Shown: one piece after another, positions 1-35,773 of the stretch
Numbering within the stretch: position 1 is the stretch's first letter
How the letters are laid out: each line of letters begins with the position of its first letter
Virus record (IMG/VR): IMGVR_UViG_3300048597_000142
Coordinates: 1 to 35,773 of that record
Direction: 5' to 3' (one strand)
From: a virus
DNA: 35,773 bases
Position numbers and translations under genes: made by a program
Notes under the pieces: model-generated
Databases searched by the model: none
The model's input: the letters and a program-made list of their open reading frames with translations, nothing else
What the model was told of the DNA's origin: nothing

Positions 1-127
1 ATAGCCAAAGCAGAGGCAGATGATCGCATCGAGGCGACGTTCGGCCCCGAGGCGCGGCCCGCACCCGACCCAATCCAAGTCGCCACCAGGTCGCTGCTCG
101 ATGCCTGGATCGAAGCTTTCAAGTTTG
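1..127. repeat. Left copy of 127-bp terminal direct repeat
   Basis: These 127 bases are identical to 35647-35773. A reading frame continues through the joined ends without interruption, so the repeat most likely reflects assembly overlap of a circular or circularly permuted genome rather than a biological terminal repeat. 127 is also a common assembler k-mer length. The unique genome would be 35,646 bp. Confidence 0.95.
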
Positions 128-189
128 CCGCCGAGGCGTTCGAGACGATTGGGCCGCTGCTGCAGTCCCTCGAGGTGGACTCCGAGTGA
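1..189 (+). CDS. Hypothetical protein, C-terminal part of junction-spanning gene
   Basis: This is the 3' part (62 codons plus stop) of a 112-residue protein whose 5' part lies at 35497-35646. The frame is open from the first base and stops with TGA at 187-189. The C-terminal half is predicted to be helical and acidic and ends in LEVDSE. The stop overlaps the GTG start of the next gene (GTGA at 186-189), the usual junction in this operon. I do not recognise the family. Small proteins of this kind are common at the end of actinophage early operons, but no function can be assigned. Confidence 0.85.
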   Translation: MAKAEADDRIEATFGPEARPAPDPIQVATRSLLDAWIEAFKFAAEAFETIGPLLQSLEVDSE

Positions 190-1094
190 CATCTACGAAA
201 CCAACCAACGCCGGCGCGCCGCTCATGGTGTACCCGCGTCTGCGGGTGAAGATGGCCGCGCTGTCGATCGAGGCGTACGTCGTGCTGAACAAGGTGTGGC
301 TGTACTGCCAGGACGCAGGCAACGGCGGCCGGTTCCACGTCGGCGAACTCCCGGCCGCCTGCGATCGCCTCCTCACCCCCGGCAAGCTGCAACGCGCGGT
401 CGCCGAGCTCGAACGGGCCACGATGACACACCAGGACGGCTCCACGTCGCCGCTGTGGCTCACCGTCGAATCCGATCACGTGCTGATGCCCGAGTGGTGG
501 ATCGAACTGAACCCCGGCGCTGACGTGTGGCAGGACGACACGCTGCGCTGGCGTCGCCAACGCAACAAGGAACTCCACGCACCCAAGCTCGAGCAGCTGC
601 GCGAGAAGATCCGCAAACGAGACCGGAACCTGTGCCGGTACTGCGGTCGCCGTGTGAAGTGGGGAGCGAACAACGCCCCGCACGGCGCCACCTACGACCA
701 CGTCGATCCCGACGAAGGCAACACCCTGAGCAACGTTGTGGTTGCTTGTCGCCAATGCAATGGCCGCAAGAAGGACCGCACCCCGGAGCAGTGGATCGAA
801 GAAGATCCTGCCCAGGGCCTGTCGTTGCTCCCGGCAGGGACCACCGCTGACCAGGTAGCGGCCGTCCGGACTGCGAGGGACGGACCACCCGAAGGTTCAT
901 CCCAAGTCGAACCACGGTTCGACCGTGTCGGCCGCTCGCGCGCGAGACCGTCCCGGGTCGAACCCGAGTCGAACCGAGTCGAACCGCACAGGGCTCCTGC
1001 TTCGTCGCGCCCGTCGCTAGTTCCTCCGATCGAGTTCGTTCCACCTCCTGATGATTCGCACTACCCGTTCCACGAAGGAGACATTCCGGCATGA
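186..1094 (+). CDS. Putative replication protein with HNH nuclease domain
   Basis: A 302-residue protein starting at GTG in a GTGA overlap. Residues 15-125 look like the winged-helix, DnaD/initiator-like N-terminal region of actinophage replication proteins, with short hydrophobic helices around residues 20-42 and a WWIEL strand near 104. Residues 135-205 form an HNH nuclease of the Cys4 type: C150-x2-C153, then DH at 171-172, N183, and C188-x2-C191-N followed by RKKDRTPEQ. The tail from residue 235 is disordered and contains repeated VEP triplets, which at DNA level are the GTCGAACC repeats. It is the only candidate replication gene in the genome. The HNH call is firm. The replication role is inferred from the N-terminal region, the position and the repeats, and a homing-type or packaging-linked nuclease is the alternative. 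Confidence 0.75.
   Translation: MTSTKPTNAGAPLMVYPRLRVKMAALSIEAYVVLNKVWLYCQDAGNGGRFHVGELPAACDRLLTPGKLQRAVAELERATMTHQDGSTSPLWLTVESDHVLMPEWWIELNPGADVWQDDTLRWRRQRNKELHAPKLEQLREKIRKRDRNLCRYCGRRVKWGANNAPHGATYDHVDPDEGNTLSNVVVACRQCNGRKKDRTPEQWIEEDPAQGLSLLPAGTTADQVAAVRTARDGPPEGSSQVEPRFDRVGRSRARPSRVEPESNRVEPHRAPASSRPSLVPPIEFVPPPDDSHYPFHEGDIPA
906..985. repeat. Cluster of five GTCGAACC 8-mers; iteron-like, candidate origin
   Basis: Direct copies of GTCGAACC lie at 906-913, 957-964, 968-975 and 978-985. An inverted copy at 916-923 makes a perfect 8-bp inverted repeat with the first (2-bp spacer). The last three are spaced 11 and 10 bp, about one helical turn. They lie inside the coding sequence of the putative replication protein, in its disordered linker, as the lambda ori iterons lie in gene O. 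No obvious AT-rich unwinding element is seen next to them, so the origin call is tentative. A coding-level VEP repeat is the alternative. Confidence 0.45.
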
Positions 1095-1810
1095 GTGATG
1101 TTCGTCGGTTGGTTGATCATCTGCGCGACACGGTCGAGGTGGTGATTCGTTCGATGGGCCCGGCGGTGGTGCAGTTGCAGGAGTGGTCGGGTGAGTTCCG
1201 TGCGTCGACGTCGGACGCTCCGCCGGATTGTTCGCCGGGTTCGTTGGAGCCGGCGGAGACGCGGGTGCGGTTGACGAAGGTCGAGGCTGACGCGGCGAAT
1301 CCGGATGAGGCGCGCCGCAAGCTGGTGCGTGCCTACGTCCTGGTCGACGAGCTCGTCCTCGACGCCGAGCGTCTGTCGCGGTCGACCGGTTCGCCATCGA
1401 TCCCCGCACCCGATCACCGCCTGGCGGCCCGGCTGGCGTTCATCGCCTGGCACGTGAATCGTTGCATCGAGATCTCACCCCCCGGGTCGGAGCTCGGCCG
1501 GGTCGAGCACGCCGTCCGTTCAGCGAACGAGCTGGCCGGCATCTGCTCGAGCTATCAGCCCCCGACCGATTCCGATGGTCCACCCGCCGGCGGCTGTGTC
1601 GCGCACGCCCGAGCGAACTCGTGGGAGCCGATCGACCCGAGGTATGCCCGTCACCAGTTGTGCCGCAAGTGCGGCGAGTTCAAGCACCTCCACGGTCAGC
1701 TCCCACCGCCGGCCCTCGTCAGGTTCGCGATCAAGCAGGGCTGGCCCCATGCGACCGCACCGTCGGCGCTGCGTCGATTCGGTGTCGCACCTCGCCGGTC
1801 TGCGGGATGA
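1091..1810 (+). CDS. Hypothetical protein with C-terminal zinc-ribbon-like motif
   Basis: A 239-residue protein that starts in an ATGA overlap with the HNH gene. The N-terminal two thirds (1-150) are mostly helical, beginning VRRLVDHLRDTVE. The last 75 residues carry a Cys/His set: C169-x-x-H, then C191-x2-C194 and H199-x-H, followed by LPPPALVRFAIKQGW. This C-terminal pattern resembles an uncharacterised actinophage family with a short treble-clef or zinc-ribbon end. That points to nucleic-acid binding, but no enzymatic motif is visible. It is part of the long early operon, and the next small zinc protein overlaps it by 4 nt. Confidence 0.8.
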   Translation: MSDVRRLVDHLRDTVEVVIRSMGPAVVQLQEWSGEFRASTSDAPPDCSPGSLEPAETRVRLTKVEADAANPDEARRKLVRAYVLVDELVLDAERLSRSTGSPSIPAPDHRLAARLAFIAWHVNRCIEISPPGSELGRVEHAVRSANELAGICSSYQPPTDSDGPPAGGCVAHARANSWEPIDPRYARHQLCRKCGEFKHLHGQLPPPALVRFAIKQGWPHATAPSALRRFGVAPRRSAG

Positions 1811-1974
1811 CGATGGTCCGTCCACCTCGCGACGGAGAGCAGGTTGCTGTCGAGTGCTGGTGTCAGGCCGAGGTTGTGTGGGTGCTTGTGGAGGATGTGC
1901 GTCGAGGGCAGACCGGACGGTGTCGCCGTGGTCGCCGGTGCTGGCAGGATCGACCGAAGAGCGCGAATGCTTGA
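1807..1974 (+). CDS. Small zinc-knuckle-like protein (55 aa)
   Basis: A 55-residue reading frame starting in an ATGA overlap with the upstream stop. It has a CWC pair near residues 20-22, a VWVLVEDVRRGQTGRC segment and a further Cys near residue 45. This C-x-C...C...C arrangement with a central RRGQTGRC is familiar from short zinc-finger-like actinophage proteins, although I cannot name a Pfam family with certainty. It is the last gene of the early operon; the next features are the possible promoter at 1971 and the tRNA. It could be a small DNA- or RNA-binding regulator. Confidence 0.65.
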   Translation: MTMVRPPRDGEQVAVECWCQAEVVWVLVEDVRRGQTGRCRRGRRCWQDRPKSANA

Positions 1975-1999
1975 CACGAATGACACGCGTGTGATTAGC
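1971..1999 (+). promoter_or_regulatory. Possible promoter for tRNA and late genes
   Basis: TTGACA at 1971-1976, a 17-bp spacer and ATTAGC at 1994-1999 form a plausible sigma70-type promoter, about 45 bp upstream of the tRNA. TGACACG is directly repeated (1972-1978 and 1981-1987), and ACACGCGTGT at 1983-1992 is a palindrome within the spacer that could be an operator. The -10 match is weak. Its position between the early operon and the tRNA-terminase block suits a late promoter. Confidence 0.4.
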
Positions 2000-2044
2000 T
2001 TCCGACATTCGTTGAGTGGGCCCAGTGTCCCTCCGAATCCCCTG

Positions 2045-2117
2045 AGCGACGTGGAGCAGTTGGCAGCTCGTCGGGTTCATATCCCGAAGGTCGTGCGTTC
2101 GAGTCGCACCGTCGCCA
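2045..2117 (+). tRNA. Initiator-type tRNA-Met (anticodon CAT)
   Basis: A full 73-nt cloverleaf. Acceptor arms are 2045-2051 and 2110-2116, D-stem GAGC/GCTC, anticodon stem TCGGG/CCCGA with loop TTCATAT (CAT at 2078-2080), variable loop AGGTC, and T-stem GTGCG/CGCAC with loop TTCGAGT; the discriminator is A2117. Three marks of bacterial initiator tRNA are present: an unpaired 1-72 position (A2045 against C2116), an A11:U24 pair in the D-stem, and three consecutive G:C pairs at the base of the anticodon loop. The D-to-anticodon region closely resembles E. coli tRNA-fMet as I recall it. CCA is not encoded (ACAA follows), so the host must add it. An elongator Met or Ile2 tRNA is less likely because of the A11:U24 and GGG:CCC features. 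Confidence 0.93.
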
Positions 2118-2124
2118 CAAGCTG

Positions 2125-2421
2125 ATGGCCGGCCGTAGGAAGCCGTGGCACTCGGGCCGCTATCAGGCTGATGCTGCACTGGTGCGTCGGATGGCGTACC
2201 TGAACCCTGGCACTCGGTGCGTCACGTGTCGTCGGACGTTGGCCGAGATCCGTCTGGTTCACTCGACCGTGAAGTGGACCGCCGGTCACCTGAACGACTC
2301 CGAGGTCGGCGGCCAGCTCGGCCCCGAGTGCAGTCGCTGCAACTACAGCCGTGGCGCAGCGATGGGCAACCGTCGCCGCCGCACCCGGATCGTTCGCAAC
2401 CCGTCCTCGAGGGACTGGTGA
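2125..2421 (+). CDS. HNH endonuclease upstream of terminase
   Basis: A 98-residue basic protein. C33-x2-C36 and a second pair C-x2-C near residues 69-72 bracket a GHLNDSEVGG segment, giving the zinc-stabilised HNH fold; the C-terminus is arginine-rich. Small HNH proteins beside the terminase genes are common in HK97-like phages and in several systems are needed for terminase cleavage of cos or pac DNA. The gene starts 7 nt after the tRNA. I see no Shine-Dalgarno sequence, because the upstream bases are the tRNA acceptor stem, so translation may depend on tRNA 3' processing leaving an almost leaderless mRNA. Confidence 0.8.
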   Translation: MAGRRKPWHSGRYQADAALVRRMAYLNPGTRCVTCRRTLAEIRLVHSTVKWTAGHLNDSEVGGQLGPECSRCNYSRGAAMGNRRRRTRIVRNPSSRDW

Positions 2422-2519
2422 CCGGGAAGGGGAGGGGTACCCCGATCACGGGCACCTCCACCACCCCGCAAGACCCCGGACGCATCTGTCGTCTCTCTCT
2501 GACAGGTCGAGGAGGCCCG

Positions 2520-2951
2520 ATGGCACCTCGCAAGACTGCACCGGTGAAGAAGGCTGCTGCGAAGCGTTCTGCGCCCCGCAAGCGCCCGGCTGCATCGAAA
2601 AACGTCACGAAGTCGCCACCGGCTCGGCCTCGGAAAGCTCCTGCGAAGCGCGCCGCGAAACCGCCCGCCGATCCTGCGCCGACGGCCGAGGTCGTTCACG
2701 AGATCGGCGTGCTGAAGGCCGTGGAGGCGTTCATCGCGTCGTCGGAGATCACCGGTCAAGCCCGGGTGAAAGCCGAGATCGCCCGCAAGCTCGCCACCGC
2801 CCTCGACTCCGCTGACCCTCCGACAGCGCCGGCGCTCGCCCGCGAGCTGCAGACCGCCCTGATCGGGATCTTGCCGAGGGACGCGGAGGAACATGACGAC
2901 TGGACCACGCGACTGGGTGCCGCCGAGGATCGGAACGCCAAGGGATCCTGA
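2520..2951 (+). CDS. Putative terminase small subunit
   Basis: A 143-residue protein with a strong ribosome site (GAGGAGG about 5 nt before ATG). Residues 1-55 are a Lys/Ala/Pro-rich, histone-H1-like basic tail. Residues 62-125 form a helical region ending in a domain rich in A, L and R that resembles the C-terminal part of actinophage small terminases. It lies directly before the large subunit and overlaps it by 59 nt, the usual position for the DNA-recognition subunit that brings the large terminase to cos or pac. The call rests more on position and composition than on a firm motif. A nucleoid-like packaging protein is the alternative. Confidence 0.6.
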   Translation: MAPRKTAPVKKAAAKRSAPRKRPAASKNVTKSPPARPRKAPAKRAAKPPADPAPTAEVVHEIGVLKAVEAFIASSEITGQARVKAEIARKLATALDSADPPTAPALARELQTALIGILPRDAEEHDDWTTRLGAAEDRNAKGS

Positions 2952-4428
2952 CTGCGAAACGTACGGCGGCCAGGTCGCCGAGGTCGCTGACCGGCTCGGC
3001 ACCCCGCTGATGCCATGGCAGCAGCACGTCATGGACGTCGCCTACGAGATCGACCCCGCCACCGGCCGTCTGCGCTACGACGAAGTCGTGTTGACGATCA
3101 TGCGCCAGTCCGGCAAGACGACGGCTGTGCGTGCGAAGAAGGTGTGGCGGTGCACGGTCGCCTCACACCGGCTCGGTCCGCAGGTCGCGATGTACACCGC
3201 GCAGACCCGTGCCGCTGCCCGCAAGAAGCTCGAGCGCGACTTCATCGAGTCGCTCCGAGCCGCTCAGGATCGGGGCTCGTTCCTCGAGATCCGCAACCCG
3301 AAAGCCCGACCGACAAAGTCGACTCGGCAGTGGAAGGCGTCGCTCAACAACGGCCAGGAGCATCTGCTGTTCGGCCGCGGGAACTACCTGCAGATCGACG
3401 CCCCGAACCGTGAAGCCGGCCACGGTGACACGATCGACGACGCCACGATCGACGAAGCGTTCGCCCACCAGTCCGACGACGTCGAGCAGGCCGCCGTTCC
3501 GGCGATGGCGACCCGCAAGGACCGCCAACTCTGGGTGGTGTCCACGGCGGGTGACGAGAAGTCGTACTACTTCTGGCCGAAGGTCCGAGACGGCCGCCGC
3601 TCCGTCGAAGCTGGCACCGCATCGAACGTCGCCTACTTCGAGTGGTCGCTTCCACCCGAGGCAGACATCGACGACGAGGACGCCTGGTGGGAGTACATGC
3701 CCGCCCTCGGCCGCACCATCGACGTCGAGTTCATCCGCCGAGAGCTCGCCAAGGCCCGCCGCCGAGTCGACGAGAACGGCGAGGACCTGTTCCGCCGTGC
3801 CTACTGCAACCAGTGGGTGCGCATCCCGATCCTCGGCGACCTCGAACGCACCCAGATCATCGACCCCGCCACCTGGCAAGAACGTCACACACCAGGCGCA
3901 GTACACGTCGGCGACATCGCACTCGGTGTCGACGTCTCCTCAGACGGCGACACCACCGCACTCACCGCCTCCGGACGATGCGCCGACGGCCGAGTACTCG
4001 ACGAAGTGATCCACTTCGACCCGGGCACGTTCTGGCTCGAGCAACGCCTGTCCGAGCTCGTGCAACGCTACGCACCGGTCGCTATCGCCTACGACGCCGG
4101 CGGCCCCGCCCGAGTCATGGCCCCCGAGATCGCCCGAGCCGCCGGCGACACCCCACTCGTGAAGCTGTCCGGCCGTGAATGGTCAGCAGCGTGCGAAGGG
4201 TACGTGCTCGCCGTCAACGAGAACCGGGCCTGTCACCTCGACCAGGACTGGCTCAACGGTGCCGTCGAAGGTGCCGGCAAGAAACTCCGAGGCGACGGCT
4301 GGCTGTGGGACCGGCTCACCGCCATGTCCGACATCGCACCGCTGGCCGCGGTGACCGCATCACACCGGGCCATCGAAGCCCACGTGCCAGACACGTCGGC
4401 CGCCGAGCCATGGTTCGCATTCTCCTGA
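2893..4428 (+). CDS. terL: Terminase large subunit
   Basis: A 511-residue DNA-packaging ATPase and nuclease. The Walker A motif is RQSGKTT at residues 71-77. A Walker B-like ATIDEAF follows at about 184-190, and STAG near 217-220 fits the coupling motif. The C-terminal RNase H-like nuclease is marked by GVDVSSDGDTTAL (D347) and IAYDAGGP (D401). Length is normal for the HK97-type family. ATG 2893 follows GGAGGA at a good distance and overlaps the small subunit gene. It cuts concatemeric DNA and pumps it into the prohead through the portal encoded just downstream. Confidence 0.95.
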   Translation: MTTGPRDWVPPRIGTPRDPDCETYGGQVAEVADRLGTPLMPWQQHVMDVAYEIDPATGRLRYDEVVLTIMRQSGKTTAVRAKKVWRCTVASHRLGPQVAMYTAQTRAAARKKLERDFIESLRAAQDRGSFLEIRNPKARPTKSTRQWKASLNNGQEHLLFGRGNYLQIDAPNREAGHGDTIDDATIDEAFAHQSDDVEQAAVPAMATRKDRQLWVVSTAGDEKSYYFWPKVRDGRRSVEAGTASNVAYFEWSLPPEADIDDEDAWWEYMPALGRTIDVEFIRRELAKARRRVDENGEDLFRRAYCNQWVRIPILGDLERTQIIDPATWQERHTPGAVHVGDIALGVDVSSDGDTTALTASGRCADGRVLDEVIHFDPGTFWLEQRLSELVQRYAPVAIAYDAGGPARVMAPEIARAAGDTPLVKLSGREWSAACEGYVLAVNENRACHLDQDWLNGAVEGAGKKLRGDGWLWDRLTAMSDIAPLAAVTASHRAIEAHVPDTSAAEPWFAFS

Positions 4429-4442
4429 AAGGGGACCGCCCG

Positions 4443-4664
4443 ATGTCGTCGTTCGTTGAGCGTGCGGTCGCTGAGGCGACCGGCACGAAGCCGTCGCGAA
4501 TTCTGCTCACGATCCTGGCCGCACCGTTCTACCTGCTCGGTCTGCTGGTCGGCCTGGTCGTGGTGGTCGCGGTGGTGGCGTTCGGTGCGGTGAAGCTGGG
4601 TGTCGTCGACGTCCGCCGGCACGCCGAACGAACCCCGCCGGCCATCGTCGATGGTGACAGCTGA
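4443..4664 (+). CDS. Small single-pass membrane protein
   Basis: A 73-residue protein with a short polar N-terminus, one strong hydrophobic stretch at residues 21-52 (possibly two short helices, Val/Leu-rich) and a polar C-terminus. A purine-rich AAAGGGG precedes the ATG, and the stop overlaps the portal start by 1 nt (TGATG). Its place between terminase and portal is unusual for a membrane protein. I do not recognise the family. It could act in host membrane modification or superinfection exclusion, but nothing in the sequence shows this. Confidence 0.7.
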   Translation: MSSFVERAVAEATGTKPSRILLTILAAPFYLLGLLVGLVVVVAVVAFGAVKLGVVDVRRHAERTPPAIVDGDS

Positions 4665-6463
4665 TGCCGGGTCTGTTGGACCGGATCGCGGGGCAGCGCA
4701 AGGCGGCGTTCTCGCAGCCGAATTTCTGGACGTTGCCGGACATGTTCTCGACGGCACCGGTCGGTGCGTCCGAGACGGTGGAGAACAACTTCGCCGAGTA
4801 CGTCACCAAGCTGTACAAGGCCAACGGCATCGTCGCTGCGTGCATCGGTGCGCGGATGTTGCCGTTCTCCGAGGCCCGGTTCCAGTACCAGGAGGTCATC
4901 GACGGCCGCCCTGGTCGTCTCTTCGACGGCCCCGGTCTCGAGATCCTGAAGACACCGTGGACGAACGCGACAACCGGTGACCTGTTGTCACGGATGGAGC
5001 AGGAAGGCTCGATCGCCGGGAACTCGTACTGGACGCCCGTGAACGGCCGGCTGCGTCGCCTGCGACCGGACTGGGTGAAGATCCTGTCCGGTGTCGCCGG
5101 CGACCCGGAGGCATCACCGTTCGATCTCGACGCCGAGATCCTCGCCTACATCTACCATCCCACCACGACGGTGAACGGGCGGCGCCCCGATCCGGTGGTC
5201 CTGACCCCTGACCGGGTGGTGCACTACGCACCGATCCCCGATCCGCTGGCGCAGTGGCGTGGCATGTCGTGGCTGACCCCGATCGTCCGTGAGATCCAGG
5301 CCGACACGCACGCCACGAAGCACAAGCTCGCCTACTTCGAGAACGGCACCGCCCTGAACGTCGTCATCAAGTACGACGCAGCGGTGAAGCCCGAGGATCT
5401 GCCCCGCTATCAGGCCATCTTCGATCAGGCGCACAAAGGGTCCGGCAAGGCGTACAAGACGCTCCACCTCGGCGGCGGCGCCGACGCCTCCGTGCTCGGC
5501 GCTGACCTGAAGTCCATCGACTTCAAAGCCGTGCAGGGTGCCGGAGAGTCCCGCATTGCCGCTGCCGCTGGCGTGGGGGCGATCATTGCTCGTCTGTCGG
5601 AGGGGATGCAGGGTTCGTCGCTGAACCAGGGCAACTACGGTGCCGCCAAGCGGCAGTTCGCCGACATGACGCTCCGCCCGTTGTGGCGTTCGGCAGCCGG
5701 GTCGCTCGCCAAGATCTCCAGCGTGCCCGGCGGCGCCCGCCTTTGGATCGATGTCCGCGACGTCGAGTTCCTCAAGGAGGACCGCAAAGACGCCGCCGAG
5801 ATCCTGCAGCTGTCGGCCACCACGATCCGATCATTGGTCGACGCCGGCTACGACCCTGACGCCGTGATCGACGCCGTCGAAGCCGACGACCTGTCCCGGC
5901 TCACCGGCAAACACTCCGGCCTCTACAGCGTCCAGCTCCAAGAGCCGGGTGCCGGCGACACCGATTCCGCACGAGCGTTGTCGACGGCCGAGCAGCTACA
6001 GAAGCTGTATCTGGCGGTGGGCAAGGTCATCACGGCCGATGAGGCTCGAGCGATCGCCGGTATCGCCGGCGGCTTCACTCCAACAACGGAGAAGCAGATG
6101 ACGCGTGAGGAGTTCCGTGACGAGCTCGCCGAGCTCAAACTGTCCGGCCTACAGGCTCAGCCGTCAATCACGGTGAACGCCCCACCGATGACGGTGGATG
6201 CGCCGCAGATCTTCGTCGACGCCCAGTTGATCGCCGACGCAATCGTGCAACAAGCCGCCCCCACGGTCAACGTGACCGTCCCCGCCGCCGAGGTCACCGT
6301 CAACGTCGACCCGACACCTGTGACGGTCGCCCCGGCCGAGGTGACCGTGATCTCAGGTCCCGTGCCCGAAGTGAACGTGACCGTCGAAGCACCCCGCTCC
6401 AAGCACCGTGTGCGCCGCGACGCTCAAGGCAACATCATCGAAGTGATCGAGGAGCCCTCCTAA
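4664..6463 (+). CDS. Portal protein (HK97-type)
   Basis: A 599-residue protein. The core (about residues 30-410) has the HK97-type portal pattern: VYE-like N-terminal helices, a GNSYW strand, a VVHYAPIPDPLAQWRGMSWL segment, and the helical stem ending in a Q-rich GMQGSSLNQGNYGAAKRQF region. It forms the dodecameric ring at one vertex through which DNA is packaged and to which the tail attaches. The last 120 residues are an unusual extension: predicted strands rich in Val and Thr with repeated VTV/VNV units, ending in a basic-acidic tail (RVRRDAQGN). Such an extension is not needed for portal function and may be a surface or capsid-contact domain. Confidence 0.9.
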   Translation: MPGLLDRIAGQRKAAFSQPNFWTLPDMFSTAPVGASETVENNFAEYVTKLYKANGIVAACIGARMLPFSEARFQYQEVIDGRPGRLFDGPGLEILKTPWTNATTGDLLSRMEQEGSIAGNSYWTPVNGRLRRLRPDWVKILSGVAGDPEASPFDLDAEILAYIYHPTTTVNGRRPDPVVLTPDRVVHYAPIPDPLAQWRGMSWLTPIVREIQADTHATKHKLAYFENGTALNVVIKYDAAVKPEDLPRYQAIFDQAHKGSGKAYKTLHLGGGADASVLGADLKSIDFKAVQGAGESRIAAAAGVGAIIARLSEGMQGSSLNQGNYGAAKRQFADMTLRPLWRSAAGSLAKISSVPGGARLWIDVRDVEFLKEDRKDAAEILQLSATTIRSLVDAGYDPDAVIDAVEADDLSRLTGKHSGLYSVQLQEPGAGDTDSARALSTAEQLQKLYLAVGKVITADEARAIAGIAGGFTPTTEKQMTREEFRDELAELKLSGLQAQPSITVNAPPMTVDAPQIFVDAQLIADAIVQQAAPTVNVTVPAAEVTVNVDPTPVTVAPAEVTVISGPVPEVNVTVEAPRSKHRVRRDAQGNIIEVIEEPS

Positions 6464-6930
6464 TGGCCACCGGAAACATGCTCACCAACCGAGGCAAGCT
6501 CCTGCTGATGCAGGGCATCTGGGACGACGCCGGGGCGACAGCGATCCGCATGGGACTCGTCAAGGTACAGCCGGCAGGTGCCGACACCCAGGCCGAGGTG
6601 GACGACCTGAACACCGTCAACGATCTCCTCGTCACAGCAGGCGCCACCGAGTGCGACTTCACCAACTACGCCCGCAAGAACCTGTCCCGCTCGAACGCCG
6701 CCGAGGACGACACGAACAACCGCGTCAACCTCGACGCCGCCGACGTGGTGTGGACCGCAGCGGGCGGCGCGGCGAACAACACGATCCTCGGTGCGTTCTA
6801 CTACGACGCCACCACCGACACGAACGACACCACCCGCCTCCTGATCGGCATCGACTGGTTCGCGACCGGCATCTCCACCAACGGCGGCGACTTCACCTAC
6901 GCGATCGCCGACCTGATCCGGGCGGCCTGA
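6463..6930 (+). CDS. Putative virion protein, uncharacterised
   Basis: A 155-residue protein with no signal peptide or membrane helix. It resembles a widespread but uncharacterised phage family of about 150 residues that begins with a TNRGK-L-L motif, has AEVDDLN, the FTNYARK-LSR motif near residues 65-75, NNRVNLDAADVVWTAAGG near 86-105, and ends FTYAIADLIRAA. The composition (beta-rich, many T/N/D) fits a structural or decoration protein. It sits between portal and protease with two other probable virion proteins. The exact role is unknown. Confidence 0.7.
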   Translation: MATGNMLTNRGKLLLMQGIWDDAGATAIRMGLVKVQPAGADTQAEVDDLNTVNDLLVTAGATECDFTNYARKNLSRSNAAEDDTNNRVNLDAADVVWTAAGGAANNTILGAFYYDATTDTNDTTRLLIGIDWFATGISTNGGDFTYAIADLIRAA

Positions 6931-6931
6931 C

Positions 6932-7741
6932 GTGGCGATCACCACCCAGGATGAGCTCGTTGCGGCGCTCGGCACGGCACAACGCCTGATCCAGGTCAAG
7001 GCGAACGTCACTGCAGTGTCGGGCCGCATGTGCGCCCTGTGGTCTGGTGCCGGGCAGCCCGGTGCCGGCTCGACGACGCTCGGCCAGTCCGCTGCCGGTG
7101 TGGTACCCGTCGATTCCGACACAGGTTTCCAGACGTTCGTCAACCCCGGCGCGGGCAACTCGTATCTGGCCGGGGTGTCAGGCATCTCGGCGGTATCGGG
7201 TCTGCTCGTCATCTGGGACAACGTGTGGTGCTGGGGGTCGGGTGGCTCTGGTTGGAACGTGACGACCACCACCGCGCAGGACACGTCGTCGCCTGCGGCG
7301 CTGACACGTCCCGATTCGACCGGAGCGGGGACCGAGGCATGGTTCCATGTGCTCGCCACGATGGGTGCCGGCGCCGCGTCGCCGGTGCTGTCGTACACCA
7401 ACGGTGCTGGCACCTCGGGCCGCACGACGGGCACGCTCGGCTACAACGCCTCGGCGATCATTGGATCCATGTACCCGTTCCCGTTGCAGTCCGATGACAC
7501 CGGGGTGCGTTCAGTGCAGTCGCTCACGACATCGGTATCGATGAGCTCGGGCACAGCAGCCATTCGCATCATGCGCCGCGTGGCGTCGATCCCAGTGGTC
7601 GCGAACGTCGGCTTCAAGTACGACGCCTTCGACCTCGGAATGCCGCTCATCTCCAACGACGCAGCCCTGATGATCGGCAGCCAGGCTGCGTCCACGTCCT
7701 CCGGCCCGGTGCAACTGGAACTGATTCTGGCGCAGGGGTAG
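6932..7741 (+). CDS. Putative virion surface protein
   Basis: A 269-residue protein starting at GTG one base after the preceding stop. It is Gly/Ser/Thr-rich and beta-rich throughout. A helical start (residues 1-25, DELVAALGTAQRLIQVKAN) is followed by a GRMCALWSGAGQPGAGS segment that I have seen in uncharacterised phage virion proteins. There is no enzymatic motif. With its neighbours on both sides it forms a block of apparent surface proteins placed before the capsid genes. A head fibre, decoration protein or minor tail protein are all possible. Confidence 0.65.
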   Translation: MAITTQDELVAALGTAQRLIQVKANVTAVSGRMCALWSGAGQPGAGSTTLGQSAAGVVPVDSDTGFQTFVNPGAGNSYLAGVSGISAVSGLLVIWDNVWCWGSGGSGWNVTTTTAQDTSSPAALTRPDSTGAGTEAWFHVLATMGAGAASPVLSYTNGAGTSGRTTGTLGYNASAIIGSMYPFPLQSDDTGVRSVQSLTTSVSMSSGTAAIRIMRRVASIPVVANVGFKYDAFDLGMPLISNDAALMIGSQAASTSSGPVQLELILAQG

Positions 7742-7745
7742 CGCG

Positions 7746-8669
7746 GTGGCGACCGGCCAATACCCGAACGGTGGCCGGTTCACCCGCCGCCGTTCACCGC
7801 AATCCGCCTCCGGTCAACGACCGGGACAACGACTCTGGCCGCTGACCCCGACGACCCCCGGCGTCGAGCAGTACGGGTCTCAGTCGCAGACCCCCAACCT
7901 GATCGCACTCGATTCGTTCTGGGGTGCGATCAGCTCGTTCCCGCAAACCGTCAACGCCCAGCCCGCCATCCTCACCCTGACAGGAGAGGTCGGAACCCCG
8001 ACACCCGGCCCGATCTCGCAAACGGCACAGCCCGCCACGATGTCACTGGCCGGGGTGGCCGGCACCGGCGACGTGACGGGCGCACCATGCCTCGATGGCG
8101 GATTCGCCTCCACGTCCTCGTTCGCTTACGTGCTCGATGGCGGCGACGCCAGCTCCACGCCCGCCGCCATAACGGACGGCGGGAACGCCTTCTCCGAGTT
8201 CGACTGCCCAACCGTCGTCTACGCCCAGGCCGCCACGCTCACCCTGTCAGCAGCCGCCGGCACACCCACGGGCGGCCCGGCCAGTCGCGTCGCACAGCCC
8301 GCCACGCTGACGCTGACGGGAACTGCCGGCACACCATCCCCCGGTGCGGTCACGTCGACTGCCCAGACAGCCACACTCGACCTGTCCGGCGTCGCCGGCA
8401 CCACAACCGGCGGGCCCGTCACAGTGACCGCCCAGCCCGCCGCCCTCACACTCGCCGGGATACCAGGCACCGGGTCGACGCTGGAGCCGCAAACGGTCAC
8501 CGCGCAGCCCGCCACCTTGACCCTCACAGCGATCGCCGGGATCGCATCAACGATCTCGAGCACCCCGCCATCGTCCGGCGGCGGAGGTCGCCGCCATCGG
8601 CGCCAACAGACGCCGATCCGGGTCCGTCAGAACGACGACGACGAAGTTCTGCTGCTCATCTCGCTCTGA
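7746..8669 (+). CDS. Repeat-containing virion protein with DGG motifs
   Basis: A 307-residue protein starting at GTG. It has an N-terminal region of about 70 residues, then seven repeats of about 20 residues built around AQPATLTLTG-AGT, interrupted after the second repeat by a segment with three DGG-A motifs (LDGGFAS, LDGGDASS, TDGGNA). It ends with a Gly-rich and Arg-rich segment and an acidic-hydrophobic tail. Short beta repeats of this type occur in phage fibres and decoration proteins. The DGGDASS segment reappears in the tail hub protein at 16877. A surface-exposed virion role is inferred, not shown. Confidence 0.65.
   Translation: MATGQYPNGGRFTRRRSPQSASGQRPGQRLWPLTPTTPGVEQYGSQSQTPNLIALDSFWGAISSFPQTVNAQPAILTLTGEVGTPTPGPISQTAQPATMSLAGVAGTGDVTGAPCLDGGFASTSSFAYVLDGGDASSTPAAITDGGNAFSEFDCPTVVYAQAATLTLSAAAGTPTGGPASRVAQPATLTLTGTAGTPSPGAVTSTAQTATLDLSGVAGTTTGGPVTVTAQPAALTLAGIPGTGSTLEPQTVTAQPATLTLTAIAGIASTISSTPPSSGGGGRRHRRQQTPIRVRQNDDDEVLLLISL
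7956..8545 (+). repeat. Seven degenerate in-frame repeats, about 60-70 bp each
   Basis: Units begin with codons for AQPA or AQAA/AQTA and encode about 20 residues each, with the sixth slightly longer. A DGG-rich insertion lies between units 2 and 3. The repetition is clear at protein level and diverged at DNA level, which points to an old duplication kept by selection for structure rather than recent slippage. Confidence 0.75.
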
Positions 8670-8691
8670 CCCCACCGAAGGAGACGCAACG

Positions 8692-9648
8692 ATGAAGAAG
8701 GCGCTGACCGACGTCACGATCAAGAACGCTGACCTCGGCCTGGTCGAGGCAGTGTTCTCACGGTTCGACGTCATCGACCGCGACGGCGACGTCACCCGCA
8801 AGGGAGCGTTCAGCGAGGGCGCACCGGTGGTCATCTCTGCGTACGGCCACAAGTCCTGGGAGGGGCAACTCCCCATCGGCAAGGGCACCATCCACGAGCT
8901 CGACGACGTCGCCATCCTCAAAGGCCAGTTCTTCATGAACACCACCCACGGCCGCGACGCCTTCGAGACCGTCAAGGAGCTGTCCGAGGACGGGCTGCAG
9001 GAGTGGTCCTACAGCCTCCACGACGTCGTCGCGAAGGCCGACACCGTCGAGGGCCGAAAGGTGCGGGTGCTGGAAAAGATCCGGGTCAAGGAAGTGTCTC
9101 CGGTGCTGATCGGCGCCGGTATCGACACCGGCACGCTGTCCACCAAGGGCGTCAAGCAGTGGGCGTCAGCCACTCGCCAGGCGCTGCAGGTCGCCGCCAA
9201 GGACCGCTGGGCGGACGAGGACGTCTGGGTGTACGTCGACGACTACGACCCCGAAGCGTTGACTGCGATCGTGTCGATCGAGGCCGACACCTACCGGCTG
9301 ATCCAGGTGTCGTACAGCCTCGACGGCGACACCGTCACCTTCGGCGACGACGAGATCGAAGTGGTCCGCACCGTCGCATACGCCCGCAAGGGCTCCAAGT
9401 TCTCCGAGCAGACCGACGCCGCATTGGTCGCCGTCAAGCAGCTCGTCCACATGGCCGCGGAGCGATTGGCGCTCAGGGCCCCGGAAGGCAAACCGGTGAC
9501 CGAACAACTCGACGCGTACGAGCAGCTCATGAACGAGCTGTCGCCGTTGAAGTCAGCCATCGACGCCACGAACACCCCCACCCCCGATGACGAACTGGCG
9601 CGCGAGTTCGCCCGGTTCGTCGCAATCTCCCAAGGAGTCACATCATGA
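8692..9648 (+). CDS. HK97-type prohead protease
   Basis: A 318-residue protein. Residues 5-145 match the U35 prohead protease fold: FDVIDRDGDV near 25-34, catalytic histidine in AYGHKSWEG (H53), and the serine-containing EWSYSL (S106 or S108). It processes the capsid protein N-terminus and itself during maturation. Residues 160-250 form an extra mixed domain, and the C-terminal 60 residues are helical (EQLDAYEQLMNEL). The stop overlaps the capsid gene by 4 nt (ATGA), which suits co-translation of protease and substrate. Confidence 0.93.
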   Translation: MKKALTDVTIKNADLGLVEAVFSRFDVIDRDGDVTRKGAFSEGAPVVISAYGHKSWEGQLPIGKGTIHELDDVAILKGQFFMNTTHGRDAFETVKELSEDGLQEWSYSLHDVVAKADTVEGRKVRVLEKIRVKEVSPVLIGAGIDTGTLSTKGVKQWASATRQALQVAAKDRWADEDVWVYVDDYDPEALTAIVSIEADTYRLIQVSYSLDGDTVTFGDDEIEVVRTVAYARKGSKFSEQTDAALVAVKQLVHMAAERLALRAPEGKPVTEQLDAYEQLMNELSPLKSAIDATNTPTPDDELAREFARFVAISQGVTS

Positions 9649-10841
9649 GCACCACTTTCCCCGAACTGAAGGAAGTCAACGGCAAGATCGACGAGCGCCG
9701 CAAGCAGCTCAAGGCGATCTTCGACGAGGCCGGCCCCGACATCGACTTCAAGAAGGTCACGTCGCTCGGCGACAGCGTCGACGTCGTCGCCAAGGTCCGC
9801 GAGCTGAACACCGAACTCGACGAGCTCGGCACCAAGGCCCGCGACCTCGGCGAAGTCAAGCGCGCCTACGAGCGTTCGCTCGAGACGTCCGAGCACATCG
9901 AAGAGGAGCCCCCGGCCCGCAAGGGTTCGGCGTCGTTCGGTGAGGCGTTCGTCAAGTCCGCCGCCTACGGCACCAAGGGCGCCGTCGCCGAACTCGACGT
10001 CGAGGTCAAGACCCTGATGACGACCACGGCCGGCTGGGCGCCCGAGACGACCCGCTCCGGTCGAGTCATCGACGAGCAGACCCGCCCGATCCAGGTGACC
10101 GACATCATCCCCGTGGAGACGACCGCCCAGTCGGCGTACGTCTACATGGAGGAGACCACGTTCACCAACAACGCCGCAGAAGCCGCCGAAGGCGGCACCT
10201 ACGGTGAGGCCGCTCTCGCTCTGACCGAGCAGTCCTCGACGGTCCGCAAGGTCGCCGTGTTCCTCCCGGTCACCGATGAGCAGCTCGAGGACGAAGCCGA
10301 AGCGCAGTCGTACGTGAACCGTCGTCTGCCGTTCATGCTGCGTCAGCGCCTCGACGGTCAGATCCTGACCGGTGACGGCACCGCCCCGAACCTGCGCGGC
10401 GCCAACAACGTCGCCTCAATCCAGACCCAGGCCAAGGGCGCCGACCCTGTGTTCGACGCCATCCTCAAGGCTTCCGTCAAGGTGCGGGTCACCGGCCGGG
10501 CGATGCCCGACTACATGGTGATCCACCCCAACGACTGGCAGGACCTGCGTCTCACCCGGACGGTGGACGGCATCTACATCCTCGGGAACCCGAACGAGGC
10601 TGGCCCGTCCAGCATCTGGGGTCTCGGGGTCGTGGAGTCCGACGCCCAGACGGAGAACACGGCTCTCGTGGCCGACTTCGCCAACTACTCGCTCCTCGCC
10701 GTCAAGCGAGGCATCGAGGTCCAGGTGTCCAACAGCCACTCGACGTACTTCGTCGAGGGCAAGCAGGTCGTGCGCGCCGACCTGCGTGCCGCTCTCGTGT
10801 GGTTCCGCCCGCAGGCGATTTGCACCGTCACCGGCATCTGA
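9645..10841 (+). CDS. Major capsid protein (HK97 fold)
   Basis: A 398-residue protein. Residues 1-85 are a charged coiled-coil delta (scaffolding) domain, to be removed by the upstream protease. The mature region starts near residue 100 and shows the HK97 order: SFGEAFVKSAAYG, VIPVETT-like strands of the E-loop region, AVFLPVTDEQLEDEA at the spine helix start, a LDGQILTGDG segment, YMVIHPNDWQDLRL, and a C-terminal VQVSNSHSTYFVEGKQVVRADLR strand region. Length is typical. It builds the icosahedral shell. A hairpin follows the gene. Confidence 0.95.
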   Translation: MSTTFPELKEVNGKIDERRKQLKAIFDEAGPDIDFKKVTSLGDSVDVVAKVRELNTELDELGTKARDLGEVKRAYERSLETSEHIEEEPPARKGSASFGEAFVKSAAYGTKGAVAELDVEVKTLMTTTAGWAPETTRSGRVIDEQTRPIQVTDIIPVETTAQSAYVYMEETTFTNNAAEAAEGGTYGEAALALTEQSSTVRKVAVFLPVTDEQLEDEAEAQSYVNRRLPFMLRQRLDGQILTGDGTAPNLRGANNVASIQTQAKGADPVFDAILKASVKVRVTGRAMPDYMVIHPNDWQDLRLTRTVDGIYILGNPNEAGPSSIWGLGVVESDAQTENTALVADFANYSLLAVKRGIEVQVSNSHSTYFVEGKQVVRADLRAALVWFRPQAICTVTGI

Positions 10842-10853
10842 CCGGTTCCGTGG

Positions 10854-10889
10854 GTCGGTGGAGCGGGGTTCATGCTCCGCTCCACCGAC
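10854..10889 (+). terminator. Strong hairpin after capsid gene
   Basis: A perfect 13-bp stem (10854-10866 with 10877-10889) with a 10-nt loop, 12 nt after the capsid stop. No T-run follows, as is often the case in GC-rich actinobacterial DNA. It could reduce readthrough to downstream head-tail genes, giving more capsid mRNA, or protect the 3' end of the capsid transcript. Confidence 0.7.
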
Positions 10890-10926
10890 TCGCTCACCCC
10901 TGATCATCGAACAGAAGGAGCCAGAC

Positions 10927-11136
10927 ATGGCAGTCATCTCAGGTGGCAACATCATCCCCGGGGGCCCTGCGTCGCCACCGCTCGAGAAGGCGGGTGCGTT
11001 GGCGTCGAACGACTTCGCCGCCGGCCTCGTCGTGGGTCGCCAGGCCGTCGACACCACCAACGGCAAGCTGTACATCTGTACGGTCACCAACGGCACGACC
11101 ACGTCGACGTGGGTTGTCGTAGGGGCGCAGACGTGA
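10927..11136 (+). CDS. Small putative head protein (69 aa)
   Basis: A 69-residue protein with a good ribosome site (AAGGAG about 7 nt before ATG). It is Gly/Ala/Thr-rich, with [18 protein letters not shown] at the N-terminus and a beta-hairpin-like [25 protein letters not shown] end. Small proteins like this right after the capsid gene are often capsid decoration or head-associated proteins. No family is identified. Confidence 0.6.
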
Positions 11137-11531
11137 TCTCCCCGGCCCGCATCTGGCGCACCGTCGACGGCGAGCTCGTCCCGAACGAGCACCCCGACGC
11201 AGCGTTCCTGGTGGTCGGCGCCGGCTGCGAGGTGCCACCCGCCGACGAGGAAGTGGTCAAGGACTTCCTCGCCGCCAACCCGGAAGCGATCCCGGCCCCC
11301 GAGCCCGAGACGGAGCCCGAGCCGGAGCCCGAGACGGAGCCCGAGACGGAGCCCGAGACGGAGCCCGAGACGGAGCCCGAGACGGAGCCCGAGACGGAGC
11401 CCGAGCCGGAGCCCGAGACGGAGCCCGAGACGGAGCCCGAGACGGAGCCCGACGACGAGCCGGAGCCGGAGACGGAGACGGTCGAACCGAAGAAGCGGGC
11501 TGGCCGTCACGCATCCAAGCCGGAGGAGTGA
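11133..11531 (+). CDS. Acidic repeat protein in head-tail region
   Basis: A 132-residue protein that starts at GTG in a GTGA overlap. Residues 1-52 form a folded-looking domain ([21 protein letters not shown], then [12 protein letters not shown]). Residues 57-106 are a run of twelve ETEP or EPEP tetrapeptides, and the C-terminus is basic ([11 protein letters not shown]). The N-terminal part resembles short head proteins encoded beside capsid genes. The Glu/Pro run would be an extended, highly acidic arm. The repeat makes spurious long frames on both strands; this frame is chosen for its start, overlap and codon use. Confidence 0.65.
11301..11450 (+). repeat. 12-bp tandem repeat encoding ETEP
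   Basis: Twelve units of the 12-mer GAGACGGAGCCC run from 11307 to 11450, preceded by one partial unit. Units 2 and 9 carry CCG in place of ACG (EPEP). Near-perfect DNA identity suggests recent slippage or expansion, and the copy number may vary or be misassembled. Confidence 0.9.
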
Positions 11532-11534
11532 GTC

Positions 11535-12389
11535 ATGGCGACGTCGACATTCACCCGTGAAGGGGTGCAGCGCATCCTGGTCGGGTCGATGTCGGCGCTC
11601 GCCCGGCTCACACTGAAAGACCAGGACGGCACCCGTGTCGCCGCCGCAGGCACACTGACAGCCAACCTCCAACGCGCCGATGGCACCGTGCTGGCAACCG
11701 GCCGGGCAACCGCCCCCGGCGTCGGCACAGGCGCCTACACGGTCACATTGACCGCAGCGGAGTGCGCGACGCTCGACATCATCCAGGTCACCTGGATCGA
11801 CGGGACCACACCCCGTGCGACGACGTTCCATCGCATCGTCGGCGGCTTCCTGTTCGGCATCGACGACCTGGCGGCAGCCTCCGGGATGTCCGGTGTCGCC
11901 ACCACCGACCTGCTGCGTGCACGTGACTGGATCACTGACGTCATCGAGGAGAACACCGGCACCGCCTGGTGCCCAACCTACGACGTCGAGCAGTTCATCG
12001 GTGACGGCTGCGTCCACGTTCTCGACGTCCGCCCGATCCGAGCGGTCCGGTCGTTGACCGTTGACGACGTCGCCCAGGTCGTCGCCGACGTGGACGTCGA
12101 CGAGGCGTCAGGGGTCATCTCCGGCGTCGGAATGACCGGCCGGTGCGTGATCGGCTACGAACACGGCTACGACGCTCCACCGGCAGATCTTCGTGACGCA
12201 GCGTTCGAGGGTGCCCGGGACCGGATCCTGCGTTCCTCTTCGGGACTCTCGGACCGGATCCGGTCGGTCACGAACGATCTGGGTGTCACCCAACAGTTCT
12301 CGTATCCCGGGCCGGGTCATCCGACCGGAATCGATTCGGTCGACGCCGCCATCAGGGCGCATGATCGCCGCCTGGTCGGGATGGCCTGA
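11535..12389 (+). CDS. Head-tail connector, with N-terminal Ig-like domain
   Basis: A 284-residue protein. Residues 1-105 are beta-rich and look like a small immunoglobulin-like module (ARLTLKDQDGTRVAAAGTL through GAYTVTLTAAEC). Residues 110-284 resemble head-tail adaptor proteins of the HK97 gp6 or SPP1 gp15 type: helices around LLRARDWITDVIEENTGTAW, a strand region, then a helical DLRDAAFEGARDRILRSSSGLSDRIRSV segment. It likely sits below the portal ring. It overlaps the next gene by 1 nt. Confidence 0.6.
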   Translation: MATSTFTREGVQRILVGSMSALARLTLKDQDGTRVAAAGTLTANLQRADGTVLATGRATAPGVGTGAYTVTLTAAECATLDIIQVTWIDGTTPRATTFHRIVGGFLFGIDDLAAASGMSGVATTDLLRARDWITDVIEENTGTAWCPTYDVEQFIGDGCVHVLDVRPIRAVRSLTVDDVAQVVADVDVDEASGVISGVGMTGRCVIGYEHGYDAPPADLRDAAFEGARDRILRSSSGLSDRIRSVTNDLGVTQQFSYPGPGHPTGIDSVDAAIRAHDRRLVGMA

Positions 12390-12877
12390 TGGACACACCC
12401 ACCTTCGTCGTGCTGAAACGGTGGGCCGACCATCTCGCCGGACTCATGCCCGCCTCGATCGTGCCGACGACGGGCCATCCGGTCGTGCCGGTGTACTACT
12501 CGAACCCGGGTGACCGGGTGCTCGGCCCGGACTGTGTCTGGTTCGATCGGATCAACGATGACTACGACGTCATCCCGTTGAAAGCCGGCCGCCGCCGGCG
12601 GCTGATCACCACCACGTTCCAGGTCGTGATCGAAGTGTTCCTCGAGGGTCCGTCGGCAGCGAACGATGCCTCGTCGTTGCAGTACGACTGCGACGTCCAG
12701 GCTGCTGCGATTCGTCAGGTCATCGACGAGGACATCGCCGACGAAGAGCACCTGCAGTGCCCTGATCTGATCGACGTCGCCAAGCTCGTCAGGGGCCGCG
12801 CCGAGCGTGGCCTGACGGCGACCGGTGCCGGCACCCGCGTCGTGCTCGACGTGTCGTTCGACTCCCGCATTCTCTGA
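12389..12877 (+). CDS. Putative head-tail joining or tail terminator protein
   Basis: A 162-residue protein starting in a TGATG overlap. It has a helical start (FVVLKRWADHLAGLMP), a basic strand segment AGRRRRLITTTFQVVIEVFLEGP near residues 67-90, and a C-terminal VLDVSFDSRIL strand. Order (connector, this gene, small protein, tail tube) and size fit a tail terminator or head-tail joining protein. No specific motif decides between these. Confidence 0.55.
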   Translation: MDTPTFVVLKRWADHLAGLMPASIVPTTGHPVVPVYYSNPGDRVLGPDCVWFDRINDDYDVIPLKAGRRRRLITTTFQVVIEVFLEGPSAANDASSLQYDCDVQAAAIRQVIDEDIADEEHLQCPDLIDVAKLVRGRAERGLTATGAGTRVVLDVSFDSRIL

Positions 12878-12899
12878 CCATCTCACACAGGAGACCCTC

Positions 12900-13199
12900 A
12901 TGCAGATCACCTATGTCGGCCCGTTCGACGCGGTCGAGCTCGTCGACGGCACCATCGCCAAGCACGGCGAAACGATCTCGGTGTCCGCCGAGGTCGCCGG
13001 TCGTCCCGCCGATCCTCGACTGACCGACGCGTTGGCCGCGTTGTCGGCGGCGATCGAAGCGATCGATCACGCCGGAGCAGCGTCGCTGCGCGCGGAGATC
13101 GGCGGCCTCGATCACGGGTCCGGTCTGCTCGCACAACCCTCGAACTGGGTTCCGGCAGAAACGAAGGCAGCAGCCAAGAAGGATGAGGTGACGTCATGA
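12900..13199 (+). CDS. Small head-tail region protein (99 aa)
   Basis: A 99-residue protein with an AGGAG ribosome site 6 nt before ATG. It opens with a strand motif (ITYVGPFDAVEL), as in short phage proteins that bind the head-tail interface, then has a helical Ala-rich middle and a Lys-rich tail. It overlaps the tail tube gene by 4 nt. No function can be assigned beyond a likely role in head-tail assembly. Confidence 0.6.
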   Translation: MQITYVGPFDAVELVDGTIAKHGETISVSAEVAGRPADPRLTDALAALSAAIEAIDHAGAASLRAEIGGLDHGSGLLAQPSNWVPAETKAAAKKDEVTS

Positions 13200-14179
13200 C
13201 CACGATGAACGCCCAACTCGGGGTCGTCGACGAATCGACGTACGGGACCCCGGTGACCGTGACCCGGTTCTTCGAGTTCAACTCGATGGACTTCGACCCG
13301 CAGCACGGCCGCACCGAGTCCAAGGGGCTCCGGGTCGGTACCCGGACGCAACGCTCGGATCGGTTCGAGCCGTACACGCTCGGCGCGAAGTGCCCGGTCG
13401 AGCTCGACGTGCCGACGAAGGGTTTCGGTTTCTGGCTGAAGCACATGCTCGGCACGGTCGGTACCACCGGCCCGACCGACGTCAACTACGTCCACACCGG
13501 CTCCGAGGGATCCCTCACCGGTGATTTCTTCACGATGCAGGGCAACTTCCCGTTCCATCCGTCCGGGACGAACCAGCCGATCACGATGCACGGCTGCAAG
13601 ATCGAGAAGTGGGAACTGGGCTGCGACGCCGAAGGCGTCCTGGTCGCCAAGCTCGACATCGACGCCGAGGACTACGACACCTCCACCGCACTTGCGACAG
13701 CGTCGTATCCGACCGACTACCGGATCTTCTCGTGGGCGGCCGGGGCCGTGTCGATCGGCGGTTCGTCGGTGGAGGCGTACAACTTCAAGGTGTCGTGCGA
13801 CAACAACCTCGACACTGACCGCCGGTACCTGCGTGCCAGTCCATTGAAGAAGGAACCGATCGAGAACGGGATGCGCACCTACGAATGGTCGTGCACCGTC
13901 GACTTCGTCAACCTCACCCAGTTCGACCTGTTCCGCTCAGCGACCCGCGCCGGTGCGCTCGCAGCAATCTCGGCGACGTTCGACGGCCCGGTCGCCCATG
14001 GCGGCACGACACTGCCGAGGATGACGGTGACGATCCCTGCCGCTCGCATCGATGACCCGGGCGGCCCGTCGATCTCCGGTCCTGAAGGGTTGAAGCTGGA
14101 CCTGTCCGGCATCGCCATGTACGACGGATCCGCCAGCCCGGTCTCGTTGGCGTACAGGACCACCGACGCCACGCCCTGA
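13196..14179 (+). CDS. Major tail tube protein
   Basis: A 327-residue protein. The N-terminus (NAQLGVVDESTYGTPVTV, FFEFNSMDF) and the segments GFGFWLKHMLG and MHGCKIEKWELGCDAEG are typical of tail tube proteins of the phage_TTP type. The C-terminal quarter ends in LDLSGIAMYDG. It polymerises into the tail tube around the tape measure. The position before the gp10-like gene, chaperones and tape measure agrees. Confidence 0.85.
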   Translation: MTTMNAQLGVVDESTYGTPVTVTRFFEFNSMDFDPQHGRTESKGLRVGTRTQRSDRFEPYTLGAKCPVELDVPTKGFGFWLKHMLGTVGTTGPTDVNYVHTGSEGSLTGDFFTMQGNFPFHPSGTNQPITMHGCKIEKWELGCDAEGVLVAKLDIDAEDYDTSTALATASYPTDYRIFSWAAGAVSIGGSSVEAYNFKVSCDNNLDTDRRYLRASPLKKEPIENGMRTYEWSCTVDFVNLTQFDLFRSATRAGALAAISATFDGPVAHGGTTLPRMTVTIPAARIDDPGGPSISGPEGLKLDLSGIAMYDGSASPVSLAYRTTDATP

Positions 14180-14619
14180 TGGCCCGCCCGAAGAAAGCGG
14201 GCGTCGTCGCCGTCCAAGGTCTCGACGATCTGCGCCGCGAGCTCCGCAAGCTCGCCGATGCCGGCCTCACCGATCAGCTCAAGGACGCCAACAAGGCGGT
14301 CGCCGACTTGGTCGTGGCCGGCGCCCAGTCGGCTGCATCCACCCGGATGGAACGACGGGCCGCCAGTTCGCTTCGCTCTTCGCGGCAGGCGGCCCGAGCG
14401 CAGGTGGTTGGAGGTTCTGCGAAGGTGCCGTTCTTCGGTGGCGCCGAGTTCGGATCGCTCCGCTACAGGCAGTTCCGGCCGTGGACCGGGTCGAACTCAC
14501 AGTCCGGGTACTTCCTGTACCCGACGATCCGAGACCTGTCAGACGACATCGTCGAGCTGTACGGCGACGAGATCGAGAAGATCGCAGGCAAAGCGTTTCC
14601 AGACAAGGGGATCATCTGA
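14179..14619 (+). CDS. Tail completion / HK97 gp10-like protein
   Basis: A 146-residue basic protein. It starts with a helical segment GLDDLRRELRKLADAGL near residues 12-30 followed by VVAGAQSAASTRM, as in HK97 gp10-like minor tail proteins. The FFGGAEFGSLRYRQFRPWTG motif near 77-96 and the C-terminal YFLYPTIRD plus helix are typical of this family. It starts in a 1-nt overlap with the tail tube gene. Here it lies after the tube gene rather than before it, a minor change of order. Confidence 0.75.
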   Translation: MARPKKAGVVAVQGLDDLRRELRKLADAGLTDQLKDANKAVADLVVAGAQSAASTRMERRAASSLRSSRQAARAQVVGGSAKVPFFGGAEFGSLRYRQFRPWTGSNSQSGYFLYPTIRDLSDDIVELYGDEIEKIAGKAFPDKGII

Positions 14620-14925
14620 ATGGGTACAGGTCGAGAACGATCAGGTGTGCAGTCCGCTGCCACACCGGTGGTGGTGTTGAACGTCAACGGCCAACCGGTG
14701 ACGGTCGATCAGCGCACGTTGACGATGTCGGAACGCCAGGCCGTGAAGTCGGTGCTCGCCAAGCTCGACTACGAGTCCGACGACCTCGACGCCTTGTGCG
14801 CCACGATCTGGGTCGTGATGCGCCGCACCGATCCGGCCCTCACGTTCGCTGAGGTGTGCGACGCCATCACACTCGAGTCCCTGTCCGAGGCGACCAGCGA
14901 GGACGACTCGAGCCCGGAAGAGTGA
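14620..14925 (+). CDS. Tail assembly chaperone, upstream (gpG-like)
   Basis: A 101-residue protein beginning immediately after the previous stop. It has a strand-rich start (VVVLNVNGQPVTVDQ), then helices around MSERQAVKSVLAKLDYESDDLDALCATIWVV-like sequence and an acidic end (EDDSSPEE). Position before the tape measure gene and the overlapping downstream frame identify it as the short chaperone that coats the tape measure protein during tail assembly. Confidence 0.8.
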   Translation: MGTGRERSGVQSAATPVVVLNVNGQPVTVDQRTLTMSERQAVKSVLAKLDYESDDLDALCATIWVVMRRTDPALTFAEVCDAITLESLSEATSEDDSSPEE

Positions 14926-15089
14926 GGCGGGCGCTGCTGAAGCAGTGGCCCGCCTTGTCCCGGTTCTACAGGCTGTTCCCGTGGGACGTCGACCGGCTCA
15001 CCGTCGACGAGCTCCGCGAGTACGTCGACCAATACGCCGACTATCAGCGTGAACTGAAGAAGCAGAATCAACGCGCCGCACGGAGGTGA
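14922..15089 (+). CDS. Tail assembly chaperone, downstream frame (gpT-like)
   Basis: A 55-codon frame if started at GTG 14922, in the -1 frame relative to the first chaperone. It encodes LLKQWPALSRFYRLFPWDVDRL then an acidic helix and a basic tail, as in the C-terminal part of gpGT fusions. In most siphophages it is reached by programmed frameshifting. Here I see no canonical slippery heptamer before the TGA at 14923-14925; the best candidate is CCCGGAA at 14913-14919. A GTGA overlap is present, so reinitiation is an equal possibility. Confidence 0.75.
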   Translation: MRRALLKQWPALSRFYRLFPWDVDRLTVDELREYVDQYADYQRELKKQNQRAARR

Positions 15090-15095
15090 CCGAAC

Positions 15096-16880
15096 ATGGC
15101 TCGCTCCCGCACACTGGCCGTCGAGATCGTCGGCGACGCCAAAGGTCTCTCCGGCGCATTCAACGACGCCGAGAAGCAGGCATCCGGGTTCGGCACCAAG
15201 ATCACCAAGGGCGCCGGCATCGCAGCGGTCGGCATCGCGTCGATGGGCACCGCAGCGATCGCTGCCGGTGTCATCTTCGGTCCGAAGGTGCTCGAGATGG
15301 GCGCATCGATCGAGGCGCTCGGTGTCAAGTCCGCCACCGTGTTCGAAGGCTCCATCGGTGACGTCCAGGATTGGGCGGCTCAGAACGCCAAGTCGATGGG
15401 ACTCACCGAGTCTGCGCTCGTCGGTGCAGCCGCCGGGTTCGGTGACCTCCTCAAGCCGATGGGGTTCACCGCCGACCAAGCCGCCCAGATGTCGACCGAG
15501 GCACTCGACCTCTCCGGGGCCCTGTCGGCATGGACGGGCGGCACTCGCTCGGCGGCGGAGGTGTCCGAGATCCTCGCCAAGGCGATGCTCGGCGAACGCG
15601 ACGGCCTCAAGGAGCTCGGCATCTCCATCTCCGAAGCCGACGTCCAAGCGCGGCTGGCGAAGAACGGTCAGGAGGGGCTGACCGGTGCAGCGTTGGAGCA
15701 GGCCAAGGCGCTTGCCACACAGCAGCTCATCCAGGAGAAGTCGACCGACGCCCAGAAGGCGTGGAACGACGGGTCGATGGATGGCATCAAGGCCCAGAAC
15801 GAGATGAAGGCGTCGATGTCGACGCTCACCGAGTCGCTCGTAACGACGCTGTATCCGGCGTTCCAGGCGATCGTCCCGGTGATCACCGACGTTGTCACAT
15901 GGCTCGGCACGAACCTGCCGATCGCGATGGCCGTCGTGAAGGACTGGGTCGACGCGAACTGGCCGAAGATCCGGGACAAGATTGTCGAGGTCCTCGACTT
16001 CATTACCGCCTACGTGGGCGGGTTCGTTGAGACGGTCCAGTCGTTGTGGGCGATGTTCGGTGAACGCATCATGACCGTCGTCACCAACGCCTTCGACTTC
16101 ATCAGGACGCAGGTCGAGTCAGTGCTCAAGGTGGTGCGCGGCATCATCGACGTCGTCATGGGCCTGATCCGTGGCGACTGGGGCCAGGCGTGGGAAGGCA
16201 TCAAACAGATCCTCGCCGGCGTGTGGGACGCCATCGGCAACATCGTCAAGTACGCGCTCCGCACCATCGGGCTCCTCCTCGACATGGCATGGGAGAACAT
16301 CAAGTCGGTGGCGAAGGCGGCGTGGGACGCGGTCGCCGGCGCCATCTCTGACGGCATCAACAACGCCAAGAACTTCGTCAAGGCGGGCATCGACGCGATC
16401 GTCGAGTTCGTCACAGGTCTGCCCGGCCGAGTCGCCTCGGCGGTGTCCGATGCGTTCCTCGCGATCCCGCGGGCGTTCAAGGCAGCGATCAATGGCATCA
16501 TCGACGCCTGGAACAACCTGTCGTTCCGGATCAAGGGCGGCCCCTGGGATCCGCTCGGAAGGTTCGGACCGGAGATTCCGGCCGTCAACTTCGGGTTCGA
16601 CACCCCGAACCTTCCACGCCTCCACTCCGGAGGCACCGCCGGTGGCGCCTCGTTCGCCGGTCTTGCCGACGACGAGGTGGCCGCGATCTTGCAGCGCGGT
16701 GAGACCATCCTCACCCCCGGTCAGACAGCGGCGGTGGCGCGTGCGTCGACCGGCAACACGTACATCGTGAACGTGTCGGCCCCACCGAATGTGGACATGG
16801 TCGCGTTGGGTCGGGTGGTGGTTGAGGCGGTCGGACAGTTCGAGCAGGTGTCCGGTGCAGCCTGGCGTGGTGCGGCGTGA
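15096..16880 (+). CDS. Tape measure protein
   Basis: A 594-residue protein with an almost perfect ribosome site (GGAGGTGA 7 nt before ATG). It has an amphipathic helical N-terminus (FNDAEKQASGFGTKITKG), hydrophobic helices at about 45-68 (AAVGIASMGTAAIAAGVIFG) and 250-285, then a long stretch of W-rich helical repeats (DWGQAWEGIKQ, GVWDAIGNI, AAWDAVAGAI) and a C-terminal domain with LHSGGTAGG and ILTPGQ. Length in residues sets tail length in siphophages, so 594 residues suggests a fairly short tail of about 90 nm. The protein also helps DNA cross the membrane. Confidence 0.93.
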   Translation: MARSRTLAVEIVGDAKGLSGAFNDAEKQASGFGTKITKGAGIAAVGIASMGTAAIAAGVIFGPKVLEMGASIEALGVKSATVFEGSIGDVQDWAAQNAKSMGLTESALVGAAAGFGDLLKPMGFTADQAAQMSTEALDLSGALSAWTGGTRSAAEVSEILAKAMLGERDGLKELGISISEADVQARLAKNGQEGLTGAALEQAKALATQQLIQEKSTDAQKAWNDGSMDGIKAQNEMKASMSTLTESLVTTLYPAFQAIVPVITDVVTWLGTNLPIAMAVVKDWVDANWPKIRDKIVEVLDFITAYVGGFVETVQSLWAMFGERIMTVVTNAFDFIRTQVESVLKVVRGIIDVVMGLIRGDWGQAWEGIKQILAGVWDAIGNIVKYALRTIGLLLDMAWENIKSVAKAAWDAVAGAISDGINNAKNFVKAGIDAIVEFVTGLPGRVASAVSDAFLAIPRAFKAAINGIIDAWNNLSFRIKGGPWDPLGRFGPEIPAVNFGFDTPNLPRLHSGGTAGGASFAGLADDEVAAILQRGETILTPGQTAAVARASTGNTYIVNVSAPPNVDMVALGRVVVEAVGQFEQVSGAAWRGAA

Positions 16881-18295
16881 GTTTGCTGGACACACAGGTT
16901 CTGTGGTTCGCGAATCTGCCACCGGAGTACATCCTCGACGAGAACGGTGATGTCATCCTCGACGAGTTCGGCGAACCGCTCGTCGATGAGTCCGGCGGCC
17001 AGGAGTGGGTGCTTGACGGGTCGCAGCTCAACGAGCTCGACACCGGCGGATACCTCGACGGTGACGTCGCCGTCGATCTGTCCGAGTTCGTGGCGCCGGC
17101 CGGGGTGTCGATCAGCAGAGGCCGCAACGACCAGTTCGCCGACGTCTCGACGGGCTCAGCGACGATCGTGTTCCAGGACATCGATCGCCGGTTCGATTCG
17201 ACATTCTGGGCAGGCCCGTATCACGGCCAGCTCGTGCCGGGCAAGAAGGTGCAGATCATCACCAACGGTGTGATCCGCATGGAGGGCACCGTCCGGTCGT
17301 GGAGGCACAGCTACCGGGCGAACGCCCCGTCGATCGTGACACTGACGATCGAGGACGCACTCGCCAAGCTGGGCCGCCGCAAGTTCACACAGTGGACCAC
17401 CACCCCACAGCAGCCCCGGGCACGGATCATGGACGTGCTGATGCGCAACGAGGTCGCCTACACCGGACCGGTCGCCATTGACGAGGGCGTGTTCACGTTG
17501 CAGGCCGACAACGTCTCGTACGGATCGTCGGTCCTCAACTACCTCCAGCTGATCGCCCGTTCCGACCGAGGCCGCATCTTCGCGTCACGAGACAACACCC
17601 TGACGTTCCGGGACCGGTTGACGTCCACCGGCTCGACCAATGCTGTGCTGTTCTCCGACGACGGCTCCGGGGTCGACATCGAGGCCCTTCAGCGATCAGA
17701 CGACGCCCGAACCCTGTACACGAGAGTGACGGTCGATCGTGAAGGCGGGATCGCTCAGACCGCAGTGAATGCCCAGGCCGAGATCGATTACGACGGCGCC
17801 CGTTCCTTCGACCTGTCTGGGTTGCTGTTGAGCTCCGACACCGATTCCGAGTCGCTCGCCAACTATCTCGTCGGGACGCTCTCAGTTCCCGAGCAGCGCA
17901 TCGAGTCAATCACTGTCAAGGTCCCCACCGTCGGCTTCTCGACGCTGGACGGCGGTACGGCGTCCACGACCATGTTCGACGACGACAGCGTTGACGGCGG
18001 TGACGCCAGCTCCACTGGACCCTCGACAATCGACGGCGGGTCCGCCGCCTCGATCGGCCTGCTTGACGATCTGCTCGCCCTGGATCTGGCGGACGTCGTT
18101 CAGGTGAGGTGGACGCCGCTCGGCATCGGCGGCGAGCTCGACGTGGTCGCGGTGATCGAGTCGATGAACGAAACGATCACACCGTTCGATCACGAGATCA
18201 CGTTCGGGCTTTCGACGGTCGCCAACCGGTCCCCCTGGACGCTCGAGGACGAACTCCTCGGCGCCCTCGACGGCGTCGCCGTCCTGTCGTTCTAA
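16877..18295 (+). CDS. Minor tail / tail hub protein
   Basis: A 472-residue protein starting at GTG in a GTGA overlap with the tape measure. An acidic N-terminal insertion has a doubled ILDENGD-VILDEFGE pattern. Residues 75-250 contain a DIDRRFDSTFW segment, LVPGKKVQI, and a helix-strand module VLNYLQLIARSDRGRIFAS, resembling baseplate hub or distal tail proteins of actinophages. Near residues 352-390 three DGG-A repeats occur (LDGGTAS, VDGGDASS, IDGGSAAS). It probably joins the tail tube to the fibres. No separate Dit and Tal genes are visible, so it may combine these roles. Confidence 0.75.
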   Translation: MSLLDTQVLWFANLPPEYILDENGDVILDEFGEPLVDESGGQEWVLDGSQLNELDTGGYLDGDVAVDLSEFVAPAGVSISRGRNDQFADVSTGSATIVFQDIDRRFDSTFWAGPYHGQLVPGKKVQIITNGVIRMEGTVRSWRHSYRANAPSIVTLTIEDALAKLGRRKFTQWTTTPQQPRARIMDVLMRNEVAYTGPVAIDEGVFTLQADNVSYGSSVLNYLQLIARSDRGRIFASRDNTLTFRDRLTSTGSTNAVLFSDDGSGVDIEALQRSDDARTLYTRVTVDREGGIAQTAVNAQAEIDYDGARSFDLSGLLLSSDTDSESLANYLVGTLSVPEQRIESITVKVPTVGFSTLDGGTASTTMFDDDSVDGGDASSTGPSTIDGGSAASIGLLDDLLALDLADVVQVRWTPLGIGGELDVVAVIESMNETITPFDHEITFGLSTVANRSPWTLEDELLGALDGVAVLSF

Positions 18296-18310
18296 CCCCG
18301 GAGGTCCATC

Positions 18311-19216
18311 ATGGCGTTTCCCGTACCGGCGTTCTTTCCCGGCGACAAACCGACCGCAGCCCAGATGAACCTGCTCGGCCAGCTCGAGGTGCAGACGTTC
18401 ACTGCGTCGGGCACGTGGACGAAACCGGACGGCGCCGTCATGGTTGCTGTGCTCGCTATCGGCGGTGGTGGCGGCGGCGGCTCGGGTCGTCGCGGTGCTG
18501 CCGGCACAGATCGTGGCGGCGCAGCCGGTGGTGGCGGCGGCGGTTCGGTCGTCACGGTCATCCCAGCATCGGCGCTCGGTGCCACCGTGGCCGTGACCCG
18601 CGGGGCGGGTGGCGCCGGCGGTGCGGCCGTTGGATCGGACTCCACGAACGGTGCGGTCGGTACCGCTGGCGGTGCATCCACCTTCGGGTCCGAAGTAACT
18701 GCTGCAGGCGGCGCCGGTGGTGCCGGTGGAACCGATGCGAACTTCGCGAATGGTGGAGCGAGCGGCAACGGCTGGTTCAACGACCCGGCCGCGCAGATCA
18801 ACGGCCGTCTCGGAAGTGGCGGCAGCTGCTACACGGTGCTCACTACATCATTCGCGGGCGGCTCGTCGATGGACGGCGGAGGCGGCGGCGGAGCGGGTGG
18901 CTGCGTGAGCGACACCAACGTGAACGTCAACGGCGCCGCAGGCGGCGCTGGCGCAGGCGGCGCAGCAGGCACAGGAGCAACTGCTGGCACGACCGCGGCA
19001 GGCGCCGGCGGCAACGCTCTCAGCTCGACTGCGCTCGGCGGCGGCGGCGGTGGCGGCGGAGCGGGCGGAGCGGGTGGCAACGCACAGAAGGACGGAGCCG
19101 CTGGCGGCATCTATGGCGGCGGTGGCGGCGGCGGCGCTGGCGTGTCGAACGGCGGCACTTCGGGTGCGGGTGGCGCCGGCGCGAACGGCATCGTCATCGT
19201 GATGACCTGGAAGTAG
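18311..19216 (+). CDS. Glycine-rich tail tip/fibre protein
   Basis: A 301-residue protein with ribosome site GGAGGT. The N-terminus (PVPAFFPGDKPTAAQMNLL) is a short attachment module common to tail proteins. The motif TFTASGTWTKPDGA at about 34-47 leads into AIGGGGGGGSG and long Gly-rich stretches separated by serine and alanine. This domain order is typical of glycine-rich adhesins and tail proteins, where polyglycine II packing holds variable loops. It is probably host contacting. The Gly-rich DNA produces long Arg-rich or Pro-rich shadow frames that are not genes. Confidence 0.8.
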   Translation: MAFPVPAFFPGDKPTAAQMNLLGQLEVQTFTASGTWTKPDGAVMVAVLAIGGGGGGGSGRRGAAGTDRGGAAGGGGGGSVVTVIPASALGATVAVTRGAGGAGGAAVGSDSTNGAVGTAGGASTFGSEVTAAGGAGGAGGTDANFANGGASGNGWFNDPAAQINGRLGSGGSCYTVLTTSFAGGSSMDGGGGGGAGGCVSDTNVNVNGAAGGAGAGGAAGTGATAGTTAAGAGGNALSSTALGGGGGGGGAGGAGGNAQKDGAAGGIYGGGGGGGAGVSNGGTSGAGGAGANGIVIVMTWK

Positions 19217-19219
19217 CCG

Positions 19220-20041
19220 ATGTCCGACACATACCGGTTCGGGTACGGCACGCTCCGCCTCACCGTCGAGCAGCTCGAGCAGCGCCGCACCTGGAACCGT
19301 CTGCACCCGGAGATCCGCCGGCGCCTGATCCGCATGTTCGACATCGCCCGGGACGAAGGCCACGATCTCGGCATCGGCGAGGGTGCCCGTGATCCGGTGC
19401 AGCAGGAGGCAGAGTTCTTCCGCCGACACATTCCGGTCAACACGGGTGGCTGCTGCTCCTACCAGGGCAAGCGGTGGGCGCTGAAAGCGGGCATGGCGCC
19501 GATCGCCCCTCCGGGGAACTCGAACCACGAGGACGGCATTCTCGACGGCTACGCGCTGGCAGCGGATCTGGTCGGCTGGGAGGACCACTGGTTCGACGCC
19601 AACTGCGAACGGTTCGGCCTGAAGAACTTCGGCGGAGCGATCGGACCGGGCGTGAACGGCGAGGAATGGCACGCCCAGCCCGTCGAGTTCGCCAACTCCC
19701 GATCCGCCATCAATGCCCAGGTCGCAACCGGCCTCACCCTGACGGCGATCTCGTTGCCGGGTGACCCGCTCACCTCGCCCTCACCCGACCCTGACCCCGA
19801 TCCCGTCCCGCCCCTCATCCTGCAGGAGATACCCCCGATGCTGTTCATCGCCAAGCCGACATTCCCAGGTGCGACCGCATCGGATCCGTGGATCGTGTAC
19901 TACGAGAACCCGGGGGCGGCTCCACGCGCCGAGCGTGCCACGAACGCACACGTCAGGGCGGCGCCGGTCCTCAATGTTCCAATCGTCGAGCAAGACTCGC
20001 AGGAGCAGTACCTCGACGCCCGCCAGCGATACGGCATCTGA
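19220..20041 (+). CDS. Endolysin, M15 zinc peptidase with C-terminal domain
   Basis: A 273-residue lysis enzyme. Residues 30-160 form a D,D-carboxypeptidase/L-Ala-D-Glu peptidase-like M15 domain: GIGEGARDPVQQ near 51-62, SNHEDGILDGYALAADLVG with H103 and D116, and EEWHAQP with H151 as the last zinc ligand. It cuts peptide links in peptidoglycan. A Pro/Asp linker at 185-198 leads to a 67-residue C-terminal part, probably for cell wall binding. An internal ATG at 19838 with its own AGGAG may make that part separately. There is no signal peptide, so export depends on the holin. Confidence 0.85.
   Translation: MSDTYRFGYGTLRLTVEQLEQRRTWNRLHPEIRRRLIRMFDIARDEGHDLGIGEGARDPVQQEAEFFRRHIPVNTGGCCSYQGKRWALKAGMAPIAPPGNSNHEDGILDGYALAADLVGWEDHWFDANCERFGLKNFGGAIGPGVNGEEWHAQPVEFANSRSAINAQVATGLTLTAISLPGDPLTSPSPDPDPDPVPPLILQEIPPMLFIAKPTFPGATASDPWIVYYENPGAAPRAERATNAHVRAAPVLNVPIVEQDSQEQYLDARQRYGI
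19824..19840 (+). promoter_or_regulatory. Internal ribosome site and ATG inside endolysin gene
   Basis: AGGAG at 19824-19828 lies 9 nt before an in-frame ATG (19838), immediately after the Pro/Asp linker codons. Translation from here would give a separate 67-residue copy of the C-terminal domain (19838-20041). Secondary starts of this type make free wall-binding subunits in several known endolysins. Confidence 0.55.
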
Positions 20042-20048
20042 CCCGACC

Positions 20049-20423
20049 ATGAAGGAATTCTTCATCGCGGCGGCCGGGTTCATCGTTGCGCTCGGAGCGG
20101 TGTCGGCGGCTCTCGGGATCATCGCCAAGTCACCACTGCTGGGCAAACCATTGCGGTGGTTGTGGCAGACCAACGTCTCACACCCGATCTCGGCGTGGCA
20201 CCGCACAATCACCGGTGAGGTCGTCGACCAACGCATCGAACACCTGATGCACCACCGCAACGGTGGCTCATCCCTGCTCGATCTGGCCGAATCGGTGAAA
20301 GACGTCAAGCACACCGTCGGCCAACTGCTCGAGCACGACGCCGAGCGAGACACCGCCGGCAAACGCTACGGACCGCACCCGGACCTGGAGTCCGACCACA
20401 CCGAAGGAGACCATCTCGCATGA
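20049..20423 (+). CDS. Membrane protein of lysis cassette (DUF2746-like)
   Basis: A 124-residue protein. It has one N-terminal membrane helix (residues 4-25), a short basic-aromatic loop (KPLRWLWQTNVSHP) and a C-terminal coiled coil (LLDLAESVKDVKHTVGQLLEHDAERD) with an acidic-histidine tail. Proteins with this arrangement lie between endolysin and holin in many actinophages and may be accessory holins or holin regulators. It overlaps the holin gene by 4 nt. Confidence 0.65.
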   Translation: MKEFFIAAAGFIVALGAVSAALGIIAKSPLLGKPLRWLWQTNVSHPISAWHRTITGEVVDQRIEHLMHHRNGGSSLLDLAESVKDVKHTVGQLLEHDAERDTAGKRYGPHPDLESDHTEGDHLA

Positions 20424-20635
20424 CCACCCGATTCGTCCGTGAAACCCTCGAACGAGCCCTCAAGTCCGCCGCGCAGGCCGCCATCTTGGTGATCGGCGCC
20501 GACCGCCTCGACGCGTTCTCCACCGACTGGACCACCGTCGCCGGCTTCGCCGTCGGCGGGTTTGTGCTGAGCGTGCTGACGTCGCTCGCGTCGAAGCCGC
20601 TCGGCCCTGACGACGGCTCCCCGAGCGTCGTCTGA
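20420..20635 (+). CDS. Holin (r1t type)
   Basis: A 71-residue protein matching the r1t holin pattern: an N-terminal amphipathic segment (FVRETLERALKSAAQAAIL), a DWTTVAGFAVGGFVLSVLTSLAS membrane helix after a short polar turn, and the ending DDGSPSVV. It would open the cytoplasmic membrane and release the M15 endolysin. ATGA overlap with the preceding gene suggests coupled translation. Family recognition is strong from sequence layout. Confidence 0.85.
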   Translation: MTTRFVRETLERALKSAAQAAILVIGADRLDAFSTDWTTVAGFAVGGFVLSVLTSLASKPLGPDDGSPSVV

Positions 20636-20669
20636 CAACCCGCTACGACCGCGCTCGAGAGGAGGGCTG

Positions 20670-23600
20670 ATGCCGAAGATCTCACAGTACGACGAGGACT
20701 CAGACCCTCAACCTCTGGACTATGTCCCGTTCATCGACTCCGAATCGGGTCTGAACAAGCGGTTGACGTTCAACGCGTTGGGCACATTGATCGGCCCCGG
20801 TGACGTCGACGCCAAGATCGAGGCCCGGTTGAGGGCCACCAGTGGGGTGGACAACTCGTTCCCGCTGGTCGTGTCGGCCGCTGGCTCGACCGTGACGATG
20901 GATCTGTCCCAGTATCGGGTGTTGGTGGTGTCGTCCACCACCGCTCCGTTCGTGGTGTCACCGTCGAACCTGGAACGGTCGCGGGCCTGCACGGTGCGGC
21001 TCTTCCTCACGTTGTCGAACGCCGCTCACGACCCGACCTTGTTCTTCGATGTGTGGGACGGCTCGACGCCGACGCCGTCGTCGTGGGCAACAGCGAAGGT
21101 GCATGTCGTCGAGGGGCATTGGATGCCGGTGGTCGGGCTGTGGATGGGTCGATACATCGGTGCCTACGATCCGCTGCCTGAATCGCCGACTCCGATCACG
21201 AAGCCGACGATCACCGTCAAGTACTCGGCCTCCACCACCCTGTCGTCACCGACGACGCTGGCGTCAGCGACGGTCGCCGGTGACATGGAACTGTTCCTTG
21301 ATCCCGGCTCTCCGCTCATCACCCGTGCTGAATGGTTCGTCGACCCGGTCGATGCCGGCGCTCTACCCGCAGACGCCACCAGTTCGTCGGCGTTCGTGGG
21401 CGGGTCGACCGTAGCCCCGTTCCGAATGATCGGCGACGGTCTGTGGTCGACACTGACCGACCCGACTGGCAACAACCGGTCGGGGTTCAGTGCTGACGGA
21501 GCGCATCAGGCGGCGGTCAGGCTGTTCTGGATCGATGGCACGTCGACCGTGGTGACGTCCAGTTTCACGATCGACAACAACGTTGCGACCCCGACACCCC
21601 CAGCTGCTCCGACGATCGTGTCAGTGACAGCTCCCGCGGACTCGCAGCTCCTGGTGGACTGGAACCCGGTCGACGGAGCTCTCGGTTACGACATCTTCTG
21701 GTCGACCACGAACCCACCGCCGGCCGACACGATCCCGGCCACAGTGACCGGCACCGTTGGCGGCGGCGTGGGCACACCGACGACCAACCTGGACACCGAG
21801 ATCCATGTCCTGGTGTCCTCGGCGACACCGACGACGACGATCACACTGAACGCCGGCACCCAACGCTTCATGGTCGTGTCGTGCGTCTACCACTCGTTGT
21901 CTGAGATGACCGGCATGTCGGTCGGCGGCGTTGCTGCAACACCGGTCGCGACGGGCTGCGTGTACGACAGCGTGACTGACCGTGGCGCATGGGTCGGCTA
22001 CATCCTCGAAGCGAACCTCCCGTCCGACGGATCGAAGACTGTCGCCGTGACGTGGGCGTCTGCCCCGACCGGGACGCCTCAAGTGCACTTCCACGTCTGG
22101 TCGTTGGAAGGAATCGGGTCGCCTTCCGGGTTCGTGGCCGACTCCGGGTTCGAGTACGTCGACGACGCCACGATCACCTTCGATCTTCCTGGTGTCGGAG
22201 CGAACGCTGCAGTGTTCACAGCGTGCCATCAGCAGGCCATCACTGGTGCATCACAAACCTGCAACCTCGCACAGGACGCCACTTCGACGGAAACGTCAGG
22301 GTCGCTCGGCCGGTCCATCTCCGAGTACGACCTGGACAACGGCGCGTCGGGCGCAAAGGCCATCGTCTGGACCTCGCCGATCGTGCTGCCGAACCGTCAC
22401 GTCGGATATGCGTTGGCGTTCACCTACACCCCGACCACGTCCGGTGGCGGCACCACCGGGGACGCCCCGACGCAGTACACAATTACCGGGTTGGCGAGCA
22501 ACACCACATACCGGATCCAGGTCGCGGCGTTCAACGCGAACGGCCAACGTGGGTCACGGTCTTCGGTGTCGTCCGGCCTGACGAACACTGTCGGCGGCGT
22601 CACACCAGGGCCAACCACAGGCCGCCCACTGAACCACGGCCTGAACCGCCAGTTCACGCTGATGAGCGCGTTCGGTGGCGCCGGAGTCAACAACTCCACC
22701 TTCTCGATCCCGAGGCCGTTCTACGGCCGATACTCTGCCCGCTGGGATCTGTCGTGGCTGGACGGCTGGGTGAAGGACTTCGCTCTGGCGTCCGCCGCCA
22801 GCAGCTGGACCACTGCGGTCACCAACCGGCGTCTGCACCCCGACTACGGCACCGGCGGCCCTCGAGCAGTGTTCAAACTGTCGATGTGTCCGATCTGGCG
22901 CACCAACAGCAGCGGTCAACGCAGCCCGTACTTCGATGTGATCGGCAGCCAGGAGTCGGTGGACACCTGCCTCGCGATGGCGTCGGTGCTCGGCGGCGAC
23001 TACGACACCCGCCTCCAAGGGTACGCGCGCAACATCCGTGACTTCCGAGGCAACGGTTACAGCGACTGGGTGGACCGGGTCGTCACCCTCCTCGGGTTGG
23101 AAGGCAACGGCAACTGGACCGACGAGTACTCGGGCTACGACACGTACCTGATTGGGAACCCGACGTTGGCGAACTTCTCGAACGCCACCTACGGGTCCAC
23201 GGTCGGCGCGATCGTCCGATCGGTGGCGGTAGCCGGCAACCGTGGTCTGCTCACCAAGGCGGTGTACGAGCACGTCGTGAACGTGTGCCGCAACGTGTCG
23301 GGCTGCGCCAACATGTCGTTCGGTACCGCGTATGCGGCGGTGTGGAACATCCAGAACGGTGCGTCGGGGACGCCCGGCTCGAACGACATCAACTTCACTG
23401 GCATCCCCGACCCGTTGTATTTCGACACGTACGGCTTCAACGCGTACTTCCGGGGCAACGGCCGGTTCGTGTACACCGGCAGCGGCAACCCGTTGACCGA
23501 CACCAACACCGCCAACTGGTCGTCACCCACACAGGACGTGTTGCAGTCCGTCTACGACAACATCTGTGTGCCACGCAACCGCTCGATCTGCGTCCCCGAG

Positions 23601-23858
23601 CTCGGCATCTCGATGCAACGCACCGACTCGACGTCGGTGTTCTCCGGGGCCAACTCGGACCCGTCCGCCAGGATCGCCGCGAAGTGGATGATGGAGGACT
23701 TCCTCCCGACCGTTGACCTGGCGTTCGCCCAATGGTGGGCGCTATCTGACGGCGACCCCGGCAACTATGCGGGCGAGTCTCACGACCCGTTGAAGCACCA
23801 GTCGGCGTACGGACGGTATGTGGCCTACCTGGCGAGCATCTTCCCGTTCACAGTGTGA
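20670..23858 (+). CDS. Tail fibre/spike with FN3 and GH26-like domain
   Basis: A 1062-residue receptor-binding protein with a GAGGAGG ribosome site. The N-terminus (PKISQYDEDSDPQPLDYVPFID) is a phage tail attachment module. A small beta domain follows (75-180), then an Ig-like region. An FN3 domain opens near residue 310 (LLVDWNPVDGALGYDIFW) but closes only near 600-625 (YTITGLASNTTYRIQVAAFN), so a 240-residue domain is nested in it. Residues 655-1062 resemble GH26-like phage glycosidases: LGLEGNGNW with E811 as possible acid/base, YFDTYGFNAYF, and VPELGIS with E977 as possible nucleophile. It probably cuts a host surface glycan. Substrate unknown. Confidence 0.75.
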   Translation: MPKISQYDEDSDPQPLDYVPFIDSESGLNKRLTFNALGTLIGPGDVDAKIEARLRATSGVDNSFPLVVSAAGSTVTMDLSQYRVLVVSSTTAPFVVSPSNLERSRACTVRLFLTLSNAAHDPTLFFDVWDGSTPTPSSWATAKVHVVEGHWMPVVGLWMGRYIGAYDPLPESPTPITKPTITVKYSASTTLSSPTTLASATVAGDMELFLDPGSPLITRAEWFVDPVDAGALPADATSSSAFVGGSTVAPFRMIGDGLWSTLTDPTGNNRSGFSADGAHQAAVRLFWIDGTSTVVTSSFTIDNNVATPTPPAAPTIVSVTAPADSQLLVDWNPVDGALGYDIFWSTTNPPPADTIPATVTGTVGGGVGTPTTNLDTEIHVLVSSATPTTTITLNAGTQRFMVVSCVYHSLSEMTGMSVGGVAATPVATGCVYDSVTDRGAWVGYILEANLPSDGSKTVAVTWASAPTGTPQVHFHVWSLEGIGSPSGFVADSGFEYVDDATITFDLPGVGANAAVFTACHQQAITGASQTCNLAQDATSTETSGSLGRSISEYDLDNGASGAKAIVWTSPIVLPNRHVGYALAFTYTPTTSGGGTTGDAPTQYTITGLASNTTYRIQVAAFNANGQRGSRSSVSSGLTNTVGGVTPGPTTGRPLNHGLNRQFTLMSAFGGAGVNNSTFSIPRPFYGRYSARWDLSWLDGWVKDFALASAASSWTTAVTNRRLHPDYGTGGPRAVFKLSMCPIWRTNSSGQRSPYFDVIGSQESVDTCLAMASVLGGDYDTRLQGYARNIRDFRGNGYSDWVDRVVTLLGLEGNGNWTDEYSGYDTYLIGNPTLANFSNATYGSTVGAIVRSVAVAGNRGLLTKAVYEHVVNVCRNVSGCANMSFGTAYAAVWNIQNGASGTPGSNDINFTGIPDPLYFDTYGFNAYFRGNGRFVYTGSGNPLTDTNTANWSSPTQDVLQSVYDNICVPRNRSICVPELGISMQRTDSTSVFSGANSDPSARIAAKWMMEDFLPTVDLAFAQWWALSDGDPGNYAGESHDPLKHQSAYGRYVAYLASIFPFTV

Positions 23859-23884
23859 TGACCAACAAAAGGATGTGACGCCTG

Positions 23885-25276
23885 ATGGCCCAGCAGATAA
23901 AACTTCGCGGCGACACCGACGCCAACTGGACGTCCGTCAACCCGGTGCTGGCTGACCGTGAACCGGGGTACGACGTCACCAACGGTGTGCTGAAGATCGG
24001 CGATGGGGTATCGGCGTGGACATCGCTGACGGGGATCTCTCTGGCGGGCGCGGTGATGAACTCCGACACGTCGACCGCCGACATGCTGTTCGTCATCGAC
24101 GAAGATGACATGACGACCAACTCGTCCACGAAGATCCCCACCCAGCAGTCGGTGAAGGCGTACGTGGACGCTTCAGTCACGGCCGGGTCCCCCGTCGTGG
24201 CGATCGCCACCTACTCATCCGGATGGCCGTCGCGTCCGACCGCTGACATCGTGTTCTGGGTGTCCGAGGATCCGCTCGCCACCACGCCAGGTGCGGCAAC
24301 CGGTGACGACGTCGTTGTTCTGCCGGCGCAGGTCACCACCCCGGCTGCGGTGTCGAACTCGACCACGGCGTACACGCTCGACGATGACGATGACGGCACG
24401 ACAAGCATCCACACGAACGCCAGCCTGGTCACGGTCACCGTCCCCACCGACGGCGCCGATGATCTCCGTAACGGGTTCCGTCATCGCATCTTCGCTGCCG
24501 GCGCTGCCGGCGTGCAGCTCGGGGTGTCCGGCATCACGCTGCTCGGTGCGTCTCCGTTCACCAAGATCGCTCAGAACGGCTACATGGACCTCGAGAAGAC
24601 GGCGTCGGCGAACACGTGGCTGGTGATGGGTGCCACGTTGGCGGGTGCGGCCGGGTTCGGTGGGGACACCTACACGTACGAAGAGGGCACGAACGGCGTC
24701 GACATCGGCACCGGCACCGGTGTCACAGCGGTCACGGCCAGCGCGCCAAAGTACTCGACGGCCGCGGCGTTCCACGGCTCGCTCGGCTACAACTGCATTG
24801 GGCAGCAGGCCCTGTTCTACGCCGCGCCAGCCGACGACTTCTCCGGATCGGTGTACGTCGAGCCGCACGTCAACGGTGCGTCGTCGTCCAACAGGATCAT
24901 CACGTTGCAGACCGCGGCGGACGCCGAGATCTGCGCCCTGCGTCTGCACAGCACGGCCGGCGTGATCTCGCTGGTGAACTCGGCGAACACGATCGCGGTG
25001 TCCGCCACCACCACCTGGGCAGTGAACGATCTCTTCCGGTTCGATTGGCAGGCCGACTACAACGACGGAGCCGACACGCTCGCCCTCTCGGTGCGCATCT
25101 TCAAGGGCGCCAACGTCGAAGGCACCACACCAGACGAGACGATCTCCAACACGTTCACGTCTGTGACCGCTCCGTGCACGAAGGTCCGGGTCGGTAACTA
25201 CAACACGGGCACCTGGGACTTCTACTTCGACACACTGCGCCTCAACGACGCCCTGGAATGGATTGGTCCGCTGTGA
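23885..25276 (+). CDS. Tail fibre / receptor-binding protein
   Basis: A 463-residue protein with AAAGGATG upstream. Residues 1-50 are the recurring phage fibre head: AQQIKLRGDTDANW, VLADREPGYDVTNGVLKIGDG and W-T-L, as in tropism-determinant and hyaluronidase-type tail proteins. At about 75-100 a second fibre motif follows (TKIPTQQSVKAYVDASV). Residues 110-250 are beta-rich. The last 200 residues look like a concanavalin-type jelly roll (YEEGTNGVDIGTGTG to FYFDTLRLND). This order (attachment, trimer stalk, lectin-like head) fits host recognition. Confidence 0.75.
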   Translation: MAQQIKLRGDTDANWTSVNPVLADREPGYDVTNGVLKIGDGVSAWTSLTGISLAGAVMNSDTSTADMLFVIDEDDMTTNSSTKIPTQQSVKAYVDASVTAGSPVVAIATYSSGWPSRPTADIVFWVSEDPLATTPGAATGDDVVVLPAQVTTPAAVSNSTTAYTLDDDDDGTTSIHTNASLVTVTVPTDGADDLRNGFRHRIFAAGAAGVQLGVSGITLLGASPFTKIAQNGYMDLEKTASANTWLVMGATLAGAAGFGGDTYTYEEGTNGVDIGTGTGVTAVTASAPKYSTAAAFHGSLGYNCIGQQALFYAAPADDFSGSVYVEPHVNGASSSNRIITLQTAADAEICALRLHSTAGVISLVNSANTIAVSATTTWAVNDLFRFDWQADYNDGADTLALSVRIFKGANVEGTTPDETISNTFTSVTAPCTKVRVGNYNTGTWDFYFDTLRLNDALEWIGPL

Positions 25277-26427
25277 CGAGAGTGAGCAAAGGCGGATGGC
25301 GCAAAGCCCTCCCAGCAGTCGAGGTCACACCCCGCGACGTCATCCAATGGCCGTACCAGTCGTACCACTACTGGAACATGCCCCTCGGCGCCGACGCCGA
25401 CCTCCAGCCGTGCGGGATGACAGCCCCGGCCATCTTCCGTGCCGAGCGAGACCTTCTGTTCATCGACCCCTCGGCACCCGAGCAGACGATCTACGCCCAC
25501 ACCGGCGGATGGAACACCACCCCGCGCTGCGACCAGACGACCGGCACCCCTCTCGCCAACCTGAACTCGTGGAACCCGTTGCCGATGACCGTGTTCACGC
25601 TCGGCGGTGACTGGGACGACAACAACCAGTGCACCTCGTTCCTGTCGCTCGACGGCAACGGCGACATCCGACGCACCGAGACGCAGCCGTTCGTGTTCTG
25701 CGGAGCAGGGGTCGCCTACTCACAGTTCTCCCGTTCCGGATATCAGGGCGGCTACATCGACCACCGAGCCGTCATGCCCGCCGAAGACGGAAACGGTGCA
25801 GGCGTCGAGGCCGCCGGGGTCGGCGGGTCTCACGGCGGTTCCGGGATCGAGGCGTTCGGCGGCAACATCCGACTCCGCCACATTGCTGAGAGCAAGATCG
25901 ATACAGCCCTCAAGATCGTGCTCAATACCGCAAGATGGCTGTCCACCGTCGACGCACAGTACCCGCGCTGGCCTGCTTGGCGTGTCGACGCCGGCTGGGC
26001 AAACTACGGCCAGTCTCGACCGGGAGGAACAGGCACCGCACCGGTCGGCATGAGGATGGGGTGTCTGCTGGCCCTCCCGCAATCGTTCAGCTTGGCGTCG
26101 CTCGACACCCCGGCCGGAGCGATGATCGCTGAGGCCCTCCAGACATATGGCGGCTACGTCTGCGACGGCGCCCAAGCGCAGGACGGGTTCTACCTCGGCG
26201 TCGAGTACGGCCCGCAGGGCGATGTCGAGACGACGTTCGCCGCGAAGTTCGGACACCAATTCCGGCAACGCAACGTCGACAACCCGACCGGCATCGCGCT
26301 CGACTTCTTCAACGACATGAAGACCGTCATCCAGAACCTGCATCTCGTCGCCGACAACAGCTCCACCAACATCGGCGGCTCCGGCACGCGCGTGGGGCCA
26401 ATGGCACTGGCATTGCCTGGCGAGTAG
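25273..26427 (+). CDS. Putative tail-tip protein, last gene of late region
   Basis: A 384-residue protein. I chose GTG 25273, which makes a GTGA overlap with the fibre gene; an ATG at 25258 would add five residues. It is soluble and aromatic-rich, with scattered Cys residues (about 47, 85, 120 and 142) and no repeat or membrane helix. Segments WPYQSYHYWNMPLGADADLQPCGM and FFNDMKTVIQNLHLVADNSS resemble uncharacterised actinophage tail proteins. The final position after two fibres suggests a receptor-binding or accessory spike role. Function not shown. Confidence 0.65.
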   Translation: MTRVSKGGWRKALPAVEVTPRDVIQWPYQSYHYWNMPLGADADLQPCGMTAPAIFRAERDLLFIDPSAPEQTIYAHTGGWNTTPRCDQTTGTPLANLNSWNPLPMTVFTLGGDWDDNNQCTSFLSLDGNGDIRRTETQPFVFCGAGVAYSQFSRSGYQGGYIDHRAVMPAEDGNGAGVEAAGVGGSHGGSGIEAFGGNIRLRHIAESKIDTALKIVLNTARWLSTVDAQYPRWPAWRVDAGWANYGQSRPGGTGTAPVGMRMGCLLALPQSFSLASLDTPAGAMIAEALQTYGGYVCDGAQAQDGFYLGVEYGPQGDVETTFAAKFGHQFRQRNVDNPTGIALDFFNDMKTVIQNLHLVADNSSTNIGGSGTRVGPMALALPGE

Positions 26428-26509
26428 CGACCGGACCTCGCTTCTTAGACCGACCATCCCAACGCTGTAGCGTCACCCGATCGGCCCCGCCGGTTCGTCT
26501 CCCACCCCT

Positions 26510-26550
26510 CCCGCCAGGGGATCGGTCGAGACGATCTGGCGGGGCCTTTT
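26510..26550 (+). terminator. Terminator of late operon
   Basis: CCCGCCAG at 26510-26517 pairs with CTGGCGGG at 26536-26543 over an 18-nt loop; GGCCTTTT follows. An alternative longer-range stem uses GGCCCCGCC at 26483-26491 with GGCGGGGCC at 26538-26546. Both end at the TTTT run 26547-26550, so transcription from the tail genes should stop here. Confidence 0.75.
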
Positions 26551-26563
26551 CGCGTTCGCCGGT

Positions 26564-26678
26564 ATATCTGCTGGCATATCTGCACTGCCTGATTCCGCCG
26601 GTCGGCCGCGCGACGGCGTGCAACTTCGTGCAACGATATGGCGTGTCCAGCGGTGTCCGGTGGCGTAAACCACCTGCT
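26564..26678. other. Candidate phage attachment site (attP)
   Basis: Three pairs of direct repeats are spaced by 10-12 bp: ATATCTGC (26564, 26576), CGTGCAAC (26617, 26627) and GTGTCC (26643, 26653). They resemble arm-type integrase binding sites. GGTGG at 26659-26663 and CCACC at 26670-26674 flank a 6-bp centre, as in tyrosine recombinase core sites. No tRNA 3' end is recognisable here, so the core is a guess. Confidence 0.4.
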
Positions 26679-26731
26679 CACGCCCACTGGTGCCAACCGA
26701 GAGCACTATGACACGGTAGGAGTCTCCCGCC

Positions 26732-26766
26732 GACCCTCCTCGCCCTTCGGGGTGGGGAGGGTCTTT
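26732..26766 (+). terminator. Rightward terminator before integrase stop
   Basis: A 14-bp stem (26732-26745 with 26750-26763, two G-T pairs) with a TTCG tetraloop and TTTC after it. The T-run is on the + strand, so it should stop rightward transcripts before they run antisense into the integrase. The hairpin may also end integrase mRNA, but without a T-run on that strand. Confidence 0.8.
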
Positions 26767-26774
26767 CGTCGTTC

Positions 26775-27566
26775 TCAGGCGGTCATCGATGCGACGACAT
26801 CGGTCGACCTCGACCTGGACCACCGGGTGTAGATCGCCGTGGTGGTCGGCGAGGAGTGCCCGAGCAGCTCCTGCACCATGCGAAGGTCGTTCCCGGATGC
26901 TTCGTAGGCAGCGGTGGCGAACCAGTGCCGGAGCTGGTGGGCCGATGCCCGGATGCCGCATTCCGTGAGGTGTCGGCGGATGGCGTGGGAGACCTGCCAC
27001 GGCTCGAGACCGAACACCGACCCGTACGCCGGCCGTCGCAGCGCGCCGAGCGACGCCCGGACCAGTGGATGCACCGGCATCACCCGGTCCTTGCCGCCCT
27101 TGCCGTGCACGAGCATCATGTCGCCGTTGATGTCCTCGACGTTGAGGTGGGCGATCTCGGCGCACCGCAACCCGTCGAACGCCGCCAGGTGCAACATTGC
27201 GGTCAGCTCCGGTGACGTCGACTGCCGGAGGGCGTAGCGGAGCTCGTCGGTGCCAATCGGCCGTGGGAGCCCCGCACGGACCTTCGGACGGTCGATGCGC
27301 GCCGTCGGGTCGATGTCGACGAGGTCCTCACGGATCGCCCACCGGAAGAACGCCGAGATGTGCGAGATGTCGGTGTAGCGGGTGCGTGCCGTCACCGTCC
27401 GAGAGTCCAGCCAGGTCTCGACGTCCTCGGTCGTGACGTCGATCAGCTCGACGCCGGCGTGGGCGCTCAGGCGCCGTGCGACGCTGGTGCGCTTCTCGAT
27501 GGTTCCGTCGACGAGACCGCGCCGACGCATCGATCGAGCCCACGCCACCACCGGATCCCCGCCCAT
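26775..27566 (-). CDS. int: Tyrosine recombinase (integrase)
   Basis: A 263-residue site-specific recombinase, leftward. Residues 1-95 are the SAM-like core-binding domain (DPVVAWARSMRRRGLVDGTI to FFRWAIREDLVDIDP). The catalytic domain carries R134 (FDGLRCAEI), K157 or K159 (HGKGGKD), H210-x2-R213 (SAHQLRH), H237 (LLGHSS) and the nucleophile Y246 (AIYTRW). I start at ATG 27566 because the frame extended to 27698 would overlap the repressor by 86 bp and adds low-complexity sequence. It integrates and excises the prophage, probably at the site just downstream. There is no long N-terminal arm-binding domain, so arm binding may be weak or absent. Confidence 0.92.
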   Translation of the reverse strand: MGGDPVVAWARSMRRRGLVDGTIEKRTSVARRLSAHAGVELIDVTTEDVETWLDSRTVTARTRYTDISHISAFFRWAIREDLVDIDPTARIDRPKVRAGLPRPIGTDELRYALRQSTSPELTAMLHLAAFDGLRCAEIAHLNVEDINGDMMLVHGKGGKDRVMPVHPLVRASLGALRRPAYGSVFGLEPWQVSHAIRRHLTECGIRASAHQLRHWFATAAYEASGNDLRMVQELLGHSSPTTTAIYTRWSRSRSTDVVASMTA

Positions 27567-27612
27567 GGGAGCAAGGTAGTGAACATCTGGCAGGACATCA
27601 GTCAAGACTTCC

Positions 27613-27915
27613 TCACGCTGCGACGGCCGCGGTGTTGGCGAACAGCTCGAGTTGGTCGATCTCCGCTGAGAAGCATCTACTTCTGAGATCGGGGTCATCC
27701 CCGTGGATCAACCACGAGACGGGCACGCCGGTGGCTGTGGCCCACTTCGTGATCGCCTTCACCGGGATGTCTGTGTGATCGTTCTCGTAGTTGCTGATGG
27801 TGCCTCGCGACGCGCCGATGATTGTCGCCATCTGCTCTGAGCCGATCCCCGCCTGACTGCGCGCCTTGCGCAGCCGATCACCCAACGTCCAAACCGGGGT
27901 GATGATGTCTGTCAT
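27613..27915 (-). CDS. XRE-type repressor (likely immunity repressor)
   Basis: A 100-residue protein starting at ATG 27915. Residues 10-70 form a Cro/C1-type HTH: LGDRLRKARSQAGIGSEQMA then GASRGTISNYEND with the recognition helix near 36-46, and ITKWATATGVPVSWLIHG. The C-terminal 25 residues are short, with no LexA-like protease domain, so it is unlikely to be cleaved by RecA; induction may work through another signal. It lies leftward with the integrase and faces the early operon across operator-like repeats. Its mRNA is probably leaderless (the -10 ends 7 nt before ATG). Confidence 0.88.
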   Translation of the reverse strand: MTDIITPVWTLGDRLRKARSQAGIGSEQMATIIGASRGTISNYENDHTDIPVKAITKWATATGVPVSWLIHGDDPDLRSRCFSAEIDQLELFANTAAVAA

Positions 27916-27922
27916 GCGCCCC

Positions 27923-27951
27923 AGTATGCACAACGTTACGCATAACGTCAA
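27923..27951 (-). promoter_or_regulatory. Repressor promoter, leaderless
   Basis: On the minus strand TTGACG (27951-27946), a 17-bp spacer and CATACT (27928-27923) are followed after 7 nt by the ATG of the repressor. The predicted start of transcription falls on or next to the A of ATG. The spacer contains the operator palindrome, which suggests autoregulation. Confidence 0.75.
27927..27948. promoter_or_regulatory. Operator-like palindrome and half-site
   Basis: ACGTTA at 27933-27938 and TAACGT at 27943-27948 form a perfect inverted repeat over CGCA. The overlapping TGCACAACGT at 27927-27936 recurs inverted at 28016-28025 in the opposing promoter. Both lie between or on promoter elements, so they are likely binding sites of the XRE repressor. 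A further inverted repeat, TGGGGG/CCCCCA at 27956-27973, lies midway between the promoters. Confidence 0.65.
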
Positions 27952-28000
27952 CGCTTGGGGGAACATACCCCCAGCTAGACATGCGAAATAAGATTGACTA

Positions 28001-28029
28001 TTGACATGGCGCTGTACGTTGTGCAGTCT
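28001..28029 (+). promoter_or_regulatory. Early operon promoter, leaderless
   Basis: TTGACA at 28001-28006, a 17-bp spacer and CAGTCT at 28024-28029, with the ATG of the first early gene 8 nt later, so the mRNA would be leaderless. ACGTTGTGCA (28016-28025) sits at the same distance from the -35 as in the repressor promoter. The -10 is weak, so activation or release by another protein is possible. A 12-bp palindrome (TGACATATGTCA, 28032-28043) covers the start codon. Confidence 0.65.
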
Positions 28030-28037
28030 GTTGACAT

Positions 28038-28220
28038 ATGTCAGACCTCGTCTCCACCGCTTGGGCAGCCCAAGCACTGGGCGTGCACTCCGCAACGATC
28101 CGCCGAATGGTCGATCGTGGGCAGTTGACGCCAGCCACGAAACTGCCTGGCCTACGTGGCGGGTACATGTTCCACCAAGCGGACATCATCCGCGCCGCCA
28201 CGAAGCGGGCCGCAGCGTGA
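28038..28220 (+). CDS. Small HTH protein, excisionase/Cro-like
   Basis: A 60-residue protein, the first gene of the early operon. Residues 5-30 form a MerR/excisionase-type winged helix start (VSTAWAAQALGVHSATIRRMVDRGQL), followed by a short wing (LRGGYMFHQADI) and a basic tail. Proteins of this type either bend DNA for excision or bind the operator to switch development. Position opposite the repressor suits both. The first bases (ATG-TCA-GAC) resemble those of the repressor gene (ATG-ACA-GAC). Confidence 0.75.
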   Translation: MSDLVSTAWAAQALGVHSATIRRMVDRGQLTPATKLPGLRGGYMFHQADIIRAATKRAAA

Positions 28221-28720
28221 CCCGGCGCACCGTGATCACCGAGGGACGGCACTACGCCATCGACCTCGAGTCGGGATGCTGGAACTGGCTGCTGTCGCTG
28301 ACCCGTGACGGGTACGGCCGGTCCGCCCACGGCGTGCCGGCGCACCGCCGCTCGTTCGTCGAGTCCGGCGGCGAGCTGCTCCCCGGTCAGCCGCTCGACC
28401 ATCTGTGCCGGAACCGGCGCTGCGTCAACCCGGCCCACCTGGAGCCGGTCACGATCGCCGAGAACACCCGCCGCTCACTCGAAGCGCGTGGCCTCGTCGA
28501 CCGTGAGACCTGCCCGCACGGTCACTCGATGGCCGACGCCTACGTGCACCCCGAGACCGGCAAACGGTCCTGCCGTGAGTGCCGCCGAGGTTGGGCCCTG
28601 AACTGGCACCACAAGAACGCCGGCCGCCCCGTCGGCACCCGTCACCTCAGCATCGTCCCGCCGATCGAAGCCGACCCGACCCCAGCCCACGGTCTCGAGC
28701 GTCCGGTGGTGGCGTCGTGA
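28217..28720 (+). CDS. HNH endonuclease with zinc ribbon
   Basis: A 167-residue protein from GTG in a GTGA overlap. Residues 15-80 match HNH_3: GCWNW at 20-24, an HR pair at 43-44, LDHLCRNRRCVNPAHLEPVT with D61-H62, C64, N71 and H74. Residues 97-125 form a second zinc element (C99-H-x-H...C119-x2-C122). Free-standing HNH_3 nucleases are frequent in actinophages and often act as homing endonucleases. In an operon without introns it may nick competing or host DNA. A longer frame reaching upstream to 28001 would cover the whole previous gene and is rejected. Confidence 0.85.
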   Translation: MTRRTVITEGRHYAIDLESGCWNWLLSLTRDGYGRSAHGVPAHRRSFVESGGELLPGQPLDHLCRNRRCVNPAHLEPVTIAENTRRSLEARGLVDRETCPHGHSMADAYVHPETGKRSCRECRRGWALNWHHKNAGRPVGTRHLSIVPPIEADPTPAHGLERPVVAS

Positions 28721-28830
28721 TCGTCGTCCCGTGCGCGTCGGTGGTCGCGGTGTGCTGGCTGCTGGCGTGGCGGCTCAATCGGCCGAACAGATCGTCAATG
28801 AAGCATTCCCAGAAGGAGTCAACGTCATGA
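28717..28830 (+). CDS. 37-residue membrane peptide
   Basis: It starts at GTG in a GTGA overlap and ends in an ATGA overlap. Residues 1-18 are hydrophobic (IVVPCASVVAVCWLLAW) followed by a basic-polar tail, so it is probably a single-pass membrane peptide. The 3' half carries the ribosome site for the next gene, so it may also serve translational coupling. No family known to me. Confidence 0.5.
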   Translation: MIVVPCASVVAVCWLLAWRLNRPNRSSMKHSQKESTS

Positions 28831-29549
28831 AGAGGTCTTTGATCGCTGCGCTCGTGCTGGCCGGGGTCGTCTGGTACGCCCCCGGCGCAGTGAGCGCCCA
28901 CACACCGGTCGTCACCGGGCAGGCCGTCTGCCAGGACGACGGCACGTACCGGGTCAACTGGACAGCAACGTCGGACGTTGACCGCGACAAGGAATGGCGG
29001 CTCGACCTCGGGATCGGCCAGACGCCTTGGCAGGCCGACGAAGTCCCGTTCAAGTGGTCGACGATCTCACCGGGAACTTCGACGGTCGCGGTCGTCAACA
29101 TCCGAGCCGACTTCCGCCCGGACGGCCCGACCGACGTGACCGCCAAGGGAACCGTCCCGCTCGCCGGGGACTGCGTCGCACCGACCACGACCACCCCGCC
29201 CACGACAACCCCGCCGACCACGGTCCCCGAGACCACAGTCCCGGTCACGACGACACCGATCGGTGACGTCTGCCATCTCAACGGCTCCACCGACACCATC
29301 CCCAAGGGCGGGTTCGTGTTCTACGACTCCAGCAACGACCCTCGCGCCGTCGGCACACACTCGATCAGCGGCATCCCGTGCGGACCGGCCGCGGCGACAG
29401 GCACCACGTCACCGACCGGGCCGCCACCAGACGCCGTCTCCTCTCCGGCACTTCCCGCCACCGGAGGGGAGACCGGCTGGATCGCCCTCGTCGCGCTCGT
29501 CACCCTGCTGACCGGCATCAGCGTCGTCGCGACAGTCCGGAGGGCCTGA
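28827..29549 (+). CDS. Secreted LPXTG (sortase-anchored) surface protein
   Basis: A 240-residue protein with a ribosome site GGAG upstream and ATGA overlap. It has a signal peptide at residues 1-24 (KR then hydrophobic, AVSA at the cleavage site), an extracellular domain of about 25-117 with Cys35 and Cys116, a Thr/Pro linker at 119-144, a second small domain with Cys149 and Cys185, another Pro-rich stretch, then LPATG at 209-213, a membrane helix at 217-236 and a basic tail VRRA. This is the full layout of a sortase-anchored wall protein in Gram-positive bacteria. No sortase is encoded, so it would use the host's. It may alter the infected cell's surface, for example by blocking further phages. 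Confidence 0.85.
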   Translation: MKRSLIAALVLAGVVWYAPGAVSAHTPVVTGQAVCQDDGTYRVNWTATSDVDRDKEWRLDLGIGQTPWQADEVPFKWSTISPGTSTVAVVNIRADFRPDGPTDVTAKGTVPLAGDCVAPTTTTPPTTTPPTTVPETTVPVTTTPIGDVCHLNGSTDTIPKGGFVFYDSSNDPRAVGTHSISGIPCGPAAATGTTSPTGPPPDAVSSPALPATGGETGWIALVALVTLLTGISVVATVRRA

Positions 29550-29854
29550 TGGGCCGCCGCTTCGAGCTCCCCGAGCCCCGCCACTCCCATGTCGGCAACG
29601 TGATCGAGCTCCGCCCCCGGATCAAACCCCGTCACCCGTCGCTACATCCGGTCCAGATCACGATGTTCGACCAGGACGACCCCGAGGTTCATGCCGCTGA
29701 CCGGTGCGTCGTGCTCACCGCACTCGAAGCGCAGTCGATCGCCGGTGTGCTCCGCCACGCCCGCGGACACTGCCCAAGTCCCGGCGCGCTGGACGAGGCG
29801 CTCGAACTGCTCGCGATGGCCTCCGGTCGTATCACCCGAGGAGACGCATCGTGA
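29549..29854 (+). CDS. Hypothetical soluble protein (101 aa)
   Basis: It starts in a TGATG overlap with the surface protein gene. The N-terminal 45 residues are basic and proline-rich (RRFELPEPRHSHVGNVIELRPR), the C-terminal half is helical (LTALEAQSIAGVLRHARGH and ALDEALELLAMASGRI). There is no membrane segment. It is placed between membrane proteins. A ribosome site for the next gene (GAGGAG) lies in its last codons. No function recognised. Confidence 0.7.
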   Translation: MGRRFELPEPRHSHVGNVIELRPRIKPRHPSLHPVQITMFDQDDPEVHAADRCVVLTALEAQSIAGVLRHARGHCPSPGALDEALELLAMASGRITRGDAS

Positions 29855-30024
29855 CCGCCGTCAAGGCCGTCGTCGGTGCCGTCGTCTCCGGGGTCGGTGT
29901 GTGGACGCTCGCTGATCTCCCGATCGTGAACCCGTTGCCGGCGATCGCCCTCGGCTGGGTGCTGCTCCTCCTCGGCCTGGCGATCCTCGCCCCGGCGCTC
30001 GTCGACCTGCTGGGGGAGCGATGA
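29851..30024 (+). CDS. Small membrane protein (57 aa)
   Basis: GTG start in a GTGA overlap with GAGGAG upstream. Two hydrophobic segments are seen: residues 6-20 (AVVGAVVSGVGVWTL) and 30-51 (PAIALGWVLLLLGLAILAPALV), with the end DLLGER. It is probably a two-helix membrane protein. It belongs to the run of small membrane proteins 28717-30400. The family is unknown to me. Confidence 0.65.
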   Translation: MTAVKAVVGAVVSGVGVWTLADLPIVNPLPAIALGWVLLLLGLAILAPALVDLLGER

Positions 30025-30260
30025 CCCTCCTGCTGATCATCGCGGTCATCGTCATCGTGCCGTGGGTCGCGGTGGTCGCTCTCGTGTTGTCGGTGTTGCG
30101 TCATGCAGCGTTCGTTGGCGCCCGCATCGATGCCATCGCCACACCTCCGGCGAGCGCCAGGCCGTGCCCGCTGTGCAAGGGCGACGACATCCTCGTCGAC
30201 CCGGACGGCATCTCGTTGTGTGTGGCCTGCCACTGCTCGGCCCTGCCGGCACGGTCATGA
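30021..30260 (+). CDS. Membrane protein with cytoplasmic zinc ribbon (79 aa)
   Basis: ATGA overlap start. Residues 2-28 are strongly hydrophobic (LLLIIAVIVIVPWVAVVALVLSVL). After a short linker, CPLC near 49-52 and CVAC near 67-70 form a likely zinc ribbon. Its combination of a membrane anchor and a zinc ribbon suggests a membrane-tethered binding role. No match to a known family is claimed. Confidence 0.65.
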   Translation: MTLLLIIAVIVIVPWVAVVALVLSVLRHAAFVGARIDAIATPPASARPCPLCKGDDILVDPDGISLCVACHCSALPARS

Positions 30261-30400
30261 GCGACGGCATGTACCTCCTGCTCGCTGCGACGGTCGCGGT
30301 GGTGTTCGTCGTCGCTGTGTTGGCGTCGAACCCGGAGGGCCGCAACCCGCACGTGAACGCCCGCCGCCAGCGCCGCTGGTGGACCCGCGACCACGACTGA
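30257..30400 (+). CDS. Small membrane protein (47 aa)
   Basis: ATGA overlap start. It has one membrane helix (residues 5-23) and a basic, Trp-containing C-terminus (NARRQRRWWTRDHD). It ends the run of small membrane proteins; the next gene starts after a 36-nt gap with its own ribosome site. No function recognised. Confidence 0.6.
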   Translation: MSDGMYLLLAATVAVVFVVAVLASNPEGRNPHVNARRQRRWWTRDHD

Positions 30401-30436
30401 ATCCGAATCAATCCACATCCAAGAAGGGGAGTGCTC

Positions 30437-30754
30437 ATGGGAGCAACAGATACGTCACCGGCGGGCCAGTTCTCGGACTGGCTCGCTGAACACCGCTCCG
30501 GCAGTCTCGATGACGAGCTGACCGCCGCGCTGGTCGAGCTCGCCGAGAAGGTCGTGCTCGAAGGCAAGGCAGGAACGCTCACGTTGAAGCTGTCGCTGTC
30601 GGAGAAGGGCGGCGGAGTGATCGTCGCTCACGAGGTCAAGGTCACCGCCCCACGCGTGAAGACCGAAGCGTTCTACTTCCTCACCCCCGATGGCGGCCTG
30701 TCCCGCCGCGATCCGAACCAACCGCTACTGCCCGGAATGGAGACCACCCGATGA
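30437..30754 (+). CDS. Conserved early protein beside DUF2303 gene
   Basis: A 105-residue protein. ATG 30437 is chosen over an upstream GTG at 30431 because AGGGGAG (30425-30431) lies at the right distance. The N-terminus and middle are helical (FSDWLAEHRSGSLDDELTAALVELAEKV), followed by strands (TLTLKLSLSEKGGGVIVAHEVKV) and the ending LTPDGGLSRRDPNQPLLPGM. This gene is commonly found just before DUF2303 genes in phages. The role is unknown; the ATGA overlap suggests the two work together. Confidence 0.7.
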   Translation: MGATDTSPAGQFSDWLAEHRSGSLDDELTAALVELAEKVVLEGKAGTLTLKLSLSEKGGGVIVAHEVKVTAPRVKTEAFYFLTPDGGLSRRDPNQPLLPGMETTR

Positions 30755-31641
30755 ACACCGAATCCGAACCCACCGAAGTCCTCTCCGAGCTGCTCGACCT
30801 GCCGGGACTGTCGGGCACGGTCAGCGAAGCGATTGACCACGCGGTCGCCGCGCAGGACCCGATCGAGCTCGGCGACTTCGGCATCCTCGTGCGTCGCCCC
30901 GCCGGCTACGTCAACGAGATCGTCGACGCCCGCGACTGGGAATCCGAACCCAGAGAGGTCCGCCACCTCCAACCGCTCGTCGGCGTGTCCAGCTTCGCCC
31001 GGTACGTGATCGCACACCAGCTCGAACAGACCCGTGTCTATCTGACCGACGTGTACGGCTCCGGCACGAAGATGCTGACCCAGGACACCCCGGTCGCCCA
31101 CGCCGTCATCGACGACCACCCGAACGGCAACCAGCCCGGCCTGCGGGGCCACCACGCCCGGCTGGTGTTCCGCCCGACCGCCGCCGCCCGCCGCTGGGGC
31201 AACGTCCTCGCCGGTCAACGACTCACCCAGGAACAGTTCCTCGAGCTGGTCGTCGACGGTGTCGCCGAGATCGCCGACCCTGACGCCTCCGTGCTCCGCG
31301 ACCTGATCTCGGATCTCCACGCCATCCGCACTGCGGAGGTGCAATCGGTGATCCGCACCGGCGGTCAGGGATCGATCCAGCTCGCCGGGCATGTGAAGCT
31401 CTCAGCGGGCACAGCGAACCGGGTCGAGTTCCCCGAGACGATCACGCTGGTCCTCAACCCGTTCGCCGGGATCCCCTCCACGATCCAACTCCTCGTCCGG
31501 GTCGCACCCACCGTCGTCGAACACGCCGTCATGTTCAAACTGAACGCCCCCGGCATCGAAGACGAGCTCGCCACCGTCATCGGCGACCTCGCCGCCGAGA
31601 TCGAGGCCCGCGTCGGTATCGCCCCGCTGTGGACCACCTGA
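30751..31641 (+). CDS. DUF2303 family protein
   Basis: A 296-residue protein with the DUF2303 layout: VRHLQPLVGVSSFARYVIAHQLEQTRVYL near 70-100, a HAVIDDHPNG segment, HHARLVFRPTAAARRW near 130-146, QEQFLELVVDGVAEIADPDASVLRDLI, and a C-terminal beta region with an LAAEIEARVG helix. The family occurs in early phage regions near recombination genes; its biochemical function has not been established as far as I know. It is placed upstream of the RusA-like gene in the same operon. Confidence 0.85.
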   Translation: MNTESEPTEVLSELLDLPGLSGTVSEAIDHAVAAQDPIELGDFGILVRRPAGYVNEIVDARDWESEPREVRHLQPLVGVSSFARYVIAHQLEQTRVYLTDVYGSGTKMLTQDTPVAHAVIDDHPNGNQPGLRGHHARLVFRPTAAARRWGNVLAGQRLTQEQFLELVVDGVAEIADPDASVLRDLISDLHAIRTAEVQSVIRTGGQGSIQLAGHVKLSAGTANRVEFPETITLVLNPFAGIPSTIQLLVRVAPTVVEHAVMFKLNAPGIEDELATVIGDLAAEIEARVGIAPLWTT

Positions 31642-31648
31642 CCCGGCG

Positions 31649-32071
31649 ATGACCTGGCAGCACTTCGCCGTCCCCGGGAAGCCGGGAGTGTTCCGACTGC
31701 ACCGCGATGGTGTCGAGGCCGGGGACCTGGCCCTCGACCACCCGTACGCCACCGTCCTCGCCGGGCATGTCGTCGCAGCTCTGAACGACTTCGACCAGAC
31801 CGTGACCGTCACCCAGCGCGACACGTTCCGGCTCCGTGGCTGGCCGTCAGCCGAGGTGTACGACGCCGAGGTGAACGCCAACCGTGCGCTCCTCGCCGGA
31901 TTCCCGGCGTCGGTACGTGCCGAGCTGGCTGACGCGTACGCCCGGCACGGCTGGGTCTACCCACTCACCCCTGCCCAGATGCAGGTGTGGCAGGACGAGC
32001 TCCTCACGATCCTCGCCGACCACGAACACGGCGTCGACCCGGTCGACGATCACGGTGGGGTCGCGGCGTGA
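31649..32071 (+). CDS. Hypothetical early protein (140 aa)
   Basis: It starts 7 nt after the DUF2303 stop. A strand-rich N-terminus (FAVPGKPGVFRLHRDGVEAGDLAL) leads to a helical C-terminus (SVRAELADAYARHGWVYPLT, MQVWQDELLTIL) with a His/Asp-rich tail. No motif of a known enzyme is visible. It overlaps the next gene by 4 nt. Confidence 0.7.
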   Translation: MTWQHFAVPGKPGVFRLHRDGVEAGDLALDHPYATVLAGHVVAALNDFDQTVTVTQRDTFRLRGWPSAEVYDAEVNANRALLAGFPASVRAELADAYARHGWVYPLTPAQMQVWQDELLTILADHEHGVDPVDDHGGVAA

Positions 32072-32586
32072 GGATCGTTGCCGGACTGTCGGTCCCCGAG
32101 CCGGGTGACGTCGTCACCATCGAGCAGGACGGCTACACCTTGAGCGGGGTCGTTGCCGCCTGGTATCCGGATCGGCAGCAGGCCAAGGTCGTGTTCAACA
32201 ACAACCCGGACACCTGGTGGATGATCGACGTCACCCTCCTCGGCCAGGGCGAACTGCATGAACGGCACCGGGTCGACGACATGGAGACCGCCCGCGCCGC
32301 AGCGGACATGTCGCCGGAGGCGCTCGCCGAGGGGCAACGCAAGGTGCTGTTCGCGCTCGCCGATGCGGGCCCGAACGGGCTGATCGATCACGAGCACCGC
32401 CGGATCAACGGCCTCATCCCGACGTCGGCCGGCAAACGCCGCCTCGAGCTACGCCGCATGGGTCTCGTCGACGCAGCCGGCCGACGCCGCCCAACCGGCA
32501 CCGGCAACGGCGAAGCCGAAGTGTGGAGACTCACTCCCGCCGGCTACGACACCGTCACCTCGATGCGCCGCCGAGGCGTCGCATGA
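32068..32586 (+). CDS. Putative winged-helix DNA-binding protein
   Basis: A 172-residue protein from GTG in a GTGA overlap. Residues 1-60 look like a small beta barrel (GDVVTIEQDGYTLSGVVAAWYP, QAKVVFNNNPDTWW). Residues 85-165 look like a winged helix: EGQRKVLFALADAGPNGLIDHEH, then PTSAGKRRLELRRMGLV and the wing with EVWRLTPAGYD. The latter resembles phage wHTH proteins that respond to purine-rich sites, but the ligand is unknown. Confidence 0.7.
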   Translation: MRIVAGLSVPEPGDVVTIEQDGYTLSGVVAAWYPDRQQAKVVFNNNPDTWWMIDVTLLGQGELHERHRVDDMETARAAADMSPEALAEGQRKVLFALADAGPNGLIDHEHRRINGLIPTSAGKRRLELRRMGLVDAAGRRRPTGTGNGEAEVWRLTPAGYDTVTSMRRRGVA

Positions 32587-32918
32587 ACCGCCGGCCACTC
32601 GTGGTGCTGCCCGCAATCCGACTCTCCCGTGTGCAGGAGCGGCTCCGCGAGTCGGACTTCACCCACGACCAGATCAGCACGGTGATGCAAGTCATCGAGG
32701 ACGAGATCGAGGTCGGCTCACGCCGAATCGGCAACGTCTGCCCCGTCGACGGGTGCCGGCGTCTGCTCGATGACAAGCGCAGCGAAGTTCGTGGAGGGAA
32801 CAGCGTGTTCATGTGGCAGGAGTGCCCCGACCACGGCCACATCGACGACCACGGCGGTCTACCGCTCGCCATCGCCTTCGAGCCGTGCGTCAGTTACCCG
32901 AAAGCGGCAAGCGCATGA
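32583..32918 (+). CDS. Hypothetical protein with Cys/His motif (111 aa)
   Basis: ATGA overlap start. The N-terminal half is helical (RLSRVQERLRESDFTHDQISTVMQVIEDEIEV). The C-terminal half has C58-x4-C63 (CPVDGC) and a later CPDHGH segment near 85-90, so it may bind one zinc. It ends FEPCVSYPKAASA. No known family is recognised. It lies directly upstream of the RusA-like gene. Confidence 0.7.
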   Translation: MNRRPLVVLPAIRLSRVQERLRESDFTHDQISTVMQVIEDEIEVGSRRIGNVCPVDGCRRLLDDKRSEVRGGNSVFMWQECPDHGHIDDHGGLPLAIAFEPCVSYPKAASA

Positions 32919-33361
32919 ACCCGGACCTGTACTGCGCCAAGCGCGTCGACGACGCGCACACCCGGATCCGGTTCCCGCAGCCTGGGGTGCTGCTGAATCT
33001 GAACCATCGGGTGCACTGGCGTCGCCGTGCCGCTGTCACGAAGCAGTGGCGCACCGCCGCCTACTGGGCCGCCACCAGCCTCGGCCCACCCGACCTCAGG
33101 GCCCACGATCACCGCTACGTGCAGATGATCATCCCCGTCCCCGACCGACGCCGCCGCGACCCGTCGAACCTGATCCCGCTGCTCAAGGCAGCGATCGACG
33201 GTCTCGTCGACGCCCACATCTGGCCCGACGACACACCCGAGTTCGTCACCACCATCGAGCCGTACCTGTTCGTGCAACGCCCCACCCTCGGCGAAGCACC
33301 CACCATCGAACTCGCCCTCTACCGCCAACCACCCGCCCGCCACACCCAGGAGAACCCGTGA
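32915..33361 (+). CDS. rusA: RusA-like Holliday junction resolvase
   Basis: A 148-residue protein from ATGA overlap. It fits the RusA endodeoxyribonuclease family: N-terminal LNLNHRVHWRRRAAVTKQWR near 27-46, RRRDPSNLIPLLKAAIDGLVDA with D82, N85, K91 and D95, and WPDDTPEF with D105-D106. These acidic residues and the lysine correspond to the family's metal-binding and catalytic set. It would resolve branched replication or recombination intermediates before packaging. It is the only clear DNA-recombination gene besides the integrase. Confidence 0.88.
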   Translation: MNPDLYCAKRVDDAHTRIRFPQPGVLLNLNHRVHWRRRAAVTKQWRTAAYWAATSLGPPDLRAHDHRYVQMIIPVPDRRRRDPSNLIPLLKAAIDGLVDAHIWPDDTPEFVTTIEPYLFVQRPTLGEAPTIELALYRQPPARHTQENP

Positions 33362-33969
33362 GTCTCGCCGACACCCTCGCCGACCAGCTCGGCCACATCC
33401 GCATCCAACGCGAGCAACTCGGCGTCCTCGAAGCCCACCTGCTCGCAGCGATCGACGTCGCCCACGACCTCGATCAGGGCACCATTTCGTCCACCGCGAC
33501 CCTCCCGGGTCCTCCCCCTCACCTGGTGACGCCGGTCGCGGTGGACGAACCCGACCCAGTCCCGACCATCCACCACCCCGAAGACGACTGCGTCGACGCC
33601 GACCCTCCCGCCCCACCGGCGACGGGCAAGAAAGGATCAAAGTACGACCTCGCCCAGGTCGCCGCCATCGCTCGTGAAGCAACCGAACTCGGGATCTCGC
33701 AGCGCAAGCACGTGCACGACAAGCTGCCCGGCTGCCCATCCCCATCGATGGCGGCATTCCTCATCACGACGGCCAGGCAAGCCGGCCATGACATCCCCAC
33801 CGCCAAGTCCGTACCTGCCCCGCGGTCGTCCGCCGAGGCGCAGGTCCCCGGCAAGCGCTTCGACTGCTCGACGTGTCCGCACTCGACCAGCACCGTGCGA
33901 GACATCATCCGGCACGCCCGCGCCGACCACGGCCGCGACGCCTACACCTCCGAGCGGATGCCGGTATGA
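33358..33969 (+). CDS. Protein with coiled coil and C-terminal C2H2-like zinc finger
   Basis: A 203-residue protein from GTG in a GTGA overlap. Residues 3-40 form an amphipathic helix (LADTLADQLGHIRIQREQLGVLEAHLL). A Pro/Asp-rich linker follows (45-80). Residues 87-140 look like an HTH-like helical region (YDLAQVAAIAREATELGISQRKHVHDKL). The C-terminus has FDCSTCPHSTSTVRDIIRHARADHG, a C-x2-C...H-x4-H zinc finger. A DNA-binding role is likely. The family resembles Lsr2-associated or early actinophage regulators only loosely. Confidence 0.7.
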   Translation: MSLADTLADQLGHIRIQREQLGVLEAHLLAAIDVAHDLDQGTISSTATLPGPPPHLVTPVAVDEPDPVPTIHHPEDDCVDADPPAPPATGKKGSKYDLAQVAAIAREATELGISQRKHVHDKLPGCPSPSMAAFLITTARQAGHDIPTAKSVPAPRSSAEAQVPGKRFDCSTCPHSTSTVRDIIRHARADHGRDAYTSERMPV

Positions 33970-34148
33970 ACCTCCCCGCCCCGATTGAGTACGTCGGCGA
34001 GCTCGTGCGCGTCGTCCACCACGACGGCATCGATGACGCCCTGGTCGTCACGCTCCCGTCGAATGGTCCCGACATCGCTCCGCTCACGTTCGAGATTTCC
34101 CCTGACGAAGCCCGCGAGCTCATCGCCGGACTGGCGGCCCTGCTGTGA
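33966..34148 (+). CDS. Hypothetical small protein (60 aa)
   Basis: ATGA overlap start, GTGA overlap end. Strands around YVGELVRVVHHDGIDDALVVTLP, then ISPDEARELIAGLAALL as a C-terminal helix. A small alpha-beta protein with no recognised family. Confidence 0.65.
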   Translation: MNLPAPIEYVGELVRVVHHDGIDDALVVTLPSNGPDIAPLTFEISPDEARELIAGLAALL

Positions 34149-34426
34149 CCCGCGCACAGGCTAGTGCCGGTGCGAGCCGTCCCGCGCAGCGAACCGCGAC
34201 TACCAGCGCCGCCACCTCGAGGATCGAGCCGCCCTACGTGTCCGCCACCGCCGCCCGCGCTCACGTCCTCGAGCTCGCAGCCGCCGGCGTCGGCCTCAAG
34301 ACCATCGCCAAGGCCGGCGGCATCCCGCACGGCACCCTGTCGAAGCTGATGTACGGCGACCGGACGAGGGGCATGACCCCATCGAAACGGATCCGCCGCT
34401 CCACCCCGACCGCATCCTCGCCGTGA
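34145..34426 (+). CDS. HTH protein, upstream half of a split regulator
   Basis: A 93-residue protein from GTG. After a disordered start, residues 37-78 form an HTH domain: SATAARAHVLELAAAGVGLK, TIAKAGGIPHGTLSKLMYGD, ending in MTPSKRIRRSTP. In related actinophage proteins as I recall them, this KRIRRST segment continues as a DRILAVTP sequence and a second HTH in one chain. Here that continuation is read in the -1 frame (DRILAVTPA at 34405-34431), as the start of the next gene. A single missing C in the ACCCCG run would explain the break; a GTGA reinitiation site is at the junction. Confidence 0.7.
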   Translation: MTRAQASAGASRPAQRTATTSAATSRIEPPYVSATAARAHVLELAAAGVGLKTIAKAGGIPHGTLSKLMYGDRTRGMTPSKRIRRSTPTASSP

Positions 34427-34998
34427 CCCCCGCAGCAGCCCGCGGCACCTCCCGAGTCGACGCCACCACCACGAAAGCCCTGCTCGCAGAGATGATCGAC
34501 GCGGGTGTCCCGAAGGTGCGGATCGCCGCCGAGCTCGGCTCCGCGGCACCCGGCCTACAGATCGGCCGCCGCCAACTCGTGAACGCAGCGACAGCGGCCG
34601 CGGTGGCCGCGTTGCACGCCCGGTGGACGACAGGGGAGTGGGTCCCGGTGCGCCGCGACCGTTACGGCAACATCACACCCTGCCCACCACCGCCCGCGCC
34701 GGCCAAGCCAACGGCAGACATCTCGGACCTGCTCCTCGATCTCGCCGAAGCAGTCGAGACCCGCAACGACCAGGCCGACTGGCGCCAGTCCGCCGCCTGC
34801 CGCAACCGGCCCTCCTACCTGTGGTTCCCCACCCGCGGTGACAACCAGACCCGAGACGCAGGACTGAAGATCTGCGCAGCGTGCATCGTTCGCGACGCCT
34901 GCCGCGCAGCGAACTTCGACCAACCCGAAGGCACCTACGGCGGACTCACCGCCAGTGCCCGCCGCGCAGCGCGCCGCATCGAGGTCACCGCAGCATGA
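34423..34998 (+). CDS. HTH-WhiB fusion transcription factor
   Basis: A 191-residue protein from GTG in a GTGA overlap. Residues 10-70 are HTH-like (KALLAEMIDAGVPKVRIAAELG, LQIGRRQLVNAATAAAVAALH) and look like the second half of the upstream HTH protein. Residues 118-185 are a WhiB domain: C126, C151-x2-C154, C160 for an iron-sulfur cluster and GTYGGLT, where family members usually have a G-x-W-G-G turn (Y here). WhiB proteins are found only in actinobacteria and their phages; phage versions can repress host WhiB genes or affect immunity. The fusion with an HTH is unusual. Confidence 0.85.
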   Translation: MTPAAARGTSRVDATTTKALLAEMIDAGVPKVRIAAELGSAAPGLQIGRRQLVNAATAAAVAALHARWTTGEWVPVRRDRYGNITPCPPPPAPAKPTADISDLLLDLAEAVETRNDQADWRQSAACRNRPSYLWFPTRGDNQTRDAGLKICAACIVRDACRAANFDQPEGTYGGLTASARRAARRIEVTAA

Positions 34999-35279
34999 AA
35001 CCCCGCCCGATCACTGACGCCGACGAGTACTACTACGGCGCCATGAACCCGTACCGCATGACGATCTCCGGCCCTGGCGAGACCGAGATGGACATCGCCC
35101 CGTGCCCTGCCCTCATCACCGACGACGAGGCAGGCATCGCGGTGCGTGTCGCGTGGGAACTCGACGAGATCGAACTCGCCCATCTCGCCCAAGGCGGCAC
35201 GCTCTGGCTGACCTCCTGGGGAGGACTCCCGATCCACGAGCTGCACGTCCAACCACCGCACGGCAGCGTGACCCAATGA
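34995..35279 (+). CDS. Hypothetical protein (94 aa)
   Basis: ATGA overlap start. Residues 1-25 contain DADEYYYGAMNPYRMTISG, the middle is strand-rich with acidic residues and a helix DEIELAHLAQGGTLWLTSWGG, ending PIHELHVQPP. Globular and soluble, no recognised motif. It is one of the last four genes of the operon before the junction. Confidence 0.65.
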   Translation: MKPRPITDADEYYYGAMNPYRMTISGPGETEMDIAPCPALITDDEAGIAVRVAWELDEIELAHLAQGGTLWLTSWGGLPIHELHVQPPHGSVTQ

Positions 35280-35500
35280 CCGCCCTGCTCACGGTCAGCC
35301 ACCCCGACGGGTCCGTTGCTGCGCATCGCATCGCCGAGCTCACCGACGCTGATCGTGCGATCGTCGGCCCGATCACCGAGGCGTTCATGGCCGCCCACGA
35401 CCTCACCCCGGTCGAGCTGCTCATCGGGCTGTCCGATCACGTCACCGACCAGGCCGCCTACGAACGGGTCTGCGCCCGCAAGGGGCTGCTCGCTCTGTGA
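35276..35500 (+). CDS. Hypothetical helical protein (74 aa)
   Basis: ATGA overlap start, GTGA overlap end. A strand hairpin (LLTVSHPDGSVAAHRI) is followed by helices (ADRAIVGPITEAFMAAH, VELLIGLSDHVTDQAAYERVCARKG). Soluble, no family recognised. Confidence 0.65.
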   Translation: MTALLTVSHPDGSVAAHRIAELTDADRAIVGPITEAFMAAHDLTPVELLIGLSDHVTDQAAYERVCARKGLLAL

Positions 35501-35773
35501 CGTACGACGTTCGTCCGGTGTTGGTAGTGCATGGTGTCGAAGCGCGCTCGGTGGCGGATTGCCCATTTCGGGTGTCGTCGCCCGAGGGCGTTGCGTGGTG
35601 TCGCGAGTTCGCCCGGGTGCAGGCCGGTGACCTCGCATCGAGGCTGATAGCCAAAGCAGAGGCAGATGATCGCATCGAGGCGACGTTCGGCCCCGAGGCG
35701 CGGCCCGCACCCGACCCAATCCAAGTCGCCACCAGGTCGCTGCTCGATGCCTGGATCGAAGCTTTCAAGTTTG
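35497..35773 (+). CDS. Hypothetical protein, N-terminal part of junction-spanning gene
   Basis: GTG start in a GTGA overlap. The first 50 codons lie before the repeat copy; the frame then runs through the repeat and off the window end, and continues at position 1 in the same frame to stop at 189 (112 residues in all). The N-terminus has VRPVLVVHGVEARSV and WCREFARVQAGDLA. Codon use and overlaps on both sides match its neighbours. Function unknown. Confidence 0.85.
   Translation, partial: MTYDVRPVLVVHGVEARSVADCPFRVSSPEGVAWCREFARVQAGDLASRLIAKAEADDRIEATFGPEARPAPDPIQVATRSLLDAWIEAFKF
35647..35773. repeat. Right copy of 127-bp terminal direct repeat
   Basis: Identical to 1-127. It marks the point where the contig closes on itself, inside the junction-spanning gene. 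Confidence 0.95.

Follow-up and report, generated by a model that had tools for sequence, protein, structure and literature searches.

An initiator-type tRNA gene heading the packaging operon of a probable temperate actinobacteriophage

The 35,773-base stretch of viral DNA analysed here (the window) carries a single tRNA gene, which has the sequence and structure of an initiator tRNA-fMet(CAU) and opens the packaging (late) operon, a position that recurs in other viral loci. We consider it probable that the gene encodes a functional phage initiator tRNA, which would be made from the late operon, matured, charged and formylated by the host, and would add to or replace the host initiator.

Results

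Sequence and structure of the tRNA

ARAGORN placed a lone tRNA, Met(CAT), at 2045-2118 on the plus strand, and the Rfam RF00005 match at 2045-2117 (59.4 bits, E 1.4e-10; gathering score 29) was the only one across the entire virus record, so that the single tRNA counted in a preliminary description of this DNA is confirmed. The gene reads AGCGACG TG GAGC AGTTGGCA GCTC G TCGGG TTCATAT CCCGA AGGTC GTGCG TTCGAGT CGCAC CGTCGCC A, and its minimum-free-energy fold is the cloverleaf (Table 1). The CAT anticodon, unpaired A-C at 1-72, A11:U24 and three G:C pairs named in that description all proved correct on direct reading: the anticodon lies at 2078-2080, sequence and fold agree on A1 x C72 with no Watson-Crick pair, A11:U24 is present in the sequence, and G29:C41, G30:C40 and G31:C39 (GGG/CCC) lie at 2073-2075 and 2083-2085. 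The sequence also holds the formylation-side determinants G2:C71, C3:G70, G4:C69 and A73, and the gene ends ...GCCA-CAAG with no encoded CCA. These features, together with the 8-nt D-loop, U32/U38 and the packaging-operon position, had been missed. The known determinants of formylation are the 1-72 mismatch, G2:C71, C3:G70 and A11:U24, and the three G:C pairs are the P-site mark (PMC7949028).

Table 1. Features of the tRNA gene and of the genes discussed in the text (window positions).
Feature	Position	Strand	Basis or remarks
Initiator-type tRNA-fMet(CAU) gene, 73 nt, CCA not encoded	2045..2117	+	ARAGORN, Rfam, covariance models, fold
Acceptor 5' strand AGCGACG	2045..2051	+	A1 unpaired with C72 (2116); G2:C71, C3:G70, G4:C69
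D arm GAGC-AGTTGGCA-GCTC with A11:U24, 8-nt D-loop	2054..2069	+	sequence, host list
Anticodon arm TCGGG-TTCATAT-CCCGA	2071..2087	+	three G:C pairs kept; U32 (2076), U38 (2082)
Second HNH endonuclease gene, upstream of tRNA	186..1094	+	PF01844, 1.4e-6
Small HNH-type endonuclease gene, 7 nt after tRNA	2125..2421	+	motif CxxC...GH...CxxCN...MGN
Small Lys/Ala-rich ORF in TerS position	2520..2951	+	assigned by position only
Terminase large subunit (TerL)	2893..4428	+	phrog_9, 2.4e-63
Portal protein	4664..6463	+	42-50% identical to Rhodococcus and Gordonia phage portals
Tyrosine integrase	26775-27698	-	
WhiB-family transcription factor	34423-34998		PF02467, 4e-11; actinobacterial and actinophage regulator

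Initiator or elongator identity

Two covariance models were built, one from actinobacterial initiator genes (17 rows, two of them phage or viral-type) and one from actinobacterial elongator-Met plus Ile2 genes. The phage tRNA scored 78.4 bits with the initiator model versus 65.3 with the elongator model, a margin of 13 bits; a control host initiator (L155) scored 104.8 and 67.5 bits, respectively, and a control host elongator (L278) 70.6 and 94.2. Among 9917 reannotated bacterial CAT tRNAs (PMC5143459, Tables 2-3), 4430 of 4438 initiators have A11:U24, against 0 of 2762 elongator-Met genes and 0 of 2717 Ile2 genes. The model scores and the absence of A11:U24 from Met and Ile2 elongators thus favour initiator identity, and the covariance comparison that had been singled out as the test of this claim fell on the initiator side. 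An elongator tRNA-Met or tRNA-Ile2 with initiator-like features would have the same CAT anticodon, and the score with the elongator model does reach 65.3 bits; however, the initiator model scores higher, none of the 5479 Met and Ile2 elongators has A11:U24, and position 1-72 is unpaired in the phage tRNA. We regard elongator identity as extremely improbable and rejected it on the model scores and the A11:U24 counts. BLAST matches to Mycobacterium phages, 168 in number, were not taken as initiators; the sole Mycobacterium phage row listed carries the annotation tRNA-Trp.

Divergence from host initiator genes

Sampled actinobacterial initiators have C-U, C-C or C-A at 1-72. No match to the A1...C72 pattern turned up in 396 actinobacterial genomes, and A1 x C72 is recorded in 1 of 4438 bacterial initiators (PMC5143459), which upholds the earlier view that the gene does not merely reproduce the usual bacterial type. 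Many 1-72 combinations occur among the IMG/VR initiator-core matches listed, and A1 x C72 is found in 10 of the 100 distinct viral initiator genes among them; the excess over the published bacterial count has P ~2e-16, a guide only, related sequences not being independent. A1 x C72 is thus phage-enriched but not unique. The comparison with host tRNA-fMet genes, likewise proposed at the outset, gave a best match of 82% identity and differences at positions 1, 32, 38 and in the D-loop, which is 8 nt long in the phage gene and has one more base in nearly all listed host initiators. Because the nearest sampled host genes are of the C1 x C72, TCGGG-stem type, the phage form lies a single change, C1 to A1, away. 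CCA is usually encoded in actinobacterial initiator genes (PMC5143459).

The virus and its host

Portal, TerL, capsid, protease, tail and tape-measure genes mark the virus as a siphovirus-type tailed phage. Its portal relatives found in genomes were all actinobacterial, and the WhiB gene agrees with the actinobacterial host to which they point; the tyrosine integrase suggests that the phage is probably temperate. The window also encodes a tail-fibre-like protein (23885-25276) whose N-terminal domain is that of Major tropism determinant (PF18454, 3e-13) and a third, homing-endonuclease-like HNH gene (28001-28720; PF13392).

A terminase search found no close relatives among viral contigs, and relatives were obtained by portal alignment instead. 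One of these, IMGVR_UViG_3300044736_000032, also has 35,773 bases but is only ~69% identical to the window, in patches; the equal length is apparently a coincidence. The proposed check of related phages for the same tRNA at the same place came out negative: the tRNA was absent from all 32 loci that share the portal or capsid protein, and ~20 of these reach far enough upstream to include its site. The tRNA is therefore dispensable and not core to the phage group.

The integrase raises the question of whether the tRNA gene is what remains of a host tRNA-fMet gene that served as attachment site, left at a prophage end; many IMG/VR matches near contig ends with ACCA do resemble host genes beside proviruses. 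Such an origin is very improbable here: the integrase gene lies ~25 kb from the tRNA (~10 kb the other way round), the tRNA sits inside a phage module, HNH-tRNA-HNH-TerL, and identity to the nearest sampled host gene is only 82%. The distance of the integrase led us to reject it.

Position in the packaging operon

The tRNA gene lies inside the phage genome, between HNH genes and the TerL, portal and capsid genes, where it leads the packaging (late) operon on the same strand; initiator tRNAs at four other loci are placed likewise. HNH-TerS-TerL is a known packaging module, and packaging HNH proteins of HK97 type are known. The HNH protein encoded just after the tRNA gave weak PHROG HNH matches (0.0046, 0.0063) and shares its motif with the HNH protein of locus L119; profile comparison found no family match for the ORF in the TerS position. 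L119, which was found solely via its tRNA and whose TerL is 33% identical to that of the window, has the order initiator tRNA (also A1 x C72) - HNH - small ORF - TerL - portal. The order initiator tRNA - HNH - (TerS) - TerL is common to the window, L119, L012, L039 and L023, and an HNH gene occupies the same place between tRNA and TerL in all four of these other close cases, with TerLs that are 18-33% identical or not detectably similar. Directly upstream lie an antitermination Q gene in L039 and a NusG-like gene in L023. In L023, the gene directly after the initiator tRNA (6265-7128, minus strand) encodes an HNH domain fused to an AAA-type domain and matches the TerS family phrog_4581.

TerL was sought with phrog_9 and phrog_2 in 50 viral records and had a usable position in 21. 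For 4 of the 21, the tRNA lay on the same strand no more than 2 kb upstream of TerL, against 1.0 expected (P 0.015); with the limit set at 5 kb the count was 8, against 2.5 expected (P 0.0014). The test followed the first sighting, in L119, and used hand-picked records, so that these P values serve only as a guide. In phage L the late operon begins with elongator tRNA genes (PMC8022706). As far as we found, an initiator tRNA ahead of HNH-TerS-TerL is undescribed.

A promoter scan found no good sigma-70 promoter or terminator for the tRNA. The perfect TTGACA at 1971-1976 has no good -10 partner, and its candidacy as a dedicated promoter was rejected. A small Cys-rich ORF (1807-1974) overlaps the stop of the upstream gene (ATGA) and ends 70 nt before the tRNA. 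On the other side (2118-2127), the HNH ATG follows the tRNA by 7 nt without a Shine-Dalgarno sequence, and excision of the tRNA would leave a nearly leaderless HNH mRNA.

Initiator tRNAs in other viruses

The initiator core was found in more than 119 IMG/VR contigs; an initiator was the only tRNA in at least 30 of 43 checked records, a list that leaned towards such records; and the gene in Stenotrophomonas phage QDWS359 (vB_Sm_QDWS359) is already annotated as tRNA-fMet. A lone initiator tRNA is thus not the oddity among phages that it had been taken for. Positions 31 and 41 were unconstrained in the search pattern, yet they are G and C in every one of the 119 viral initiator-core genes listed, while position 32 differs in 12 and position 38 in 15 of the same 119, so that the P-site mark is kept in these viral genes.

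This conservation bears on whether the gene is a passenger, neutral or in decay, that travelled with the neighbouring HNH genes or came through host recombination, and whose 1-72 position, D-loop and anticodon loop have relaxed. HNH genes on both sides of the tRNA, its absence from relatives, the lack of CCA and the shortened D-loop would all suit a passenger. We nevertheless judge this unlikely, as every initiator-defining pair is intact, the fold is the energy minimum, the three G:C pairs are kept without exception in the viral copies listed, and the same placement is seen in phages with unrelated terminases.

The U32/U38 anticodon loop

The phage loop has U32...U38 where all listed actinobacterial initiators have C32...A38. 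The initiator core matched in 173 of 198 actinobacterial genomes (C32 and A38 in all listed), whereas GGGTTCATATCCCNNAGGTC, the arm with U32/U38, matched in 0 of 396, a bacterial control that covers one phylum, Actinomycetota. The same arm matched in 46 viral contigs; in about 37 of these A11:U24 is present as well, so that they are initiator-like. Isolates with this loop are DSS3_MAL1, Phaeobacter MD18 and Erwinia pEa_SNUABM_44; phage IME13 has U38 only.

VapC of enteric bacteria is stated to cut tRNA-fMet between A38 and C39 (PMC4105405). The phage U38 borders this cut, known for enteric VapC and not for this host, and the listed actinobacterial genes have A38. Host VapC-type anticodon nucleases might therefore destroy tRNA-fMet during infection while the U32/U38 phage copy stays uncut and initiation continues. 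Consistent with this, the arm is confined to viral contigs in the counts above, the loop is common to the three isolates (with U38 in IME13), and it is altered while the adjoining three G:C pairs are unchanged; there is also precedent in mycobacteriophage elongator tRNAs with loop mutations at nuclease sites, for which nuclease escape was proposed (PMC10264068). On the other hand, 84 of the 100 distinct viral initiator-core genes among the matches listed keep the normal loop, the cut comes from an enteric enzyme, the bacterial control is a single phylum, T32 with C38 is also found in host elongator-Met loops, and a non-initiator phage tRNA-Met (Kc304) has the same loop. The same study reports that phages generally avoid encoding tRNA-fMet (PMC10264068), which also speaks against evasion; this avoidance does not fit the viral contigs found here. 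Escape from an anticodon nuclease by a phage initiator is plausible in itself and a specific role of this kind is possible for the U32/U38 subset, but as an account of the present gene it is doubtful. Still less likely, to our minds, is a widespread unrecognised class of phage initiators at packaging-operon heads, with altered 32/38, that replaces cut host tRNA-fMet so that late initiation depends on the phage copy.

Discussion

Several lines of evidence favour a functional phage initiator. All initiator marks are intact despite divergence from the host genes, the initiator covariance model leads, and the P-site mark is kept across the viral initiator-core genes listed (n=119). The order tRNA - HNH - (TerS) - TerL recurs with dissimilar TerLs and with Q or NusG-like genes upstream, and the excess within 5 kb of TerL has an elongator parallel in phage L (PMC8022706). 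Against this stand the failure to find a good promoter or terminator, the unencoded CCA and the absence of the tRNA from related loci.

We infer that the tRNA is expressed, processed, charged and formylated, and that it benefits the phage. A temperate actinobacteriophage would transcribe the tRNA from the head of its packaging operon; host RNases would excise it and the host enzyme would add CCA. Host MetRS would then charge it and host Fmt formylate it, P-site entry would proceed through the three G:C pairs, and the phage initiator would add to (or replace) the host initiator during late protein synthesis. Most likely it is expressed with the late genes, as a working initiator that swells the host pool at the late translation peak.

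The reason for tRNA carriage by phages has long been an open question, and codon compensation, commonly invoked for elongators, cannot account for an initiator. A small temperate phage with a lone initiator isolates the question to one tRNA and one translation step, for which an in vitro assay is ready. The recurrent place before HNH-TerS-TerL predicts late expression, and the U32/U38 loop predicts resistance to nucleases that cut at 38/39.

Like bacterial initiator tRNA-fMet (e.g., actinobacterial C1 x C72 or C1 x U72 genes), the phage gene has a 1-72 mismatch, G2:C71, C3:G70, A11:U24, the three G:C pairs, CAU and A73; it differs in being phage-encoded, with A1 instead of C1, U32/U38 instead of C32/A38, a D-loop one base shorter and no encoded CCA. 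The lambdoid late-operon tRNAs of phages L and Sf6 (PMC8022706) likewise occupy the 5' end of that operon, with an antiterminator ahead of them in some loci, but are elongators (Asn, Leu, Thr). The nuclease-insensitive tRNAs of mycobacteriophage cluster C1 (PMC10264068) also have an anticodon-loop change beside a known nuclease cut; they are elongators, whereas for the present initiator such resistance is a prediction.

Phage initiator tRNAs are a kind that is known but hardly studied. Those of vB_Sm_QDWS359, DSS3_MAL1, MD18, pEa_SNUABM_44, Lak-B1 and crAss cr60_1 are of the same initiator type; the QDWS359 and cr60_1 copies adjoin terminase, as in the window, and the DSS3_MAL1, MD18 and pEa_SNUABM_44 copies have its U32/U38. 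Unlike the window, all six belong to larger phages, most with further tRNAs, and none of the sequences read from them has A1 x C72. The combination of A1 x C72, U32/U38 and packaging-operon position is therefore a variant worth testing.
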